From Frankia nepalensis (GTDB taxonomy: Bacteria; Actinomycetota; Actinomycetes; Frankiales; Frankiaceae): a DNA stretch of 64,000 nt. The position numbers and the translations under genes are program-made. Location of the stretch: contig NZ_JADWYU010000205.1 in NCBI RefSeq assembly GCF_016786325.1, positions 1-64,000 on the forward strand, given 5' to 3'. A model generated the notes under the pieces. That model made no database searches. It had not been told where the DNA came from and saw only the letters and a program-made list of their open reading frames with translations. Positions 1 through 64,000 of this stretch are shown piece after piece; within the stretch, counting starts at the first letter, position 1, and each line of letters starts with the position of its first letter.

Positions 1-77
1 CCAGGCCCCCGCCCCGGCGCCCGCGGCCGCGGGGCCGGTCCCCGTTTGCCTGCCCAATTGGCCTCGGACCGGTCCCG

Positions 78-2024
78 TCAGATCCTCGGTGCCATGCGCA
101 TCGTTGGCGCCGGGTTGGGGGCGGGGCCCTGAAGGAAGCTCAGTGAGCTGGGCGTGACCCAGCCGGCCGCGAGGTCGAGCAGGTCCAGCGTCCGGTCACG
201 GGCGGCGGCACCCCAGTCGTCGGTGTAGACGGCCGCCTCGCCACGCACGGTTCTCGTCGCGTGCTCGGTGAGTGTCCGCTGGAACTCGGGAGTGAACGCC
301 TGCGCGAACGTGCTGGCGAGGGTGACGTCACCGGCGCCGACGAGGTTGCGCTGCAGCTCCCGCATGAGAAGCGCGAAGCGGGCAAAGAGATGGTTGTCCC
401 AGCTGAATGTGGTGAGGAAACGCTGGCCGGCGTCCGCGCCGCGTTCGCTCAGCTCCAGAATCTGGTCCGGGGTCATCGTGATGTGCATGCCGCCTGTGCC
501 CTCAGGCAGGTAGATCGGCCGGATCCGGTCACGGAAGCCCGGCAGCTCAGCCTGCATCGTGTCCCGCCAGTTCTGCATCGTGTCCAGGATCTGGAGCAGG
601 AAGCCGACGATGCTGCTGATCGGGGCGACGCGCCGCTCCGGCGGAGCGGCGCCGGCCGCCGCCGCGGCCACCACGGCGCTCGGCGCGGCCGCCGTGCGCG
701 GCTTCGCCTCCGGCGCGCCGGAGGGCCGATGGCGGTGCGGCCGCTCACGCTGACCGGCTTCGCCGCGCGGCGCCGGGACCAGGTCGAGGCCGAAGGTCGG
801 CCGGGCGGGCAGCCAGGCGTCGAAGAAGTGCATCGGGAAGTTGCTGGCGATCCCGCCGTCGGAGAACCAGTGCCGCACCGGCCCCGCGTCGCCGAGGCCG
901 CGCACCCACAGCGGCACCGCGGAGATCAGCACCGGGAAGCTCAGGCTCATCCGGGTGGCGACGACGACCGGCAGGTCCTGGGTCGGGAACGCCCGTAGCT
1001 CCGCGGGAACCCCGGGCGCCTCGGGCACCGCCACGGGAGTGCTGACCTTCTCCAGGTAGGTGAGCACGTCGGGCGGGAACAGCCGGGCGAACTCGGCGGG
1101 CGCGTACAGGAACGACTGATCGGAGAACGGCAGGCTCAGCGGCCGGGCCGTGGACAGATCGGTCGTCATCATCTCCAGGCGGACCCGCTCGTTCTCGACC
1201 TCCGCCCGCGCCAGGTCCGCGAACGTCAGCGGGTCGTCGCCCTCGCCGCGCCCGGCGCACAGCTGGATGTGACGGTGCAGCCACGGCGTCAGCGCCGCCG
1301 GGCCGCCGGGTCCCGCTGTCGCCGCGCCGGGTCTGTCCGGCATGCCGAGGCAGATGCCGTAGAAGGTCGCCGGCAGGCCGCGCACCGTGCGCAGGATCCG
1401 GACCAGCATGGCGCCGACCAGGCCGAGCAGCGACGTGATACCCACGACCACGACGAGCAGAAGCGAGCCATACCAGGTAGGCCGGCCGAAGGCGCCGTCG
1501 AAGCCGTAGAGGACGCCGGTGAGCGAGCCGAACGCGATGCCGGCCGTCACCACGACCTGTGGCGAGAAGTACCGGACGACGGCGCGCAGCACCACCCACG
1601 CCTTGGTCCACAGCCCTCGCGCGCCCTGCAGCCCGAAGAACAGCCGGTACACCCAGGCGCTGCCCCGGCTCGGCTGGAACAGGCCGGCGAGAACCCCGGG
1701 TCGGGCGATCTCCGCGGAGGTCCTCTCCATCTGATCGAACCCGCCGGCCGCGGCCGGGTCACGGCGGCGCCGGTGTTCGGCGTACTGCGCGGCGGCCGTC
1801 AGAGCGGCACCGATCGCGCCCGCCGACGCCCCGCCGATGCTGCGGAAGTCGTAGCGGGTGCGCAGCGTGGCGACCGCCCGGGGATACACGATCCCGCTGG
1901 TGATGCCACCTTTCATGATCAGATCGCACTGCTCCCGGGCCCCGGTATCGGGGGCCCGGCTGTCGGCGGCCTGGCTGTCGGCGGCGTCCGCCCGCTCGTC
2001 GGCACGGGTGCGGGATGCGCTCAT
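78..2024 (-). CDS. Patatin-like phospholipase with internal membrane segments
   Basis: Predicted lipid acyl hydrolase of the patatin family, 648 aa from the ATG at 2024. The reading frame stays open further upstream, but that part has shadow-like composition and overlaps the 3' end of the neighbouring gene. The oxyanion-loop motif KGGITSG lies at about residues 38-44, the nucleophile elbow G-A-S-A-G at 65-69 (Ser67), and the catalytic Asp in the S-D-G-G motif at about 389. Two hydrophobic stretches at about 157-175 and 187-209 separate the nucleophile from the Asp, which suggests a membrane-anchored enzyme. A long Ala/Arg-rich low-complexity stretch follows the DG motif. Substrate is unknown. 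The patatin call rests on the Ser-Asp dyad motifs and is fairly secure. Confidence 0.85.
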   Translation of the reverse strand: MSASRTRADERADAADSQAADSRAPDTGAREQCDLIMKGGITSGIVYPRAVATLRTRYDFRSIGGASAGAIGAALTAAAQYAEHRRRRDPAAAGGFDQMERTSAEIARPGVLAGLFQPSRGSAWVYRLFFGLQGARGLWTKAWVVLRAVVRYFSPQVVVTAGIAFGSLTGVLYGFDGAFGRPTWYGSLLLVVVVGITSLLGLVGAMLVRILRTVRGLPATFYGICLGMPDRPGAATAGPGGPAALTPWLHRHIQLCAGRGEGDDPLTFADLARAEVENERVRLEMMTTDLSTARPLSLPFSDQSFLYAPAEFARLFPPDVLTYLEKVSTPVAVPEAPGVPAELRAFPTQDLPVVVATRMSLSFPVLISAVPLWVRGLGDAGPVRHWFSDGGIASNFPMHFFDAWLPARPTFGLDLVPAPRGEAGQRERPHRHRPSGAPEAKPRTAAAPSAVVAAAAAGAAPPERRVAPISSIVGFLLQILDTMQNWRDTMQAELPGFRDRIRPIYLPEGTGGMHITMTPDQILELSERGADAGQRFLTTFSWDNHLFARFALLMRELQRNLVGAGDVTLASTFAQAFTPEFQRTLTEHATRTVRGEAAVYTDDWGAAARDRTLDLLDLAAGWVTPSSLSFLQGPAPNPAPTMRMAPRI

Positions 2025-2139
2025 TGTGGCCTCCACGACGACCGCCGGTGAGCCGCGAGCCGCTCCGAAAGCCCGACGATCGGCCCCAAAGTTATCGACC
2101 GCGGGAAGAACGGTCAGCCGGAGCCCCGCCTCCGCGGGC

Positions 2140-3222
2140 TCAGGAGGCCAGGGTGAGCACGCCGCGGGCGAGCTCGCCGTGCTCCAGGTCGTCCGCGGCG
2201 CTGTGGAAGTCGGCGATGGGATAGGTGCGGGTGACCAGCTCGTCGAGCAGCAGGCGCCCGCCACGGTAGAGGTCGACGTAGCGCCGGATGTCGCGCTGCG
2301 GCTGCGACGAGCCGTAGCGGCAGCCGAGGATCGACTTGTCCAGGTACAGGTCGAACGGCGAGAACGTCGACGCGGTGCCCGCGGGCGCGACGCCGAGCAG
2401 CACCGCGGTCCCGCCCCAGCCGAGCGACCCGATCGCCGCCTGGATCAGCGCGGGATGCCCGACGCACTCGAAGACGTAGTCATAACCGAGCGGCGCCCCG
2501 TCCACGACCGCGGCCTTCGCCGCCGTGGCCGTGTCCGCGCCGGCGGGGTTGACGAAGTCGGTGGCGCCGAAGCGCCGAGCGGCCTCCTCCTTCGCCGGGT
2601 TCACGTCGACGGCCACGATCCGGGAGGCGCCCGCGATCCGCGCCCCCTGGATCACGTTGAGGCCGATCCCGCCGACGCCGAGCACGGCGACGGTCGCGCC
2701 GGGCTCCACCCTGGCCCGCTGGAGCACCGCGCCCACCCCGGTGAGCACCCCGCAGCCGACCAGGGCCGCCGAGGTCAGCGGCACGTCCTTCGGGATCGGC
2801 ACGCACTGGTTCGCCTTGACCACCACCTCCTCGGCGAAGCAGGAGATGTTGGCGAAGCTGTACGCCGGCTCGCCTCGCCACGTGAACGGCTGGGGCCGCA
2901 GGCCGAACGTCGAGCGGCACATCGTCGGCCGGCCGCCGTCGCAGTGCTCGCACGCGCCGCAGTTGCCGAGCGTGGACAGCACGACGTGGTCGCCCACCCG
3001 GACGTTGCCGACCGAGCCGCCGACCGCGGCGACGACGCCCGCGCCCTCGTGGCCGAGCACCACCGGCGTCTCGTAGGGAATCGTCCCGTTGAGCACCGAC
3101 AGGTCGCTGTGGCATAAGCCCGCGGCGACGATGTTCACCAGCACCTCGCCGGGACCCGGGTCACGGACCGCCAGGTCGTCCACGAGCTCGGCCTTCTGGC
3201 CGTCCCACACAACACCCCGCAT
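2140..3222 (-). CDS. Zinc-dependent alcohol dehydrogenase (MDR superfamily)
   Basis: Medium-chain dehydrogenase of 360 aa, predicted to oxidise an alcohol to an aldehyde with NAD(P). Visible motifs: catalytic zinc ligands Cys37 and His58-Glu59 in GHEGAG, a four-Cys structural zinc lobe (Cys88, Cys91, Cys94, Cys102), Cys157 as the likely third catalytic zinc ligand, and the Rossmann motif G-V-G-G-I-G at about 182-187. The layout resembles the class III/NDMA-dependent alcohol dehydrogenase branch common in actinomycetes. It lies 68 bp downstream of the aldehyde dehydrogenase gene on the same strand, so the pair probably converts an alcohol to the acid. The true substrate cannot be read from sequence. 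Confidence 0.9.
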   Translation of the reverse strand: MRGVVWDGQKAELVDDLAVRDPGPGEVLVNIVAAGLCHSDLSVLNGTIPYETPVVLGHEGAGVVAAVGGSVGNVRVGDHVVLSTLGNCGACEHCDGGRPTMCRSTFGLRPQPFTWRGEPAYSFANISCFAEEVVVKANQCVPIPKDVPLTSAALVGCGVLTGVGAVLQRARVEPGATVAVLGVGGIGLNVIQGARIAGASRIVAVDVNPAKEEAARRFGATDFVNPAGADTATAAKAAVVDGAPLGYDYVFECVGHPALIQAAIGSLGWGGTAVLLGVAPAGTASTFSPFDLYLDKSILGCRYGSSQPQRDIRRYVDLYRGGRLLLDELVTRTYPIADFHSAADDLEHGELARGVLTLAS

Positions 3223-3290
3223 GGTGTTCTCTCCTTCGAAAAGCCAGTCGGTGGGCAGGGCCCGTGAACCGGGCCCGTGGGCGGTCCCGG

Positions 3291-4751
3291 TCAGCCGGGC
3301 CAGACGACGCTCTGCAGCTCGCTGTACGCGTGCAGCGCGAACACGCCGCAGTCACGGCCGACGCCGCTGTGCTTGAAGCCGCCGAACGGGGTCTCGTGGT
3401 TGCGGGCGACCGTGTTGAGGCCGACGTTGCCGCTGCGCAGCCGGCTCGCGAGCCGGTAGGCGCGGCCGGTGTCGGCCGAGAAGACATAGTCGTACAGGCC
3501 GAACGGGGTGCTGTTGGCGAGCGCGACGGCCTCGTCGTCGCCGTCGAACGTGAGCACGACGACCACCGGGCCGAAGAACTCCTCCTGAGCGACCGTCATG
3601 TCCGTGGTGACGCCGGTGAGCAGCGTCGGCGCCGCGTAGAAGCCGCGCTCCAGCTCCGGGCGCTCACCTCCACAGGCGAGGGTGGCGCCGGCGGCGACGC
3701 CCTCGGCGACCAGGCTCTCGACCCGGTCACGCTGGGCGGCGGAGATCAGCGGGCCGACGACGGTCGTCGGCTCCAACGGGTCGCCGACCTTGCAGAAACC
3801 CGCGTAGGCGACCAGCTTTTCGACCAGCTGGTCGTGGCGCGAGCGGTGCACCAGGACCCGGGTCGGGGCGGTGCAGATCTGGCCGGAGTGGAACGCCCAG
3901 GTGCTGCCGATCCCGGCGGCCGCGGTGTCGAGGTCCGCGTCCTCGAGCACGATCGCCGCGCCCTTGCCGCCGAGCTCCATCAGCTGGCGCTTGAGGTCGC
4001 GGCCGGCGACCTCGCCGATCCGACGGCCCACCGCCGTGCTGCCGGTGAAGCTGACCATGTCCACCTCCGGCGAGGCGACCAGCGCGGCGCCGGTCGCCGG
4101 CGACGAGCCGGTGACCACGTTGACGACGCCGGCCGGGACGCCGGCCTCGTGGGCGATCTCGACGAACCGCAGCACCTGCAGGGGATCCTGCGGGGCGGGT
4201 TTGATCACGACGGTGTTGCCCATCGCCAGCGCCGGCGCCACCTTGCCGGCCAGGTTGACCAGCGGGAAGTTGTACGGCGTGATGCAGGCGACGACGCCGA
4301 CCGGCGCCCGGCGGGCGACCGCGCCGACCACTCCGCCCTTGGCGAGCGGCGTCGCCTCGATGGCCTGTGGTGGTAGCGGTACCAGCGGAGAGTCCATGGC
4401 GTGCCGGGCATAGCGCTGGAAGCGCTCGACCGCCACCGGGACCTGCATGGTGGACGCGACCCGCATCGTCGCGCCGGTCTCGGCCTGCACCAGCGGGACG
4501 AGGTCGTCGTTGTACTTGGTCAGCAGGTCGGCGATCCGGCCGAGCACCTCGGCGCGGTGCGCCTGGCTCGCCGACGCCCAGCCGGAAAACGCCGCCCTGG
4601 CCGCGGCCGCGGCCTGTTCGGCCTGCGCGGCGCTCGCCTCGGGCGCCTCGCCGATCACCTCCTCGGTGGCCGGGTTGACGACCGGGTAGTGGCCCTCGGC
4701 CGGCTCGACCCATTCGCCGGCGACGTAGATCCGGCTGCTCGGGACGCCCAT
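3291..4751 (-). CDS. NAD(P)-dependent aldehyde dehydrogenase
   Basis: Aldehyde dehydrogenase family protein, 486 aa, the usual length. The general base Glu259 lies in M-E-L-G-G-K and the catalytic Cys293 in S-G-Q-I-C-T. The cofactor-binding segment ITPYNFP is at about 157-163 and SFTGST at about 234-239. It oxidises an aldehyde to the carboxylic acid, presumably the product of the alcohol dehydrogenase encoded just downstream. The upstream region, shared with the divergent LLM oxidoreductase gene, carries two inverted-repeat motifs that recur at another divergent promoter near 9270-9403. Its start is the ATG at 4751. Confidence 0.92.
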   Translation of the reverse strand: MGVPSSRIYVAGEWVEPAEGHYPVVNPATEEVIGEAPEASAAQAEQAAAAARAAFSGWASASQAHRAEVLGRIADLLTKYNDDLVPLVQAETGATMRVASTMQVPVAVERFQRYARHAMDSPLVPLPPQAIEATPLAKGGVVGAVARRAPVGVVACITPYNFPLVNLAGKVAPALAMGNTVVIKPAPQDPLQVLRFVEIAHEAGVPAGVVNVVTGSSPATGAALVASPEVDMVSFTGSTAVGRRIGEVAGRDLKRQLMELGGKGAAIVLEDADLDTAAAGIGSTWAFHSGQICTAPTRVLVHRSRHDQLVEKLVAYAGFCKVGDPLEPTTVVGPLISAAQRDRVESLVAEGVAAGATLACGGERPELERGFYAAPTLLTGVTTDMTVAQEEFFGPVVVVLTFDGDDEAVALANSTPFGLYDYVFSADTGRAYRLASRLRSGNVGLNTVARNHETPFGGFKHSGVGRDCGVFALHAYSELQSVVWPG

Positions 4752-4903
4752 GGCGTGTCCCCCTCGTGCTCAGGGTGGTCACCACCCGCGTGCCCGGAGG
4801 GCGGGTCCACGGGCGGCGGCCCCGTTGTCCTCGCGTTCGTCGCGGGCCTGCGGCCCGGAGGTCTTCGGCTGGTCGGCGCGAGGACTTCCGGGGTGGATGG
4901 TTT

Positions 4904-4918
4904 CTGACGGTGTGTCAG
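4904..4918. promoter_or_regulatory. Candidate operator, CTGAC-N5-GTCAG
   Basis: CTGACGGTGTGTCAG is an inverted repeat with 5-bp arms upstream of the aldehyde dehydrogenase gene. Thirteen of 15 positions match the element at 9273-9287 (CTGATGGTGCGTCAG). Both copies lie before minus-strand genes in divergent intergenic regions. A TetR-type regulator is plausible but not shown. Confidence 0.45.
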
Positions 4919-4952
4919 GCCGCTTGCGCGACGGCCTGTCGGGGCTAGAGTG

Positions 4953-4966
4953 TAGAACAGGTTCTA
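4953..4966. promoter_or_regulatory. KstR-like operator palindrome
   Basis: TAGAACAGGTTCTA fits the published KstR consensus TNNAACNNGTTNNA of mycobacterial and rhodococcal steroid regulons at every fixed position. It lies inside a wider inverted repeat, GGGCTAGA at 4942-4949 with TCTAGCCC at 4963-4970. The site is placed to act on the LLM oxidoreductase gene, the aldehyde dehydrogenase gene, or both. Whether a KstR homologue binds it is inference. Confidence 0.5.
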
Positions 4967-5191
4967 GCCCGAAGCCGACAGGTCGGACGCGATCGGCGGA
5001 CGCCTGTTCGCGCGCGCGGCGCGCTCCCGGGCTCCCGCGCAACGTTGCTCCGGGGCCGAGCCCCAGACCCCATGCTGGAGGGCCTCGCCCCCCAGACCCC
5101 CCCAACGGGCAGGGGCGCGCCGACACCTGCGCCGCCGTCGCCAGCCCCCATATGACAGACGACCGCAGGTGAAGGAAGGGTGGCCTCGCAC

Positions 5192-6322
5192 ATGGAGTTC
5201 GGGATCTTCAACTCGCTCTACCTGCCGAAGCGGCTGTCCGAGGCCGACCCGATCGGCGCCGAGCACAGCCGGCTGATGGACGAGGTCGCCTGGACGCAGG
5301 CCGCGGACCGCTCCGGGTTCAAGTACACGTGGGCGACGGAGCACCACTTCCTGGAGGAGTACTCGCACCTGTCGGCCAACGAGGTCTTCCTCGCCTACGT
5401 CGCCGGCACCACGAGCAACATCCACATCGGCAGCGGCATCATGAACATCACGCCGCCCGTGAACCATCCGGCCCGCGTCGCCGAGCGGGCCGCGATGCTC
5501 GACCATCTCTCCGGCGGCCGCTTCGAACTTGGCATGGGCCGCGGCTCGTCGAGCACCGAGCAGAAGGGCTTCGGGATCGAGGACCCGGCGCTCACCAAGC
5601 TCATGTTCGACGAGGTCGTCGCCGAGCTGCCGAAGATGTGGAAGGACGGCACCTACAGCTACGAGGGCCAGTACTTCACGATGCCGGAGCGCAACGTGCT
5701 CCCGAAGCCGTACACGAGGCCGCATCCGCCGCTGTGGGTCGCGGCCGGCAACCCGAGCACGTTCGAAAAGGCCGCCAAGCTTGGGCTGGGCGTGCTCTGC
5801 TTCGCGCACAGCTCACCGGGCGAGCTCGCGCCGCTCATCGAGCTGTACAAGAAGAACATCGAGAAGGCCGAGCCTGTCGGCGGCTACATCAACAACAACA
5901 TCATGGTGACGAGCCAGATGCTGTGCCTGGAGGACGGCGCCCGGGCCCGCCGGATCGCCACCGACATCACGATGAGCTACCAGCACAGCCTGGTCTACAA
6001 GTACCTCGACACGTTCCCGAGGCCGGACTGGGTGCCGGCCTGGCCGGCGACCCTGCCCGAACCGACGGTGGAGGGCCTGGAGGCGGGCGTCGCGGCCGGA
6101 AGCATCTGCATCGGCGACCCGGAGGAATGCGAGCGGGCCGTGCGGACCTACGAGTCCGTCGGAGCCGACCAGCTTGTCTTCGGCATGCTGTCCACGACGA
6201 TGCCGATCGACGTGGCGGTCGAGGCCGTGGAGACCTTCGGCAAGTACGTCCTCCCGAAGTTCGACACCGACCCGGTCCACAGCACGACCCGCCAGCGCGA
6301 TGCCCAGCTCGGCGCCGCCTGA
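5192..6322 (+). CDS. LLM-class flavin-dependent oxidoreductase (luciferase-like)
   Basis: Bacterial-luciferase-like (TIM-barrel) flavin oxidoreductase of about 376 aa. The N terminus MEFGIFNSLYLPK and the segments TEHHFLEEYSHLSANEVFLAYVA and GRFELGMGRG are typical of the family. The enzyme probably uses reduced FMN or F420; the substrate is unknown. The start is placed at ATG 5192 because AAGGAAGG at 5172-5179 is 12 nt upstream; an in-frame GTG at 5180 abuts that site and is less likely. The gene stands alone, is divergent from the alcohol/aldehyde dehydrogenase pair, and is followed by a strong bidirectional terminator. Confidence 0.88.
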   Translation: MEFGIFNSLYLPKRLSEADPIGAEHSRLMDEVAWTQAADRSGFKYTWATEHHFLEEYSHLSANEVFLAYVAGTTSNIHIGSGIMNITPPVNHPARVAERAAMLDHLSGGRFELGMGRGSSSTEQKGFGIEDPALTKLMFDEVVAELPKMWKDGTYSYEGQYFTMPERNVLPKPYTRPHPPLWVAAGNPSTFEKAAKLGLGVLCFAHSSPGELAPLIELYKKNIEKAEPVGGYINNNIMVTSQMLCLEDGARARRIATDITMSYQHSLVYKYLDTFPRPDWVPAWPATLPEPTVEGLEAGVAAGSICIGDPEECERAVRTYESVGADQLVFGMLSTTMPIDVAVEAVETFGKYVLPKFDTDPVHSTTRQRDAQLGAA

Positions 6323-6357
6323 GCGAAGGCCGCCATCCTCACGTCGCCAAAAAGGCC

Positions 6358-6389
6358 GAGGCCCCGCGTTCGGGGGAACGCGGGGCCTC
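6358..6389. terminator. Bidirectional hairpin terminator
   Basis: A perfect 14-bp stem (6358-6371 pairing with 6376-6389) closes a GGGG loop. It sits between two convergent genes ending at 6322 and 6427. An A-run on the left and T-containing sequence on the right fit termination in both directions. Confidence 0.8.
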
Positions 6390-6409
6390 GTTCGTGCTCA
6401 GCCCACCGG

Positions 6410-6433
6410 GCTGGTCAGATCGCTGGTCAGATC
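6410..6433. repeat. 12-bp tandem repeat across a stop codon
   Basis: GCTGGTCAGATC occurs twice in tandem (6410-6421, 6422-6433). The stop codon of the minus-strand transglycosylase gene lies in the second copy. Because the unit is 12 bp, the first copy supplies another in-frame stop just downstream. Confidence 0.75.
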
Positions 6434-6792
6434 TTCTTGGACCAGCAGTGCTTGGAGGCGTACCAGGGGCTGGTGCCCTGCTGGTTGTAGAGCTTGGTGG
6501 CCTTGGCCCACTGGTCGGAGACCGAGGCGTGCTGGGGCAGGCCGGTGCCGCCGACGGAGTGCCAGGTCGAGGGCAGGAACTGGAACAGGCCGCCGGCGCC
6601 GATGGAGTTGACGGCGCGGGGGTTGCCGCCGGACTCGCACGGGATCACGGCGGACAGGAAACGCTGGGCGGAGACGGGCTTGGAGGCGGCGTGGGCCGGC
6701 GCGGTGACCGCCAGACCGGTGCCGACCGCGGCGGCGAGCGCCGGGGCGAGCACGAGGGCGCGGACACGGGTGGAAAGGCCACGTCGAGCCAA
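6427..6792 (-). CDS. Secreted transglycosylase-like (Rpf-type) cell wall protein
   Basis: Small secreted peptidoglycan-active protein, about 121 aa. The TTG at 6792 is taken as start because GAAAGGA lies 8 nt upstream and the product then begins with Arg residues and a clean signal peptide ending near A-H-A-A. The mature part is one transglycosylase/Rpf-like domain. Its putative catalytic Glu is in P-C-E-S-G-G-N-P, followed by GAGGLFQFLPSTW. Two Cys (in PCES and KHCW) could form the disulfide seen in resuscitation-promoting factors. Probable role: cleavage of peptidoglycan during growth or spore resuscitation. Upstream is an unusually long 675-bp non-coding region. Confidence 0.82.
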   Translation of the reverse strand: MARRGLSTRVRALVLAPALAAAVGTGLAVTAPAHAASKPVSAQRFLSAVIPCESGGNPRAVNSIGAGGLFQFLPSTWHSVGGTGLPQHASVSDQWAKATKLYNQQGTSPWYASKHCWSKKI

Positions 6793-7467
6793 GGGTCTTG
6801 TCCTTTCGTCTACGCCTCCGGAGGAACGGACGCGGGCACGGCGAGGCCCGGGCCGGCCGGCGGCGTGAAAAGAGCCGGCGGCCTGCCTTGCAGGGGGCTG
6901 CGCGTGTTCCCGCGACACCTGGTGTCGGTGTCCGCTGGTCCGTCTCCGGTCCCTGCCACGGGTCCGAGGAAGGTCGACGCCATAGATAGGGGCGGGGGCA
7001 GTAGATGAGGCGTCCCGCCCGGCGTGCGCCCCGGCCATGTCAGCCGGGCACGACACACACCATGCCGAGAACCGGCCCCGCCTGGCAAACCCGCCAACCC
7101 CTGTGACCCGGCTCACCACATCGACACCCCAGCCGGCAGCCCGACATGTCCGGCAGCCCACCCCGGCCACGGTGGCCTACCGTGGCCACCCGGCCCGGCA
7201 CCGTCGACCCGGCACCCTCAGCGTGACCGGCCGGTCCACGCCCCGCGCGCCCCGACCCCACCCCACCACCCACCGTCCACCACCGTGACGACCCCCACAA
7301 CCAGCCCACCACACCCGAAATACCCGAAACATCCCCCAGACCAGACCGGGCCGGGCCAGCGGACCACCAGGCCAGCGGGCTACCGGGCTCCCCCCAACGC
7401 CCCCTGACCAGCCCGCGGGCCGCCGTCACCGAACTCGACGGCCGCGGGGCGTCCGGGCCCGGCCGGG
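6793..7467. other. Long leader / intergenic region upstream of the Rpf-like gene
   Basis: A 675-bp stretch without a credible gene. From about 7080 to 7400 the plus strand is very rich in C and A and poor in G, with many CCACC and ACCCC runs, unlike the balanced GC of neighbouring genes. A structured leader is possible because actinobacterial rpf genes often have one, but the conserved c-di-AMP (ydaO) riboswitch core was not found. Confidence 0.5.
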
Positions 7468-9261
7468 TCAGCGGGTGGGGACGGTGACGGTGTCGCGGCC
7501 GGAGCGCAGCAGGGCGCCTGGGGTGGCGCCGGTGGGTTCCCCGTCGGCGACGATCTGGACGCCGTTGACGAAGACCGCGGCGATGCCGACCGAGCCGGCG
7601 GTGAGCCGGGCGGCTTCCGCGGGCAGGTCGCGCACCAGCCGGGCGGGCTGGGAGTCGACCGTCTCCGGGTCGAAGAGCACCAGGTCCGCGGCGTTGTCCA
7701 CGGCGATGACTCCGCGCCCGCGCAGGCCGAACGCGGCCGCCGGCTCGCCGGTCATCATCGCCACCGCCCGCTCCAGGCCGACCAGGCCGCGCCCGCGCAG
7801 GCAGTCGCCGAGGAAGCGCGTCGGGTAGGGGGCGCCGGCCATCCGGTCGAGGTGGGCGCCGGCGTCCGAGCCGCCGAGCAGCACGTCTGGCTCCTGCCAG
7901 GTCTCGGCGCGCAGCGCCCAGGACTCGGGGTTGTTGTCGGTGGGCATCGGCCACAGCACGGTGCGCAGCTCGTCGGCGGCCGCGATCTCGACGAGGGTGG
8001 CGAACGGGTCCTGGCCGCGCTCGGCGGCGATGTCCTCCACGACCCGGCCGGACAAGCCCTCGTTGGCGGGGGAGTAGGTGTCGCCGATGACGTAGCGGCC
8101 GAAGTTCGCCAGCCGGCGCATGACCCCCGCCTCCGGCGCGTTCGCGGCGGCGAGCAGCCGCGCCCGCGTGCCGGAGTCGCGCAGCGCGTCGATCCGGGCC
8201 CCGACGGGCAGGCCCATCACCTCGCCCCAGCCGGGGATGAGGTGCAGCGCGCAGAACGTCCCCAGGCTCATGTTCATCGGGACCAGCGTCGGCATGGTGA
8301 GCGCGATGACCCGCCCGCCCAGCTCGCGGGCCCGGCGGGACGCCGCCAGCTGGCGGGGGACCCGGTCGGGCGCGGCGGCGTCGATGGTCAGCACGTTCCA
8401 GTTCAGCGGCCGGCCGGCCGCGGCGGACAGCGCCGCGAGCAGCTCGATCTCGTCGTCGCTGAACATGTTCAGGCAGCCGGGGACGATGCCCTCCAGCAGC
8501 GTCCCCTCGTGGTCGCCGACGGCGCGCGCCAGCGCCATGAGCTCCTCGGTGCCCGCCCAGCGGGAGGCGACCGGCTTGCCGTCGCCGTCGCTGTGCGTGC
8601 CGGACAGCGTGGTGGAGAAGCCGAGCGCGCCGGCCTCGAGCGCGGCGTGCAGGCCGGCGGTCATCGCGGCGACGGCCTCGTCGTCGGCGGCGGCGCCGAC
8701 CGCCGCCGGGCCCATCACGTAGCGGCGCAGCGCGCAGTGGCCGACCAGGAAGCCGGCGTTGACGGCGGTCCGCCCGTCGAGGCCGTCGAGGTACTCGGCG
8801 AAGCTCTCCCAGCCCCAGGCGACGCCGGACTCGAGGGCCTCCAGCGGCATGCCCTCGACCTTGGCCATCATCCGGCGCAGGTAGTCGGCCTCGTCCGGGC
8901 CGCCGGCCGGGCTGGCCGGGCGCAGCGGGGCGAGCGTGAAGCCGCAGTTGCCACCGAGCACGGTCGTCACCCCGTGCTGGCTCGACGGGGTGGCATACGG
9001 GTCCCACCACAGCTGGGCGTCGTAATGGGTGTGCACGTCGATGAACCCGGGGCAGACGACCAGGCCGGTGGCGTCGACGACGCGGGTCCGTCCGCCGGCC
9101 GGCGCCGCCACCGAGCCCGGCGCGCCGACGGCGACGATCCGGCCGTCGCGCACTCCCACGTCCGCGGTCCGCGCCGGCGCCCCGGTGCCGTCGATGAGCC
9201 GCCCGCCACGCACGATCAGGTCGAGCACCGCGTCCTCCTCCCGCTGGCTGTCTTCCGACAT
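7468..9261 (-). CDS. N-acyl-D-amino-acid deacylase-type amidohydrolase
   Basis: Amidohydrolase-superfamily protein, 597 aa, most like D-aminoacylase (N-acyl-D-amino-acid deacylase). The N-terminal beta-sandwich IVRGGRLIDGTGAPA is followed by the metal-binding motif F-I-D-V-H-T-H-Y-D with His77 and His79, then TTVLGGNCGF. The C-terminal GSDAGAHLD segment supplies the late Asp, and AFGLRGRGVIAVDNAADLVLFDP is the usual closing beta-sandwich. Predicted to hydrolyse an N-acyl or amide bond with zinc in the cytoplasm. A GTG start 11 codons downstream is possible. The promoter region is shared with the divergent binding-protein gene and carries the same pair of motifs as 4904-4966. Confidence 0.88.
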   Translation of the reverse strand: MSEDSQREEDAVLDLIVRGGRLIDGTGAPARTADVGVRDGRIVAVGAPGSVAAPAGGRTRVVDATGLVVCPGFIDVHTHYDAQLWWDPYATPSSQHGVTTVLGGNCGFTLAPLRPASPAGGPDEADYLRRMMAKVEGMPLEALESGVAWGWESFAEYLDGLDGRTAVNAGFLVGHCALRRYVMGPAAVGAAADDEAVAAMTAGLHAALEAGALGFSTTLSGTHSDGDGKPVASRWAGTEELMALARAVGDHEGTLLEGIVPGCLNMFSDDEIELLAALSAAAGRPLNWNVLTIDAAAPDRVPRQLAASRRARELGGRVIALTMPTLVPMNMSLGTFCALHLIPGWGEVMGLPVGARIDALRDSGTRARLLAAANAPEAGVMRRLANFGRYVIGDTYSPANEGLSGRVVEDIAAERGQDPFATLVEIAAADELRTVLWPMPTDNNPESWALRAETWQEPDVLLGGSDAGAHLDRMAGAPYPTRFLGDCLRGRGLVGLERAVAMMTGEPAAAFGLRGRGVIAVDNAADLVLFDPETVDSQPARLVRDLPAEAARLTAGSVGIAAVFVNGVQIVADGEPTGATPGALLRSGRDTVTVPTR

Positions 9262-9272
9262 TAGCCCGGAAT

Positions 9273-9287
9273 CTGATGGTGCGTCAG
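9273..9287. promoter_or_regulatory. Candidate operator, second copy of the CTGAY...GTCAG element
   Basis: CTGATGGTGCGTCAG matches the 4904-4918 element at 13 of 15 positions. Its near edge is 11 bp from the ATG at 9261, so a bound protein would block transcription or initiation of the amidohydrolase gene. The regulator is unknown. Confidence 0.4.
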
Positions 9288-9389
9288 TTTCTTGCCACCC
9301 GGCCGGTGACCCCGTCTGCCCTCGGCCGCGGCCTGGCCGTGCCCTGACGGCTGGTCAGGACTTCGTCGCCGATTCCCTTTCGTCCAGGG

Positions 9390-9403
9390 GTGAACCTGTT
9401 CTA
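9390..9403. promoter_or_regulatory. Near-consensus KstR-like site
   Basis: GTGAACCTGTTCTA differs from TNNAACNNGTTNNA only at the first position. It lies about 165 bp before the binding-protein gene start. It is weaker than the 4953-4966 site and is supported mainly by the parallel arrangement there. Confidence 0.35.
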
Positions 9404-9568
9404 GTCTGTGGCCGCGCTCACGTCGCCAGGGGGTTCGCGCCGCGGCCCCTGGCACTACCCGCCGGCCGCCCGCGCCGGCCGGTGCCGCCGGTACCGGCCG
9501 CGGCCACCGCCGCCGCGGCGAGCGCCCCCGACCGAGCCCGACCGCAGGACTGACCATGGAGAGGTCCG

Positions 9569-10963
9569 ATGGCCCGCAGAATCACGCCCGGCGCCGGCCG
9601 CCGGCTTGCCCGGTTACCGGTCCTCGCGGCGGCCAGCGCCCTGCTGCTCGTCGTCGCCGGCTGTACCCGCTCCTCGGACGAGGCCCCGTCCGGCGGTGGC
9701 GGCGCGCCGGCCACCTCGGCGCCGCCCGCCGCGGCGGCCGGCGACTTCGGCACCGAGAAGGGGATCTGCGGCCCGGGAGACGCCTCGGCGGCGAGCGGCC
9801 GCGGCGTGACCGCCACGACGATCACCCTCGGCACGTTCGGAGACCCGGGCAGCCCGGTCACCCCGGGGCTCGGCCAGGAGTTCTTCGACGTCGGCGAGGC
9901 CTTCGTCGCCTGGTGCAACGAGGCCGGCGGCATCAACGGGCGCGAGATCGTGCTGAACAAGCACGACGCGAAGCTCACCGACGTCGCCGCCCGCATGATC
10001 GACGCCTGCCAGACCGACTTCATGTCGGTCGGCGGCGGCAACGCCCTCGACGCCGCCGGCGTCGCGCCGCGGGTCGACTGCGACCTCGGCTCGGTCCCGG
10101 CCTACGGCGTGTCCCCGGAGGCCCTGGACGCGCCACTGCAGGTGCGGCCGCAGCCGAACCGGGCGGACATCTACCCGGTCGGCGGGTTCCGCGCGATGGC
10201 CCGGATGTTCCCCGAGGCGATGGACTCGCTCGCCGTGGGCGGCAGCGCGCTCGGGACGCTGCGCCCGAACGGCCTGCGCCTGCAACAGGCGCTCACCCAG
10301 CTCGGCGACAAGGTCGTCTCGTACCAGGAGATGCCGGCGCTGGTGACGAACTACCGGCCCTTCGTCGAGCAGCTCAAGGGCAGCGGGGCGCAGGGCTACC
10401 AGCCGATCGGTATCCAGGACCTCTCGCCGCTGGTCACCGCGATGAACGACGTCGGCCTGTCGCTGTCGTTCATGCTGATCGAGAACCAGCTGTACACACC
10501 GCTGACCATCAGCGCGGCGAAGGCCACGACCTTCCCGCCGACCTGGCTGGTCCTCGACCACATCCCGTTCGAGCTGGCCGACGAGAGCCCGGTCATGCGG
10601 CAGGCCACCGACATCGTGCGCGCGACGGTCCCCGACGCGGACCTGAACAACTTCACCGCGCTCTCGTTCAGCGCCTGGGTGCTGTGGGCCAAGGCGGCGA
10701 CCGCGTGCGGCGACACCCTGACCGTCGACTGCGTGCTGGAGAAGGCGGGCTCCGAGACCGCCTGGACCGCCGGCGGCATCTTCCCGGCGCGCAACATCGT
10801 CGCCGGCCAGCAGCGCACCACCGACTGCGTCCTGCTGATGAAGGTCACCCCGGACGGCTTCGCCTACGACAAGGCGGCCACGGCGCCGAACCAGGGCTTC
10901 TTCAACTGCGACCCCAAGAACCTCGAGGCGCTCACCAACACGTTCAGTGACGCGACCGGCTGA
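9569..10963 (+). CDS. ABC-type substrate-binding lipoprotein (branched-chain/aromatic acid type)
   Basis: Periplasmic-binding-protein type 1 (LivK-like) family, 464 aa. An Arg-rich signal peptide and lipobox L-V-V-A-G-C predict lipidation at Cys32, followed by a Ser/Gly/Pro/Ala linker to about residue 60. The domain then begins GVTATTITLGTFGDPG, the usual first strand. No permease or ATPase gene accompanies it. It heads a same-strand run with two CoA ligases, which suggests capture of a carboxylic-acid substrate that is then activated to its CoA ester. Ligand class is inference. Confidence 0.85.
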   Translation: MARRITPGAGRRLARLPVLAAASALLLVVAGCTRSSDEAPSGGGGAPATSAPPAAAAGDFGTEKGICGPGDASAASGRGVTATTITLGTFGDPGSPVTPGLGQEFFDVGEAFVAWCNEAGGINGREIVLNKHDAKLTDVAARMIDACQTDFMSVGGGNALDAAGVAPRVDCDLGSVPAYGVSPEALDAPLQVRPQPNRADIYPVGGFRAMARMFPEAMDSLAVGGSALGTLRPNGLRLQQALTQLGDKVVSYQEMPALVTNYRPFVEQLKGSGAQGYQPIGIQDLSPLVTAMNDVGLSLSFMLIENQLYTPLTISAAKATTFPPTWLVLDHIPFELADESPVMRQATDIVRATVPDADLNNFTALSFSAWVLWAKAATACGDTLTVDCVLEKAGSETAWTAGGIFPARNIVAGQQRTTDCVLLMKVTPDGFAYDKAATAPNQGFFNCDPKNLEALTNTFSDATG

Positions 10964-11008
10964 CCCGGCCCGACCAGCGCGAGCGACGACCCGCAGGGGA
11001 GCGGCGAC

Positions 11009-12718
11009 GTGAGCAGCAAGACCGAACCGACCAACTTCGCGGACATCCTCGAGCTGATGGCCGACGCGGTGCCCGACCGGCCCGCCCTGGTCGCGCCCCC
11101 GGTACGGCTGACCTACCGGGAACTCGACGAGCGGGCCGAGCGGGTCGCCCGGCTGCTGCGGGCCGGCGGCGTCCGATCCGGCCAGCACGTCGGGATCTAC
11201 GGCACCAACCGGGCCGAGTGGGTCGAGGCGATGCTCGGCTGCCTGAAGCTGCGGGCCGTCCCGATCAACGTCAACTTCCGGTACGTGCCGGCCGAGCTGC
11301 GCTACCTGGCCGACAACGCCGACCTGGTGGCGCTCGTCGTCGAGCGCCGCAATCTGGCGACCGTGGCCGCCGTGCTGCCGGACGCCCCGCTGTTGCGGCT
11401 GGTGGTCGTCCTGGAGGACGGCACCGACGAGGCCGACGACGGCGGAGTCGGCGCGTCGGGCGCGCGGGTCGTCGGCTACGAGGACGACCCGGTGGCGGTG
11501 GCCGGAGCCGTGGACGCGGATGCCGGCGAGGCGCCGGTGCGCGGGCCGCGGTCCAGCGACGACCTGTTCGTCCTGTACACCGGCGGCACGACCGGCCTGT
11601 CCAAGGGCGTCATGTGGCGTCACGAGGACCTGTTCCACGCCGCGATCGGGCGGCCGCTGCCCGACGGCTCGGCGCCCACCGGGCCGCGCGACCTGCTCGC
11701 GCACACGGCCAACCCGCCGCTGCACTACATGGTGATGGCGCCGCTGATGCATGGCGCCGCCGAGTTCAGCATCCTCATCGCGTTCGCCACCGCGGGCACC
11801 GCGATCCTCTGGTGCGGCCGGCACTTCGACGCGGACGCCGTGCTGCGGCTGGCCGCCGACGAGCGGGCCACGTCCATGACCGTGGTCGGCGACGCGATGG
11901 CCCGCCCGATCGCCGACGCGCTGGCGAGCGCTCCGGACCGCTATGACCTGTCGGGGTTGCTCGCGCTCGCGAACACCGGCGCGCCGATGACCAGCCAGGT
12001 CCGCGCGGACCTGGCCGCCGCGCTGCCACGCGTGTTCCTGCTCGACAACTACGGCGCCTCCGAGCTGGGTCACAACGGCAACGAGGCCGGCGAGCGGCGG
12101 GTCTTCCAGCTGACCGCCGACACCCTCGTGCTCGACGAGAACCTGGAACCGGTGCCGCCCGGCTCGCCGACCCCGGGCCGGATCGGCCGGCGCGGGCCCA
12201 TCCCACTCGGCTACTACAAGGACGAGGAGAAGACCGCGTCGACGTTCCTGTACGACGCGCGCGGCGTCCGCTGGGTCGTGCCCGGCGACCTCGCGCTGGT
12301 GCGCGAGGACGGCACCGTGCGGCTGCTCGGCCGCGGCAGCACGGTGGTCAACTCCGGCGGCGAGAAGATCTTCCCCGACGAGGTGGAGGACGCGCTGAAG
12401 GCGCACGACGCGGTGTTCGACGTCGCCGTCGTCGGCGTGCCCGACGAGCGGTTCGGCGAGCGCGTCGTCGCGCTGGTCGCCTTACGCGACGCCACGGCCG
12501 CCGCGCCGAGCGCCGCCCGCCTGACGGCCCACTGCCGGGAGCTGATCGCCGGCTACAAGGTGCCGAAGGAGATCCACTTCGTGGACACGATCGCCCGCAA
12601 CCCCGCGGGCAAGCCCGACACCGTCTGGGGCCGGGCGACCGCGCTGCGCCTGTCCCAGGAAGCGGCCGCCGCGCGCACGGCGGGGGCCGCGCCCACCGCG
12701 GAGGGAGTACCGGCGTGA
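11009..12718 (+). CDS. Acyl-CoA synthetase (AMP-forming, FadD-like)
   Basis: ANL-superfamily CoA ligase, 569 aa from GTG 11009 with GGGGAG just upstream. The ATP/AMP-binding signature Y-T-G-G-T-T-G-L-S-K-G is at about 190-200. DNYGASELGHNGNEAG is the A5-like region, PGDLALVREDG the A7/hinge region, and the C-terminal N-P-A-G-K-P-D supplies the catalytic Lys. It activates a fatty or aromatic carboxylate to its CoA thioester. The gene ends by sharing GTGA with the start of the next ligase, so the two are translationally coupled. One TTA leucine codon is present near residue 491. Confidence 0.9.
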   Translation: MSSKTEPTNFADILELMADAVPDRPALVAPPVRLTYRELDERAERVARLLRAGGVRSGQHVGIYGTNRAEWVEAMLGCLKLRAVPINVNFRYVPAELRYLADNADLVALVVERRNLATVAAVLPDAPLLRLVVVLEDGTDEADDGGVGASGARVVGYEDDPVAVAGAVDADAGEAPVRGPRSSDDLFVLYTGGTTGLSKGVMWRHEDLFHAAIGRPLPDGSAPTGPRDLLAHTANPPLHYMVMAPLMHGAAEFSILIAFATAGTAILWCGRHFDADAVLRLAADERATSMTVVGDAMARPIADALASAPDRYDLSGLLALANTGAPMTSQVRADLAAALPRVFLLDNYGASELGHNGNEAGERRVFQLTADTLVLDENLEPVPPGSPTPGRIGRRGPIPLGYYKDEEKTASTFLYDARGVRWVVPGDLALVREDGTVRLLGRGSTVVNSGGEKIFPDEVEDALKAHDAVFDVAVVGVPDERFGERVVALVALRDATAAAPSAARLTAHCRELIAGYKVPKEIHFVDTIARNPAGKPDTVWGRATALRLSQEAAAARTAGAAPTAEGVPA

Positions 12719-14397
12719 CCAGCACGACCGACCCGACGGCCCTGGCCGACCCGACGGCCCTGGCCGGTCCGGAAGGGCTGGGCGAACCGGAGCGCCTGGC
12801 CGCCGCGACCCAGGCGCCGCAGGCCGGCGAGCTGTACCGGCCGTCGTTCCTGCCGGACCTGCTGATCGCGGCGCTGGGGCGCAACCCGGACAAGCCGGCC
12901 GTCTACATCGGCGACGCGGCGCTCACCGCCGCCGAGGTCGCCGCCGAGATCAGCCGGTACGCCCAGGCGTACGCCTCGGTCGGGCTGCGCGTCGGCAGCC
13001 GGACGGCGATGCTCGCGCCGAACCGGCCGGAGGTGCTGTTCGCGATGGGCGCGAACATGATCACTGGCTGCCGGTCGACGTCGCTGCACCCGCTCGGCTC
13101 CGTCGACGACCACGTCTACGTGCTCACGGACGCCGAGGTCGAGACGCTCGTCGTCGACGCGAAGTTCGCCGACCGCGCCGTGGCGTACCTGGAGCGGGTG
13201 CCGACGCTGCGCCAGGTGCTCACGTTCGGCCCGACCGAACTGGGCGTCGACCTGCTGGCGCTCGCGCCCGGTTTCGACCCGGTTCCGCTGCGCGCCCCCG
13301 AGGTCGGCCCCGACGACATCGGCGGCCTGACCTACACCGGCGGCACCACCGGCCGCCCGAAGGGCGTGCTGGGCACCTACCGCAACTCCGCCGCGATGAC
13401 GCACATCCAGCTCACCGAGTGGCAGTGGCCCGACGAGCCCCGGTTCCTGATGTGCACCCCGCTCAGCCACGCGGGTGCGGCGTTCTTCATCCCGGTGCTG
13501 CTGCGCGGCGGCTGCCTGGTGGTCTTGCCCGGCTTCGAGCCGGGCGCCGTGATCGACGCGATCGAGAAGTATCGAATCAGCGCGACCATGCTGGTCCCGA
13601 CGATGATCTACGTGCTTCTCGACCACCCGAAGCTCGCGACCGCGGATGTCTCCAGCCTGCAGACCATCTACTACGGCGCCGCCGCGATGTCTCCCACCCG
13701 GCTCGTCGAGGGCATCAAGCGGTTCGGGTCGATCTTCTTCCAGTACTACGGCCAGTCCGAATCGCCGATGACGATCACGGTGCTGCGCAAGGAGGAGCAC
13801 GACCTGTCCCGGCCCGAGCGGCTCGCCAGCTGCGGCCGCCCGGTGCCGTGGGTCCGGGTCGCCCTGCTCGACGACGACGGCAACGAGGTCCCCGACGGCG
13901 AGCCGGGGGAGATCTGCGTGCGCGGCCCACTCAACTGCGGCGGCTACTGGAAGCTGCCCGAGCAGACCGCCGAGCTGTTCAGGCACGGCTGGCTGCACAC
14001 GGGCGACATCGCGCGCCGCGACGGGGAGGGCTACCTCTACATCGTCGACCGCAAGAAGGACATGGTCGTTTCCGGCGGGTTCAACATCTTCCCGCGTGAG
14101 ATCGAGGACGTCCTGTCCACGCACCCGGCGGTCGCCGCGGCGGCGGTCATCGGCGTCCCGGACGAGAAGTGGGGCGAGGCGGTGAAGGCCGTCGTCGTAC
14201 GCCGCCCCGGGGTGACCACTCCCGACGACGAGCTCACCGCCGAGCTGACCGCGCTGATCCGTGAACGCAAGGGTTCGCACCACGCCCCGAAAAGCATCGA
14301 CTTTGCCGACTCGATCCCGGTCAGTCCGCTCGGCAAGCCGGACAAGAAGGCCTTGCGGGCCCGTTACTGGTCGGAGGCCGGGCGGCAGGTGAACTGA
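12715..14397 (+). CDS. Acyl-CoA synthetase (AMP-forming), second of pair
   Basis: ANL-superfamily ligase, 560 aa, GTG start overlapping the previous stop by four bases. ATP-binding motif Y-T-G-G-T-T-G-R-P-K-G is at about 207-217. QYYGQSESPMTITVL, GWLHTGDIARRDGEGYLYIVDRKKDMVVSGGFNIFPREIED and the C-terminal PLGKPDKKALR with the catalytic Lys are all intact. The N terminus has an 18-bp in-frame duplication encoding D-P-T-A-L-A twice (12733-12768). Two different ligases in one operon may split a substrate range or act at successive steps. Confidence 0.92.
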   Translation: MTSTTDPTALADPTALAGPEGLGEPERLAAATQAPQAGELYRPSFLPDLLIAALGRNPDKPAVYIGDAALTAAEVAAEISRYAQAYASVGLRVGSRTAMLAPNRPEVLFAMGANMITGCRSTSLHPLGSVDDHVYVLTDAEVETLVVDAKFADRAVAYLERVPTLRQVLTFGPTELGVDLLALAPGFDPVPLRAPEVGPDDIGGLTYTGGTTGRPKGVLGTYRNSAAMTHIQLTEWQWPDEPRFLMCTPLSHAGAAFFIPVLLRGGCLVVLPGFEPGAVIDAIEKYRISATMLVPTMIYVLLDHPKLATADVSSLQTIYYGAAAMSPTRLVEGIKRFGSIFFQYYGQSESPMTITVLRKEEHDLSRPERLASCGRPVPWVRVALLDDDGNEVPDGEPGEICVRGPLNCGGYWKLPEQTAELFRHGWLHTGDIARRDGEGYLYIVDRKKDMVVSGGFNIFPREIEDVLSTHPAVAAAAVIGVPDEKWGEAVKAVVVRRPGVTTPDDELTAELTALIRERKGSHHAPKSIDFADSIPVSPLGKPDKKALRARYWSEAGRQVN

Positions 14398-14536
14398 GTG
14401 GGCGCTGAACCGGGCGCGCGCTGGACAGGGTCGCCGGTGGACGGACAGCGGCCAGCTAACAGGGCGAAGGCGCGTGATCGGGGCCGGCTGGGGCACGGTA
14501 CAACACGGGTGTCCTGGTCCGAGTGGAGGAGCGCTC

Positions 14537-14848
14537 ATGATGATCATGGTCGCGACCGTCTTCCCGAAGCCGAGTCATGTCGATGACGTGCGCCGCGTGA
14601 TGCTGGACGCTGCTCCACGGGTCCAGCATGAGCCCGGCTGCCGGCTGGGCGCGGTGCACGAGGCTCCCGGAAAGTTCGTCCTGATCGAGGAGTGGGCCGA
14701 CGAGGCGGCCCTGGCCGCGCACGCCGGCTCCCTGGCCGTCACCGAACTGCTCGGACGACTCGACGGCCTGGTCGACGGCGAGGTCGGCATCGATGTGCTC
14801 ACCCCCCTTCCCACCGGCGACCCGGACCGGGGCACGATCCGGCCCTGA
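14537..14848 (+). CDS. Antibiotic-biosynthesis-monooxygenase (ABM/YgiN-like) domain protein, copy 1
   Basis: Single-domain dimeric alpha+beta barrel protein of 103 aa. The ATG at 14537 is chosen because GGAGGA lies 6 nt upstream and the product then matches its neighbour end to end; a longer frame from 14474 adds a non-homologous tail. Core features: MVATVFPKP...VDDVRRVML, EPGCRLGAVHEAPGKFVLIEEWADEAALAAH. Family members oxygenate aromatic polyketides or quinols, or act as small oxidoreductases, without a cofactor. Together with the downstream paralogue it forms a tandem duplicate at the end of the CoA ligase operon. Confidence 0.85.
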   Translation: MMIMVATVFPKPSHVDDVRRVMLDAAPRVQHEPGCRLGAVHEAPGKFVLIEEWADEAALAAHAGSLAVTELLGRLDGLVDGEVGIDVLTPLPTGDPDRGTIRP

Positions 14849-14921
14849 CCAGATCTCCCGACCAGACCCTTCCCACCTTCAGACCAGCGGTTCCGCGGAA
14901 CCGAGCCGAGGAGTGGCATCC

Positions 14922-15233
14922 ATGCCCGTCATCGTCGCGACCGTCGCCCCCAAGCCCGAGCATGTCGACGAGGTACGCCGGGTGCTGCTGGGCGTCATCC
15001 CCGAGGTTCACCAGGAGCCCGGCTGCAAGCTGTACTCCCTGCACGAGGGCGGCGGGAAATTCTTCTTCATCGAGGAGTGGGCCGACGACGCCGCCCTGGC
15101 GGCGCACTCGGGTGCCCCCGCGCTGGCGGCGATGGTCAAGGACCTCGACGGCCTGCTCGAGGGCGGATTCGAGGTTCACGTCCTGACGCCGCTGCCCGCC
15201 GGAAGCCCCGACCAGGGCCAGCTGCGCCCCTGA
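14922..15233 (+). CDS. Antibiotic-biosynthesis-monooxygenase (ABM/YgiN-like) domain protein, copy 2
   Basis: Exactly the same length (103 aa) as the protein encoded at 14537, with aligned blocks VATVAPKPEHVDEVRRVLLG, EPGCKLYSLHEGGGKFFFIEEWADDAALAAHSGAPAL and VLTPLPAGSPDQGQLRP, so it is a tandem duplication that has diverged. The ATG at 14922 follows GAGGAG. Location behind two CoA ligases suggests a role with their substrate, possibly hydroxylation or removal of a reactive intermediate; this is inference. Confidence 0.85.
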   Translation: MPVIVATVAPKPEHVDEVRRVLLGVIPEVHQEPGCKLYSLHEGGGKFFFIEEWADDAALAAHSGAPALAAMVKDLDGLLEGGFEVHVLTPLPAGSPDQGQLRP

Positions 15234-15276
15234 GAGCCCGACCACCGCTCGGTGTTCCTACCCCCGTCGTCTGAGA

Positions 15277-15855
15277 TCACTGGGCCGGCCGGCGCTGGAG
15301 CTCCCGGCGCAGGCGGCGGACGGCGTAGATCTGGCGGTACCTGGGATAGTCGCGGAACCGGTGGAGCGGCCACAGCGCGTTCGTGCCGTCCACGGGGCTA
15401 GCGTGCAGCATCAGGTGGTCGCCCGCCGCGCGGGTACCCGTGTGGACGGCGACGTGGTTCACCGGGAAGTCGCGGAAGTTGAGCAGCTCGTCGCCCTGGT
15501 AGCGCGGCACGAACTCGTCCAGGGGGACGCGCGGCTCGGCCACGCCCAGCCAGACGAGGTCACCCGCCCGGAGGTCGGCCAGCTCGGGAACCGGCTCGAA
15601 GTGCCGCGCGTCGCCGAAGAGCTCCACGGACTGGAACGAGGCCGGAAGGGCGTAACCGAACAGGTCGCGGATCGCCAGGTGCGCCAGCGCCACACAGTTC
15701 AGGCCGTCGCGCAGCGCGTCCTGCCGGCAGCGGACCCGCGCGGGCCCCTGGGAGAACACGTAGCGGAACCCGGGGTCGACGAAGGACCGGTACCACTCGT
15801 CCACTGGCGGCGCCTCCCGACGCGAAGGGTAACGCGGACGCGCCGGCCGGCTCAC
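15277..15855 (-). CDS. NlpC/P60-like (Cys-His) protein of the mod operon
   Basis: 192-aa protein with no signal peptide. A Cys in the helix-start motif D-G-L-N-C-V-A-L-A-H and a later His in N-H-V-A-V-H-T-G, with RAGDLVWLG between, fit the NlpC/P60 papain-like fold (nucleophile Cys, RxGDLv strand, general-base His). Its ATG overlaps the modC stop, so it is the last gene of the molybdate operon. NlpC/P60 enzymes usually cut peptidoglycan peptides, but lack of an export signal argues for another amidase or acyltransferase role. Association with molybdate uptake is unexplained. Confidence 0.7.
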   Translation of the reverse strand: MSRPARPRYPSRREAPPVDEWYRSFVDPGFRYVFSQGPARVRCRQDALRDGLNCVALAHLAIRDLFGYALPASFQSVELFGDARHFEPVPELADLRAGDLVWLGVAEPRVPLDEFVPRYQGDELLNFRDFPVNHVAVHTGTRAAGDHLMLHASPVDGTNALWPLHRFRDYPRYRQIYAVRRLRRELQRRPAQ

Positions 15856-16604
15856 GTCGTCGGCGAGGGGTCCGCGCCGAGGAGCTTGGCGACGTACGGC
15901 GTCGGTGGGTCCTTGGCCAGGTCGGTGGCGGTGCCCTCGGCGGTGACGCAGCCGTGCTCGAGGATGACGAGGCGGTCGGCGAGGGTGGCCGCGTCCGTGG
16001 GGTCGTGGGTGACGACCACCACGGCGGCGCCGGTCGCGGGCAGGGTCGCGCGCAGGTCGGCGCGCAGGTCGGCGCGGGTGGTCGCGTCGAGCGCGGCGAG
16101 CGGCTCGTCGAGCAGGAGAAGGCGCGGGTCGGTGGCCAGCGCCCGGGCGAGCGCGACGCGCTGGGCCTGGCCGCCGGACAGCGTCGCCGGCCGGCGGGGG
16201 CCGAAGCCGGGCAGGCCCAGGCGGTCGAGCCAGGCGTCGGCGGCGGCGTGGGCGGCGCGGCGTGAGGCCGCGCGGCGGGCGCGTGGGCCGAAGGCGATGT
16301 TGTCGCGGACCGACAGGTGCCGAAACAGCAGGTAGTCCTGGAAGACGAGGCCGACGCGGCGGTGCCGCGGCTCGACGAACCGGTCGGCGACCGGGTCGTC
16401 CAGGACGTCGCCGTCAAGGGTGACGTGCCCGGCGCGCAGGGGGAGGAGGCCGGCGAGCGCGGCGAGCAGGGTGCTCTTGCCCGCGCCGTTCGGGCCGAGC
16501 ACGGCGACCACCTCGCCGGGCGCCACCGCCAGCTCGACGTCGAGGACGAACAGCCCGCGGTCGGCGACGACGCGTGCCCGCAGCCCGGGGGTCGTCTCGC
16601 TCAC
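15852..16604 (-). CDS. modC: Molybdate ABC transporter ATP-binding protein
   Basis: ABC ATPase, 250 aa, read from a GTG at 16604 overlapping the modB stop (GTGA). Walker A G-P-N-G-A-G-K-S-T at about 38-46, Q-loop VFQDYLLF, signature L-S-G-G-Q-A-Q and Walker B LLLLDEP are intact. It lacks the C-terminal TOBE/Mop domain of E. coli ModC (about 350 aa); a TOBE-containing protein is encoded separately at the head of the operon and may supply molybdate sensing. The frame is open far upstream, but that is antisense-like extension through modB. Confidence 0.9.
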   Translation of the reverse strand: MSETTPGLRARVVADRGLFVLDVELAVAPGEVVAVLGPNGAGKSTLLAALAGLLPLRAGHVTLDGDVLDDPVADRFVEPRHRRVGLVFQDYLLFRHLSVRDNIAFGPRARRAASRRAAHAAADAWLDRLGLPGFGPRRPATLSGGQAQRVALARALATDPRLLLLDEPLAALDATTRADLRADLRATLPATGAAVVVVTHDPTDAATLADRLVILEHGCVTAEGTATDLAKDPPTPYVAKLLGADPSPTT

Positions 16605-17473
16605 GTGCCCCGCCCCGCCCCGTCCCGGGCGGCCGGGAGCCAGCGGCCGCGCAGGGCGGCGAGCACGACGACGGACGTCGCGAGCAGGACCAGCGACAGG
16701 GCGATCGCCGCCTCCGGGTCGGTCTCCATCGCCGAGTAGACCGCGAGCGGCATCGTGCGGGTGGTGCCGGGGAGGCTGCCCGCGAAGGTGATCGTCGCGC
16801 CGAACTCGCCGAGCGCCCGCGCCCAGCACAGCACGGCGCCGGCGCCGATCGACGGGGCGATCGACGGCAGCGTCACCCGGCGGAACGTGTACCAGCCGGA
16901 GGCGCCCAGCGTCGCCGCCGCGTCCTCGTAACGCCGGTCGGCGCCCAGCAGCGCGCCCTCGACCGCGACGACGAGGAACGGCATGGCGACGAACGTCTGG
17001 GCGAGGACGACGGCGGTGGTCGTGAACGGCAGGCTGATCCCGAACGCCTCGTACAGGTGTCGTCCGGCGACTCCGCGCCGCCCGGCGGCCAGCAGCAGCG
17101 CGACGCCGCCGACCACCGGGGGCAGGACCATCGGCAGCGTCACCAGCGCCCGCGCGAGCCCCCGCCCGGGGAACTCGACCCGCGCGAGCAGCCACGCGAG
17201 CGGCACGCCGAGCAGCATCGACAGCGCCGTCGCGACCGTCGCGGTGCGCAGTGACAGCCACAGCGCCTCGCGGACGCCCGCCTCGCCGAGCAGCCGCGGC
17301 AGGCTGCCCCACGGCGTGCGCCAGACGAGCCCGGCCAGCGGCAGCAGCACCAGCACGGCGCCCAGCGCGGCCGGTACGACCAGCGGCCACGGCAGCCGAT
17401 CCCCACGCCGGCCGCGCCGGCGCCTCGCCCGTGGCGCCGGCGCCGGCGCGGTCTCGGCTTCGGGAGTCGTCAT
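16601..17473 (-). CDS. modB: Molybdate ABC transporter permease
   Basis: Inner-membrane permease of the BPD_transp_1 family, 290 aa. An Arg-rich cytoplasmic N terminus precedes several hydrophobic segments (for example VVPAALGAVLVLLPLAGLVW and SMLLGVPLAWLLA). The EAA loop that contacts the ATPase is visible as DAAATLGASGWYTFRRVTLPSIAPSI. Together with ModA and ModC it imports molybdate, the precursor of molybdenum cofactor. It is separated from modA by 47 bp that contain three 20-bp imperfect repeats. Confidence 0.9.
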   Translation of the reverse strand: MTTPEAETAPAPAPRARRRRGRRGDRLPWPLVVPAALGAVLVLLPLAGLVWRTPWGSLPRLLGEAGVREALWLSLRTATVATALSMLLGVPLAWLLARVEFPGRGLARALVTLPMVLPPVVGGVALLLAAGRRGVAGRHLYEAFGISLPFTTTAVVLAQTFVAMPFLVVAVEGALLGADRRYEDAAATLGASGWYTFRRVTLPSIAPSIGAGAVLCWARALGEFGATITFAGSLPGTTRTMPLAVYSAMETDPEAAIALSLVLLATSVVVLAALRGRWLPAARDGAGRGT

Positions 17474-17533
17474 GGCTGGGTCATCGCTGTCGCGGCCGGG
17501 TCATCGTCGTCATGACCGGGTCACAGTGGCTGG
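17474..17533. repeat. Three 20-bp imperfect tandem repeats across the modA stop
   Basis: Units start at 17474, 17494 and 17514; GGGTCA recurs exactly every 20 bp. The first two units are near identical and the third has drifted. The modA stop codon (17521-17523) lies in the third unit. Confidence 0.6.
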
Positions 17534-18411
17534 CTGAAGCCGGCCTTGGTGAGGACCTCGGTGCCGGTGGCCGACAGGACGAAGTCCACGAACGCCTTGG
17601 CGGCCTCGGGGTGCTCGCTGTCGGTCAGCGCGGCGATCGGGTAGTCCGTGGACGCGTTCTGGGCGTCCGGGATCTCGATGCCGCGCGCCTTGTCGCCGGC
17701 CGCGGCGACGTCCGTCCGGTAGACCAGCGCCGCGTCGACCTCGCCCAGCTCGACGAGCGTCAGCACGCTCTTGACGTCCTGGCCGAGGGTCGCGGGCTGG
17801 ACCGTCACGCCGGCCTTCTTTAGCGCGGCGAGCGCGGTGGCGCCGCAGGGCACCTGCTCCTCGCACAGCGCGACCTTGACGCCGGGCTTCGCCAGGTCGG
17901 CGAGGCTCGTGATGCCCGCCGGGTTGTCCGGCGGGACGGCGATCTCCATGCTGTTGCGGACGAAGACCGCCGGGGTGCCCACGGTCAGGCCGGCGTCGGT
18001 GACTTGCTTCATGGTGGAGTTGCTGGCGGAGGCGAACACGTCGGCCGGGGCGCCGGAGGTGATCTGCTGGGCGAGCGCGGAGCTTGCCGCGAAGTTCAGC
18101 TTCACGTCCGCCCCGGGGTGGGCGGCCTCGAACTTGTCCGCGAGGTCGGTGAACGTCTCGGTCAGCGAGGCGGCGGCGAACACCGTCAGCGACGTCGCCG
18201 CCGGGTCCTTGGTCGCGGACGCGGTGGTCGACGCGGCGGGGGACGACCCCGCTCCCGTCGTGTCGTCGCCGCAGGCGGCGGCACCGAGCGCCAGCGCCGT
18301 GGCGGCCAGCAGCACGGTCAGCGCGCCGCGGCTCCGGCGCCTCCTCGGCCCCGACTCGTCCGCCGGCCGACCGGCGGCCCGGCGTCTCACGTCAGCCCAC
18401 GATCTGCCCAT
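17521..18411 (-). CDS. modA: Molybdate-binding lipoprotein
   Basis: Substrate-binding protein of the molybdate transporter, 296 aa from ATG 18411. The frame continues to 18945, but that extension overlaps the TOBE gene in another frame. The lipobox A-L-G-A-A-A-C gives lipidation at about Cys47. The domain opens with LTVFAAASLTETFTDLADKFE, followed by NFAASSALAQQI, a ModA hallmark in which Ser residues bind the oxyanion. It hands molybdate or tungstate to ModB. Expression is probably controlled by cellular molybdate through the upstream HTH-TOBE protein. Confidence 0.93.
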   Translation of the reverse strand: MGRSWADVRRRAAGRPADESGPRRRRSRGALTVLLAATALALGAAACGDDTTGAGSSPAASTTASATKDPAATSLTVFAAASLTETFTDLADKFEAAHPGADVKLNFAASSALAQQITSGAPADVFASASNSTMKQVTDAGLTVGTPAVFVRNSMEIAVPPDNPAGITSLADLAKPGVKVALCEEQVPCGATALAALKKAGVTVQPATLGQDVKSVLTLVELGEVDAALVYRTDVAAAGDKARGIEIPDAQNASTDYPIAALTDSEHPEAAKAFVDFVLSATGTEVLTKAGFSQPL

Positions 18412-18509
18412 CTCGCCCACCCCATCCCGAGAAAACGCCGGCCGGACGGACCGGCCGGCCCCGCTGGTTGACCTTGCCGTCACAACCGGCGCGCGCCCGG
18501 TGGGCGCGG

Positions 18510-18935
18510 CTATCGCCGGACCGGCAGCTCGACGACGACGTTGGTCGCCTTGACCGCCCCGACCGCGAGCACGCCGGGTTCGAGCCCCAGCTCGTCGGCC
18601 GCCTCCCGGCTCATCAGCGAGACCACCCGGTAGGGGCCGCACTGCAGCTCCACCTGGGCCATCACGCCGTCGCGCACGACCCGGGTGACGATTCCGGGGA
18701 AACGGTTGCGCGCCGACTCGCCCCCGACCGGTGCCCGCCCGAGCGCCGGCTCGCCGCGCGGGTTGAGCTCGCGCGCGAACCGGGCGAGCTCGGCCGCCTC
18801 TATCGCCTGCCGGCCGGCCTCGTCCCGGACCGTCGGCAGCCGGCCGCTGTCGGCCCATCGACGCACCGTGTCGTCGCTGACCCCGAGCAGGGCGGCGGCC
18901 TCGCTGATCCGGAAGTTCGGCACGACGGTCACCAT
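18510..18935 (-). CDS. HTH-TOBE molybdate-responsive regulator/binding protein
   Basis: 141-aa protein from ATG 18935. Residues about 8-35 form an excisionase/MerR-like helix-turn-helix (RISEAAALLGVSDDTVRRWADSGRLP); residues about 76-138 form one TOBE/Mop domain (RFPGIVTRVVRDGVMAQVELQCGPYRVVSLMSREAADELGLEPG..VKATNVVVE). In actinomycetes such proteins stand in for ModE beside modABC. It probably binds molybdate and either represses the operon or stores the anion. It is the first gene of the mod operon, 98 bp before modA. The start was chosen because the longer frame upstream runs antisense to terD and has no family features. Confidence 0.85.
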   Translation of the reverse strand: MVTVVPNFRISEAAALLGVSDDTVRRWADSGRLPTVRDEAGRQAIEAAELARFARELNPRGEPALGRAPVGGESARNRFPGIVTRVVRDGVMAQVELQCGPYRVVSLMSREAADELGLEPGVLAVGAVKATNVVVELPVRR

Positions 18936-19199
18936 ACAGACGCATCTGCGGACCCGCTCGCCAATTGGATCCGTGGATGCGGATCGTGGGATGCCAAGGC
19001 GGGTGGTGCCGCCGCGCGGCGCGGAGTCGGCTAACCGGTCACCGGGTCTGTCCGGATGTGGTTGCCTTGTACCACCAGGTTTCCCTGCTCCGAACCGGCC
19101 GAAGGAGGCGCGACAGCGACGCTCGCCCGCCTCTGGCCCGGCTGGTGTGTCTCGCGCGCGTCCCCGGCGGCCCCTGCGTAATGGGGGTAGTCCGTCCCG

Positions 19200-19778
19200 A
19201 TGACCGTCGACGTCACCAAGGGCGCCAGTGTCGCGCTCACCAAGGAGGGCTCGGACCTCACCCGCGTGACCGTCGGTCTCGGCTGGGATCCCGCCCCCAG
19301 GGGCTCGACGGAGGACTTCGACCTGGACGCGAGCGCGCTCGCGCTGGGCACCGACGGGCGGATCGTGTCCCGGGACTACTTCGTCTTCTTCAACAACCTG
19401 TCCAGCCCGCGCGGCGAGATCCGCCACCGGGGCGACAACCTCACCGGTGAGGGCGCGGGTGACGACGAGCAGATCGACATCCAGCTCGACGAGCTGTCCC
19501 GGGCGGTCGAGCGGGTCGTCTTCGCGGTGACTATCCACAACGCGGACTACCGCGGGCAGAACTTCGGCGACATCCGCAACGCCTTCATCCGGGTCGTTGA
19601 CGCCGTCCGTGGTGTCGAACTCGTCCGCTACAACCTCACCACCGACGCGGCCACGGACACCGCCATGCTCTTCGGCGAACTCCACCACGACGGCACCGGC
19701 TGGCACTTCCGCGCGCTCGGCCAGGGCCGCCTCGACGGCCTCGCCGGCATCGCCCGACAGTTCGGCTTCACCGTCTGA
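19200..19778 (+). CDS. TerD-family stress/tellurite-resistance protein
   Basis: 192 aa, full length for TerD/TerE/CABP proteins. The start is MTVDVTKGASVALTKEGSDLTRVTVGLGWD; the acidic motif STEDFDLDASALAL, FVFFNNLSSP and the DDEQIDIQLDEL repeat are the calcium-binding signature regions. These proteins bind Ca2+ near the membrane and contribute to general stress and oxyanion responses. The gene stands alone here, without the terABC set, as is common for actinomycete paralogues. TerD membership is secure; the physiological role is not. Confidence 0.92.
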   Translation: MTVDVTKGASVALTKEGSDLTRVTVGLGWDPAPRGSTEDFDLDASALALGTDGRIVSRDYFVFFNNLSSPRGEIRHRGDNLTGEGAGDDEQIDIQLDELSRAVERVVFAVTIHNADYRGQNFGDIRNAFIRVVDAVRGVELVRYNLTTDAATDTAMLFGELHHDGTGWHFRALGQGRLDGLAGIARQFGFTV

Positions 19779-20238
19779 CGGATCGGTCGCTGTGATGGCG
19801 ATCACAAATTCTGGATGTTGCCGCCGGACGTGCGTGCGCTAGGTAACGGATCCGAGTGCCTGGCGATCGAATCGCCGAGGCCCTCCTGAGGCATCCGGGT
19901 TCGGGCGGCGCCAGGTCCGCGTGACCGCGGCCTGACTGCCGGCGCGGGCGCGTTTTGCCTGGTCAGGGTGTGCTGTCGGGCGTGCCGTGGGTTGGCACTG
20001 GACGAGCCCGGCGAGCTCTCCAGGCCCTTCGGCGAGCCGTGCCCCGCGCCGCGCGGACACCCGCCGCGCCCCGGCCTCGTTAACCCTGGGCATCGGCTCG
20101 TGGAGGTCTCCTGGGACCCGATTGTCGCCTAGGAGATACGTGTCCCCGTTTGGGAGCCGCCGCACGAGGTAGACACCAAACCAGCCGCTGATCCCGCTGG
20201 TGGGAAAGGCTCGGAGTCGCCTTCGGGAGGAATGCAAA
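19779..20238. other. Intergenic region with possible decayed minus-strand coding remnant
   Basis: A 460-bp region. On the minus strand at about 20190-20075 the translation ISGWFGVYLVRRLPNGDTYLLGDN looks protein-like and could be a remnant, but no family was recognised and the rest of that frame is of shadow composition. The 3' end carries a good ribosome-binding site GGGAGG (20225-20230) for the next gene. Confidence 0.35.
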
Positions 20239-20562
20239 ATGCTATGGGTCATCGTTTCCTGGATTCTTCTTGGTCTCATCGCGGGCGCGGTCGCGCGGCT
20301 TCTGGTGCCGGGCCGGGACCCGATGAGCATTCCGGCGACGATCCTGCTCGGGGTTGTCGGCTCGTTCGTCGGCGGTCTCCTGGGCTACGTGCTGTTCGGC
20401 AAGGACCTCGGTGAGGGCGCGCTTCAGCCGTCCGGCATCATCGGGTCCATCGTGGGCGCCATCGTGGTGCTGCTGATCTTCCGCGCCACCATGCGTCGCG
20501 GCACCGGGCGCCGCACCAGCGGGCGCCGCACCAGCGCCCGCCGGCACCACTCGTACCGGTAA
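20239..20562 (+). CDS. GlsB/YeaQ/YmgE-family stress-response membrane protein
   Basis: 107-aa integral membrane protein. Three hydrophobic Gly-rich segments (WVIVSWILLGLIAGAVARLLVPG; ATILLGVVGSFVGGLLGYVLFG; GIIGSIVGAIVVLLIF) are characteristic of the transglycosylase-associated/GlsB family. It ends in an unusual basic tail rich in Arg, Thr and Ser (MRRGTGRRTSGRRTSARRHH) encoded by short 15-bp-like repeats at about 20506-20540. ATG 20239 has GGAGG 8 nt upstream. Function in the family is envelope stress tolerance. Its stop is 59 bp before the truncated dioxygenase gene. Confidence 0.88.
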   Translation: MLWVIVSWILLGLIAGAVARLLVPGRDPMSIPATILLGVVGSFVGGLLGYVLFGKDLGEGALQPSGIIGSIVGAIVVLLIFRATMRRGTGRRTSGRRTSARRHHSYR

Positions 20563-20621
20563 GCGTCACCCTGGCGGAGGGCGGGGGGGCGGTCGGCGCG
20601 GCCCGCGACTTCGCCGCCACC

Positions 20622-21440
20622 GTGGATCCTGACGTGGTGGTCATCTTCGCGCCGGACCACTTCAACGGCTTCTTCTACCGGCAGATGCCGCCATTCTGCC
20701 TTGGTGTCGCGGCCAGGGCAGTCGGCGACTACTCCAGCCTCGCCGGCGACCTGGCGGTGCCGAGCGGGCTCGCGCGCGAGCTCGCCGGCGCCGTCCTCGC
20801 CGCGGGCGTCGACCTGCCGGTCTCGCACCTCATGGAGGTCGACCACGCGACCGCGCAGCCGCTGCGCGAGCTGTTCGGCTCCCTGGACGCGCGGCCGGTC
20901 ATCCCGGTGTTCGTCAACGCGGCGGCGCCGCCGCTCGGGCCGCTGTCCCGGGCACGGGCGCTGGGCGCCGCGATCGGACAGTTCTTCGCCGCCCGCGACG
21001 AGCGGGTGCTCTTCGTCGGCTCGGGTGGCATCTCGCACGACCCGCCGGTGCCGGCGCTCGACACCGCTCCCGCGCCGGTGGCCGAGCGGCTGGTCTCCGG
21101 CCGTCCGCTCACCGCGGAGGAGGCGGAGCGCAAGCACACCGGCGCTGTCGCCGAGGGTGAACGGCTCGCCGCCGGGACCAGCGACCGGATGGCGCTGACG
21201 CCGGACTGGGACGAGGCGTTCCTCGACCTGCTCGCGACGGGCAAGCTCACCGAGCTCGACGGCTGGAGCAACGAGGAGATCGGCCGCCACGGCGGGGGCG
21301 CGCACGAGATCCGCGCCTGGATCGCCGCGTACGCGGCCCTGGCGGCGGCCGGGCCGTACGAGGTCGGCTACCGCTACTACCGCGCGATCCCCGAGTACAT
21401 CGCCGGCTTCGCCGTGACCACCGCGCTGCCGGTCAGCTGA
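20622..21440 (+). pseudogene. 5'-truncated MhpB-like class III extradiol dioxygenase
   Basis: Translation from GTG 20622 gives 272 aa that align well with 2,3-dihydroxyphenylpropionate 1,2-dioxygenase (MhpB, about 314 aa). Preserved: FAPDHFNGFFYRQMPPFCLG, MEVDHATAQP, GSGGISHDPPVP and YYRAIPEYIAGF. Homology even extends upstream of the GTG (A-A-R-D-F-A-A-T just before it, in frame), but there is no start codon and no H-S-P-L motif, which supplies one His ligand to Fe(II) in LigB-type enzymes. About 40 N-terminal residues are therefore missing. A run of seven G at 20583-20589 could mark a frameshift. Most likely a broken gene or one with a lost 5' end. It lies 59 bp behind glsB. Confidence 0.75.
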
Positions 21441-21568
21441 CGCGAGCTCCCGCTTCGTCGCGGCGACCGGGCGCCTGGGCGCGCGGCCGCCGGCCATGGC
21501 AATGATCTCTTGCCCTCTTCCGACCACCGAAGGTAATCTCCCGTCTGCTGCACTATTAGAACGGGGCC

Positions 21569-21583
21569 GTGCATTATATGCAC
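21569..21583. promoter_or_regulatory. Candidate operator, GTGCAT-TAT-ATGCAC
   Basis: A perfect inverted repeat with 6-bp arms and 3-bp centre, in a locally AT-rich stretch 40 bp before the flavoprotein start. TAGAAC at 21557-21562 resembles a KstR half-site. Placement fits an operator over a promoter; the regulator is unknown. Confidence 0.45.
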
Positions 21584-21623
21584 AAGATCTAGTTTACGGA
21601 GCCCGCGGCGGTAGGGGCGTGCG

Positions 21624-23300
21624 ATGCACAACGGATATGACGTCGTGGTTCTCGGCTCGGGCGCGGCGGGGCTGACGGCGGCGCTGGCCGCGGCGGTCGA
21701 AGGAGCGGCGCGCGTCGCGGTCTTCGAGAAGGCCGAGCTGATAGGCGGCACGACCGCCCTGTCCGGCGGGACGGTGTGGATCCCCGCCAACCAGCCCGCC
21801 GGCGAGCTCGGCGTCGAGGACTCACGGGCGCGCGGCCTGGAGTACCTGGCGAGCCTGTCGAACGGGATGATCCTGCCCGAGCTGGCCGAGGCGCTGGTGG
21901 ACGGCGGGCCCGAGTACGTCGACTTCGTCCACGAGCACACCGAGCTGCGGTTTCAGCTCGTCGAGGGCTACCCGGACTATCACCCGGAGTGGCCGGGCGG
22001 CCTGCCCGGTGGCGGCCGGTCGATCGAGGTCGGCCTGGTCTCGCTCGCGGAGCTGGGCGAGTGGGCGGACCGGCTCGCCGGCGTCCCGAGCCGGCTGCTG
22101 ATCCGGGAGTCGCCGCTGGGCGGCGGCACCGGCGTACTGTCGCCCGACGAGTTGGCCCGGCGGGACCGGACGGGCGCCGAAGGCCTCGGCCGCGGCCTCG
22201 TGGCGGGCCTGTTGGGAGCCTGCCTACGACACGGCGTCGAGGTGTTCACCAGCTCCCGAGGGCTGCGGCTGCTGACCGCCGACGGCGCCGTCACGGGCGT
22301 CGAGATCGAGGGCCCCGCCGGTGCCGGGGAGGTGTCGGCCGGCGCGGTCGTGCTCGCCACCGGCGGCTTCGAGTACGACCCCGAGCTTGTCCGGGACTTC
22401 CTGCGCGGCCCGATCACCCGGCCGTTCGGCGCGCCGACGAACACCGGCGACGGGCTGCGGATGGCGATGCGCGTCGGGGCCCGGCTCGGCAACATGCGTG
22501 AGGCGTGGTGGGCGCCGGCGCTGAGCGTCCCCGGGACGCGCCGTGACGGCGCCGCCAACGGGCTGCTCGCCTCGCGCGAGCGGGCGCTGCCCGGGTCGGT
22601 GATGGTGAACGGGTACGGCCGCCGGTTCGCGAACGAGGCCGCCAACTACAACGCCTTCGGCGGCGCGTTTCATCAGTTCGACGCGTCCCGTTTCGAGTAC
22701 CCGAACCTGCCCGCCTTCATGATTTTCGACCAGTCGACGGTGGAGCGCTTCGGCGTGCTGGGCGGGGCCCCCGGCGCCGCGGTGCCGCGGTGGGTGACCC
22801 GCGCGGGCAGCGTCGGCGAGCTGGCGGGAAGGCTGGGCCTTCCGGCCGAGCAGGTCGAGGCGACCATCACGGCGTTCAACGCGAACGCTCGCGCCGGCGT
22901 CGACCCGGACTTCGGCCGCGGCGAGAGCGCGTTCGACCGGTTCCCCGGCGGCCGGACGACGCTTGACCCCGACTCGCCCCACTCAACGCTGGGCCCGGTC
23001 GAGACGGCTCCGTTCTACGGCGTCCGGGTCGAGTCGTCGCTGCTCGGCACGAAAGGCGGCCCGCGCACCGACCGCGCGGGACGCGTTCTGAACGTCGACG
23101 GTGACGTGATCGGCGGCCTGTATGCCGCCGGCAACGTGATGGCGAACCCCACCGGCATGGTCTACGGCGGTGCCGGCGCGACGCTGGCGGTCGCCGGGGT
23201 ATGGGGCCGAAACGCCGGCCGGGCCGCCGTGCGCGACCGCGCCGCTGCTCCCCATGGCGTTGTTCCAAGTGGCGCTACCGACTCCGTCGGTAATGGCTGA
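21624..23300 (+). CDS. FAD-dependent 3-ketosteroid dehydrogenase-like flavoprotein
   Basis: 558-aa flavoprotein of the KstD/fumarate-reductase family. The N-terminal dinucleotide motif G-S-G-A-A-G is at 11-16, then E-K-A-E-L-I-G-G-T-T-A-L-S-G-G-T-V-W-I-P, typical of 3-oxosteroid delta-1-dehydrogenase-like enzymes. The C terminus GGLYAAGNVMANPTGMVYGGAGATLA is the second FAD-binding block. It probably introduces a double bond into a ring ketone; steroid specificity is not proven because the KstD catalytic Tyr pattern was not verified. The last codons overlap an ATG of the next reading frame, so it is tightly coupled to the FMO gene. Confidence 0.82.
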   Translation: MHNGYDVVVLGSGAAGLTAALAAAVEGAARVAVFEKAELIGGTTALSGGTVWIPANQPAGELGVEDSRARGLEYLASLSNGMILPELAEALVDGGPEYVDFVHEHTELRFQLVEGYPDYHPEWPGGLPGGGRSIEVGLVSLAELGEWADRLAGVPSRLLIRESPLGGGTGVLSPDELARRDRTGAEGLGRGLVAGLLGACLRHGVEVFTSSRGLRLLTADGAVTGVEIEGPAGAGEVSAGAVVLATGGFEYDPELVRDFLRGPITRPFGAPTNTGDGLRMAMRVGARLGNMREAWWAPALSVPGTRRDGAANGLLASRERALPGSVMVNGYGRRFANEAANYNAFGGAFHQFDASRFEYPNLPAFMIFDQSTVERFGVLGGAPGAAVPRWVTRAGSVGELAGRLGLPAEQVEATITAFNANARAGVDPDFGRGESAFDRFPGGRTTLDPDSPHSTLGPVETAPFYGVRVESSLLGTKGGPRTDRAGRVLNVDGDVIGGLYAAGNVMANPTGMVYGGAGATLAVAGVWGRNAGRAAVRDRAAAPHGVVPSGATDSVGNG

Positions 23301-23313
23301 GGTAGGAGAGACG

Positions 23314-25131
23314 ATGACGCAGACGGTTGACCGCGCCCCTGGGGAGGTCACGGCGGCCGACGCCGCGCAGATCTTCGCCGGATGGGTGTCCAGCCTGGCA
23401 GCGGCCGTGCGCGACGGCTCCGAGCCCGCGCTGGCGGACCTCTTCACCGAGGACGCGACCTGGCGCGACTTCATGGCCTTCCCGTGGGACTTCCACCACA
23501 CCGTCGGGCGCGACGAGACCGTGCCGCGGTTCCTGGAACTCGCCAAGGAGTGGCGCGCCGCCGGCTTCGCGCCCAACCAGGAACAGGCGCCCGTCGTCGG
23601 CGAGGCCGGCATCATCAACGCCTTCTTCGACTTCACCACCTCCGACCGCGTCGACCGCGGGTACGTGCTGCTCATCCCGGCCGAGGGCGGCTACCGGGTT
23701 CAGACCATGCAGACGCAGGTCATCAGCCTGTCCGACCACCCGGAGCGGATCCGGCACAACCGCCGCGAGGGCAAGGTCTACGGCGTCGTGCCCGGCCGCA
23801 CCCGGTGGACGAGCGACCGGCAGAAAGAAGCCGCCTTCGAGGGCGACGACCCGGCGGTGCTCGTGCTCGGCGCGGGCCACAACGGCCTGGCGATCGCGGC
23901 GCGCCTCGGCGCCCTGGACGTCCCGACGCTCGTCATCGACAAGGAGGCGCGCATCGGCGACCAGTGGCGCCGCCGCTACGCGTCGCTCGCGCTGCACAGC
24001 ACCGTCTACGGCGACCACCTGCCGTACATGTCGCTGCCGCCGAACTGGCCCGCGCACACCCCGAAGGACAAGTTCGCGGACTTCATCGAGTCGTACGCGA
24101 CGCTGATGGACATCAACGTCTGGAACTCCACCACCTTCCTGCGGGGCCGGTACGACGACGAGACGCAGCGCTGGAGCATCCACGTCCGGCGCGGCGACGG
24201 GTCGATCCAGGAGCTGCGCCCGCGGCACTTCGTGGTCGCCGGCGGCATGTTCGGCGCGCCGCGGATCCCCCAGATCAAGGGAATGGACACCTACCAGGGC
24301 ATCTGGACGCACTCCGACGAGTTCCAGAACGGCGCCGACTTCGCCGGCAAGAAGGTCCTGGTCGTCGGCGCCGCCGTGTCCGGCCACGAGCTCGCCCACG
24401 ACCTCTACGAGCACGCCGCCGACGTCACCATGGTCCAGCGCGGCGCGACCTACGTGGTCACCTACGACTCGTACCACCGCTACTGGTCGACGCTGTTCAC
24501 CGAGTACATGCCCTACACCCCCGAGTTCGCCGACCAGATGACCTACTCGCTGCCCAACGAGCGGGTCGACGAGCTGAACAAGAGGCTGGTCAAGCAGGCG
24601 GCCGAGGCTGACCGGCCGCTGCTCGACCGGCTCGAGGCCCAGGGCTTCAAGCTCGAGTGGGGACCGGACGGCACCGGCATCATCGGCGCGCACATGTCCG
24701 GCCGCGACGCCTACCAGATCGACATCGGCGCCTCGGAGCTGATCGCCGACGGCCGGGTGAAGCTCAAGCAGGGCGTCGAGCTGGCCGAGGTCAACGGCAA
24801 GACGGTCACCTTCACCGACGGCTCGACGATGGACGACGTCGAGCTCATCGTCTTCGCGACCGGCTACCACCAGTTCTGGGGCCACCTCCAGCCCGTCCTC
24901 GGCAAGGCCGCCGAAAAGATCGACAAGGCCTACGGCCGCGCCGCCGACGGCGAGTACGCCAACACCTGGCGCCGCTCCGCCCAGCCCGGCCTCTGGTTCG
25001 GCACCGGCTTCATCCGCATGGCCCGCTTCTACACCCGCTTCATGGCCCTGCTCATCAAGGCCATCGAGGAGGGCATCGAACCGGTCGACCCGGAGAGCCG
25101 CCCGGCGCCCGACGGATCGACCGCGACCTGA
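23314..25131 (+). CDS. SnoaL-like domain fused to flavin-containing/Baeyer-Villiger-type monooxygenase
   Basis: 605-aa two-domain protein. Residues about 15-140 form a SnoaL/NTF2-like domain (LADLFTEDATWRDFMAFPWDFHHTVGRDE...FTTSDRVDRGYVLLIPAEGGYRVQTMQTQV). Residues about 180-590 form a class B flavin monooxygenase: FAD motif GAGHNG at 186-191, the fingerprint Y-Q-G-I-W-T-H-S-D-E-F at 327-337, and a second Rossmann motif GAAVSG at 352-357. It should insert one oxygen into a ketone or heteroatom using NADPH. ATG 23314 has AGGAGAG just upstream; an in-frame ATG at 23293 overlaps the previous stop and is possible. Coupled to the KstD-like dehydrogenase, it may act on the same cyclic ketone. Confidence 0.9.
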   Translation: MTQTVDRAPGEVTAADAAQIFAGWVSSLAAAVRDGSEPALADLFTEDATWRDFMAFPWDFHHTVGRDETVPRFLELAKEWRAAGFAPNQEQAPVVGEAGIINAFFDFTTSDRVDRGYVLLIPAEGGYRVQTMQTQVISLSDHPERIRHNRREGKVYGVVPGRTRWTSDRQKEAAFEGDDPAVLVLGAGHNGLAIAARLGALDVPTLVIDKEARIGDQWRRRYASLALHSTVYGDHLPYMSLPPNWPAHTPKDKFADFIESYATLMDINVWNSTTFLRGRYDDETQRWSIHVRRGDGSIQELRPRHFVVAGGMFGAPRIPQIKGMDTYQGIWTHSDEFQNGADFAGKKVLVVGAAVSGHELAHDLYEHAADVTMVQRGATYVVTYDSYHRYWSTLFTEYMPYTPEFADQMTYSLPNERVDELNKRLVKQAAEADRPLLDRLEAQGFKLEWGPDGTGIIGAHMSGRDAYQIDIGASELIADGRVKLKQGVELAEVNGKTVTFTDGSTMDDVELIVFATGYHQFWGHLQPVLGKAAEKIDKAYGRAADGEYANTWRRSAQPGLWFGTGFIRMARFYTRFMALLIKAIEEGIEPVDPESRPAPDGSTAT

Positions 25132-25179
25132 CAGCCGAAACACCAGGCCCCGTGCCACGATGATCACCAGGCACGTGTC

Positions 25180-25216
25180 GTCGTGGTCGCGTTCCAGCCT
25201 CGAACGCGACCACGAC
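25180..25216. terminator. Hairpin between FMO and esterase genes
   Basis: A perfect 14-bp stem (25180-25193 with 25203-25216) and 9-nt loop lie in the 119-bp gap. There is no T-tract, so it may attenuate rather than fully stop transcription into the downstream hydrolase gene. Confidence 0.55.
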
Positions 25217-25250
25217 AACACGCCGCGATAGTCCAAAGACGGAGGACGCA

Positions 25251-26261
25251 GTGCCCGAGGACGTGGCGCCGGCAGGTTCGCCCCCACCCGCCATCGACGT
25301 GCACGCGCGCGTCGAGCCCGGGACCGTGGCGATCCTCGACCAGCTCGCCCGCTGGGACCTGACCTCGGTCGAGACGATCCGGCGCTCGTACGCCGCCGTC
25401 GCCGCGCCGCCCGCGCCGCCGAGGCCGAGCGTCACCCGCCACGACGAGAAGATCGTCGGCGTCGACGGCCGTCCCGATGTCGCGGTGCGCTGGTACCGCC
25501 CGGCCGGCTTCGACATCGCCGCCGAGGCGCCGCTGCCCTGCCTGCTCTGGCTGCACGGCGGCGCCTACATCATGGGCAACCTGGACGAGAACGACGACCG
25601 CCTCGACCGAATGGTGATCGAGCTCGGCTGCGCGGTCGTCTCCGTCGACTGGCGGCTCGCCCCGGAGCATCCGTACCCGGCGGGCCTCGACGACGCCGAG
25701 ACGGTGTGGCGCCAGCTCGCCGACGACCCGGCGGCCTACGGCGTCGACCCCGCGCGCCTCGTCCTCGGCGGCGCGAGCGCCGGCGCCGGCCTCGCCGCGG
25801 CGCTGTGCCTGCGGCTGCGCGACCTCGGCCGCGCGCAACCGGCCCTTCAGCTGCTCATCTACCCGATGCTCGACGACCGCGAGCTGACGCCGTCGATCCG
25901 CGCCATCGAGGACCCCGGCCACTGGGGCCTGTGGCACCTGCGCGCCAACCGGCTCTCCTGGGAGGCGTACCTCGGCGGCCTGGAGGGCGACGACGTCCCG
26001 CCCACCGCCGCGCCCTCCCGCGCGACCGACCTCACCGGCCTCGCGCCGGCCTACCTGTGCGTCGGCGACGTCGACGCCTTCGTCGACGAGAACGTCGACT
26101 ACGCGGCCCGGCTCTCCCGCGCCGGCGTCCCCACCGAGTTGCACGTCTACCCCGGTGTCATCCACGGCGGCTTCGGCGCCGTCCCTCGCACCCCGCGCAC
26201 CGCCCAGCTCCTGCGCGACGTCTACGCCGCGCTTGGCCTGGCGTTCGCGACCGCCACCTGA
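25251..26261 (+). CDS. Alpha/beta hydrolase, hormone-sensitive-lipase family
   Basis: 336-aa esterase from GTG 25251. The HSL oxyanion motif H-G-G is at 102-104, the nucleophile elbow G-A-S-A-G has Ser176, a late acidic segment is VGDVDAFVDENVDYA, and the catalytic His lies in V-I-H-G-G-F. A short-chain ester or lactone is the likely substrate. Behind a Baeyer-Villiger-type monooxygenase, a plausible role is hydrolysis of the ester or lactone that enzyme forms; this is inference from neighbourhood. Confidence 0.9.
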   Translation: MPEDVAPAGSPPPAIDVHARVEPGTVAILDQLARWDLTSVETIRRSYAAVAAPPAPPRPSVTRHDEKIVGVDGRPDVAVRWYRPAGFDIAAEAPLPCLLWLHGGAYIMGNLDENDDRLDRMVIELGCAVVSVDWRLAPEHPYPAGLDDAETVWRQLADDPAAYGVDPARLVLGGASAGAGLAAALCLRLRDLGRAQPALQLLIYPMLDDRELTPSIRAIEDPGHWGLWHLRANRLSWEAYLGGLEGDDVPPTAAPSRATDLTGLAPAYLCVGDVDAFVDENVDYAARLSRAGVPTELHVYPGVIHGGFGAVPRTPRTAQLLRDVYAALGLAFATAT

Positions 26262-26851
26262 CGCCCCCGGGGCTAGTCCCAGATGACCTCCTCGACGGCG
26301 GTCGCCGTGACCGCGCGGCGAAGCCACCGGTCGAGCTGGTCGGTTCTGTGCGGCCCTCGCCGCCCTTTATCACCAGCCGGGCGGGACGTGCAGGCGGTCG
26401 ACCGTGGCCGGCAGCTGGCATGCCTCGAAGTCCGCGGCCTTCAGCTGATACCACCAGTGCCGCCCGGCGCCCTCGGCGGGCGTCCCCCGCGGCGCTCCCG
26501 CACTCCCATCGGGCACGGCCAACTGAATGCTGCCCTGGTGGACACCCTTCCTGGTGCCGCCTCAGGTGATGTCTGCCCGGGCGACAGGTCGGGCGGCCAC
26601 TCCGCTCCCGCATCCTGGCGGACATCTGGGGGATCCCGGACGTCCTGTCCGACGTGAGGGTCACGAAACGGTGCTGGTCGTGGCTCTGATGTCTGACGCG
26701 ATTCCCCCTGCCGTCGGACAGGACGAACTCGCGGCCGCACGCGGGCACCGGGTGAGCGTTGCCGCTCGTCAGACCAGCCGAGGACCGGCCGTAGGGGTCG
26801 GTGCCGGCCTCTTCGTCCGGAATCGGGCCCGATTCCGGACGAAGGGCGGCC
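26262..26851. other. Intergenic region ending in a long palindrome
   Basis: A 590-bp stretch between convergent genes. Several overlapping frames are open on both strands, but none has recognisable protein features, a ribosome-binding site or a consistent codon pattern. A 34-bp perfect palindrome lies at 26811-26844, just beyond the IclR stop. Confidence 0.55.
26811..26844. terminator. 34-bp perfect palindrome, probable terminator
   Basis: CTTCGTCCGGAATCGGG is followed directly by its exact reverse complement, giving 17-bp arms with no spacer. It starts 7 bp beyond the stop of the minus-strand IclR gene, where a terminator of the mhp-type operon is expected. A perfect spacer-free palindrome this long is unusual; see findings. 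Confidence 0.6.
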
Positions 26852-27574
26852 TCAGGCCTGCCGGCGCAGGGCGCGGGCTACCTGGTCGGCGGCGCGGCGC
26901 ATCTCGGGGCCGGCGGCGCCCGCGATGTCCTCGCGGTAGGTGATGAGGTTCAGGCAGGCGCGGGTGGCCGTGCCCGTCATGGGGATCCAGGCCGCGACCG
27001 CGTACTGGCCGGCCTCGACCTCCGCGTGGCTGCGGGCGTAGCCACGCTCGCGGGCGAGGGCGACCTCCTCGGGTTCGCCCCGGGCGGGCGGGTCCGCGGC
27101 GAGGATCGCGTAGCCGGCCGCGCCCCGGGTCAGCGGCGTGCGCATGCCCGGCCGGAAGGCGATGTGGTGCGACGCCGTCGTCGGCTCCGTCATCGCGATC
27201 GCGACGGCGTCCGCCCCCTGCGCGACGAAGAGCATGACCGTCGACTGCAGCCGGTCCGCGAGCGACCGCATGACCGGGCCGGTCGCGTCGCGCAGCGCGG
27301 GCAGGAACGCCTCGGCGAGGGTCGCGAGGCGGGCACCCGGGATGTAGGTGCCCTCGCTGCTGCGCGCGGCGAGGTCGAAGTCGACCAGCGTCTGCAGCAC
27401 CCGGTAGGCGATCGACCGGTGCACGCCGAGCATGTCGCCGACCTGCTGCACGGTCATCCCCGACTTGGAGTCGGCGATCGCGAGCAGCACGCGCAGACCG
27501 CGCGCGAGCGTCTGGTTCCCGTCGCGCACCTTGCTCGGCGTGCTCGCCGTCAGCTCCGGCACGCTGTCCAGCAT
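26852..27574 (-). CDS. IclR-family transcriptional regulator (MhpR-like)
   Basis: 240-aa IclR protein from ATG 27574. Winged-helix HTH at about 25-65 (LARGLRVLLAIADSKSGMTVQQVGDMLGVHRSIAYRVLQTL) precedes an effector domain with MTEPTTASHHIAFRPGMRTPLTRGAAGYAIL. E. coli mhpR, which activates the mhp operon with 3-(3-hydroxyphenyl)propionate, is also IclR-type, so this is a good candidate for the pathway regulator, placed here as the last gene of the operon. Effector identity is inference. The frame continues upstream through the aldolase gene, but only as an antisense-like shadow. Confidence 0.88.
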   Translation of the reverse strand: MLDSVPELTASTPSKVRDGNQTLARGLRVLLAIADSKSGMTVQQVGDMLGVHRSIAYRVLQTLVDFDLAARSSEGTYIPGARLATLAEAFLPALRDATGPVMRSLADRLQSTVMLFVAQGADAVAIAMTEPTTASHHIAFRPGMRTPLTRGAAGYAILAADPPARGEPEEVALARERGYARSHAEVEAGQYAVAAWIPMTGTATRACLNLITYREDIAGAAGPEMRRAADQVARALRRQA

Positions 27575-27621
27575 AGTTTCGGCTTCGCCGTCGCCCGCCC
27601 GGCGCGGGCTGGGAACGGTGC

Positions 27622-28701
27622 TCAGGACGCCCGGGCCTGGAGGGTGAGCGCGATGTCGGTGAGCATGTCCTCCTGGCCACCGACGAGCTTGCGGCGGCCG
27701 GCCTCCAGCAGGATCTCGCGCGCGTCCACGCCGTACGTGGCCGCGGCGATCTCGGCGTGCCGCAGGAAGCTGCCGTACACCCCGGCGTAGCCGATGGTCA
27801 GCGTCTCGCGGTCGACGCGTACCGGCCGGTCCTGCATGGGTCGGACGATGTCCTCGGCGGCGTCCTGCAGCGCGAACAGGTCGCAGCCGGTCTCCCAGCC
27901 GAGGATGTTCGCCACCGCGATGAGCGCCTCGATCGGGGCGTTGCCGGCCCCCGCGCCGAGGCCGGTGAGCGAGGCGTCGACCCGGAACGCGCCCTCCTCG
28001 ACGGCGGCCACCGAGTTCGCGACCGCGAGGGAGAGATTCTCGTGCGCGTGGATGCCGATCTGGGTCTCGGGCCGCAGGACCTCGCGGTACGCGCGGACCC
28101 GCTCGCGCACGTCGTTGACGGTGAGCCGGCCGCTGGAGTCCGTGATGTAGACGCAGTGCGCGCCGTAGGACTCCATCAGCAGCGCCTGCTCGGCCAGCTC
28201 CTTCGAGCCGATCATGTGCGCCATCATCAGGAAGCCGGAGACGTCCATGCCGAGGTTGCGCGCCTCGGCGATGTGCTGCGCGGCGACGTCGGCCTCGGTG
28301 CAGTGCGTGGCGATCCGGACCGAGCGGACGCCCATGTCGTGGGCGCGGCGCAGGTCGTGGATCGTGCCGACGCCCGGGAGCAGCAGCGTGGTGAGGACCG
28401 CGCTCTTCGCGTGCGCGGCGGCCGCCTCGATCCACTCCCAGTCGGTGTTGCTGCCGGGGCCGTAGTTCAGGCTCGCGCCGCCGAGGCCGTCGCCGTGCGC
28501 GATCTCGATCGCGCCGACGCCGGCGGCCTCGAGGTTGTCGACGATGCGGCCGACCAGTTCGGGCGTGATCCGGTGCCGGATCGCGTGCATGCCGTCCCGC
28601 AGCGTCACATCCTGGATGTACGGCCTGGCGGTCGCCCTGGGGGCCAGGGCGTCGGATGTCACGGCGTCGGGTGCCGTCGTGTCGGTCGCGGTCTCAGTCA
28701 T
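27622..28701 (-). CDS. mhpE: 4-hydroxy-2-oxovalerate aldolase
   Basis: 359-aa DmpG/BphI/MhpE family aldolase (HMG-CoA lyase-like TIM barrel). V-T-L-R-D-G-M-H at about 32-39 carries the catalytic Arg and metal-binding Asp; G-I-H-A-H-E-N supplies two His ligands. The C terminus [28 protein letters not shown] is the domain that channels acetaldehyde to its partner dehydrogenase. It splits 4-hydroxy-2-oxovalerate into pyruvate and acetaldehyde. ATG 28701 overlaps the stop of the partner gene, as expected for a stable two-enzyme complex. The N-terminal about 25 residues are an unusual Ala/Thr/Asp-rich extension. In steroid degraders the same enzyme is named HsaF. Confidence 0.93.
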
Positions 28702-29639
28702 CACGCCGCCGCCTTCGCCCGCTGGGCAATCCGCTCCGCCACGCGCATCGCGGCGGAGGTCATGATGTCGAGGTTGCCCGCGTAGGCGGGCAGGTAGTGG
28801 GCCGCGCCCTCGACCTCCAGGAACACGGAGACCTTGGTGTCGACGGGACCGGCGCCCGCGGGCAGCAGGGTCGCCACCTCGGCCGGGTCGACGGGCGTGA
28901 ACTGGACCTTCTGCACGAGCCGGTAGCCCGGGACGTAGGTCGCCACCTCGGCGATCATGTCCTCGATCGAGGCCCGCACCCGGTCGTGGTCGGCGCCGCC
29001 GATGAGGCACAGGACGGTGTCGCGCATGATGAGCGGCGGCTCGGCCGGGTTGAGGATGATGATCGCCTTGCCGCGCCGCGCCTTGCCCACCTGCTCGATG
29101 CCGTGCGCGGTGGTCTCGGTGAACTCGTCGATGTTGGCCCGCGTCCCCGGGCCGGCGGACTTCGAGGAGACCGAGGCGACGATCTCGGCGTAGGGCACCT
29201 CGGTCACCCGCGAGACCGCGGCCACGATCGGGATCGTGGCCTGGCCGCCGCAGGTGACCATGTTGATGTTCGGCGCGTCGAGGTGGTCCTCGAAGTTCAC
29301 CGCGGGGATCACGAACGGCCCGATCGCCGCCGGCGTGAGGTCCACCAGGCGCAGGTTGTACGGCTCCAGCAGCTTCGCGTTCGCGATGTGCGCGCCGGCG
29401 CTGGTGGCGTCGAGGACGATCTCCACCTGGGCGAACTCGGGCATCTTGATCAGCCCGGCCACACCCTCGGCGGTCGTGGCGACGCCGAGGCGCGCGGCGC
29501 GGGCCAGGCCGTCCGAGTTCGGGTCGATGCCGACCATCGCGACCACGCGCAGGTCCGCCGACCCACGCAGGATTTTGATCATCAGGTCCGTGCCGATGTT
29601 GCCGGAGCCGACGATCGCGACCCCCGTCTTCTCCGTCAT
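28701..29639 (-). CDS. mhpF: Acetaldehyde dehydrogenase (acylating)
   Basis: 312-aa DmpF/BphJ/MhpF family enzyme. Nucleotide-binding motif G-S-G-N-I-G is at 11-16 and catalytic Cys130 lies in V-T-C-G-G-Q-A-T. It converts acetaldehyde, CoA and NAD+ to acetyl-CoA, receiving the aldehyde from the aldolase encoded immediately downstream. Start ATG 29639 overlaps the hydratase stop, so the whole run D-F-E is translationally coupled. HsaG is the equivalent in steroid pathways. Confidence 0.94.
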
Positions 29640-30436
29640 TGCTCGTCCTTTCCTGAGAACCGCGCCGTCACCGTGCCCAGCGGCGCGATGTCGGCGACGA
29701 AGACGTCCCCGGCCGAGACGGAGACCATGGGGCCGAGCGCACCGGACAGAACGAGATCGCCCGCGCGCAGCGGCGTCCCGACGTCGATGAGGGTCGCGGC
29801 GAGCCAGGCCAGCGCGTTCAGCGGGTCGCCCAGGCAGTCGCGGCCCGTGCCGGTCGAGACGACCTCGTCGCCGCGGCGCATCGTCATCGTGACGTCGATG
29901 GGCGCCACCGCGTCGAGCGGAGTTCCCGTCGTGCCGACCACGAACACGCCGGACGACGCGTTGTCGGCGACCGTGTCGGTGATGCCGATGCGCCAGTCGG
30001 CGATCCGGCTGTCGACGATCTCCAGCGCCGGGAAAGCCAGTTCCACCGCGTCGCGGAGCGCCGCGGGGTCGGAGGCGTCCTCGATGTCACGGCCGAGCAG
30101 GAAGGCGACCTCCGCCTCGGCCTTTGGCTGGAGCAGCCGGCCGACGGGGATCAGCTCGCCGTCGGCGTAGCTCATGTCGTCGAACAGGACGCCGAAGTCG
30201 GGCCGGTCGACGCCGATCTGGCGCTGCACGGCCGCGGAGGTGAGACCGATCTTGCGCCCGATGATCCGCGCTCCCGCCGCGAGCCGGCGCTCGGTGAGCC
30301 GCCGCTGCACCTGGTAGGCGACGTCGATGTCGCCGGCGGGAACCAGGTCCGTGATCGGGGCGCAGGCGATGCCGGTGGCGGTCGCCAGTTCCAGCCGGTC
30401 GGCGGCGGCCTCGACGGAGGCGGTGGTGGCGGTCAT
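29636..30436 (-). CDS. mhpD: 2-oxopent-4-enoate hydratase
   Basis: 266-aa hydratase/decarboxylase family protein from ATG 30436, which overlaps the stop of the upstream hydrolase gene. Features: [39 protein letters not shown] with metal-binding Glu residues, [10 protein letters not shown] and [21 protein letters not shown]. It adds water to 2-hydroxypenta-2,4-dienoate to give 4-hydroxy-2-oxovalerate. A longer open frame upstream is a shadow of the hydrolase gene. HsaE and BphH are functional equivalents. Confidence 0.93.
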
Positions 30437-31281
30437 CGGTCCCGCCCGAGGAACTCCAGCGCGATCGTGTCGAACTCCTCCTGCTGCTCCCACTGAGGCC
30501 AGTGGCCGGCGTTCTTGATAAGGCGGAACTCCCCGCCCGGGATGCGCTCGGCCATGTCGAGCCCGGCCTTCGCCGGGCCAGAGGGGTCGTCGCTGGTCCA
30601 GACCACCAGCGTCGGCGCGGTGATCGCGCCCAGTTCCTCGTCGGTGACCAGGTTGCGGCGACGGATCTCGGGGTCCTGCAGGCAGAGGATGTGCCGCATC
30701 GACTCGGCGAAGCCCGGCCGGCCGTAGACACCGCGGCGGATCGCGACGAGCTCGTCGGTGACCGAGGCGGGATCGGCCATCAGCCACTCCAGTCGGGCGC
30801 GGATGCGCTCCTCGCTCGGGTCGTCGGCGGCGGCCTGGGACAGCGACCGGATGCGCTCCATCACCTCGGGGGTGGCCATCGTCCCGCCGGGGGTGTTCAG
30901 GATGATGCGGTCGACGCGCTCCCCGAAGCGGGCCGCGAACTTCACCCCGACCCAGCCGCCAAGCGACTCACCCGACAGGTGGACGCGCTCGAGGCCAAGG
31001 ACGTCGAGCAGCCCGACAAGGTGATCGATGTAGTCGTCGATCTCCAGATCCTTCGTGGTGGTCGTCGTCCACCCGTGCCCCGGGTAGTCGTAGGCGATGA
31101 CCCGGTACCGGGCGCTGAGCGCGCGCAGGTTGCGGGTGAACGCCTCCAGATGCCCGCCGGTGCCGTGCATGAGGACGAACGGCTCCCCGGCACCGCACTC
31201 CAGCACCCGGGTCGACCAGTGCCCCACGTCGACGTGGCGCACCGTGTAGTCCAGACCAGCCAGGTCCGTCCACAGCGTCAT
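30433..31281 (-). CDS. mhpC: Meta-cleavage product C-C hydrolase (MhpC/HsaD-like)
   Basis: 282-aa alpha/beta hydrolase. Nucleophile Ser106 is in S-G-E-S-L-G-G, the oxyanion region is M-H-G-T-G-G-H, and the C-terminal catalytic His lies in N-A-G-H-W-P-Q-W-E. It cleaves the carbon-carbon bond of a ring-fission product, releasing a carboxylate and 2-hydroxypentadienoate for the hydratase. It overlaps both neighbours by four bases. Substrate (nonadienedioate of the Mhp route, or a steroid-derived dienoate) cannot be told from sequence alone. Confidence 0.9.
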   Translation of the reverse strand: MTLWTDLAGLDYTVRHVDVGHWSTRVLECGAGEPFVLMHGTGGHLEAFTRNLRALSARYRVIAYDYPGHGWTTTTTKDLEIDDYIDHLVGLLDVLGLERVHLSGESLGGWVGVKFAARFGERVDRIILNTPGGTMATPEVMERIRSLSQAAADDPSEERIRARLEWLMADPASVTDELVAIRRGVYGRPGFAESMRHILCLQDPEIRRRNLVTDEELGAITAPTLVVWTSDDPSGPAKAGLDMAERIPGGEFRLIKNAGHWPQWEQQEEFDTIALEFLGRDR

Positions 31282-33038
31282 GCGTTCTCCTTCAGGGCGG
31301 GCGCCGCGTCGGGCGGGGCGGGCGCCGCGTCGGGGGCGGCGGGCACGGCGGGCGCCGCGTCGGAGGCGCCGACGGCGGCCCCGAAGGCGCGGACCATGTC
31401 GGAGGCGGCGTGCGCGGGGCTCGCGCCGGCGACGATCCGGTCCGGTCGCAGCAATAGCACGGACTCCGGGTGCGCGTCGAACCAGCGCTTGAGCGCGCCG
31501 TCCAGGTCGCCGACGACCAGCACCGGGTCGTCGGGCGCCGAACCAGCGGACTCACGGCCATCCGGCTGCGGCGCGTCCCAGCGCAGCTGCACCGCGGGGC
31601 GAGCCTCCACCAGGCGGACACCGAGGTGGGCCAGGCGGCGCTGCGCGTCGTCGTCCAGGATCTGGCGCGGGTCGTTGTTCCAGGCGACGAGGGCGAACCA
31701 CGGGCCGAGCGCGTCGTCCAGCCTGACCGACGGGGTGGCGCGCGTGCTGACGGTCGGCTGGATGAACAGCCGGCCCACCGGGCTCGGCTCGCTCACCGAG
31801 CCGACGCGGGTCAGCGCGCCCACGCGCATCGTCGGCATCGGCTTGAACTTCATCGTCACGATGTAGGTCTTCGCCTTCGGGATGGCCGACAGGCCCCGGA
31901 AGAACAGGTCGCGGGCCAGCGCGCCGAACCGGTTCGTGACGGAGACGGCCTGCCCCACCCGGCGGGACAGGTCGATCATCGCGCGGGCGTGGTCGCGGCG
32001 CTCGGACTCGTAGCTGTCGAGGAGCTGGTCGCCGGCGAGCCCCCGGCACACCATCGCGAGCTTCCAGGACAGGTTCAGCGCGTCGCGGATGCCGCTGTTG
32101 TAGCCCTGCCCCTGCCACACCGGCATGATGTGCGCCGCGTCGCCGACCAGGAAGACCCGCCCGACCCGGAAGTGCTCCGCGAGCCGGGCGTGGTGGTTGT
32201 AGACCCGGCGGCGGATGACGTCGACCTTCGCGGTCGGCGGGACGATCGGCGCGAGCAGGCGGGCGAGGAACTCGTCGGTCATCGCGTCCGCCTCGGTCTC
32301 GCCGGGCTTGAGCATGAACTCGAACCGGCGGATGCCGTGCGGGATGCTGATCGAGACGTACGGGCGGCGCGGGTCGCAGCAGACGTACGCGCCGGGGCGG
32401 CCGAGCGGGTCGTTGCGGATGTCGATGACGAACCACTGCGCGTCGGCGGTGCTGCCATCGAAACGCAGACCGAGCAGCGTCTCGCGGGTCGCGCTGGCGC
32501 CGCCGTCCGCGCCCACGGCGTAGGCGGCCCGCACCGTCCGCGCACCGTCCGGTGTCTCGACGGTCAGCGTCACGCCGTCGGCGTCCTGCGCGTAGCCCGT
32601 GACCCGGGACGAGAACCGCACGTCGACGTTGTCGAAGCGCCCGAGGCCGTCGAACAGCACGCGGTCCGCGAGCGGCTGGACGAAGCCGTTGCGCCGCGGC
32701 CAGCCGAACTCCGCGGTCGGTGGCGCGAGCCGCGCCAGGTCGCGCTGCTTCGCGTCGACGAAGGCGAGCAGCTGGTGCGGGATCGTGTGTGGCAGGACGT
32801 CGTCGACCAAGCCCACCGCCTGGAACGTCCGCAGCGTCTCGTCGTCCATCCCGACGCCGCGGGGGAAGTCGATGAGCGCTGGGCCCGCCTCGAGGACCGC
32901 GACGCGCAGCCCGTGCAGGCCGAGAAGGTTGGCGGTCATCAGCCCGCTGGGGCCGGCCCCGACCACGGCGACGTCGACGTCGGTCCCGTGGGAGAGGGCA
33001 GGCGTGCCGGGCTGTGCCGCGCCGACCTGAGTGGACAC
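31278..33038 (-). CDS. mhpA: 3-(3-hydroxyphenyl)propionate hydroxylase-type FAD monooxygenase
   Basis: 586-aa group A flavin hydroxylase. FAD motif G-A-G-P-S-G is at 27-32; the later G-D-A-A-H-I-M-P-V-W-Q-G-Q-G-Y-N-S-G-I-R-D-A is the second FAD-binding motif with the MhpA-type Q-G-x-N/Y pattern. The start is GTG 33038 with GAGGAG 5 nt upstream; the adjacent GTG at 33041 is an alternative. The C-terminal about 45 residues are Ala/Pro/Asp repeats (31290-31420). It should ortho-hydroxylate a phenolic ring to a catechol using NADH and O2. It is first in an operon that has no ring-cleaving dioxygenase gene. Confidence 0.88.
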   Translation of the reverse strand: MSTQVGAAQPGTPALSHGTDVDVAVVGAGPSGLMTANLLGLHGLRVAVLEAGPALIDFPRGVGMDDETLRTFQAVGLVDDVLPHTIPHQLLAFVDAKQRDLARLAPPTAEFGWPRRNGFVQPLADRVLFDGLGRFDNVDVRFSSRVTGYAQDADGVTLTVETPDGARTVRAAYAVGADGGASATRETLLGLRFDGSTADAQWFVIDIRNDPLGRPGAYVCCDPRRPYVSISIPHGIRRFEFMLKPGETEADAMTDEFLARLLAPIVPPTAKVDVIRRRVYNHHARLAEHFRVGRVFLVGDAAHIMPVWQGQGYNSGIRDALNLSWKLAMVCRGLAGDQLLDSYESERRDHARAMIDLSRRVGQAVSVTNRFGALARDLFFRGLSAIPKAKTYIVTMKFKPMPTMRVGALTRVGSVSEPSPVGRLFIQPTVSTRATPSVRLDDALGPWFALVAWNNDPRQILDDDAQRRLAHLGVRLVEARPAVQLRWDAPQPDGRESAGSAPDDPVLVVGDLDGALKRWFDAHPESVLLLRPDRIVAGASPAHAASDMVRAFGAAVGASDAAPAVPAAPDAAPAPPDAAPALKENA

Positions 33039-33309
33039 CACGACTCCTCGGGTGGCAGGTGCCGTGCGCGGGCTCGCCGCGCGGAGCACGCTCACCGTTG
33101 CGCACAGTTGGGCAGGATCCGCAGCCACGCAGGATCCATAGCGATCCGGCGATCGTGCAGTATCTGCAACGAGGTATTCAATAACTGCGAAAAATCTAGT
33201 AACGTGCGCCCGACGCGTCAACCCCGCCCGTGCGTCCGCCAGGGGCACCTCAGCGGCCCCCATGGCCTGGACACACGGGCGGCGCTCCCCTTCACCGAGG
33301 ACGTGATCA
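33039..33309. promoter_or_regulatory. Divergent promoter region, mhpA / CoA ligase
   Basis: A 271-bp region with a locally AT-rich core at about 33165-33205. A palindrome TGCAG-TAT-CTGCA lies at 33156-33168 and is the best candidate for the IclR-type regulator's site. No gene seen. Confidence 0.45.
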
Positions 33310-34986
33310 ATGTCGACCGGTCCCCTGCCTCCGTGGCTGGCCCTGTACCCGGCGCGCGTCGACCCCTCGCCGACGATCGCCCACGAGTCGGTCGTGGCGG
33401 CGTGGGAGGCCCGGGTGGCCGCGAACCCCGAGCGCGCGGCGGTGCGCTACTTCGACGGGTCGCTGTCCGCGGCCGAGCTCGACGCGCACGCCGACGCGCT
33501 GGCCGCCGAGCTGCAGGACCGGGGCGTCCGCCGGGGTGACCGTGTCGGCATCTACCTGCAGAACGTGCCCTACTACCCGATCAGCCTGATCGCGATCTGG
33601 AAGGCCGGCGCCACCGCCGTCCCGCTCAACCCGATGTACCGCGGGCCGGAGCTACGCCGCCTGATCGAGGACTCGGAGACCTCCGGGGTCATCGCGGCCC
33701 GGGGCACGGACGGCGAGGTCCGCGAGACGCTCGCCGGCACCGCCGTGGAGTGGGTGCTTTCCGGCTCGGCACGCGACTTCCAGACCCGCGACGACCCGCG
33801 GGTGTTCCCGGACGTGGCGGAGCCCGCGCCCTCACCGGACGGCGACCTCGGCGCCATCCTCGCCGCGCGGCGCGGCGAGCGCCCCGAGCCCGTCGTCGCC
33901 CGGCTCGACGACACCGCGTTCATCACCTACACCTCGGGGACCACCGGCCCCCCGAAGGGCGCGCTGAACACCCACCGCAACTACCTGCACGCGGTGCTGA
34001 ACTACGGCGGCTGGCTGGGCCTGGAGCCCGGTGACGTCTCCTTCGCCATCGCGCCGCTCTTCCACATCACCGGTCTCTCGCTCAACGCCGGCATCGCGCT
34101 GCTGAACGACGCGACGCTCAGCATGAGCGGGCGCTTCGAGCCGGCGGTCGTCCTGGACGCCTTCCGCGAGCATGGAGTCACCACGACGATCGGCTCGATC
34201 ACCGCCTTCAACGCGTTCTTCCGGGTGGCGGACGCCGGCCCCGAGCACTTCAAGACGATCAAGCTGCTCTACTCCGGTGGAGCACCGATCCCGCCGGCGA
34301 CGATCGAGGCGTTCCGCGCCCGCTTCGGCCCCTACCTGCACAACATCTGGGGCATGACGGAGACGACGGGCGGCGGCATCGCCGTTCCGCCCGGCGCCGT
34401 CGCCCCCGTGCACCAGCCGAGCGGCACCCTGTCCATCGGCGTGCCGGCGCCGAACGTGACCGTCGAGATCATCGACGCCGCGGGCGTGCCGCGGCCGCCC
34501 GGCGAGGAGGGAGAGCTCGTCTTCACCGCGCCGCAGGTGGTCCCCGGGTACTGGCGCAACCCGGACGCGACCGCGCACGCGTTACCCGGCGGCCGGCTGC
34601 ACACCGGCGACGTCGCCGTGATGGACGCCGAGGGATGGATCTACCTCGTCGACCGGATCAAGGACCAGATCAACACCTCCGGCTTCAAGGTCTGGCCGCG
34701 TGAGGTGGAGGACGTCCTCTACGAGCACCCGGCGGTCTTCGAGGCGGCCGTGGTCGGCGTCCCGGACGAGTACCGCGGCGAGCTGGTCGCCGCCTACGTC
34801 TCGCTGCGCGACGGCGCGGCGGCCAGCGAGGAGGAGCTCGTCGCCTTCGCGAAGGAGCGCCTCGCGGCCTACAAGCGTCCCCGGCGCGTGGTCATCATCC
34901 CGGCGCTGCCGAAGACCGCGACCGGGAAGATCCAGCGGGCGGTGCTGCGCGAGCAGCAGGGCTCGCAGTGCAGCGATCGGCGCTGA
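33310..34986 (+). CDS. Acyl-CoA synthetase (AMP-forming)
   Basis: 558-aa ANL-superfamily ligase. ATP-binding motif Y-T-S-G-T-T-G-P-P-K-G, then MWGMTETTGGG-type substrate region (NIWGMTETTGGGIAVP), hinge RLHTGDVAVMDAEGWIYLVDRIKDQINTSGFKVWPREVED and the C-terminal catalytic Lys in K-T-A-T-G-K-I-Q. Divergent from the mhp operon and followed by two acyl-CoA dehydrogenase genes, it likely activates an aryl- or cycloalkyl-propionate or similar acid for side-chain beta-oxidation. One TTA codon lies near residue 425. Confidence 0.92.
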   Translation: MSTGPLPPWLALYPARVDPSPTIAHESVVAAWEARVAANPERAAVRYFDGSLSAAELDAHADALAAELQDRGVRRGDRVGIYLQNVPYYPISLIAIWKAGATAVPLNPMYRGPELRRLIEDSETSGVIAARGTDGEVRETLAGTAVEWVLSGSARDFQTRDDPRVFPDVAEPAPSPDGDLGAILAARRGERPEPVVARLDDTAFITYTSGTTGPPKGALNTHRNYLHAVLNYGGWLGLEPGDVSFAIAPLFHITGLSLNAGIALLNDATLSMSGRFEPAVVLDAFREHGVTTTIGSITAFNAFFRVADAGPEHFKTIKLLYSGGAPIPPATIEAFRARFGPYLHNIWGMTETTGGGIAVPPGAVAPVHQPSGTLSIGVPAPNVTVEIIDAAGVPRPPGEEGELVFTAPQVVPGYWRNPDATAHALPGGRLHTGDVAVMDAEGWIYLVDRIKDQINTSGFKVWPREVEDVLYEHPAVFEAAVVGVPDEYRGELVAAYVSLRDGAAASEEELVAFAKERLAAYKRPRRVVIIPALPKTATGKIQRAVLREQQGSQCSDRR

Positions 34987-35111
34987 CCGGCGCCGGTCCC
35001 GCATACGTCGACAGTTCTGTTTCGCGCGACCAGAGCGCGCGGCGCGGTAGGGAGAGTGATTCGTGGCGGCGTACGCCCTGATCGAGTCGGCGTCCGGCTT
35101 CGGAGGTCGGG

Positions 35112-36134
35112 ATGCAGTCTGAGTTCGACGAGGACCAACGGCTGTGGCAGAGCACCGTGCGCGAGGTGCTCGCCAAGGAGTGCACGCCGGCGCTCGTGCG
35201 CGCGGTCGTCGACGCGGACGCGGACCCGGCCGGGCTGTGGCAGACCTACACCAACCTGGGCTGGACCCAGCTCGTCGACGCCAGCGAGATGGTCGAGCTC
35301 GCCATCCTGGTGGAGGAGCTGGGGCGCGCCACCGACCCGACCCCCTTCCTGGCGACGATGACCCAGTTCGTCCCGCTGGCGCCGGGCGTGGCCGAGCCCA
35401 AGCAGACGGGCGCCGCCGTGTACGAGGGCGTCACCGCCCGACGCGACGGCGACGGCTGGGTGCTGGACGGCGCCGCCCGCCACGTGCTGGACGCCGACCG
35501 GGCCGACTGGCTGGCCGTCGTCACCGCCGAGGGCGTCTTCGCGCTCCCCGCGGCGCGGGCGACGATCCGGCGCGTCCCCGTCTTCGACCCGGTGCTGCAC
35601 GTCGGCGAGGTGACCCTGGCCGGCGTGCGCGTCGCCGACGGCGCCCTGACCGGCGCCGACCCGGAGAAGGCCCGCCACCAGGCGCTCACCGGCCTGGCGA
35701 TCACCATGGTGGGCGCCTGCCAGCGCGTCCTGGACCTGGTGCTCGAGCACGCGCGGACCCGCCAGCAGTTCGGTGTGCCGATCGGCTCGTTCCAGGCCGT
35801 GAAGCACAAGGCGGCCGACATGCATGTGGCGATCGAGCGGGCCAGGGCCCTGGCCTACTTCGCGGCGCTGACCATCGCCACGAACGACCCCCGGCGCCGG
35901 CTCGCGGCCTCCATGGCCAAGGCGTCGGCCGGCGAATGCCAGTCGGTCGTGTTCCGGCACGGCCTGCAGTTGTTCGGCGGCATGGGCTACACGTGGGAGA
36001 ACGACCTGCAGTTCGCGCTGAAGCGGGCCAAGGCCGGCGAGGCGCTCCTCGGCGGCGCGGACGAGCACCGGGCCCTGGTCGCGAAGGAAAGCCTGGCTCT
36101 GACGGGGGTGGACAGCCGTGCAGCTCACGTTTGA
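35112..36134 (+). CDS. Acyl-CoA dehydrogenase, small subunit-like (FadE)
   Basis: 340-aa ACAD-family protein, shorter than the usual 380-400. The N-terminal helical part (MQSEFDEDQRLWQSTVREVLAKECTPALVRAVVDADADPAG) and the C-terminal RTRQQFGVPIGSFQAVKHKAADMHVAIERARAL and HGLQLFGGMGYTWENDLQFALKRAK are clear. Short members of this type pair with a full-length partner to form the heterotetramers described for steroid side-chain FadE/ChsE enzymes. Its 3' end overlaps the next ACAD gene by 17 bp, which supports such a complex. Confidence 0.88.
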   Translation: MQSEFDEDQRLWQSTVREVLAKECTPALVRAVVDADADPAGLWQTYTNLGWTQLVDASEMVELAILVEELGRATDPTPFLATMTQFVPLAPGVAEPKQTGAAVYEGVTARRDGDGWVLDGAARHVLDADRADWLAVVTAEGVFALPAARATIRRVPVFDPVLHVGEVTLAGVRVADGALTGADPEKARHQALTGLAITMVGACQRVLDLVLEHARTRQQFGVPIGSFQAVKHKAADMHVAIERARALAYFAALTIATNDPRRRLAASMAKASAGECQSVVFRHGLQLFGGMGYTWENDLQFALKRAKAGEALLGGADEHRALVAKESLALTGVDSRAAHV

Positions 36135-37293
36135 CGACGACGTCGAGGCGTTCCGCGCCGAGTTCGTGGCGTTCCTCGAGGCGAACCTGCCGAGCGCGGG
36201 CGAGGCCGACCGGCCCTCGCGCTCGACCGCCGACATCCCGGAGTGGGCCCGGCGCTGGCAGCGGCTGCAGTTCGACGCCGGCTGGCTGCTGCCCGGCAAC
36301 CCGCCCGAGTTCGGCGGCCGTAACGCCGGCATCCTGCAGCAGTACGTCCACCTGGAGGAGCTGTCGAAGCGGCGGATCCTGCACAGTTTCAACCCGCAGG
36401 GCGTCGGCATCATCGCGGCCTCCCTGCTCTCGTTCGGCACTCCCGAGCAGAAGCGCCGCTGGGCCGTGCCACTGCTGCGCGCCGAGATCACCGCGGCCCT
36501 CGGGATGAGCGAGCCGGGCGCCGGGTCCGACCTCGCCTCGCTGCGGACCAGGGCCGTGCTGGACGGTGACCATTTCGTGGTCAACGGGCAGAAGGTGTGG
36601 ACGTCGGGCGCCCACGACGCCGACGTCATCCTGACCTTCGTCCGCACCGACCCGGACGCGCCCAAGCACAAGGGCATCAGCGTGCTGCTGATCCCGAGCG
36701 ACACCCCCGGGGTGACCCGCCGGCCGTTCGGCTCGATCGCGAGCCCCGACGACCTCGACTTCAACGAGGTCTTCTTCGACAACGCCCGGGTCCCCGCGGA
36801 GAACCTGGTCGGCCCGCTCAACGGGGGCTGGGGCGTCGCGAACGGGTCTCTCGGGCATGAGCGCACCCTGCTGTGGCTGATCTTCGCCGAGCGGCTGGCG
36901 GACCTGCTGGTGGACTTCCACCCGGTCACGACGCTCGACGAGGACCGGTACGCGACTCTCGTGATGGACGCCCACGCCCTGCGGTGGATGGGCTCGGCGG
37001 CGCTGGCCAGGGAGGCCCGCGGCGAGCAGGACGTGGCCGCCCTGTCGGTGCTGAAGCTGCTCGGGTCCGAGGCGGCGCAGGCGGCCACCGAGGCCGCGTT
37101 CGAGTCGGCGGGCGCCGACGCGCTCGACCACCCGGTGCTCACGGGCCCCCTGTCCCACCTGAGCCTGGAGGCGTACGTCAGCGGATGGTTCGAGCGCTAC
37201 GCCCGCACGTTCTCGGGAACGATCGCCGGCGGCACCTCGGAGATCCAGCGCACCATCATCGCCGAGCGGGTGCTCGGGCTGCCCCGCGGCTGA
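36118..37293 (+). CDS. Acyl-CoA dehydrogenase, partner subunit
   Basis: 391-aa ACAD read from GTG 36118 inside the end of the preceding gene. FAD/substrate loop A-L-G-M-S-E-P-G-A-G-S-D is at about residues 131-142, VNGQKVWTSGAHDADVI follows, and the C-terminal F-S-G-T-I-A-G-G-T-S-E-I-Q-R-T-I-I-A-E-R-V-L-G is complete. It oxidises an acyl-CoA to the 2-enoyl-CoA, probably as a complex with the overlapping small subunit. A 29-bp terminator-like hairpin begins 27 bp past its stop. Confidence 0.92.
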   Translation: MQLTFDDDVEAFRAEFVAFLEANLPSAGEADRPSRSTADIPEWARRWQRLQFDAGWLLPGNPPEFGGRNAGILQQYVHLEELSKRRILHSFNPQGVGIIAASLLSFGTPEQKRRWAVPLLRAEITAALGMSEPGAGSDLASLRTRAVLDGDHFVVNGQKVWTSGAHDADVILTFVRTDPDAPKHKGISVLLIPSDTPGVTRRPFGSIASPDDLDFNEVFFDNARVPAENLVGPLNGGWGVANGSLGHERTLLWLIFAERLADLLVDFHPVTTLDEDRYATLVMDAHALRWMGSAALAREARGEQDVAALSVLKLLGSEAAQAATEAAFESAGADALDHPVLTGPLSHLSLEAYVSGWFERYARTFSGTIAGGTSEIQRTIIAERVLGLPRG

Positions 37294-37320
37294 ACGCCCC
37301 CTGACGGGCGAGCTCGACGA

Positions 37321-37349
37321 CCTTCACCGGGCCAGCGGCCCGGTGAAGG
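37321..37349. terminator. Convergent-gene hairpin terminator
   Basis: CCTTCACCGGG (37321-37331) pairs with CCCGGTGAAGG (37339-37349): an 11-bp perfect stem with a 7-nt loop. It lies between the plus-strand ACAD operon and the minus-strand SnoaL gene, and its right arm merges with the first unit of a tandem repeat. Confidence 0.7.
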
Positions 37350-37472
37350 TCCGCCGAGCCGCGAAGGTCCGCCGAGCCGCGAGGGTCCGCCGGGCCGCGA
37401 GGGTCCGCCGGGCCGCGAGGGTCCGCCGGGCCGCGAGGGTCCGCCGGGCCGCGAGGGTTCCGAGAGCCGCGG
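37347..37472. repeat. 18-bp tandem repeat array, seven units
   Basis: Units of the form RGGTCCGCCGRGCCGCGA repeat without gaps: two with A variants (37347-37382), four identical with G variants (37383-37454) and one degenerate unit (37455-37472). The graded similarity suggests growth by slippage. The array ends 6 bp before the stop of the minus-strand SnoaL gene and would be read as Gly/Ser-Pro-Ala-Asp repeats if that stop were lost. Confidence 0.85.
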
Positions 37473-37478
37473 CCGCGC

Positions 37479-37913
37479 TCAGCCAGCGCCACCCGGCTTG
37501 TTGACGAACCAGACGAGTTGCTCGACGAGCTTCTCGCTCTTCCAGCCGTCCGGTGTGCGCACGAAGTCGTGGAAGTAGTAGCCGCCGCAGTAGCTCGGCT
37601 CGGCCATGCCCGGCAGCTGCATCGGGTTGTAGAACTGGGCGATCACCCTGGCACGGTCGCCGTCGAGGTCGATCTCCGTGTTGGTGATGTAGTGGAGCTT
37701 CCACGGCGCCTTGCCCAGGCCCTGCTCGAGCATGATCGCCATCTCGTCGCGTTTGGCGACGGGCAGCAGGCTCGACGTCGAGGTGTAGTCGATGACCGCC
37801 TCGGGCGTGAACACCGACTTCCACAGCTCGAAGTCGTTCGTGTCCACACCCCGGGCGTAGCGTGCCAGCTGCTCGGAGATCTCGAGCTTGTCGGCGAGCG
37901 CCTGCAGGTCCAT
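37479..37913 (-). CDS. SnoaL-like / NTF2-fold protein
   Basis: 144-aa single-domain protein. LADKLEISEQLARYARGVDTNDFELWKSVFTPEAVIDYTS and FYFHDFVRTPDGWKSEKL-type blocks are typical of the SnoaL-like_4 (scytalone-dehydratase/ring-hydroxylating small-subunit-like) group. Members isomerise, dehydrate or simply bind small hydrophobic substrates. It lies 47 bp downstream of the SDR gene on the same strand, so both likely act on one intermediate. Exact reaction unknown. Confidence 0.85.
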   Translation of the reverse strand: MDLQALADKLEISEQLARYARGVDTNDFELWKSVFTPEAVIDYTSTSSLLPVAKRDEMAIMLEQGLGKAPWKLHYITNTEIDLDGDRARVIAQFYNPMQLPGMAEPSYCGGYYFHDFVRTPDGWKSEKLVEQLVWFVNKPGGAG

Positions 37914-37927
37914 CGAGGTTCCTCTCA

Positions 37928-37970
37928 GCTCACGGTCCGGTATCCGCTCACGGTCCGGTATCAGCTCACG
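37928..37970. repeat. 17-bp tandem repeat across the SDR stop codon
   Basis: GCTCACGGTCCGGTATC occurs at 37928-37944 and, with one change between units, at 37946-37962, followed by a partial third copy. The stop of the SDR gene (37961-37963) lies in it, and the array fills the gap to the SnoaL start. Confidence 0.7.
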
Positions 37971-38707
37971 GTCAGGCCGTTGTCGACGACGTGGACGGCA
38001 CCGGTGATCGACTTCGCCTCACCCGACGCGAGGAAGGCGAACAGCGCCGCGATCTCCTCGGGCATCGCGACGCCTCGGTAGCCGGCCATCCGCCGCGCCA
38101 GGTCCGGGTCCCGGTCCTCGGGGAACGTCACGGTCCTGGCGATGTTGGTCAGGGTCCCGGCCGGCGCGATCGCGTTGACCCGCAGCGGGGTCTTGATGAA
38201 CTCGACGGCGAGCGACCTGGTCAGCTGGATGAGGCCGCCCTTGCTCGCCGCGTAGGCGGCCGAGTAGGGAACGCCCTGGACACCGGCGTTGGACGCGATG
38301 TTGATGATCGTGCCGCCGGCCGCCAGCAGGTGCGGGATCGCCGCCTGGGACAGGAAGAACGGGCCGTCGAGGTTCACCGCCAGCGTGCGCCGGTACTGCT
38401 CGACGCTCGTCTCGGTGGTGTGCGCCGGCCGGTAGATCCCGGCGACGTTGCCCAGCACGTCGAGGCGGCCGAACTCCGACACGGCGGCCGCCACCGCCTC
38501 GGCGCACGCGGCCGGGTCGGCGACGTCGACGACCCGGACCGACACCGTCCCGCTCGCCAGCGCCTTGGTCTCCGCCAGCGCGCCCTCGTCGATGTCGACC
38601 GCGAGCACCGACGCGCCCTCACCCGCCAGCCGGATGGTGATCGCGCGGCCCATGCCCGACGCCGCACCGGTGATGAGTGCCGCTTTGCCCGCAAACCGTC
38701 CCGTCAT
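37961..38707 (-). CDS. Short-chain dehydrogenase/reductase
   Basis: 248-aa classical SDR. Cofactor motif T-G-A-A-S-G-M-G at about 14-21, acidic residue after beta-2 (AVDIDEG) favouring NAD(H), NVAGIYRP in place of NNAG, catalytic Tyr and Lys in Y-A-A-S-K. Oxidises or reduces a hydroxy/keto group. Coupled downstream to a SnoaL-like protein. A half KstR-like sequence (TAGAAC) lies just before the ATG but lacks the second arm. Confidence 0.9.
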   Translation of the reverse strand: MTGRFAGKAALITGAASGMGRAITIRLAGEGASVLAVDIDEGALAETKALASGTVSVRVVDVADPAACAEAVAAAVSEFGRLDVLGNVAGIYRPAHTTETSVEQYRRTLAVNLDGPFFLSQAAIPHLLAAGGTIINIASNAGVQGVPYSAAYAASKGGLIQLTRSLAVEFIKTPLRVNAIAPAGTLTNIARTVTFPEDRDPDLARRMAGYRGVAMPEEIAALFAFLASGEAKSITGAVHVVDNGLTVS

Positions 38708-38891
38708 GGCCGTGTTCTACCTCACGGACACCCGCGGGCGCACCCATTGAGGCTTCTATGTCAGTGCGCGAGACGCGGGCCGCCGAGGAAATTTGACGTC
38801 GAAGTCGACAAACTGCGAGCCTGTGGCGACGGCCACGTGACGATCCTGCTCAGGACCGACGTGGCCCGACGAGCGATCGAGGTTACGGACC

Positions 38892-40037
38892 ATGTTGCTG
38901 GAGCTGACCCCCGACCAGGAGGTCTTCCGGGAGGCGACCGCGCGGTTCCTCGCGGACCGGGTCCCCCCGGAGGTGATCCGCCGGCTGCGTGCCGACCCGG
39001 CCGGGTTCTCGCCGGACTACTGGAGCGCCGGCGCGGAGCTCGGCTGGACCTCGCTGCTCGCCCGCGAGGAGCACGGCGGCGGCCCGATCGGCGACGCCGC
39101 GCTCGTGGACCTCTCGATCCTCGCGCACGAGTTCGGCGCCCGTGCCGCCCCCGGCCCGCTCGCGTCCGCGAACGTCGTCGCCCACGCGCTGTCCACCTGG
39201 GGCGGCGAGGCCCACACCGCGGCCGTCGAGGCGGTGCTGTCCGGCGAGTCGCTCGCCACCTGCGCGCTCGGCGAGCCGGCGACGCCCGGCGAGCCGGCCG
39301 GCATACGGGTCCAGGTCCGCGCCGACGGGGGCGACGTCGTCCTCGACGGGACCGCCCGCCCGGTCGAGTCGGCCGCGGGGGCCGGCCACATCCTCGTCAC
39401 CGCGCGGGTGGCCGGCGCCGCCGGCCTCGCGCAGGTGCTGGTCCCGACGGCGGCCCCCGGCGTGACCGTCACTCCGATGCGCACGGTCGACCTGACCCGG
39501 CGGTTCTTCGCCGTGGGGTTCGACGGCGTGCGGCTGCCCGCCGACGCCGTCGTCGGCGAGTTCGGCGAGGCCGGCGAGCAGGTCGAACGCCAGCTGCAGG
39601 TCGCGCTGGCGCTGAGCTGCGCGGAGAGCGTCGGCGCGATGCAGACCGCGTTCGACCTGACCGTGAAATGGGCGTTCGAGCGCTACTCGTTCGGCCGGCC
39701 GCTGGCGTCCTACCAGGAGCTCAAGCACCGGTTCGCGGACATGAAGACCTGGCTGGAGGCGTCGCACGCCATCTCCGACAAGGCGACGGCGGCGGTCGAC
39801 GCCGGTGCGCCCGAGGCGGCGGAGCTGGCCAGCGCCGCGAAGGCCTACATCGGCGACTACGGCACCGAGCTCGCGCAGGACTGCGTCCAGATCCACGGCG
39901 GCATCGGCGTGACCTTCGAGCACGACCTGCACTTCTACCTGCGCCGCGTCACCCTCAACCGTGCCCTGCATGGCACCCCGGCCAGCCACCGGGCCCGCGT
40001 CACCGGCATCTTCGAGAACCTCAAGGAGCAGGCGTGA
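38892..40037 (+). CDS. Acyl-CoA dehydrogenase (FadE), first of second pair
   Basis: 381-aa ACAD. Typical N-terminal helices (MLLELTPDQEVFREATARFLADRVPPEVIRRLRADP), a divergent beta-domain without the usual SEPxAGSD loop (ATCALGEPATPGEPAG instead), and C-terminal WAFERYSFGRPLASYQELKHRFADMKTW and QIHGGIGVTFEHDLHFYLRR. Divergence of the FAD loop suggests it is the partner subunit in a heteromeric complex with the ACAD encoded 136 bp downstream. Substrate unknown. Confidence 0.9.
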   Translation: MLLELTPDQEVFREATARFLADRVPPEVIRRLRADPAGFSPDYWSAGAELGWTSLLAREEHGGGPIGDAALVDLSILAHEFGARAAPGPLASANVVAHALSTWGGEAHTAAVEAVLSGESLATCALGEPATPGEPAGIRVQVRADGGDVVLDGTARPVESAAGAGHILVTARVAGAAGLAQVLVPTAAPGVTVTPMRTVDLTRRFFAVGFDGVRLPADAVVGEFGEAGEQVERQLQVALALSCAESVGAMQTAFDLTVKWAFERYSFGRPLASYQELKHRFADMKTWLEASHAISDKATAAVDAGAPEAAELASAAKAYIGDYGTELAQDCVQIHGGIGVTFEHDLHFYLRRVTLNRALHGTPASHRARVTGIFENLKEQA

Positions 40038-40173
40038 GCGTAGGAGCAAGCGCGTGGAGCCGTCGTCCGAGGCGGACCTCCCAGATCGGCTACGCAAGCT
40101 CCGCCGATCCGGCAGGAACCCCGGAGGACGGCGGCGGAGCAAGTGCGGCGACGGAGCGAACCCGAGGTAGAGC
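40038..40173. repeat. Intergenic element with hairpin, shared with 49759-49790
   Basis: ACCTCCCAGATCG (40076-40088) and CGATCCGGCAGG (40105-40116) flank a hairpin GATCGGC/GCCGATC (40084-40090 with 40103-40109). The same blocks and a matching hairpin with a compensated base pair occur at 49759-49790. Confidence 0.55.
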
Positions 40174-41457
40174 GTGAGCACCTCTGCTGTGGGCGCCGAC
40201 GGGGTCGAGAGCGTCGAGGAGTTCCGGGCCAGGGCGCGGGCCTGGATCCGCGCCAACCTGCGTCCGCTGGAGGCGCACGAGGAGGTCGGCATCATGCGGC
40301 CGACCCGGACCGACGAGGAGGAGCTGGCCGCCGTCGCCCGCGACCGCGAGATCCAGAAGGCGCTGTTCGACGCCGGGCTCGCCGGCATCTGCTTCCCGCC
40401 CGAGTACGGCGGCCGTGGGCTCACCCCGGCCCACCAGCGGGCGTTCAACGAGGAGATCACGGGCTACGAGTACCCGCAGCGCCTGCAGGTGCCCACGTTC
40501 GCGCCATGCGCGGCGGTGCTGCTCGAGTTCGGCACCGAGGAGCAGAAGCGCGCCCACATCCCCGCCATCCTCAAGGGCGAGGAGATCTGGATGCAGTTCC
40601 TGTCCGAGCCGTCCAGTGGCTCGGACGTCGCCGCCGCGCTCACCACCGCGGTCCGCGACGGCGACGACTGGATCCTCAACGGTTCCAAGATCTGGACGAC
40701 CGGCGCCTGGTGGTCCGACTGGGGCCTGTGCCTGGCGCGGACCAACTGGGACGTCCCCAAGCACCGCGGCCTTACGGTCTTCATCCTGCCGATCGCCGCC
40801 GCGGGCGTGGATGTGCAGCGCATCGAGATGCTCAACGGGGTCAAGGAGTTCTGCCAGGAGTTCATGACCGACGTCCGGGTCCCCGACTCCGACCGGATCG
40901 GCGAGGTCGACGACGGCTGGACGGTCGGCACCCGCTGGATGTTCCACGAGCGGATGAGCAGCGGCTCGCCGTACGTCACCAGCCCCGGCACGAGCGCGCA
41001 CCACCGGATCGGGCCTGACTGGCTGCTCGACATCGCCCGCGGCACCGGGCGGCTCGACGACCCGCTGGTGCGCGACCTGGTCGGCGAGGGCCGGGTGCTC
41101 GACCTGGTCGGCGCCGCCCTGCATCCCCGGCTCGCCCTCGGCATGACGACCGGCCGGCTGTCCGACCAGGCCGCCGCGATCGGCCGGCTCTACAGCGGCG
41201 TCTGCGCGACCCGGCTCACCACGATCGCCTTCGACATCGCCGGCGGCGCGGGGGCGGCCTGGGCGGACGACGACGGCGCCGCGTCCGACGTCGGCGCGGA
41301 CTTCCTGATGCGCCAGACGGCCACGATCGGCGGCGGCACGACCGAGATGGCCCGCAACGTCGTCAGCGAGCGGGTGCTCGGGATGCCGCGCGAGGCCGCG
41401 CTCGACCGGGGCCGCCCGTTCCGGGAGGTCCCCCGCGGCGGGCGCAGCGGCGGCTGA
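40174..41457 (+). CDS. Acyl-CoA dehydrogenase, second of second pair
   Basis: 427-aa ACAD from GTG 40174. MQFLSEPSSGSDVAAALTTA is the FAD/substrate loop, GSKIWTTGAWWSDWGLCLART the beta domain, and QTATIGGGTTEMARNVVSERVLGMPRE the C-terminal flavin contact. Length and motifs resemble FadE subunits acting on bulky CoA thioesters. Probably a complex partner of the upstream ACAD. Followed by a strong hairpin terminator. Confidence 0.91.
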   Translation: MSTSAVGADGVESVEEFRARARAWIRANLRPLEAHEEVGIMRPTRTDEEELAAVARDREIQKALFDAGLAGICFPPEYGGRGLTPAHQRAFNEEITGYEYPQRLQVPTFAPCAAVLLEFGTEEQKRAHIPAILKGEEIWMQFLSEPSSGSDVAAALTTAVRDGDDWILNGSKIWTTGAWWSDWGLCLARTNWDVPKHRGLTVFILPIAAAGVDVQRIEMLNGVKEFCQEFMTDVRVPDSDRIGEVDDGWTVGTRWMFHERMSSGSPYVTSPGTSAHHRIGPDWLLDIARGTGRLDDPLVRDLVGEGRVLDLVGAALHPRLALGMTTGRLSDQAAAIGRLYSGVCATRLTTIAFDIAGGAGAAWADDDGAASDVGADFLMRQTATIGGGTTEMARNVVSERVLGMPREAALDRGRPFREVPRGGRSGG

Positions 41458-41488
41458 CGCGCGGACGCGAGCGGTCCGAACGCCGAAG

Positions 41489-41531
41489 GGCCAGGGTGCC
41501 CCGCCGGTTCGACCGGCGGGGCGCCCTGGCC
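41489..41531. terminator. Strong convergent terminator hairpin
   Basis: A 20-bp stem (41489-41508 with 41512-41531) with a single G-T wobble and a TCG loop separates the ACAD gene from the convergent MFS gene. Confidence 0.8.
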
Positions 41532-41549
41532 ACGTCGACCAGGTGACGG

Positions 41550-43091
41550 CTACCGTGCCGCGGCCTCGACCGCGACGGGAGCGGCCGCCGCCGGCGCGAG
41601 CGCGGCGGGCGCCTCGGCCCGCGGGGCCGGGACGGTGGCCGGGGCCGGGGTGGCGTCCGCCCGGTGCTTCGGCAGGAAGAACGCGATCGCGCAGGACACC
41701 AGCGCGGTGCCGGCGCCGATCAGCAGGCCGAGCTGGAGCGCGCCGAGCGACGGCACCTGGGCCGGGCCGACCGTGGTGGTCATGCTCGACATGACCAGAC
41801 CGAGCACCGCGCCCGCCGTGGAGGTGCCGATCGAGCGCATCAGGGTGTTCAGGCCGTTGGCCGCCGCGCCCTGCTCGGCGGGCACCGCCCGCATGATGAG
41901 GGTCGGCATGGCCGCGTAGGCGATCCCGACGCCAGCGCTGATCACCAGGCAGAACGCCACCGTCCCGACGGGGCTGCCCATCAGCGGGAAGGCGAGCAGG
42001 TACCCGCCGGCGACGACCGCGGCGCCGAGCATCAGTGCCGTCTTCGGGCCGCGCGCCGAGATCAGCCGGCCGGCCAGCGGCGAGAGCAGCATCATCCCCA
42101 GGCCGGCGGGCGCCATCCACAGGCCGGTGGCGAGCAGGGACTGGCCCAGGCCGTAGCCGGTCACCTTCGGCAGCTGCAGCAGCTGCGGGGCGATCAGCGC
42201 CTGCGCGTACATCGAGCAGCCGAGCGCCACGGACGCCAGGTTGGTCAGCAGCACGGGGCGGCTGGCGGTGGTACGCAGGTCGATCAGCGGGCCGTCGACG
42301 CGGGCCTCGAGGAAGCCCCAGGCGAGCAGCACCAGCACACCGCCGACCAGCAGTCCGAGTGTGCGCCCGCTCCCCCAGCCCCAGGCGGCGCCCTTCGAGA
42401 CCGCGAGCAGCACGCCGACGAGGCCCACGGACAGCAGGATCGCGCCCGGCACGTCGAACCCGCCGACGCCGCGAACCGGCGACTCGGGGACGACCCTGGC
42501 GACCAGGCCGCCCAGCACCACGCCGAGGACGGCCGAGAGCCAGAACAGCGCGTGCCAGTCGGCGCTCTGCGCGATCAGCGCGGCCAGCGGCAGTCCGAGC
42601 GCGCCGCCGACGCCGAGGGAGGAGCTCATCACCGCCATCGCCGAGACCATCCGCTTCGGCGGCAGCAGGTCACGCATGATGCTCACGCCCAGCGGGATCA
42701 CGGCGATGCCGATGCCCTGCAAGGCGCGGCCGACCACGAGCGGCCCGATCGACGACGACAGCGCCGCGATCAACGCACCCACCGTCTGGATGCCGATCGC
42801 GAGGAGGAGCATCCGCCGCTTGCCGAACAGGTCGCCCAGCCGGCCGAAGACCGGGTTGGCGACCGCTCCGACCAGCAGCGTCGCGGTCACCGCCCAGAAG
42901 GCGTTCGACGACGAGGTGTGCACCAGCGTCGGCAGCTTCGGCAGCAGCGGCACCATGAGCGTCTGCATCAGCGACATGGCGGTGCCGAGGGTGGCGAGGA
43001 CGACGACGATCGCGCCGTCGCGCGGGCTCGACGAGCCGGACGGGCCGGTAACCGGGGCAGTGGCAGAGGTGGTAGCCCGTCTGGCGCTCAT
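41550..43091 (-). CDS. MFS transporter, DHA2 (14-TM drug:H+ antiporter) family
   Basis: 513-aa integral membrane protein with about 14 hydrophobic segments, as in EmrB/QacA-type exporters. The loop 2-3 motif FGRLGDLFGKRRMLLLAIG and the motif C-like segment LPKRMVSAMAVMSSSLGVGGALGLPLAALIA are visible. The C terminus ends in a long Ala/Pro/Val-rich tail (41556-41650). It presumably exports a toxic hydrophobic compound by proton antiport. Divergent from a TetR gene with three palindromes in the 123-bp gap, the usual layout for a drug-inducible pump. Confidence 0.91.
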   Translation of the reverse strand: MSARRATTSATAPVTGPSGSSSPRDGAIVVVLATLGTAMSLMQTLMVPLLPKLPTLVHTSSSNAFWAVTATLLVGAVANPVFGRLGDLFGKRRMLLLAIGIQTVGALIAALSSSIGPLVVGRALQGIGIAVIPLGVSIMRDLLPPKRMVSAMAVMSSSLGVGGALGLPLAALIAQSADWHALFWLSAVLGVVLGGLVARVVPESPVRGVGGFDVPGAILLSVGLVGVLLAVSKGAAWGWGSGRTLGLLVGGVLVLLAWGFLEARVDGPLIDLRTTASRPVLLTNLASVALGCSMYAQALIAPQLLQLPKVTGYGLGQSLLATGLWMAPAGLGMMLLSPLAGRLISARGPKTALMLGAAVVAGGYLLAFPLMGSPVGTVAFCLVISAGVGIAYAAMPTLIMRAVPAEQGAAANGLNTLMRSIGTSTAGAVLGLVMSSMTTTVGPAQVPSLGALQLGLLIGAGTALVSCAIAFFLPKHRADATPAPATVPAPRAEAPAALAPAAAAPVAVEAAAR

Positions 43092-43113
43092 GGGACCTCC
43101 CAGCGATGTGCAA

Positions 43114-43132
43114 GATACACATAATGTGTATC
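43114..43132. promoter_or_regulatory. Operator palindrome GATACACA-TAA-TGTGTATC
   Basis: Perfect 8-bp arms with a 3-bp centre, 23 bp upstream of the MFS start in an AT-rich stretch. A classic TetR-type operator position over the pump's promoter. Confidence 0.65.
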
Positions 43133-43140
43133 AGGCATAT

Positions 43141-43154
43141 CGCCGAATTCGGCG
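43141..43154. promoter_or_regulatory. 14-bp palindrome CGCCGAATTCGGCG
   Basis: A perfect spacer-free palindrome 9 bp from the GATACACA site, in the MFS/TetR gap. Could be a second binding site or part of promoter architecture. Confidence 0.4.
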
Positions 43155-43199
43155 GTACTGTGAGCCGCGACGCGAGGTGACTTCACCCACCCGACGTGC

Positions 43200-43214
43200 C
43201 AGAATCCAATTCTG
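43200..43214. promoter_or_regulatory. Operator CAGAAT-CCA-ATTCTG directly before the TetR start
   Basis: Perfect 6-bp arms with a 3-bp centre ending one base before the ATG at 43215. The same arms recur at 48122-48136 upstream of an acyl-CoA dehydrogenase gene. The position suggests autorepression and a possibly leaderless transcript. Confidence 0.65.
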
Positions 43215-43922
43215 ATGACGCAGAACGCAGATCGCCTCCTGCCGGTGGAGCCATCACCGGCCGCGGAGCCGGCCCCGCCCGCTCTCTCGACCAACGGCGA
43301 CGTCGCGGCGCGCCTGGCCGCGAGGAGGCTCGCCGCGCGCACGGCGGGCTACACCCAGGAGGTCCGCCGGCTGCTCGACGCCGGCCTCGAGGTGATCTGC
43401 CGCAACGGCACCTCGTCGCGGCCCCGGGTCGCCGACATCGTCGCCGCAGCCGGGCTGTCCAACGACGCGTTCTACCGGCACTTCCCGTCCAAGGACGCGC
43501 TCGTCAGCGCCCTGATCGAGGACGGCACCGAGCGGCTGGCCAGCTACGCCGCCCACCAGATGGGCAAGGAGACGGCGCCGGCGGACCGGGTGCGCCGCTG
43601 GGTCGAGGCGGTGCTCGGGCAGGCCAGGGGCGGGGTCGCCGCGTCGACGCTGGCGGTGATGTGGAACGGGAGCAGCACCCGCGACGCCACCCCCGGGCGT
43701 CACCCGGCCGCCGAGACGATGGCGGTGCTGCTGCGCGCGCCGTTCGCCGCGCTGGGCAGCGACGACCCCGAGTCGGACGCCGTCCTCGTCGCGCACGCCG
43801 TCTTCGGTGTGCTGTCCGACTTCCTGTGGACGCGGGCCGAGCCCACCGAGGCCGACCTCGACCGGATCACCGCGTTCGGCCTGCGCGCCGTCACCCGCCG
43901 CTCTTCCCCCGAATCTCCCTGA
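43215..43922 (+). CDS. TetR-family transcriptional regulator
   Basis: 235-aa TetR protein. HTH at about 50-95 (GLEVICRNGTSSRPRVADIVAAAGLSNDAFYRHFPSKDALVSALIEDG) after an unusually long, basic N-terminal extension of about 45 residues. The ligand domain is not conserved. Autoregulation through the palindrome at 43200-43214 and control of the gene at 48165 through its twin site are inferred. It heads a plus-strand run of catabolic genes and is divergent from the MFS pump. Confidence 0.9.
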   Translation: MTQNADRLLPVEPSPAAEPAPPALSTNGDVAARLAARRLAARTAGYTQEVRRLLDAGLEVICRNGTSSRPRVADIVAAAGLSNDAFYRHFPSKDALVSALIEDGTERLASYAAHQMGKETAPADRVRRWVEAVLGQARGGVAASTLAVMWNGSSTRDATPGRHPAAETMAVLLRAPFAALGSDDPESDAVLVAHAVFGVLSDFLWTRAEPTEADLDRITAFGLRAVTRRSSPESP

Positions 43923-43953
43923 GACTCCCCCACCAGACCCATCAGGAGTGTCC

Positions 43954-44907
43954 ATGAAGGCTGTCCGCGCGGCGGATGGCGCTATCGCCGTCGTCGAGCT
44001 CGACTCGCCGCCGGGTACCGGCGACGAACTGTTAACCATGAAGTCGGCGAGCATCTGCAGCTCCGACCTGATGTACCTCAGGTATGGCCTGCGCGCCGTC
44101 GCCGGCCACGAGCTCGCCGGGGTCAGGCCGGACGGCACCCCGGTGATCGTCGAGGCGATCTACGGCTGCGGCGAGTGCGACCAGTGCCAGGCCGGCCGGT
44201 ACAACCTCTGCCCCACCCATCCCACCCGCGCGCTGGGCGCCACCGCCGACGGCGGCATGGCCGAGCGGTTCTACGCTCCGGCCGCCCGGCTGGTCCCGGT
44301 GCCGGACGGGCTCGACGTCGCCGACGCGTCGCTGGCCGAGCCGGCCGCCGTCTCCTGGCACGCGCTGCGGCTCGGCGGCACCGGCGCGGACACCTCCGTC
44401 GCGGTCGTCGGCGCGGGGGCGCTGGGCCTGCTGGCCGTCGCCGGCGCCCGCCGCCTCGGCGCGCCCGAGGTCACGCTCGAGGCCCGCCACCCGCACCAGG
44501 CCGAGGCCGGCGAGCGGTTCGGCGCGAAGATCGGCGCGAGCGGCCACCACGACGTGGTCGTGGACGCCGCAGGCACCCAGGAGAGCCTCACCCGCGCCAT
44601 CGAGCTCGTCGGCCCCCGCGGGCGGGTCGTCTCGGTGGCCCCGCACATGGCACCGGTCCAGATCGACTGGCGGACCCTGTTCCACCTGGAGGCCGCCGTC
44701 ATCCCGTCGATGGGCTACTGCGCCCATGACGACGGCGCAGGCGGCTCGAGCACCGAGTTGGCGGAGGCCGCCGCGATGCTCGCCGAGAATCCCGAGATTC
44801 CCCAGACCCTGATCACCCATCGGTTCCCGGTCGAGGACGCCGCCGAGGCCTTCCGGGTCGCGGCCGACCGGTCAGCCGGTGCTATCCGAGTGGTGGTGGA
44901 GCTGTGA
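43954..44907 (+). CDS. Zinc-dependent alcohol dehydrogenase-like MDR protein
   Basis: 317-aa MDR enzyme from ATG 43954 with AGGAG upstream. Catalytic zinc motif I-C-S-S-D and G-H-E-L-A-G; structural zinc Cys cluster in Y-G-C-G-E-C-D-Q-C-Q-A-G-R-Y-N-L-C; Rossmann motif V-G-A-G-A-L-G. Shorter than typical (about 345) because the loop after the first GHE segment and the N terminus are trimmed. Contains a TTA codon near residue 27. Overlaps the next gene by four bases (GTGA). Confidence 0.87.
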   Translation: MKAVRAADGAIAVVELDSPPGTGDELLTMKSASICSSDLMYLRYGLRAVAGHELAGVRPDGTPVIVEAIYGCGECDQCQAGRYNLCPTHPTRALGATADGGMAERFYAPAARLVPVPDGLDVADASLAEPAAVSWHALRLGGTGADTSVAVVGAGALGLLAVAGARRLGAPEVTLEARHPHQAEAGERFGAKIGASGHHDVVVDAAGTQESLTRAIELVGPRGRVVSVAPHMAPVQIDWRTLFHLEAAVIPSMGYCAHDDGAGGSSTELAEAAAMLAENPEIPQTLITHRFPVEDAAEAFRVAADRSAGAIRVVVEL

Positions 44908-45380
44908 CAACCCTGCGGCCGGAGAACCAGTACCACGTCGGGGTCGTCGTCGACGACTTCGAGGGGACACTCAAGCGCCTGACCGAGCTGTTCGGCTACG
45001 AGTGGTGCGACGAGCTGGTCGCCGACACGGCCGTCCGGATCTACACCGCGGACGGGCCGGTCGACACCACCATCACCACGCGCTTCACCTACTCCGTGAA
45101 CGAGCCGCGCCTGGAGATCATCCGGCCGATCCCCGACTCCGTCTGGACGCCGGCGGACTCGGGGGTGCACCACCTCGGCTACTGGTCCGACGACGTGCCG
45201 GGTGACTCGGCGGCGCTGATCGAGCAGGGCCTGCCGATCGAGGTCGCCGGGATCGGTCCCGACGGGGTGCCCTACTGGGTGTACCACCGTGGCCCCGACG
45301 GCCCGCGGGTCGAGCTGGTGAGCAGCCGGATCAAGCCAGGGCTGGAGCAGTACTGGGCGAGTGGCCGGAACCCGCGGTGA
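44904..45380 (+). CDS. VOC/glyoxalase-fold protein
   Basis: 158-aa vicinal-oxygen-chelate protein from GTG 44904. YHVGVVVDDFEGTLKRLTELFGYEW is the first beta-alpha-beta-beta-beta half and GVHHLGYWSDDVPGDSAALIEQGLPIEV..GPDGPRVELVSS the second, with His and Glu residues in metal-ligand positions. Size fits a small isomerase, lyase or binding protein rather than a type I ring-cleavage dioxygenase (about 290 aa). Translationally coupled to both neighbours. Confidence 0.85.
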   Translation: MTTLRPENQYHVGVVVDDFEGTLKRLTELFGYEWCDELVADTAVRIYTADGPVDTTITTRFTYSVNEPRLEIIRPIPDSVWTPADSGVHHLGYWSDDVPGDSAALIEQGLPIEVAGIGPDGVPYWVYHRGPDGPRVELVSSRIKPGLEQYWASGRNPR

Positions 45381-46738
45381 GCGCGTTCGCCACCCGGCAA
45401 CCCACGAAGCTGGTGGAGCTCACCGGCGGCAAGGGCGTGGCGATGGCCTCGCCCGTACCAGCCGAGACCGCGGCCGCCGGCTACGTCGAGCGCGAGTACG
45501 CCGCCGCGGGCACGGCGACCGCCTACCGCGCCGACGGGGGGCTCACCTCCGAGGGCCGCTGGACGTTCGAGGCCGCCAGCACCGCGCCGTACCGCACCCG
45601 GATCGTGGTGCGCCGCCCGGCGGCGGACGCGGACTTCAGCGGCACCGCGGTCGTCGAGTGGCTCAACGTCAGCTCGGGCCAGGACGCGGACGTCGTCTGG
45701 GCCAACAACCACGAGGAGATCACCCGCCGCGGCCACGCCTGGGTCGGCGTTTCGGCGCAGCTCATCGGCGTCCAGGGCGGGCCCGTCCTCGCCTCCACCG
45801 TCGAGGGCGCCACGGCGCGCGGGCTCGTGGGTACCGACCCGGAGCGCTACGACTCGCTCGTCCACCCCGGCGACGGGTTCGCGTTCGACCTGTTCACCCA
45901 GGCCGCCCGCGCGGTCCGCGCCGGGACGCTGCTCGGCGGGCTCGTCCCGCGGCTCGTGCTCGCGGCCGGCCAGTCCCAGTCGGCGTACGCGCTGGTCACC
46001 TACATCAACGGCGTCGAGCCGCTGGTCCGTCGCCTGTTCGACGGCTACCTGCTGCACAGCCGGGGCCTGGGCGCGCTGAACCTCGCCGCGCCCGGCCAGC
46101 CGGCCGGCCTGCACGAGCTCGAGGCGACCAGCCCGAAGCTCATCCGGGTGGACACCGCCGCGCCGGTGCTCATCGTCCAGGCCGAGGGCGACCTGACCCA
46201 CGTGCTGAACTCGCTCGGCTCCCGCCAGGACGACACCCAGACCGTGCGTACCTGGGAGGTCGCGGGCGCGGCGCACGCCGACCGGCACACCATCGGCCCG
46301 TTCGCCGACCTGCTCGGCTGCGGCGTGGACGTCAACGACGCCCCGATGCACGTCGTCGTCAAGGCGGCGCTGCGCGCGCTGGAGACGTGGGTCCGCGACG
46401 GCACGCCGCCGGCCACGTCGCCGCGGATCGAGACCTCGGGCGGCGAGGTCGTCCGCGACGCGGACGGCATCGCGCTCGGCGGGATCCGTACCCCGCCGGT
46501 CGACGTGCCCGTCGACGTCCTGTCCGGCGTCCCCGGCCCGAACCCGTCGGTGATCTGCCAGCTGTTCGGCTCGACCATCGCGCTGCCCGCCGAGCGGGTC
46601 GCGGCGCTGTACTCGTCGCGCGACGAGTACCTGGCGCGTTTCGAGGCCGCGACCGGCCGCCTCATCGCGGCCGGCTTCGCCCTTCCCGAGGAGCGCGACG
46701 CGCTCCTCGGTCACGCCCAGCCCGACAGGATCGGCTGA
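45377..46738 (+). CDS. Alpha/beta hydrolase domain-containing protein
   Basis: 453-aa protein from GTG 45377. Features LVELTGGKGVAMASPVPAETAAAGYVEREYAAAGTA and the elbow A-A-G-Q-S-Q-S-A-Y, followed by a late His in G-A-A-H-A-D-R-H, match the large 'alpha/beta hydrolase domain' family found in actinomycete catabolic clusters. The nucleophile Ser in G-Q-S-Q-S is the likely active site. Substrate unknown; an ester intermediate is probable. Four-base overlap with the VOC gene. Confidence 0.83.
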   Translation: MSAFATRQPTKLVELTGGKGVAMASPVPAETAAAGYVEREYAAAGTATAYRADGGLTSEGRWTFEAASTAPYRTRIVVRRPAADADFSGTAVVEWLNVSSGQDADVVWANNHEEITRRGHAWVGVSAQLIGVQGGPVLASTVEGATARGLVGTDPERYDSLVHPGDGFAFDLFTQAARAVRAGTLLGGLVPRLVLAAGQSQSAYALVTYINGVEPLVRRLFDGYLLHSRGLGALNLAAPGQPAGLHELEATSPKLIRVDTAAPVLIVQAEGDLTHVLNSLGSRQDDTQTVRTWEVAGAAHADRHTIGPFADLLGCGVDVNDAPMHVVVKAALRALETWVRDGTPPATSPRIETSGGEVVRDADGIALGGIRTPPVDVPVDVLSGVPGPNPSVICQLFGSTIALPAERVAALYSSRDEYLARFEAATGRLIAAGFALPEERDALLGHAQPDRIG

Positions 46739-46842
46739 CCGGCCGGGCCCCGCCCCGGTGAGGGCCTGGCGCGGCCGACCGGCCGCGTCGGGCCCGCCCG
46801 CCCCGAGGTGGCCCGGCCACCGGCAGGAGAGGTGACCAGGAG

Positions 46843-46896
46843 ATGCCTGACGGCTTACGCGACGGACCGCGCGAGGCGGGAGTGACCGGCTCATGA
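46843..46896 (+). CDS. Possible 17-codon leader ORF with a TTA codon
   Basis: ATG at 46843 opens a 17-codon frame whose TGA overlaps the ATG of the next gene (ATGA). The fifth codon is the rare leucine codon TTA. AGGAG sits directly against the ATG, so initiation may be poor. It could couple translation of the DUF2889 gene. Very short; treat as tentative. Confidence 0.25.
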   Translation: MPDGLRDGPREAGVTGS

Positions 46897-47960
46897 GCGT
46901 CCCTGTCTGGATCACCCGGCCGGACGGGCGCCCGCTCACCGGGCCAGCGGCGCCGGGCGGGCCCGCCGTGGCGACGCCGCCGCTCCGGCCGGGCCTGGTG
47001 CGCCGGACCACGACCCACGACTCGCTGCGCCCGGCCGGGCTCGCCGGCCCGGTGACGCTCGACGCGCGGGGCCGGGACATCCGGGTCGAGGCCGACGGCG
47101 CGGCGACGGTGCTGGACGCGGCGCGGGTGACCGCCGAGATCGGCGGTTTCCCGGCCCGCGCGATCGCCCGGATCGAGGCCGACCCCGGCCACCCCGGCCT
47201 CGCGGCGCTCGTCGGGCGGGGGGCCGCCGCGGGCTTCCGCCAGGCGGTCGACGACGCGCTGCCCGGCGAGCGCGCCAGCCACTCGGTGCGCCACCAGCTG
47301 CTCGACGACCTGCCGACGGCGCTGCTGGTCAGCGGCTACGCGCTCCAGTTCGACCGGCCCGCGCGGGTACCCCCGCGAGGGCTCGCGCTCCAGTACCCGG
47401 ACCTGTGCGCGGGCTGGGTGGCCGGCGGCACGATCATCAGCGGGATCGAGACCACCGGGCGGGTTCCCCTGCCGCTTGGCCCGCCGGTGCCGCCCGTCGA
47501 CGCCGACGACCCGGACGGCTGGCACGAGACCGAGCCGCTGCCCGCGCACGGCATGCGCCGGCGCCGCCGGATCGACGTCTGGCGGGCCGGCGGCGAGCGC
47601 GGCGCGCGGGTCGAGTGCTTCTTCCGCGACAGCCACGTCGACCCGGACGGTGTCGAGACCGCGGTGCACGAGTACACGGTGCGCGCCACGGTCGACGTGG
47701 CGACGACGACGTTCACGTCGTGTGTGGCCGAGTTCGGCGCGCTGCCGTGGTCGGAATGCCCGGGGGCGCTCGCCAGCGCCGGTCGGCTGGTGGGGCGGCG
47801 CCCCGACGGGCTGCGCCGCCTCGTCCGGGACACCTTCACCGGGACGTCGACCTGCACGCATCTCAACGACACGCTGCGCTCGCTCGAGGACGTCGGCGCG
47901 CTGGTGGCCCAGCTTCCCGGCGCCGACACCGACACCGGCGCGGACGAGACGTCCACCTGA
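46893..47960 (+). CDS. DUF2889-family protein
   Basis: 355 aa. The C-terminal half matches DUF2889: RRRRIDVWRAGGERGARVECFFRDSHVDPDGVETAVHEYTVRATVD..PGALASAGRLVGRRPDGLRRLVRDTFTGTSTCTHLNDTLRSL, with the characteristic final C-T-H-L-N-D-T-L-R-S-L motif. Biochemical function is unknown; the family is often found near acyl-CoA dehydrogenases and CoA transferases in actinomycetes and proteobacteria, as here. The Cys-His in the end motif might bind metal, which is speculation. Confidence 0.82.
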   Translation: MSVPVWITRPDGRPLTGPAAPGGPAVATPPLRPGLVRRTTTHDSLRPAGLAGPVTLDARGRDIRVEADGAATVLDAARVTAEIGGFPARAIARIEADPGHPGLAALVGRGAAAGFRQAVDDALPGERASHSVRHQLLDDLPTALLVSGYALQFDRPARVPPRGLALQYPDLCAGWVAGGTIISGIETTGRVPLPLGPPVPPVDADDPDGWHETEPLPAHGMRRRRRIDVWRAGGERGARVECFFRDSHVDPDGVETAVHEYTVRATVDVATTTFTSCVAEFGALPWSECPGALASAGRLVGRRPDGLRRLVRDTFTGTSTCTHLNDTLRSLEDVGALVAQLPGADTDTGADETST

Positions 47961-48121
47961 CGAGGGGGCCGCGGCCGCCCCGCGGGCGCCGTGTCCCGGC
48001 GCGCGCGGCGTCGGGAGCGTCCGGCGCGGGTCGGCCGCTCCCGGCGGGCGGCCTGATCGCCCTAGGGCCGCCGCTCGCCAGGAGCCAGGTTCCGAAGATC
48101 ACTACTTGTGTTCGGCAATGT

Positions 48122-48136
48122 CAGAATCGTATTCTG
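48122..48136. promoter_or_regulatory. Operator CAGAAT-CGT-ATTCTG upstream of acyl-CoA dehydrogenase
   Basis: Same arms as 43200-43214 with a different centre, 28 bp before the ATG at 48165. Placement suggests repression by the TetR protein encoded at 43215. Confidence 0.65.
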
Positions 48137-48164
48137 CCGGGGACGACCAGGAAGGGACACACCG

Positions 48165-49466
48165 ATGGCGTGGGACTTCGAGACCGATCCCGAGTACCAG
48201 AAGAAGCTGGACTGGGCCGACGAGTTCGTCCGCGAGGAGGTCGAGCCGCTCGACCTCGCGTTCCCGGACCTGCAGTTCGTCCCGCTGACCGAGACCCGCC
48301 GCAAGCTCATCGACCCGCTCAAGCAGCGGGTGCGCGAGCAGGGCCTGTGGGCGACCCACCTCAGCCCGGAGCTCGGCGGCCAGGGCTTCGGCCAGCTCAA
48401 GCTGGGACTGCTGAACGAGATCCTCGGCCGCTCCTCCTGGGCACCGATCATCTTCGGCTGCCAGGCGCCGGACACGGGCAACGCCGAGATCATCGCGCAC
48501 TACGGCACGCCGGAGCAGAAGGAGAAGTACCTCAAGCCGCTGCTCGAAGGCGAGATGTTCTCCACCTACTCGATGACCGAGCCGCACGCCGGCGCGGACC
48601 CCACGCAGTTCACCTGTCGCGCCCACAAGGAGGGCGACGAGTGGATCATCAACGGGTGGAAGTACTTCTCGTCGAACGCGAAGACGGCGAGCTTCTTCAT
48701 CGTCATGGTGGTCACGAACCCCGACGTGAGCGCGTACCGGGGCATGTCGATGTTCCTGGTGCCGGCCGACACCCCGGGCATCAACATCGTCCGTAACGTC
48801 GGCCTGTACGGCGAGCCGCTGGGCGAGGGCTTCCACGCGCTCATCCACTACGAGGACGTGCGGGTCCCCGAGTCAGCGCTGCTCGGCGGCGAGGGCCAGG
48901 CCTTCGCCATCGCCCAGACCCGCCTCGGCGGTGGGCGCATCCACCACGCGATGCGGACCATCGGCCAGGCGCAGCGGCTGCTGGACATGACCTGCGAGCG
49001 CGCGCTGTCGCGCACCACCGCCGGCAGCAAGCTCGCGGAGAAGCAGTTCGTCCAGGGCTTCATCGCCGACTCCTACGCGCAGCTCCTGCAGTTCCGGCTG
49101 CTCGTCATGTACATCGCCTGGGAGATCGACAAGTACCAGGACTACAAGCGCGTCCGGAAGGACATCGCGACGGCGAAGATCGTCATGCCGACGGTCCTGC
49201 ACGACATCTCCTGGCGGGCTATGCAGATCCACGGCGCCCTCGGCACCACCAACGAGATGCCGTTCTTCCGGTACATCCACGGCGCCGCGGTGATGGGCCT
49301 GGCCGACGGGCCGACCGAGGTCCACAAGATGACCGTCGCCAAGCAGGTCCTGCGCGACTACCGGCCGGCCGACGGCATGTGGCCCACCGAGTGGATCCCC
49401 GGCAAGCTCGACGCCGCCCGCGCCAAGTACGCCGAGTTCCTCGAGCACGAGGTCGGGAACTTTTGA
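48165..49466 (+). CDS. Acyl-CoA dehydrogenase
   Basis: 433-aa ACAD from ATG 48165 (AGGAAGGGA upstream; the in-frame ATG at 48108 would overlap the operator). MTEPHAGADPTQFTCRA is the FAD loop, WIINGWKYFSSNAKTASFFIVM the beta domain, QIHGALGTTNEMPFFRYI and GPTEVHKMTVAKQVL the C-terminal part. It resembles the ACAD10/11-type enzymes that work next to an aminoglycoside-phosphotransferase-like partner; such a partner is encoded directly downstream. Likely substrate: a hydroxylated or medium/long acyl-CoA. Confidence 0.92.
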   Translation: MAWDFETDPEYQKKLDWADEFVREEVEPLDLAFPDLQFVPLTETRRKLIDPLKQRVREQGLWATHLSPELGGQGFGQLKLGLLNEILGRSSWAPIIFGCQAPDTGNAEIIAHYGTPEQKEKYLKPLLEGEMFSTYSMTEPHAGADPTQFTCRAHKEGDEWIINGWKYFSSNAKTASFFIVMVVTNPDVSAYRGMSMFLVPADTPGINIVRNVGLYGEPLGEGFHALIHYEDVRVPESALLGGEGQAFAIAQTRLGGGRIHHAMRTIGQAQRLLDMTCERALSRTTAGSKLAEKQFVQGFIADSYAQLLQFRLLVMYIAWEIDKYQDYKRVRKDIATAKIVMPTVLHDISWRAMQIHGALGTTNEMPFFRYIHGAAVMGLADGPTEVHKMTVAKQVLRDYRPADGMWPTEWIPGKLDAARAKYAEFLEHEVGNF

Positions 49467-49620
49467 TGGTCGCCTTCTGATGGTTCGCTCCGTCCGGGCT
49501 GTGTTTCTTGGTTCGCTCCGTCCGGGCGCGACGCTCCGGCCCCTTGCTCGCTTCGCTCCCAAGGGACCTCCGCGCCGCGTCCTCCTCCGCGAACGCGCGC
49601 TCCGGCGACCTCCGCTGCGG

Positions 49621-49652
49621 CCCGCCCTGCCTCGCTTCGCTCGCAGGGCGGG
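49621..49652. repeat. REP-like hairpin with CTCGCTTCGCTC loop
   Basis: CCCGCCCTGC (49621-49630) pairs perfectly with GCAGGGCGGG (49643-49652). The 12-nt loop also appears in the smaller hairpin at 49541-49565, marking them as copies of one element type. Confidence 0.65.
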
Positions 49653-49758
49653 CCTCCGCGGAGGCGCGCCTGCGCGCCAGCTCAGTTGCGTGGCGTTCCC
49701 ACGCCACGAACCGAACTACTTCCCGCGAGGGGCCACTTCACGACCTGCGGAATCGCTT

Positions 49759-49790
49759 ACCTCCCAGATCGACTTCGTCGATCCGGCAGG
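49759..49790. repeat. Hairpin element, second copy of the 40076-40116 block
   Basis: ACCTCCCAGATCG and CGATCCGGCAGG flank GATCGAC-TTC-GTCGATC (49767-49783). Relative to the other copy, one stem base pair is changed on both strands (G-C to A-T), which preserves pairing. Confidence 0.55.
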
Positions 49791-49890
49791 GATCCCGTCG
49801 CTCGTGGACGGGCCTCCGCGTCGCGCGGTTGCGGCGCGCTTGAAGGCTTTTTCCTAGTTCGTTCCTCTACACCCTGAAGGTGGTCCTCCT

Positions 49891-50946
49891 GTGAGTGACG
49901 CGGACCCGACGCCGCTCGACTTCGACCGGCTCGCTACCTGGATGGACGAGAAGGGGCTGCCCGGCGCGGGGGCCCCGCTGGAGCACAAGTTCCTTTCCGG
50001 CGGCACCCAGAACGAGATCTACCTGCTGACGCGCGGCGACTTCCAGTGCGTCATCCGGATCCCACCGGCCAAGGCGCCGGCGGACCGGGACAACGGCATC
50101 CTGCGGGAATGGCGGATCATCGAGGCGCTCGACGGCACCGACGTCCCGCACACCGCCGCGGTGGCGGTCTGCACGGACCACTCGGTGCTCGGCCGCACCT
50201 TCTACCTCATGGGCTTCGTCGACGGCTGGTCGCCGATGAACATGAAGGACCGCAAGTGGCCCGAGCCGTTCAACAGCGACCTCGGGCTGCGCGCCGAGCT
50301 CGGCTACCAGCTGGCCGAGGGCATCGCGCTGCTGTCGAAGGTCGACTGGAAGGCCAAGGGCCTGCACGACCTGGGCCGCCCGGACGGCTTCCACGAGCGC
50401 CAGGTCGACCGCTGGCTGAGCTTCTTCGAGAAGATCAAGGGCCGTGAGCTCGAGGGCATGGACTCGGTCACCGAGTGGCTGCGCCACCACCGCCCGCTCG
50501 ACTACATCCCGGGCCTCATGCACGGCGACTACCAGTTCGCCAACGTCATGTTCGAGAACGCCGTCCCGGCGAAACTCGCCGCGCTGGTCGACTGGGAGAT
50601 GGGCACCGTCGGCGACCCCAAGCTCGACCTGGCCTGGATGGTCATGAACTGGCCCGAGGACACGATGTCCGAGGCGGCCGCGAAGTCCAGCTACGTGGAC
50701 CTGCGCGGCATGCCGAGCCGTGACCAGGTCGTCGACCACTACGCCAAGGTCTCCGGCCGGCAGGTCGACGACCTCGACTACTACCTGGTGCTGGCCCGGT
50801 GGAAGATCGCCATCGTCCTGGAGCGCGGCTTCCAGCGGGCCGGCAACGACCCCAAGCTGCTCGCCTTCGGCCCGGTCATCGAGCAGGCCATGAAGTCCGC
50901 GGCCGAGTTCGCCGCGACCACGGACTACGACCACTCGGGGCGCTGA
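49891..50946 (+). CDS. Phosphotransferase-family protein (APH/ACAD10-type kinase)
   Basis: 351-aa protein of the aminoglycoside phosphotransferase/choline kinase fold. GGTQNEIYLLTRGDFQCVIR forms the nucleotide loop, L-M-H-G-D-Y-Q-F-A-N-V carries the catalytic Asp213 and Asn218, and V-D-W-E-M-G-T-V-G-D-P-K-L-D-L-A-W the metal-binding Asp. In mammalian ACAD10/11 and bacterial neighbours such kinases phosphorylate 4-hydroxyacyl-CoAs before dehydration by the ACAD. The acyl-CoA dehydrogenase gene upstream fits this pairing. The reaction here is inference. Confidence 0.87.
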   Translation: MSDADPTPLDFDRLATWMDEKGLPGAGAPLEHKFLSGGTQNEIYLLTRGDFQCVIRIPPAKAPADRDNGILREWRIIEALDGTDVPHTAAVAVCTDHSVLGRTFYLMGFVDGWSPMNMKDRKWPEPFNSDLGLRAELGYQLAEGIALLSKVDWKAKGLHDLGRPDGFHERQVDRWLSFFEKIKGRELEGMDSVTEWLRHHRPLDYIPGLMHGDYQFANVMFENAVPAKLAALVDWEMGTVGDPKLDLAWMVMNWPEDTMSEAAAKSSYVDLRGMPSRDQVVDHYAKVSGRQVDDLDYYLVLARWKIAIVLERGFQRAGNDPKLLAFGPVIEQAMKSAAEFAATTDYDHSGR

Positions 50947-50947
50947 C

Positions 50948-51922
50948 ATGCTGGCGGCGGTGTGCGCGGAATACGGCGACCCCGAGGTCCTCGAGGTCAA
51001 GGAGATCGACACTCCACCGATCGGGCCCGACCTGGTCCGGGTCCGCGTCCGGGCGGCGGCGGTCAACTTCCCCGACGTGCTCGTCATCGCGAACACCTAC
51101 CAGGTAACGGCGCCCGTGCCGTTCGTGCCGGGCAGCGAGTTCGCCGGGGTGGTCGAGGAGGTCGGCGCGGGTGTCACCGGCCTCGCCCCCGGCGACCGGG
51201 TGGCGGGCACGGTGTTCGTCGGCGCCTTCGCCCAGCAGGTCGTCTGCCGGGCCGAGTCGCTGCGGCCCATCCCCGACGGGGTGGACGACCGGTCCGCCGC
51301 GGCGTTCGTCGTCGCGCACCGCACGTCGTACCACGTGCTGCGCTCGATCGCCCAGGTGAAGCCAGGCGAGCGGGTGGTGGTACTCGGAGCCGGCGGCGGC
51401 GTCGGCCTCGCGGCCGTCCAACTCGCCGTCGCGCTCGGCGCCGAGGTGACCGCGGTGGCGAACTCCTCGGACAAGCTCCAGATCGCCGCGGTGAACGGGG
51501 CGACGACGCTCATCGACAACGCGACCGAGGACCTGCGCAAGGCGCTGAAGGCGGCGCACCCCGGGGGGGTCGACGTCGTCGTCGACATGGTAGGCGGGGA
51601 CCTCTCGGAGGCGGCACTGCGGGCGCTGCGCTTCGACGGGCGCTTCGTGACCGTCGGCTACGCCTCGGGGACCATCCCGCGCATCCCGCTGAACCTGGTG
51701 CTGCTCAAGGGCGCGCACATCATGGGCTTCCAGATGCGCGACTTCGCCACCCACCGGCCGGACGACCTGGCCCGCGACGACCGCGAGCTCACCGAACTGC
51801 TCGCCTCGGGGGCCGTACGCCCGCACATCGGCGCGGTCTTCGCCCTCGACGACACGGTCGCCGCGCTGCGCCATGTCGCCGACGGCAAGGCGGTCGGGAA
51901 GGTCGTCCTCGACGTCCGATGA
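50948..51922 (+). CDS. NADPH:quinone oxidoreductase-like MDR protein
   Basis: 324-aa zinc-independent medium-chain reductase. The N terminus MLAAVCAEYGDPEVLEVKEIDTPPIGPDLVRVRVRAAAVNFPDVLV and FVPGSEFAGVV, then the Rossmann motif G-A-G-G-G-V-G, are typical. Lacking zinc ligands, it likely reduces quinones, enones or enoyl-CoA. It starts one base after the stop of the kinase gene, so both are in one operon. Followed by a long hairpin terminator. Confidence 0.9.
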   Translation: MLAAVCAEYGDPEVLEVKEIDTPPIGPDLVRVRVRAAAVNFPDVLVIANTYQVTAPVPFVPGSEFAGVVEEVGAGVTGLAPGDRVAGTVFVGAFAQQVVCRAESLRPIPDGVDDRSAAAFVVAHRTSYHVLRSIAQVKPGERVVVLGAGGGVGLAAVQLAVALGAEVTAVANSSDKLQIAAVNGATTLIDNATEDLRKALKAAHPGGVDVVVDMVGGDLSEAALRALRFDGRFVTVGYASGTIPRIPLNLVLLKGAHIMGFQMRDFATHRPDDLARDDRELTELLASGAVRPHIGAVFALDDTVAALRHVADGKAVGKVVLDVR

Positions 51923-52467
51923 CATCCGGCGTCCGGTGACATCCGGCCGGGGCGGGCGCGGGAAATGCCGCCGCGAAGGTTCTCGCGCCCGCCCCGGCCG
52001 CCGGCGCGGCATCGGCCGTGAACATCACCAGAACCAGGTGCTTCCCGTAGATCTTGGTCGATGCGAGCGGCCGTCCGGACGCCGATCCGCGCGGCCGAAG
52101 ATCCACGGAACGCGCCCCAGAGCCGGCGCGCTGTCGGCCGATGGATTGCCGCGCCCGCGCGGCGGTGAGAACCATCATTTTTCCCGCTCATCCGGGTTGG
52201 TCCTACGTCGGCGGCTTTCCTGACCGCTGGTAGCGGCCCCGCGGCGACCCGCGCCCGCGGGCTCCCCCAGCCACACCCGGAAACGGCGCTGGTTAGCATC
52301 GGAACCGATACATAGACATCACCAGGAGACGCGCGCCACTGGCCGGCGCGTACCGGCGCGGGCTCCCCACCGGGCGCGGTCCCGGAAGGCACGGGCGAAC
52401 GGGTTCCGACGGCGGCCGAGGGCCGCGCCAGTGGGCGCCGCTCCAGTACCTCTGGAGGAGTTCCCGC
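51923..52467. other. Intergenic region before the binding-protein array
   Basis: A 545-bp gap. It starts with a terminator hairpin (51944-52000). Further on is a lower-GC stretch at 52015-52070 and a small palindrome ATCGG-AA-CCGAT at 52298-52309, about 160 bp before the first binding-protein gene. Purine-rich GGAGGAG lies at 52453-52459 ahead of the ATG. No gene recognised. Confidence 0.5.
51944..52000. terminator. 17-bp-stem hairpin terminator
   Basis: CGGCCGGGGCGGGCGCG (51944-51960) pairs perfectly with 51984-52000, with a loop of 23 nt. It starts 22 bp past the reductase stop and marks the end of the operon from 43215. Confidence 0.7.
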
Positions 52468-53748
52468 ATGGTGTTAGCGCCTTACCGGCGATCGCCGCGG
52501 TCCAGGGCGGCGCTCGCCGCGAGCACCGTCGGCCTCGCCGCCCTTGTCGCCTGCGGCGGCCCGACGAACGAGACCGCCAGCGTCGGGATCTCCTGCGAGA
52601 CCACCGCGCCGGGGGTCACGGCGACGGAGGTCAAGATCGGCCTCCTGCATGACGACAGCGGGCCGAGCGCCGAGGCGATGCGCGCCTTCCGGGGCGGTGT
52701 CGATGCCCGCCTCGGCGTCACCAACGAGGAGGACGGCGGCGTCTTCGGCCGCACGGTCACCTATGCCTGGCGCGACGACCAGGCGGATCCGTCGATCAAC
52801 CTGCAGGCGGCCCGGCAGCTGGTCACCGACGAGAACGTCTTCGGGATCATCGAGGCTCCGGGCGCCGAGGCGGGCTCCGCCGAGTGGCTCCACCAGCAGG
52901 GCGTCCCGGTGACCGGCCTAGCGAGCGACCGACTCTGGACGCGGTACGACAACATGTTCTCGTGGTTCTACCTGGGTGAGGGCTCCGTCACCACGTGGGG
53001 CGACTTCATCCGGTCGCGGGGCGGAACCCGGGCCGCCGTGTTCGCAATCTCCGGGAACGAGGCCAACTTCGACTTCAGCCGCCAGTTCAAGGCCAGCCTG
53101 CTGGAGACCGGCGTTGAAATCATTAATATCTTTGAAGTCGCCGGTACGACCAACTACGTGAACATCGCGCAGCAGATCAAGGCGAGCGGCGTCGACACCA
53201 TCGCCGGAGTGCTGCTGCCGGACGCCGCCGCGGAACTGCTGCCTGCCCTGCGTGACGCAGGCGTACGCCCCAAGGTCGTCATGATGCCACTTGGCTACGA
53301 CCAGAACGTGCTCGCGCGGTATGGCCAACAGCTGGCCGGCACGGTCATCTACTCCGCCGTCAAGCCATTCGAGCTCAACACCACGGAACAGCAGGCGATG
53401 CTGACCGCGATGACCACGTACGCGCCGCAGGCCAAGCCGCCACAGCAGGACAGCGCGGTCGACGGCTACGTCGCCGCCGACCTGCTCCTGCGCGGCCTGC
53501 GGGAGGCCGGCGCGTGCCCGACCCGGGAATCGTTCATCAACGCCCTGCGCGCCGTGAACGACTACAACGGGGCCGGTCTGATCCCTCACTCCGTGGACCT
53601 GTCGACCAACCGGAACAAGATCTCCGTTTGTTACAGCTTTGTCCAGGTCGGCACCGACGGCCAACGGTTCGTTCCGCTGAGCGAGGACGCGACCTGCGGC
53701 CAGGAGATCACCTCACAGAAGATGGACCAGCTTCTGTCGAATCCGTAA
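52468..53748 (+). CDS. Orphan ABC substrate-binding lipoprotein, paralogue 1
   Basis: 426-aa LivK-like type 1 binding lipoprotein. Lipobox A-A-L-V-A-C at Cys29; domain begins VTATEVKIGLLHDDSGPSAEAMRAFRGGVDARL. Shared blocks with the next two genes: GGVFGRTVTYAWRDDQAD, VFGIIEAPGAEAGSAEWL, FAISGNEANFDFSRQFKASLLETGVEI, ACPTRESFINALRAVNDYNGAGLIP. The third codon is the rare leucine codon TTA. No permease or ATPase gene is nearby, so it may feed a transporter encoded elsewhere or act as a sensor. The most diverged of the three. Confidence 0.9.
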   Translation: MVLAPYRRSPRSRAALAASTVGLAALVACGGPTNETASVGISCETTAPGVTATEVKIGLLHDDSGPSAEAMRAFRGGVDARLGVTNEEDGGVFGRTVTYAWRDDQADPSINLQAARQLVTDENVFGIIEAPGAEAGSAEWLHQQGVPVTGLASDRLWTRYDNMFSWFYLGEGSVTTWGDFIRSRGGTRAAVFAISGNEANFDFSRQFKASLLETGVEIINIFEVAGTTNYVNIAQQIKASGVDTIAGVLLPDAAAELLPALRDAGVRPKVVMMPLGYDQNVLARYGQQLAGTVIYSAVKPFELNTTEQQAMLTAMTTYAPQAKPPQQDSAVDGYVAADLLLRGLREAGACPTRESFINALRAVNDYNGAGLIPHSVDLSTNRNKISVCYSFVQVGTDGQRFVPLSEDATCGQEITSQKMDQLLSNP

Positions 53749-54061
53749 CATCTCGCCGGATAGGTTGATCCGGCGAGCGCACGCCCTGACGACCGGTCCC
53801 GGAATGACCTTCCGAGACCAGACGGTGTCTGTTGAGAGGGGCTCCGATATTTGTCGGAGCCCCTCTTTTGCATGGCATAGAGACCTCACTAGTATCCGCC
53901 TCGAAACGGAAACCAGCTCGAGACCCGCCGCCAAGCCGATACGCTCCGCGCCAGATCCCCTCCTTGACGCCGAGTCACCACGTTATCGACGCACACTCTC
54001 CCGGCGCGGAGGATGTTACCCCCGAGGAACATCCCCGCGACCACGACCAAGGAGCCGCGCC
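53749..54061. promoter_or_regulatory. Terminator-promoter spacer before paralogue 2
   Basis: A 313-bp spacer with a T-tailed terminator (53835-53869) followed by CACTAGTATCCGCCTCGA (53887-53904). The same order occurs before paralogue 3 (55481-55556), so the spacer was duplicated with the gene. TAGTAT is a possible -10 element. Confidence 0.5.
53835..53869 (+). terminator. Rho-independent terminator with T-run
   Basis: A 13-bp perfect stem (53835-53847 with 53854-53866), a TATTTG loop and a TTTT tail. It separates paralogue 1 from paralogue 2 and is a near copy of the one at 55481. Confidence 0.88.
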
Positions 54062-55342
54062 ATGTCGTTACCCGTCCAGAAGCGATTAGTGCGCGGCGCC
54101 GCGCTGGCCGCCAGCGCGAGCACCCTCGCCATGGGCCTCGCGGCCTGTGGCCAGGCCGGCTCGGGCACGGCCGGCGGGGTGTCCTGCGACGCCTCCGCGC
54201 CCGGCGTCACCGACCAGGAGATCAAGCTCGGGCTCACCTGGAACGACACCGGCGATGGCGCGGCGAGCCTCGCGGCCTTCCGGGGCGGGATCGACGCCCG
54301 GCTGGAGCTCGCCAACACGAACGGCGAAATCTTCGGACGCAAGATCACTTATGCGTGGCGGGACGACAAGGCCGACCAGGCGCTCAACGCCCAGGTCACC
54401 AGGGAGCTGGTCGAGGACGAAGGGGTCTTCGGCATGATGACGGCACCCGGGGGCGCCGGCGGCTCGATCGAATGGCTGGCCGAGCAGAACGTCCCGGTCA
54501 CCGGCATGGGCAGCGACCCGCTCTGGCAAAACCGCGGCAACATGTTCTCCTTCTACTACCTCGGCGAGGGCTCGAACACTGCCTGGGGCAAGCTCATCCG
54601 CGAACTGAGCGGCACGCGGGCGGCCGTGTTCGCGATCTCGGGAAGCAAGTCCAACTCCGACTTCAGCCGCCAGCTCGCCGCGAGCCTGCTGGAATCCGGC
54701 GTCGAGATCGTCAAGACCTACCAGGTCGCCGAGGCAGTCACCAATTTCGAGGCCATCGCCCAACAGATCAAGGCAAACGACATCGACACCCTCGCCGGCG
54801 TCGTCCTCCCGAACATCGCCATCGAGCTCCTACCGGCGCTGCGTGCCCGAGGTGTCCAGCTCAAGGCCGTCGTGATGCCGCTCGGCTACGACGACAGCCT
54901 TCTCCACGAGAACGGGGCGAGTCTCGCGAACGCGGTCATCATCAGCCAGATCAAGCCCTGGCAGGCCAACACCCCGGAACAGCACACCTTCCTCGAGATG
55001 ATGAACACGTACTCCCCGCAGATCCAGCCGGCGACCACCGACATGGCCGTCGACGGCTACGTGACCGCGGACCTGTTCGTCGAGGGCCTCAAACTCGCCG
55101 GCGAGTGCCCGACCCGCGAGTCGTTCATCTCGGCGCTGCGCGCCGTCACCGACTACCCGGGCGCCGGACTCATCCCGAAGGATGTCGACCTGAGCACGAA
55201 CTACAAGGAGCCCAACTCCTGCTACAGCATCGTCCAGGTCACCCCCGACGGCACGGCGTTCGCCCCGCTGTTCGACGCCAAGCCGCTGTGCGGCGACCTG
55301 ATCACGACGGACCGGATGAACCAGTTGCTCGGCACCGCGTAG
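54062..55342 (+). CDS. Orphan ABC substrate-binding lipoprotein, paralogue 2
   Basis: 426-aa LivK-like lipoprotein from ATG 54062. The longer frame upstream is non-coding spacer. Lipobox G-L-A-A-C at Cys29. Nearly identical to paralogue 3 over the first 60 residues (MSLPVQKRLVRGAALAASAS...), then diverging steadily, most in the ligand-contact segments. TTA codons occur at positions 3 and 9. The ligand is unknown; the family binds amino acids, aromatic acids or amides. It has its own terminator and promoter region, so each copy can be expressed separately. Confidence 0.9.
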   Translation: MSLPVQKRLVRGAALAASASTLAMGLAACGQAGSGTAGGVSCDASAPGVTDQEIKLGLTWNDTGDGAASLAAFRGGIDARLELANTNGEIFGRKITYAWRDDKADQALNAQVTRELVEDEGVFGMMTAPGGAGGSIEWLAEQNVPVTGMGSDPLWQNRGNMFSFYYLGEGSNTAWGKLIRELSGTRAAVFAISGSKSNSDFSRQLAASLLESGVEIVKTYQVAEAVTNFEAIAQQIKANDIDTLAGVVLPNIAIELLPALRARGVQLKAVVMPLGYDDSLLHENGASLANAVIISQIKPWQANTPEQHTFLEMMNTYSPQIQPATTDMAVDGYVTADLFVEGLKLAGECPTRESFISALRAVTDYPGAGLIPKDVDLSTNYKEPNSCYSIVQVTPDGTAFAPLFDAKPLCGDLITTDRMNQLLGTA

Positions 55343-55697
55343 CCGGGCGCGGGAGCATCACCGTCGCACGATCGTGGCGGCCACCGGCCGCGGCCGCGAC
55401 TGGCCCGCGCTGGTTCGCGTGCCATGCGCCGTCGGCGACTGGCGCGCGGAATGGCTTCCAAGGCCGCGCAGAACGCGTCGAGAGGGGCTCCCGAAATTTG
55501 TCGGGAGCCCCTCTTTTGATGTCACATAGAGGGTTCACTAGTATCTGCCTCGATAGGAAGAGCCAGCGGAGAGCAACCCAAGCCGATGCATGCCGGCCCT
55601 TCTTCGGCGCCAGGCCATGACGTTGTCGGCGCATGCTCTCCCGACGCGCGGGATGCACCCCGGAGCATCCCAGCGATCATGACCAAGGAGTCTTGTC
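55343..55697. promoter_or_regulatory. Duplicated terminator-promoter spacer before paralogue 3
   Basis: A 355-bp spacer with terminator 55481-55517 and TTCACTAGTATCTGCCTCGA at 55531-55550, nearly the same as in the 53749-54061 spacer. CCAAGGAG near 55683-55690 precedes the start. No gene seen. Confidence 0.5.
55481..55517 (+). terminator. Rho-independent terminator with T-run, second copy
   Basis: A 14-bp perfect stem (55481-55494 with 55501-55514), AATTTG loop and TTTT tail. Compared with 53835-53869 it has one extra base pair, conserved on both arms. Confidence 0.88.
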
Positions 55698-56981
55698 ATG
55701 TCGTTACCCGTCCAGAAGCGATTAGTGCGCGGCGCCGCGCTGGCCGCGAGCGCGAGCACCCTCGCCATGGGCCTCGCCGCCTGCGGCCAGGCCGGCTCGG
55801 GCACGGCCGGCGGAGTATCTTGCGACGCCTCCGCGCCCGGCGTCACCGAGAAGGAGATCAAGCTCGGGCTCACCTGGAGTGACACCGGCGACGGCGCGGC
55901 CAGCCTCGCCGCCTTCCGCGGCGGGATCGACGCCCGGCTCGGTCTCGCCAACGAGGAGGAGGGCGGGATCTTCGGCCGCAAGATCACCTATGCCTGGCGA
56001 GACGACCAGGCCGACCAGCAGGTCAATGCCCGGGTCGCCCGGGAGCTGGTCGACGACGAGGGGGTCTTCGGCATGATGATGGCCCCCGGGGGTTCCGGTG
56101 GCTCGATCGAGTGGCTGGCCGAGCAGAACGTCCCGGTCACCGGCATGGGCAGCGACCCGGGCTGGGAAAACCGCGGCAACATGTTCTCCTTCTACTATCT
56201 CGGCGAGGGCGCCAATACCGCCTGGGGCAAGCTCATCCGCGAACTGGGCGGCACGCGGGCCGCGGTGATCGCGATCTCGGGAAGCAAGTCCAACTCCGAC
56301 TTCAACCGCCAGCTCGCCGCGAGCCTGCTGGAATCCGGCGTCGAGATCGTCAAGACGTACAACATCGCCGAGGCGATCACCAATTACGAGGCCATCGCCG
56401 ACCAGATCAAGGCGAACCGCATCGACACCCTCACCGGAACTTTCCTGCCGGCCATGGCCGTCAACCTCCTTCCGGCGCTGCGCGAGCGGGGCATCGAGCT
56501 CAAGGCCCCCGTGCTGCCGCTCGGCTACGACGACAAACTTCTCCATAACGACGGCGCGAGCCTGCGGAACGCGGTCATCGTCAACCAGATCAAGCCATGG
56601 CAGGCCAACACCCCGGAGCAGCGGGCCTTCCTCGAGGCGATGAACGCATACGCTCCGCAGATCCAGCCGGCCACGACGGACATAGGCGTCGACGGCTACG
56701 TCGCCGCGGACCTGTTCCTCAAGGGCCTGGAGCTTGCCGGCGAGTGCCCGACCCGGGAGTCCTTCATCGCGGCGCTGCGCGCCGTGACGACGTACGACGG
56801 CGGGGGCCTCATCCCACGGCCGGTCGACCTGACCACGAACTACAAGGAGCCCAACTCCTGCTACAGCATCGTCCGGGTCACCCCCGACGGCACGGCGTTC
56901 GCCCCGCTGTTCGACGCCAAGCCGCTGTGCGGTGACCCGATCACACCCGAACGCATGAACCAGTTGCTCGGCACCGCGTAG
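55698..56981 (+). CDS. Orphan ABC substrate-binding lipoprotein, paralogue 3
   Basis: 427-aa LivK-like lipoprotein, lipid attachment at Cys29. High identity to paralogue 2 (MGSDPxWENRGNMFSFYYLGEG, AISGSKSNSDFNRQLAASLLESGVEIVKTY, PNSCYSIVRVTPDGTAFAPLFDAKPLCGD). Like paralogue 2 it has TTA codons at positions 3 and 9. Differences cluster in the central ligand-binding part, which suggests altered ligand preference after duplication. No transporter partners nearby. Confidence 0.9.
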   Translation: MSLPVQKRLVRGAALAASASTLAMGLAACGQAGSGTAGGVSCDASAPGVTEKEIKLGLTWSDTGDGAASLAAFRGGIDARLGLANEEEGGIFGRKITYAWRDDQADQQVNARVARELVDDEGVFGMMMAPGGSGGSIEWLAEQNVPVTGMGSDPGWENRGNMFSFYYLGEGANTAWGKLIRELGGTRAAVIAISGSKSNSDFNRQLAASLLESGVEIVKTYNIAEAITNYEAIADQIKANRIDTLTGTFLPAMAVNLLPALRERGIELKAPVLPLGYDDKLLHNDGASLRNAVIVNQIKPWQANTPEQRAFLEAMNAYAPQIQPATTDIGVDGYVAADLFLKGLELAGECPTRESFIAALRAVTTYDGGGLIPRPVDLTTNYKEPNSCYSIVRVTPDGTAFAPLFDAKPLCGDPITPERMNQLLGTA

Positions 56982-57292
56982 TCCAGTAGCCGAATAGCCT
57001 GGTAGCCGACCCAGGGGGGTCGCCCGTCACGCCGTGTCGCGCTGGGCGGCCCCCCGACACGGAACCGCCCGCCATATCGACCGCCGGCGGGCGCGCGGTC
57101 CTCATCGAGCGACGGCCACGGCTCACCCGGACGAGATGCCGGAATATTCGGGCCGGCCGGCCGGGGAGCAGGATCAGGCCTTTTCGCGGCGCAATTAATA
57201 GGGTCGGGACGGCAATACTTCTCCACGGCACGCCCGTCACCGCGGCGAGACGCCTGGGCTGGTGAAGACGGTTGCCGTGTTAGACTCGCGCC
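56982..57292. other. Intergenic region before TetR, with weak terminator
   Basis: A 311-bp gap. GGGGGGTCGCCC (57014-57025) pairs with GGGCGGCCCCCC (57044-57055) with one wobble pair and an 18-nt loop, a plausible terminator for paralogue 3. An AT-richer stretch at 57180-57230 and TAGACT at about 57280 precede the TetR GTG. Confidence 0.45.
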
Positions 57293-57910
57293 GTGTCCGT
57301 TGGCAGAGTTTCCGACCGCGAGCCGGCGGTGCCGCATCCCACCCCTCAAGGGCTCAGGACGCGTCAACGAATAATCGAGGCCGGAGCCGACCTACTCCAC
57401 GGTTTTCCGATCTGGAACTGGAGCGCGCTGACCGTGCCCGCGGTCGCCGCGCGCGCCGGCGTCGCGGAGCGAACCGTGTACCGCCATTTCCAGTCGGAAC
57501 GTGGCCTGCGCGACGCGGTCATGGTGCACCTCGAGCACGAGGCCAACGTAACAATGGACGGCCTGCGGCTCGAGAACGTGGCCGAGGTCGCCAGTCGCAT
57601 CCTCGAGCATTCCTCGCGGTTCCCGCTGGTCCCACGGACGCAACGAGACCCGACGGTGGCCGCGACCAACGCGAAGCAGCGCCACGCGCTCCTCGCCGCG
57701 GTGGAACCGCACACGGGATCCTGGTCCAGAGACGACCGCACCGTCGCGGCGGCGATCCTCGACCTGCTGTGGAGCGTCGTCGGCTACGAACGCCTCGTCT
57801 CCGACTGGAACCTCGAACCCCAGGACGCGATCCGCGGAACAGCCTGGGCGATCCGCCTGATCGAGGAAGCCATTCGATCGGACCGTCCCCCGGCTCACCC
57901 AGGACGCTAG
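57293..57910 (+). CDS. TetR-family transcriptional regulator
   Basis: 205-aa TetR protein from GTG 57293. HTH at about 22-70: RTRQRIIEAGADLLHGFPIWNWSALTVPAVAARAGVAERTVYRHFQSERGLRDAVMVHL. It sits directly before the aldehyde dehydrogenase cluster and is the best candidate to bind the TGTCAG-N6-CTGACA sites at 58040, 63813 and 63834. Its own upstream region lacks that site, so it may not autoregulate. Confidence 0.9.
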   Translation: MSVGRVSDREPAVPHPTPQGLRTRQRIIEAGADLLHGFPIWNWSALTVPAVAARAGVAERTVYRHFQSERGLRDAVMVHLEHEANVTMDGLRLENVAEVASRILEHSSRFPLVPRTQRDPTVAATNAKQRHALLAAVEPHTGSWSRDDRTVAAAILDLLWSVVGYERLVSDWNLEPQDAIRGTAWAIRLIEEAIRSDRPPAHPGR

Positions 57911-58034
57911 GAACGGCAAGCGGGACGCCACCCGCCGGCCGGACGGAAGTCCGTGACCGCCGGCATCCCCCACCGGCCCGTCGACGAGCCGATCCCCGAC
58001 GGCCCTCCGAACCGCCCGTTGACCGCGCCGCCAC

Positions 58035-58062
58035 CCGAGTGTCAGAGTTCTCTGACACTCGG
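58035..58062. promoter_or_regulatory. 28-bp operator palindrome before the aldehyde dehydrogenase
   Basis: CCGAGTGTCAGAG-TT-CTCTGACACTCGG: perfect 13-bp arms with a 2-bp centre, containing TGTCAG-N6-CTGACA at 58040-58057. It ends 35 bp before the ATG at 58098. Two further copies of the core lie at 63813-63830 and 63834-63851. Confidence 0.75.
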
Positions 58063-58097
58063 CCTTATGATCACTTCGACCCTTCGGAGGAGGTGTC

Positions 58098-59561
58098 ATG
58101 GCGGACTCCGGGTACGACAGGACACGGCCTGAGGTGCACCTGAGAATCGGGGCCGAGCGACTGGCCGCCGGATCGGGAGGAACGTTCGAGCACGTGGATC
58201 CGTGCACGGGCGACGTCGACGCCGTCATCCCCCTCGCCGGGCCCACGGAGATAGACCGAAGCGTCCGGCTGGCGCACGAGGCGTTCCTGACATGGCGGGA
58301 CGTACGCCCGGCGGAACGGCGGCGGCTGCTGTCACGGCTGGCCGACCTCATCGAGAAGAACGCCGACGAGTTCGTCCGCCGCGCCGTTCTCGACAACGGC
58401 ATGCCCGTGACCTCGGCGGCCGGCCTGGCCGCCGGCGCGGTGGAGTGGACCCGGTACTACGCCGGATTCGCCGACAAGATCTCCGGCCGGGTCGCCTCCT
58501 CCTTCGGACCGGACGGCGAGTTCGGCTACACGCTCGCCCAGCCCTACGGCGTGATCGGCGCGATCATCACCTGGAACGGCCCGCTGACCTCGTTGTCGAT
58601 GAAGGTGCCACCGGCGCTGGCCGCGGGAAACACCGTGGTCGTCAAACCGTCGGAGCTCACGCCGTTCGCCGCCGACCTGTTCGCCGACCTGGTGGCCGAG
58701 GCGGGCCTGCCACCGGGAACCGTGAGCGTACTGCCGGGCACCGGCGCGGCCGGCGCCGCGCTCGTCGAGCACCCGCTCGTGCAGAAGATCTCGTTCACCG
58801 GTGGCCCGGTGACCGCGAAGGCGATCCTGCGAGCGTGCGCCGAGCAGATGAAGCCAGCGCTGCTCGAGCTCGGTGGCAAATCCGCGAACCTCATCTTCGA
58901 GGACGCCGACCTGGACGTAGCCCTCACCTGGGGCGCGCTGCGCGTCCTCGGAACCGTCAGCGGGCAGGGCTGCGCCTTCCCCACCCGCATGCTCGTGCAG
59001 GAGTCCGTCTACGAAGAGGCGGTCGACCGGGTCGCGCGCATCGTCAAGGGGATCCGGGTCGGCGACCCGTGGGACACCGACACCGACATCGGCCCGGTCG
59101 TGAGCCAGGCCGCGGTCGACCGCATCCTCGGCATGATCGAACGGGCGAGGCAGGACGGCGCCCGGCTCGTCGCGGGCGGCGGACGGGCGCCCGGCCCGCT
59201 GTCCGGCGGCTACTACCTCGAGCCGACCGTCTTCGCCGACGTCGGTCCGCACACCGAGCTCGGCCAGGTCGAGGTCTTCGGGCCCGTGTTGTCGATGATG
59301 CCCTTCTCCACCGAGGAGGAGGCGATCGAGATCGCCAACTGCACCAGGTACGGCCTGTCGTCCTACGTCCAGACCAGGGACGTCCGCCGGGCGCACCGGG
59401 TCGCCGAGCGCCTGACAGCCGGCGCGACGATGATCAACGGCGCGCCGAACCTGATGGTGAACCGCCCGTTCGGCGGCCAGGGGTACAGCGGCTATGGGAA
59501 GGAAGGCGGGCCGGACGGCCTCGCCGAGTTCCAGCGGACCAAGACGATCGCGATGGTCTGA
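58098..59561 (+). CDS. Aldehyde dehydrogenase
   Basis: 487-aa ALDH-superfamily enzyme from ATG 58098 with GGAGGAGG upstream. General base Glu257 in L-E-L-G-G-K-S, catalytic Cys292 in S-G-Q-G-C-A-F, cofactor motif ITWNGPL at about 157-163 (Gly-Pro-Leu in place of the usual Asn-Phe-Pro). Resembles the BADH/phenylacetaldehyde branch. First gene of a small catabolic operon under a strong operator palindrome; it would oxidise an aldehyde released by the cluster's oxygenases. Confidence 0.92.
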   Translation: MADSGYDRTRPEVHLRIGAERLAAGSGGTFEHVDPCTGDVDAVIPLAGPTEIDRSVRLAHEAFLTWRDVRPAERRRLLSRLADLIEKNADEFVRRAVLDNGMPVTSAAGLAAGAVEWTRYYAGFADKISGRVASSFGPDGEFGYTLAQPYGVIGAIITWNGPLTSLSMKVPPALAAGNTVVVKPSELTPFAADLFADLVAEAGLPPGTVSVLPGTGAAGAALVEHPLVQKISFTGGPVTAKAILRACAEQMKPALLELGGKSANLIFEDADLDVALTWGALRVLGTVSGQGCAFPTRMLVQESVYEEAVDRVARIVKGIRVGDPWDTDTDIGPVVSQAAVDRILGMIERARQDGARLVAGGGRAPGPLSGGYYLEPTVFADVGPHTELGQVEVFGPVLSMMPFSTEEEAIEIANCTRYGLSSYVQTRDVRRAHRVAERLTAGATMINGAPNLMVNRPFGGQGYSGYGKEGGPDGLAEFQRTKTIAMV

Positions 59562-59615
59562 CCCACGGAAGAATGACCGTCGGTGGTCATCTACGACACC
59601 TCGAGGATTCCCGCC

Positions 59616-60308
59616 ATGATCAAGAATATCTACTTGGTGGAACACACCGCGGAATCCGCCCGCCAGGTGACCGCACGGCGCGCCGCGGCGACGGCGGCGC
59701 TCTCGGCTCCGCCAGACGTCCGCCCAGTACGCGTGGCGGTCTGCGCCGCGCTGCCCGACGTGCTGCCCGTTCCTCGGTTCGAGGCCGTCGTCCTCGAGTG
59801 GTTCGTGGACGACGCTCACCAGGCACGGTTCGCGTCATGGCTGGCCTCGCCCGAAGGCGCCGCGGCCGGCGAGGGGCTCAGGGCGACGGCGATGGCGACG
59901 GCGGAAGCCGGCCAGCTCGTCGTCGCCAGGGAGCACCCGATGCGAGGCGCGGACTGGCTGGAGCGGCGGTGGCGCGAAGGCGGCACCGCCGTGAAGCACA
60001 TGGCGATCGCGCGGCGCGCCGCCGGCCTGAGCCGCGACGAGTTCTCCGAGCTGTGGCGGAACCGGGCGGGCAAGGTCGGAGCCACCCCCATCCCCGCCGA
60101 GGCGCGCGGGAACGCCTATGTCCAGAACCATCCGCTGCCGACCGACGGCCATGACTGGCCCTTCGACGCCGTGAACGAGGTCTATTTCGACGATCTCGAG
60201 GGCCTGCGCGCGCGCATCGCGTGGTTCGCCGAGAACTTCGACGGCGTCGGCGAGGACGATCTGGTCGCGGAATCGTGGTTCGTCGCCGTCCGCGAGGAGA
60301 TCCTGTGA
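59616..60308 (+). CDS. EthD-domain protein
   Basis: 230-aa protein. ATG 59616 has GAGGA 8 nt upstream; the in-frame GTG at 59583 is less likely. The C-terminal half (about 120-230) is an EthD dimeric alpha-beta barrel: MAIARRAAGLSRDEFSELWRNRAGKVGATPIPAEARGNAYVQNHPLP..DAVNEVYFDDLEGLRARIAWF. The N-terminal half may be a degenerate second barrel. EthD is needed with P450 EthB for ether degradation in Rhodococcus, and a P450 gene lies in this cluster, so a helper role for that P450 is possible. Confidence 0.8.
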   Translation: MIKNIYLVEHTAESARQVTARRAAATAALSAPPDVRPVRVAVCAALPDVLPVPRFEAVVLEWFVDDAHQARFASWLASPEGAAAGEGLRATAMATAEAGQLVVAREHPMRGADWLERRWREGGTAVKHMAIARRAAGLSRDEFSELWRNRAGKVGATPIPAEARGNAYVQNHPLPTDGHDWPFDAVNEVYFDDLEGLRARIAWFAENFDGVGEDDLVAESWFVAVREEIL

Positions 60309-60387
60309 CCCGCGGTGCCCCGCCGCGTTTTCCGCGGCGCTTTCCAGGCGTCCTTTCTCGTCCGTCCGTCCCCGGGCCGGGGCGCCC

Positions 60388-61317
60388 GTGACCGGCGGCC
60401 CGCCGGCGGTCGGTCTCATGCTCGCCACGGTGGCCAATCCCGACACAGGGGCGGTCGATCCAACGAGAGTGATCGAAAGCGCGCGGCGGGCGGAAGAGAC
60501 GGGTTACGACGGCGTCTATGTCGGCGACCATCTGCTGCACCCGCACTCGATGCTGGAGTCCGTGGTCACGCTGGCGGCCGTGGCGGCGTCGACCCGCCGC
60601 GTCTCCCTGGGGCCGTGCGTGCTGCTGTTCGCCCTGCGCCACCCGCTCGTGCTGGCCAAGCAACTCGGCACGCTCGCCGCGTTCGCGCCGGGGCGGCTGC
60701 GCGTCGGCGTCGGCGTCGGCGGGGAGTACCCGGCGGAGTTCGACGCCGCCGGTGTCCCGCTGGCACACCGCGGTCGACGCATGGAATCTGTGCTCCGTGA
60801 GGTGCGATCCCTGCTGGGAGGCGGTCCGGAGCTCGCCGACGTGGCGATCGAGCCCAAGGCACCCGATGTCTCGTTTCTGTTGGCCGGTTGGAAGGAGGCG
60901 TCGCTGCGGCGCGCCGCGACCTACGGCGACGGATGGATCGGCTACCTGCTCGCGCCGGAAAGCTTCGCCCGGCGCCGCGCCTTCCTGCTTCAGTGCCGGG
61001 CCGAACTAGGACGCGCGGACGAGGGGTTCGGCACCGGCATGTTGCTGCCCGTCCATGTTCATCGGCAGGGCCACGGCCAGGTGAGCGCGGCCGCGGCCTG
61101 GGCACGGCTCACCGGCTCCACCGGAGGGTTTCCGGACCGTCTGTTTGTCACGGGTGACCCGGACGACGTCGTCGGACGTCTCCGCCGCTATTGGGAGGCA
61201 GGCTGTTCCGAGTTCATACTCGCGCCCGCCGACCAGGGCCGTGGCTACCTGGAGCAGGTCGACATACTCGCGCGTGAGGTGCTCCCCCGGCTGAGGGAGT
61301 TTCCCGTCGCCTCGTGA
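60388..61317 (+). CDS. LLM-class F420-dependent oxidoreductase
   Basis: 309-aa luciferase-like protein from GTG 60388. VGLMLATVANPDTGAVDPTRVIESARRAEETGYDGVYVGDHLLHP, STRRVSLGPCVLLFALRHPLVLAKQLGTLAAFAPGRLRVGVGVGGEYPAEFDA are typical of F420-dependent family members in mycobacteria and Frankia. It may reduce or oxidise a cyclic intermediate. Seventy-nine bases separate it from the EthD gene. Confidence 0.87.
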   Translation: MTGGPPAVGLMLATVANPDTGAVDPTRVIESARRAEETGYDGVYVGDHLLHPHSMLESVVTLAAVAASTRRVSLGPCVLLFALRHPLVLAKQLGTLAAFAPGRLRVGVGVGGEYPAEFDAAGVPLAHRGRRMESVLREVRSLLGGGPELADVAIEPKAPDVSFLLAGWKEASLRRAATYGDGWIGYLLAPESFARRRAFLLQCRAELGRADEGFGTGMLLPVHVHRQGHGQVSAAAAWARLTGSTGGFPDRLFVTGDPDDVVGRLRRYWEAGCSEFILAPADQGRGYLEQVDILAREVLPRLREFPVAS

Positions 61318-61443
61318 GCTCCGCGGGAGGCACCGACGCCTGGCCTGCTCCGTCTGGCCTCCTCTTCGAGGCGCCGCGTGATCGGCCCGTCGACCGCGCG
61401 CGGGCCCGGCGCTGACATCGGGCCCGCGTCGGATGGCGCGCCG

Positions 61444-62658
61444 TCACAAGGTGACCGGCAGCCTGGCGAACCCTCGGACCGTGAGATGGGGCCGGAACTC
61501 CGGCTCCTCGGCCGCGGAAAGCGAAAGATTCGGGAAGCGGTTGAAGATGCGGCTCACCGCGAGCCTGGCCTCCATCCGCGCCAGTGCGGCCCCGAGACAC
61601 AGGTGGTGGCCCAGCCCGAAGCCCATGTGCCGGTTCACGCGACGCCGGATGTCGAACGTCTCGGCGTCCGCGAACTCCTCCGGATCTCGGTTCGCGGCGG
61701 CGAGCAGCGGCACCACCGCGTCGCCCTCGCGAAACTCCGCTCCGCCCACCCGCGCAGCGGCGGTGATCGTCCGTGGCCGCATCATGTGGACCGGAGGGTC
61801 GAAGCGCAGGACCTCCTCGATGGCGGTCCGGATGTGCGCGGGTTCCGCGGTCAGCAGGGCCAGTTGATCGGGGTGGCGCAGCAGCTGGTAGATGGCGTTC
61901 GTGATGAGGTTGGTCGTCGACTCGAAGCCGGCCAGCAGCAGCAGTCCGGTATTGCTCAGCAGCTCCTCCTCGCTGGCGAGCCGTCCGTCCTCGGCTGCCT
62001 CGATCAGCCGGCTCATCAGGTCATCTCCGGGGTGATCACGCCGAATCGCCACTAACGTGGCGATATAGTCGCGTAACCGCTGATTAGCGGCGTTACGTTC
62101 GTCAATCGGCACGTCCGGGTCGACCGACCGGGTCACGGCATGGCCGATGGCGACGAACTGGTGGCGCTCCTCCGGTGGCACCGCGAGCAGATCACAGATG
62201 ACCAGTATCGGCAGCATCACCGCGAAGTCCGACACCAGATCAATCGCCGGGCCGTCCAGGTCGTCGAGGAGTTGATCGACATATCCGGCGATCATCGGCT
62301 CGCTCGCCTCGACGCTGCGCACCGAGAAGGCCCGGGTGAGCAGGTTGCGCAGCCTGGCGTGATCGGGCGGATCCAGCTCGAGTATCGTCCGGCTCTTGCG
62401 GGCCTGGGTGAGCTGACGCTCGCGCACGTCCGGATCACGGGATAAGGAGTTCTGAAAGGCCCTGGTCGTGAGGGTGTCGTAGCTCAGGGCCGGGTCGCGG
62501 AACAGCGCGTGGCAGTCCTCGTATCGCGACAGGTAGTAGACCCCTTCGGCCGAGCGCCATACCGGAGACTCCTCGCGCATCCGCCGGTACGTCGGATAGG
62601 GGTCACGTCGCAGCTCGGCGTCCGTCGGGTCGAACAACGCCTCGGTGTCCTTGCTCAT
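61444..62658 (-). CDS. Cytochrome P450
   Basis: 404-aa bacterial class I P450. I-helix L-L-L-A-G-F-E-S-T-T-N, E-x-x-R in E-E-V-L-R-F-D...P-R-T (K-helix region), and the heme loop F-G-L-G-H-H-L-C-L-G-A with Cys354 as axial ligand. No ferredoxin or reductase gene is adjacent. Convergent with the plus-strand ALDH/EthD/LLM genes. It probably starts attack on the pathway substrate by hydroxylation or dealkylation. A TTA codon lies in Q-R-L-R-D (about residue 191). Confidence 0.93.
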   Translation of the reverse strand: MSKDTEALFDPTDAELRRDPYPTYRRMREESPVWRSAEGVYYLSRYEDCHALFRDPALSYDTLTTRAFQNSLSRDPDVRERQLTQARKSRTILELDPPDHARLRNLLTRAFSVRSVEASEPMIAGYVDQLLDDLDGPAIDLVSDFAVMLPILVICDLLAVPPEERHQFVAIGHAVTRSVDPDVPIDERNAANQRLRDYIATLVAIRRDHPGDDLMSRLIEAAEDGRLASEEELLSNTGLLLLAGFESTTNLITNAIYQLLRHPDQLALLTAEPAHIRTAIEEVLRFDPPVHMMRPRTITAAARVGGAEFREGDAVVPLLAAANRDPEEFADAETFDIRRRVNRHMGFGLGHHLCLGAALARMEARLAVSRIFNRFPNLSLSAAEEPEFRPHLTVRGFARLPVTL

Positions 62659-62707
62659 CGCGTGTCCTCCTGTGGAGAGCGGGCGATCGGCGGCCTGCCC
62701 GACGACC

Positions 62708-62767
62708 GTTCAACCGGCGGTCCAGCCGCTCAACCGGCGGTCCAACCGTTCAGCCGGCGGTCCAGCC
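62708..62767. repeat. Three 20-bp tandem repeats across the SDR stop codon
   Basis: GTTCAACCGGCGGTCCAGCC and two close variants at 62708, 62728 and 62748. The SDR stop (62750-62752) lies in the third unit; the repeat fills most of the gap to the P450 gene. Confidence 0.8.
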
Positions 62768-63502
62768 GCCATCCACCACGAGATAGGAGCCGGTCATGTA
62801 GGAAGCATCGTCGGAGGCCAGAAACGCGGCGACCGAGGCCACCTCGTCCGGGTGGCCCGCGCGGTTCAGGGCCGACTTCGAGGCCGCACGCCGGACGGCC
62901 TCGGGGAATTCCCGCTCGCCCATGAGGGTCATCCCGGTCGGGTAGATGAACCCAGGGCAGATGGCGTTAACCCGGATGTTTGCTGTGCCCCACTCGCGAG
63001 CCGCTGTTCGGGTCATCGACAGGATTCCGGCCTTCGAAGCGCCGTAGACGGCCGTGTGTGGCGACGACACGAGGCCTCCCACCGAGGACCAGTTGATGAT
63101 CGAACCGCCGCCGCTCGCCACCATTGCGGGGATCGCGTACTTCATGCCAAGGAATGCGCTCTTGAGGTTGATCGACATCAGCTTCTCGTAGTCGAGCTCG
63201 TCGATGTCCGGAATGGCTGCCTGCGCGATTCCGGCGACGCCCACGACATTGCACAGGACGTCGAGCCGACCGAACGTCCTGGTGGCGACCGCGACGAGTG
63301 CCTCGACGTCCGCGGCGTTGGTGACGTCAGCGCGTACCGGAGTGATCGAGTCCGGAAGCTCCGCCGCGGTCTCGTTCTCGGCGCCGCTCAGATCCGCGGC
63401 GAGGACGTTGGCACCCTCACGGGCGAGGCGAAGCGCGGTGGAGCGTCCCTGCCCGATCCCAGCACCGGTGACGATGGCGACCTTGCCGGTCAGACGTGCC
63501 AT
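62750..63502 (-). CDS. Short-chain dehydrogenase/reductase
   Basis: 250-aa classical SDR from ATG 63502 (GGGGAGGAC upstream). T-G-A-G-I-G-Q-G-R is at about 11-19, AADLSGAEN after beta-2, NVVGVAGI in place of NNAG, catalytic Tyr and Lys in V-Y-G-A-S-K, C-terminal GSYLVVDGGW. It oxidises a secondary alcohol to a ketone, or the reverse. Upstream of the P450 gene on the same strand, 91 bp apart. Frame extensions upstream are not coding. Confidence 0.92.
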   Translation of the reverse strand: MARLTGKVAIVTGAGIGQGRSTALRLAREGANVLAADLSGAENETAAELPDSITPVRADVTNAADVEALVAVATRTFGRLDVLCNVVGVAGIAQAAIPDIDELDYEKLMSINLKSAFLGMKYAIPAMVASGGGSIINWSSVGGLVSSPHTAVYGASKAGILSMTRTAAREWGTANIRVNAICPGFIYPTGMTLMGEREFPEAVRRAASKSALNRAGHPDEVASVAAFLASDDASYMTGSYLVVDGGWTAG

Positions 63503-63812
63503 GTCCTCCCCTTCCTCGAAGCGCTCGCTCCCGCCAGCGCGCATGAGTACCAGGCGCCGCCTGGCCGCCAGCCGAGGGCGGCCAACCTGCCCGCGCACGG
63601 CAGGGAACTGGACCAGCCAGGCGCGCCCTGGTCGAGAATGGCGAGAACGCGGCGCCCGCGCACGGCGGCGCGGCCCGGCGCCATTGGCCCCGATCCCGCC
63701 GACGGGCGCGAGAATCCCGCCGCTCGTCGGCCCGGCGCGAGCCAGCACGATCCTCCTGGGCAGCATCCGGCCGGGGCGCAAGAAGCGCGCCCGCCGCGCC
63801 GACAGCGCATGT

Positions 63813-63830
63813 TGTCAGAGCCTGCTGACA
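63813..63830. promoter_or_regulatory. Operator core TGTCAG-N6-CTGACA, copy 2
   Basis: Lies within wider 11-bp arms CATGTTGTCAG / CTGACAACATG (63808-63818 with 63825-63835). Shares its core with 58040-58057. Confidence 0.65.
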
Positions 63831-63833
63831 ACA

Positions 63834-63851
63834 TGTCAGTGCACTCTGACA
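63834..63851. promoter_or_regulatory. Operator core TGTCAG-N6-CTGACA, copy 3
   Basis: Starts within the flank of copy 2, giving two sites on a 21-bp period (two helical turns). It ends 41 bp before the ATG at 63893, almost the same spacing as the site before 58098 (40 bp). Confidence 0.65.
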
Positions 63852-63863
63852 GCGGACTCGGGG

Positions 63864-63896
63864 TCCGTCAACCGATGAAATCCGTCAACCGATGAA
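63864..63896. repeat. 17-bp tandem repeat, two copies
   Basis: TCCGTCAACCGATGAA occurs at 63864 and 63881, each containing an ATG (63876 and 63893). The first ATG frame stops after six codons inside the second copy; the second stays open to the window end. Confidence 0.6.
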
Positions 63897-64000
63897 GGCG
63901 GCCGCCGGGGCGGAAAGGTCGGAGCGCTGGCCGCCAGGTCGCCCACCCGCCGACCGCGACGCGGGCGCCCGCGCCGCGGCGGGCACCGTCACGGCGGGCA

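Follow-up and report, generated by a model that had tools for sequence, protein, structure and literature searches.

The window analysed here comprises 64,000 nt from the genome of the soil actinobacterium Frankia nepalensis and contains, towards its end, a TetR-family regulator gene, a cluster of catabolic genes and three copies of the inverted repeat TGTCAG-N6-CTGACA (Table 1). Domain searches verified that the TetR gene starting at 57293 and the genes for an aldehyde dehydrogenase (ALDH), an EthD-domain protein, an LLM-class oxidoreductase, a cytochrome P450 and a short-chain dehydrogenase/reductase (SDR), all proposed in the first-pass annotation, are real. The order is TetR (+), site 1, ALDH-EthD-LLM (+), P450 and SDR (-), and sites 2 and 3, so that two convergent units carry candidate operators at both of their outer 5' ends. 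TetR and ALDH are co-oriented and 187 bp apart. The EthD reading frame opens at 59583, but homology begins at residue 11-12 of this longer frame, and the ATG at 59616 is therefore the more likely start. The LLM-class oxidoreductase is probably F420- or FMN-dependent, and the solved structures nearest to the P450 are CYP164A2 and a vitamin D hydroxylase. Together, the P450, SDR, ALDH, LLM and EthD proteins suggest a stepwise oxidation of a hydrophobic substrate.

Table 1 Features of the TetR/ALDH/P450 locus in window coordinates.
Feature	Position	Strand	Remarks
TetR-family regulator, 205 aa	57293..57910	+	GTG start; recognition helix AERTVYRHF; Pfam TetR_N (PF00440) 35.4 bits, cutoff 24, 9e-9
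O1, candidate operator	58035..58062		CCGAGTGTCAGAGTTCTCTGACACTCGG; core 58040-58057
Candidate -10 TATGAT of ALDH promoter	58066..58071	+	read from sequence; just 3' of O1; no consensus -35
ALDH ribosome binding site	58086..58093	+	GGAGGAGG; read from sequence
Aldehyde dehydrogenase (ALDH), 487 aa	58098..59561	+	Pfam Aldedh 1.9e-147
EthD-domain protein	59616..60308	+	Pfam EthD 1.7e-7
LLM-class (luciferase-like) oxidoreductase	60388..61317	+	Pfam Bac_luciferase 6e-38; NCBIfam TIGR03619-like, below cutoff
Cytochrome P450	61444..62658	-	Pfam p450 2e-31; heme-ligand motif FGLGHHLCLG intact
Short-chain dehydrogenase/reductase (SDR), 250 aa	62750..63502	-	domain search
Fossil of LLM gene 3' end	63585..63673	-	90 bp, 74% identical to L155:7896-7985, E 3e-8
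O2, candidate operator	63808..63835		CATGTTGTCAGAGCCTGCTGACAACATG; core 63813-63830
O3, candidate operator	63834..63851		TGTCAGTGCACTCTGACA

A pattern search of the window returned the three cores at exactly the positions first noted (58040-58057, 63813-63830 and 63834-63851) and no further exact match. Site 1 lies in the middle of a near-perfect inverted repeat of 28 bp and ends, as already described, 40 bp before the ALDH ATG (58098). The outer flanks had been called palindromic but different from each other, which applies to site 1 (CCGAG../..CTCGG) and site 2 (CATGT../..ACATG) but not to site 3 (ACA and GCG). The statement that sites 2 and 3 bracket the end of the cluster has to be corrected, as both lie upstream of SDR, at a distance of 311 bp from the start codon. 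The cores of O2 and O3 start 21 bp apart, which corresponds to two helical turns and places them on the same face of the helix. None of the three sites overlaps a coding sequence of the cluster, and the positions of O1 and O2/O3 provide what is looked for in TetR-family operators, namely a palindromic site near the presumed regulated promoter. No TGTCAG-type site was found at the promoter of the TetR gene itself, which argues against autoregulation via this motif.

In the whole genome (10,728,764 bases) the exact core occurs three times, all inside 5.8 kb, while a backwards control pattern had 0 matches across the 10.73 Mb. By simple arithmetic, the chance of finding 3/3 genomic copies within such a distance is ~1e-6. 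When the genome was scanned with the fuller consensus TGTCAGAGnnCTCTGACA, allowing up to 3 mismatches, the local sites scored 0, 1 and 2 mismatches and seven scattered places were detected beyond them, compared to 4 for the control. The motif is thus local, and the earlier proposal of a compact regulon gains support from sites that are unique to the cluster and situated at the 5' ends of both units.

A scan for consensus sigma-70 promoters was negative both at site 1 and at O2/O3. Reading of the sequence behind O1 nevertheless points to a candidate -10 element of an ALDH promoter, the -35 region of which would fall inside the site 1 palindrome. Since site 1 is a near-perfect inverted repeat between two genes, we also considered that the palindromes might be transcription terminators, hairpin or REP-like elements, or products of chance. 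Neither site 1 nor O2/O3 is associated with a terminator-like T run, site 1 precedes the candidate -10 element and the ribosome binding site, and O2/O3 are not located at a 3' end. Moreover, the palindromes have no further copies in the genome and their clustering is hardly expected by chance (see above), which makes this explanation extremely unlikely.

The bare core TGTCAG-N6-CTGACA is present in one to two copies in each of seven sister genomes, in other contexts and with other N6 sequences, so that the hexamer does not by itself indicate the TetR of the window. One of these contexts is an HTH protein (GGATAACC type), the other a tyrosine-recombinase/Clp-N region (TTTGAA type). We did not accept these matches as conservation of the sites, as they belong to other genes. 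In four loci, TGTCAGGnTAnCCTGACA is found at the start of the HTH protein gene (L005, L007, L009 and L011, position 1501), and in four others TGTCAGTTyrAACTGACA-type sites precede the tyrosine recombinase/Clp-N gene pair (L006, L008, L010 and L013, position 1501). In Pseudofrankia sp. BMG5.36, a P450 orthologue of 64% identity lies ~7 kb from such a core without other cluster genes or a TetR, and was regarded as a coincidence.

The enzymes themselves are conserved in the family, with ALDH orthologues of 88/84/83/74% and SDR orthologues of 78-84% identity. One genome of the Frankia group (G026) contains a single operon ALDH-LLM-SDR-P450, the genes of which are 88/42/80/82% identical to those of the window, and other Frankiaceae contain ALDH-SDR or parts of that operon. 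A decayed remnant of the cluster was observed in Frankia sp. EI5c (L066/L114), with fragments of ALDH (91%), P450 (82-88%) and LLM (84%) beside an EthD gene (70%). In the relatives, the orthologous enzyme clusters are accompanied by neither the TetR of the window nor a convincing match to the motif, and the regions upstream of ALDH differ from one another. Nor was the motif found at any of the 13 loci with clusters around EthD orthologues (44-70% identity), and a P450 scan of 85,000 genomes returned ten loci without an intact cluster. The first-pass annotation had named a motif lacking near orthologous clusters as evidence against its assignment. Taken literally, this is what we found; however, the TetR is missing together with the motif, and the link between the two is therefore not refuted.

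Between SDR and sites 2/3 lies the fossil of an LLM gene; its counterpart in the G026 operon is the 3' end of LLM, which stands there before SDR. As this 90-bp stump remains upstream of SDR, the SDR-P450 half seems to have been cut from a G026-like operon, leaving the end of LLM behind. The ALDH half would now stand with EthD and LLM genes, a pairing of a kind that also occurs in other relatives. With regard to direction and timing, we infer that an ancestral-type single operon was split in the window into two convergent units. The motif is the sole common feature found in the two new promoters, and its presence at both new 5' ends after the split argues that the sites are functional.

In the genomes sampled, no orthologue of the window TetR was closer than about 54% identity, the best relatives being ~52-54% identical. 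Its own site could therefore not be footprinted directly, and we used the subfamily instead. This subfamily is found almost only in Frankiaceae: 15 of the 35 genomes of the family contain at least one member, compared to 1 among 395 genomes sampled from elsewhere in the phylum (alignment A1). No viral contig encoding the window TetR was found. For 50 distinct TetR relatives, almost all from Frankiaceae, the recognition helix was placed by alignment to the TetR_N family and inverted repeats were sought next to the gene. All nine relatives with the helix V[A/T/S]ERTVYRHF had a [CT]GTCA-N6..10-TGAC[AG] inverted repeat within 700 bp of the gene, whereas such a repeat lay beside the gene in 2 of 41 relatives with other helices (Fisher 2e-8, on about five orthogroups and thus not on 50 independent trials). 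The background of the repeat is 0.17 per 3.5 kb. The first seven loci with this helix, except L030, served to write the rule, so that the count is not a clean test of it; two members added afterwards (G024 and G029) both comply and are orthologues of L030.

In a maximum-likelihood tree, the V[A/T/S]ERTVYRHF helix is dispersed among at least four lineages, the repeat going with it. The window TetR (VAERTVYRHF) is placed on a long branch as sister to a VTERTVYRHF group (support 95/83). The three members of this group, from two genera (G002, G006 and G022), share the repeat TTCATGTCAG-N8-CTGACATGAA, located 20 bp downstream of the TetR stop codon and upstream of a phosphotransferase-like gene. 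Members of the subfamily often adjoin P450 or SDR genes. Locus L104 has the layout of the window, with TetR followed by TTCGCGTCA..TGACGCGAA and then ALDH. In G022, TTCGCGTCATGATGCTGACGCGAA lies between another subfamily member and the ALDH behind it. In relatives with the helix VNESTVYRHF, the conserved palindrome is a different one, CTCGTGCAAGAnnTCTTGCACGAG, which resembles an operator and is conserved upstream of these TetRs in five genomes of the genus (L036, L018, L019, L023 and L037). The gap between GTCA and TGAC varies from 6 to 10 among the relatives and is 8 in the window, a variation that counts against the assignment. Overall, the association between helix and half-site lends support, at the level of sequence comparison, to the earlier assignment of the sites to the TetR at 57293.

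The published rule for predicting a TetR target relies on a divergent neighbour at less than 200 bp, co-orientation being less reliable (PMC3511530); in the window, TetR and ALDH are co-oriented and the rule does not apply. Circuits of the QacR, KstR2 and BkaR type resemble the one proposed here in the TetR_N HTH and in a palindromic operator of ~18-28 bp in the promoter of an adjacent gene, and KstR2 and BkaR are likewise located at catabolic genes in actinobacteria. They differ in operator sequence, and the window TetR is co-oriented with its target and has no site at its own promoter. The published sites of SAV151, a TetR-family protein of Streptomyces avermitilis (GAACTGACACTCTAGCTTGTCAGTTC; PMC10933834 Table 2), contain the same hexamer with the half-sites in opposite order (CTGACA-N8-TGTCAG), a likeness that concerns the sites. 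The nearest solved structure to the window TetR is AvaR1 (5e-7, with a match over the HTH region only). The window TetR is not a member of the ScbR/AvaR gamma-butyrolactone receptors, given this HTH-only match and a score far below the family cutoff (NCBIfam NF041196, 24.9 bits versus 150).

A TetR need not regulate its neighbouring gene, and a second TetR (contig 65836-66525) is encoded only ~2 kb from O3, so that the sites could be operators of this protein or of an unlinked factor. However, the second TetR has a distinct palindrome of its own, TCTTGGGAGAATGGTATTCTCCCACGA, and lacks a TGTCAG site at that place. If an unlinked global factor were responsible, further sites would be expected across the genome, but none were found, and the association of helix and half-site favours the neighbouring TetR at 57293. 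We therefore consider another regulator improbable.

The second TetR lies beyond the window, divergent from acyl-CoA dehydrogenases, and TCTTGGGAGAATGGTATTCTCCCACGA (L004:10612-10638), situated between it and an acyl-CoA dehydrogenase gene, is its probable operator. The second TetR follows the last gene of a tandem array of four paralogues for substrate-binding proteins (window 52468-56981 and contig 64522-65796, L004:8523-9797), which the cluster interrupts between copies 3 and 4. Copies 2 and 3 show 80-85% DNA identity to copy 4, upstream DNA included. Two related palindromes, AGGGGCTCCGATATTTGTCGGAGCCCCT and GGGGCTCCCGAAATTTGTCGGGAGCCCC (window 53837-53864 and 55484-55511), lie behind the first two genes of the array and are probably terminators. 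Other strong palindromes at window 26814-26841, 25184-25212 and 43109-43137, for example a perfect 28-bp CGTCCGGAATCGGGCCCGATTCCGGACG, and TGCAAGATACACATAATGTGTATCAGGCA, may serve other regulators as operators. Behind site 3, the non-coding DNA contains about five copies of a 15-bp tandem repeat, CGGCGGACACCGTCA (L004:7978-8065, window 63977-64000 and beyond).

Taken together, it is very probable that O1-O3 are operators of the TetR at 57293-57910, which would repress both units until it is released by a small molecule. A TetR dimer would bind the TGTCAG half-sites; occupancy of O1 would cover the -35 side of the candidate TATGAT element at the ALDH-EthD-LLM promoter, and the tandem pair O2/O3 would be bound on one helix face, on the outer side of the convergent SDR-P450 genes. 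Both units would be kept silent by the bound TetR, and the releasing small molecule would presumably come from the oxidative pathway, as its substrate or one of its intermediates. This local circuit of two promoters and three sites would be recent and superimposed on enzymes that in relatives are encoded in one operon under other control.

Binding at O1-O3 is what we infer from the sites and the subfamily, and so is repression rather than activation. The TetR might instead activate, or the units might respond differently, with repression at O1 and another response at O2/O3. O2/O3 are remote from the SDR start and without a recognisable promoter, and AtrA, a published family member with a long intergenic distance, is an activator (PMC3511530). 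On the other hand, O1 overlaps the promoter spacer, which is the classic position of a repressor, TetR-family members are mostly repressors (PMC3511530), and the LLM fossil accounts for part of the 311-bp gap. Activation or a mixed response thus appears fairly unlikely, and repression of both units is the reading we retain.

Judged from its sequence, the locus is most likely a species-level, local TetR regulon, new but of an ordinary kind; a limited search of papers returned no earlier report of the TGTCAG-N6-CTGACA motif with a TetR in Frankia. The general picture of bacterial regulation is unchanged, and the added value lies in the helix/half-site association and the documented rewiring. A wider reading, to which we give slightly less than an even chance, is that of a TetR subfamily largely of Frankiaceae, often beside P450, SDR or ALDH genes, with a readable helix code (V[A/T/S]ERT for GTCA and VNEST for TGCAAG half-sites), in which the broken and rearranged ancestral operon of the window would have come back under joint control via the same operator at both new promoters. 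The locus is a clear example of regulatory rewiring: the enzymes are conserved, their operon has been divided, and each of the two new 5' ends carries the same new candidate operator. For a TetR subfamily with at least 50 members, all uncharacterised and many located beside P450s, it provides a defined, testable candidate operator, and the pair of operator and TetR could act as a sensor for the substrate of the pathway.
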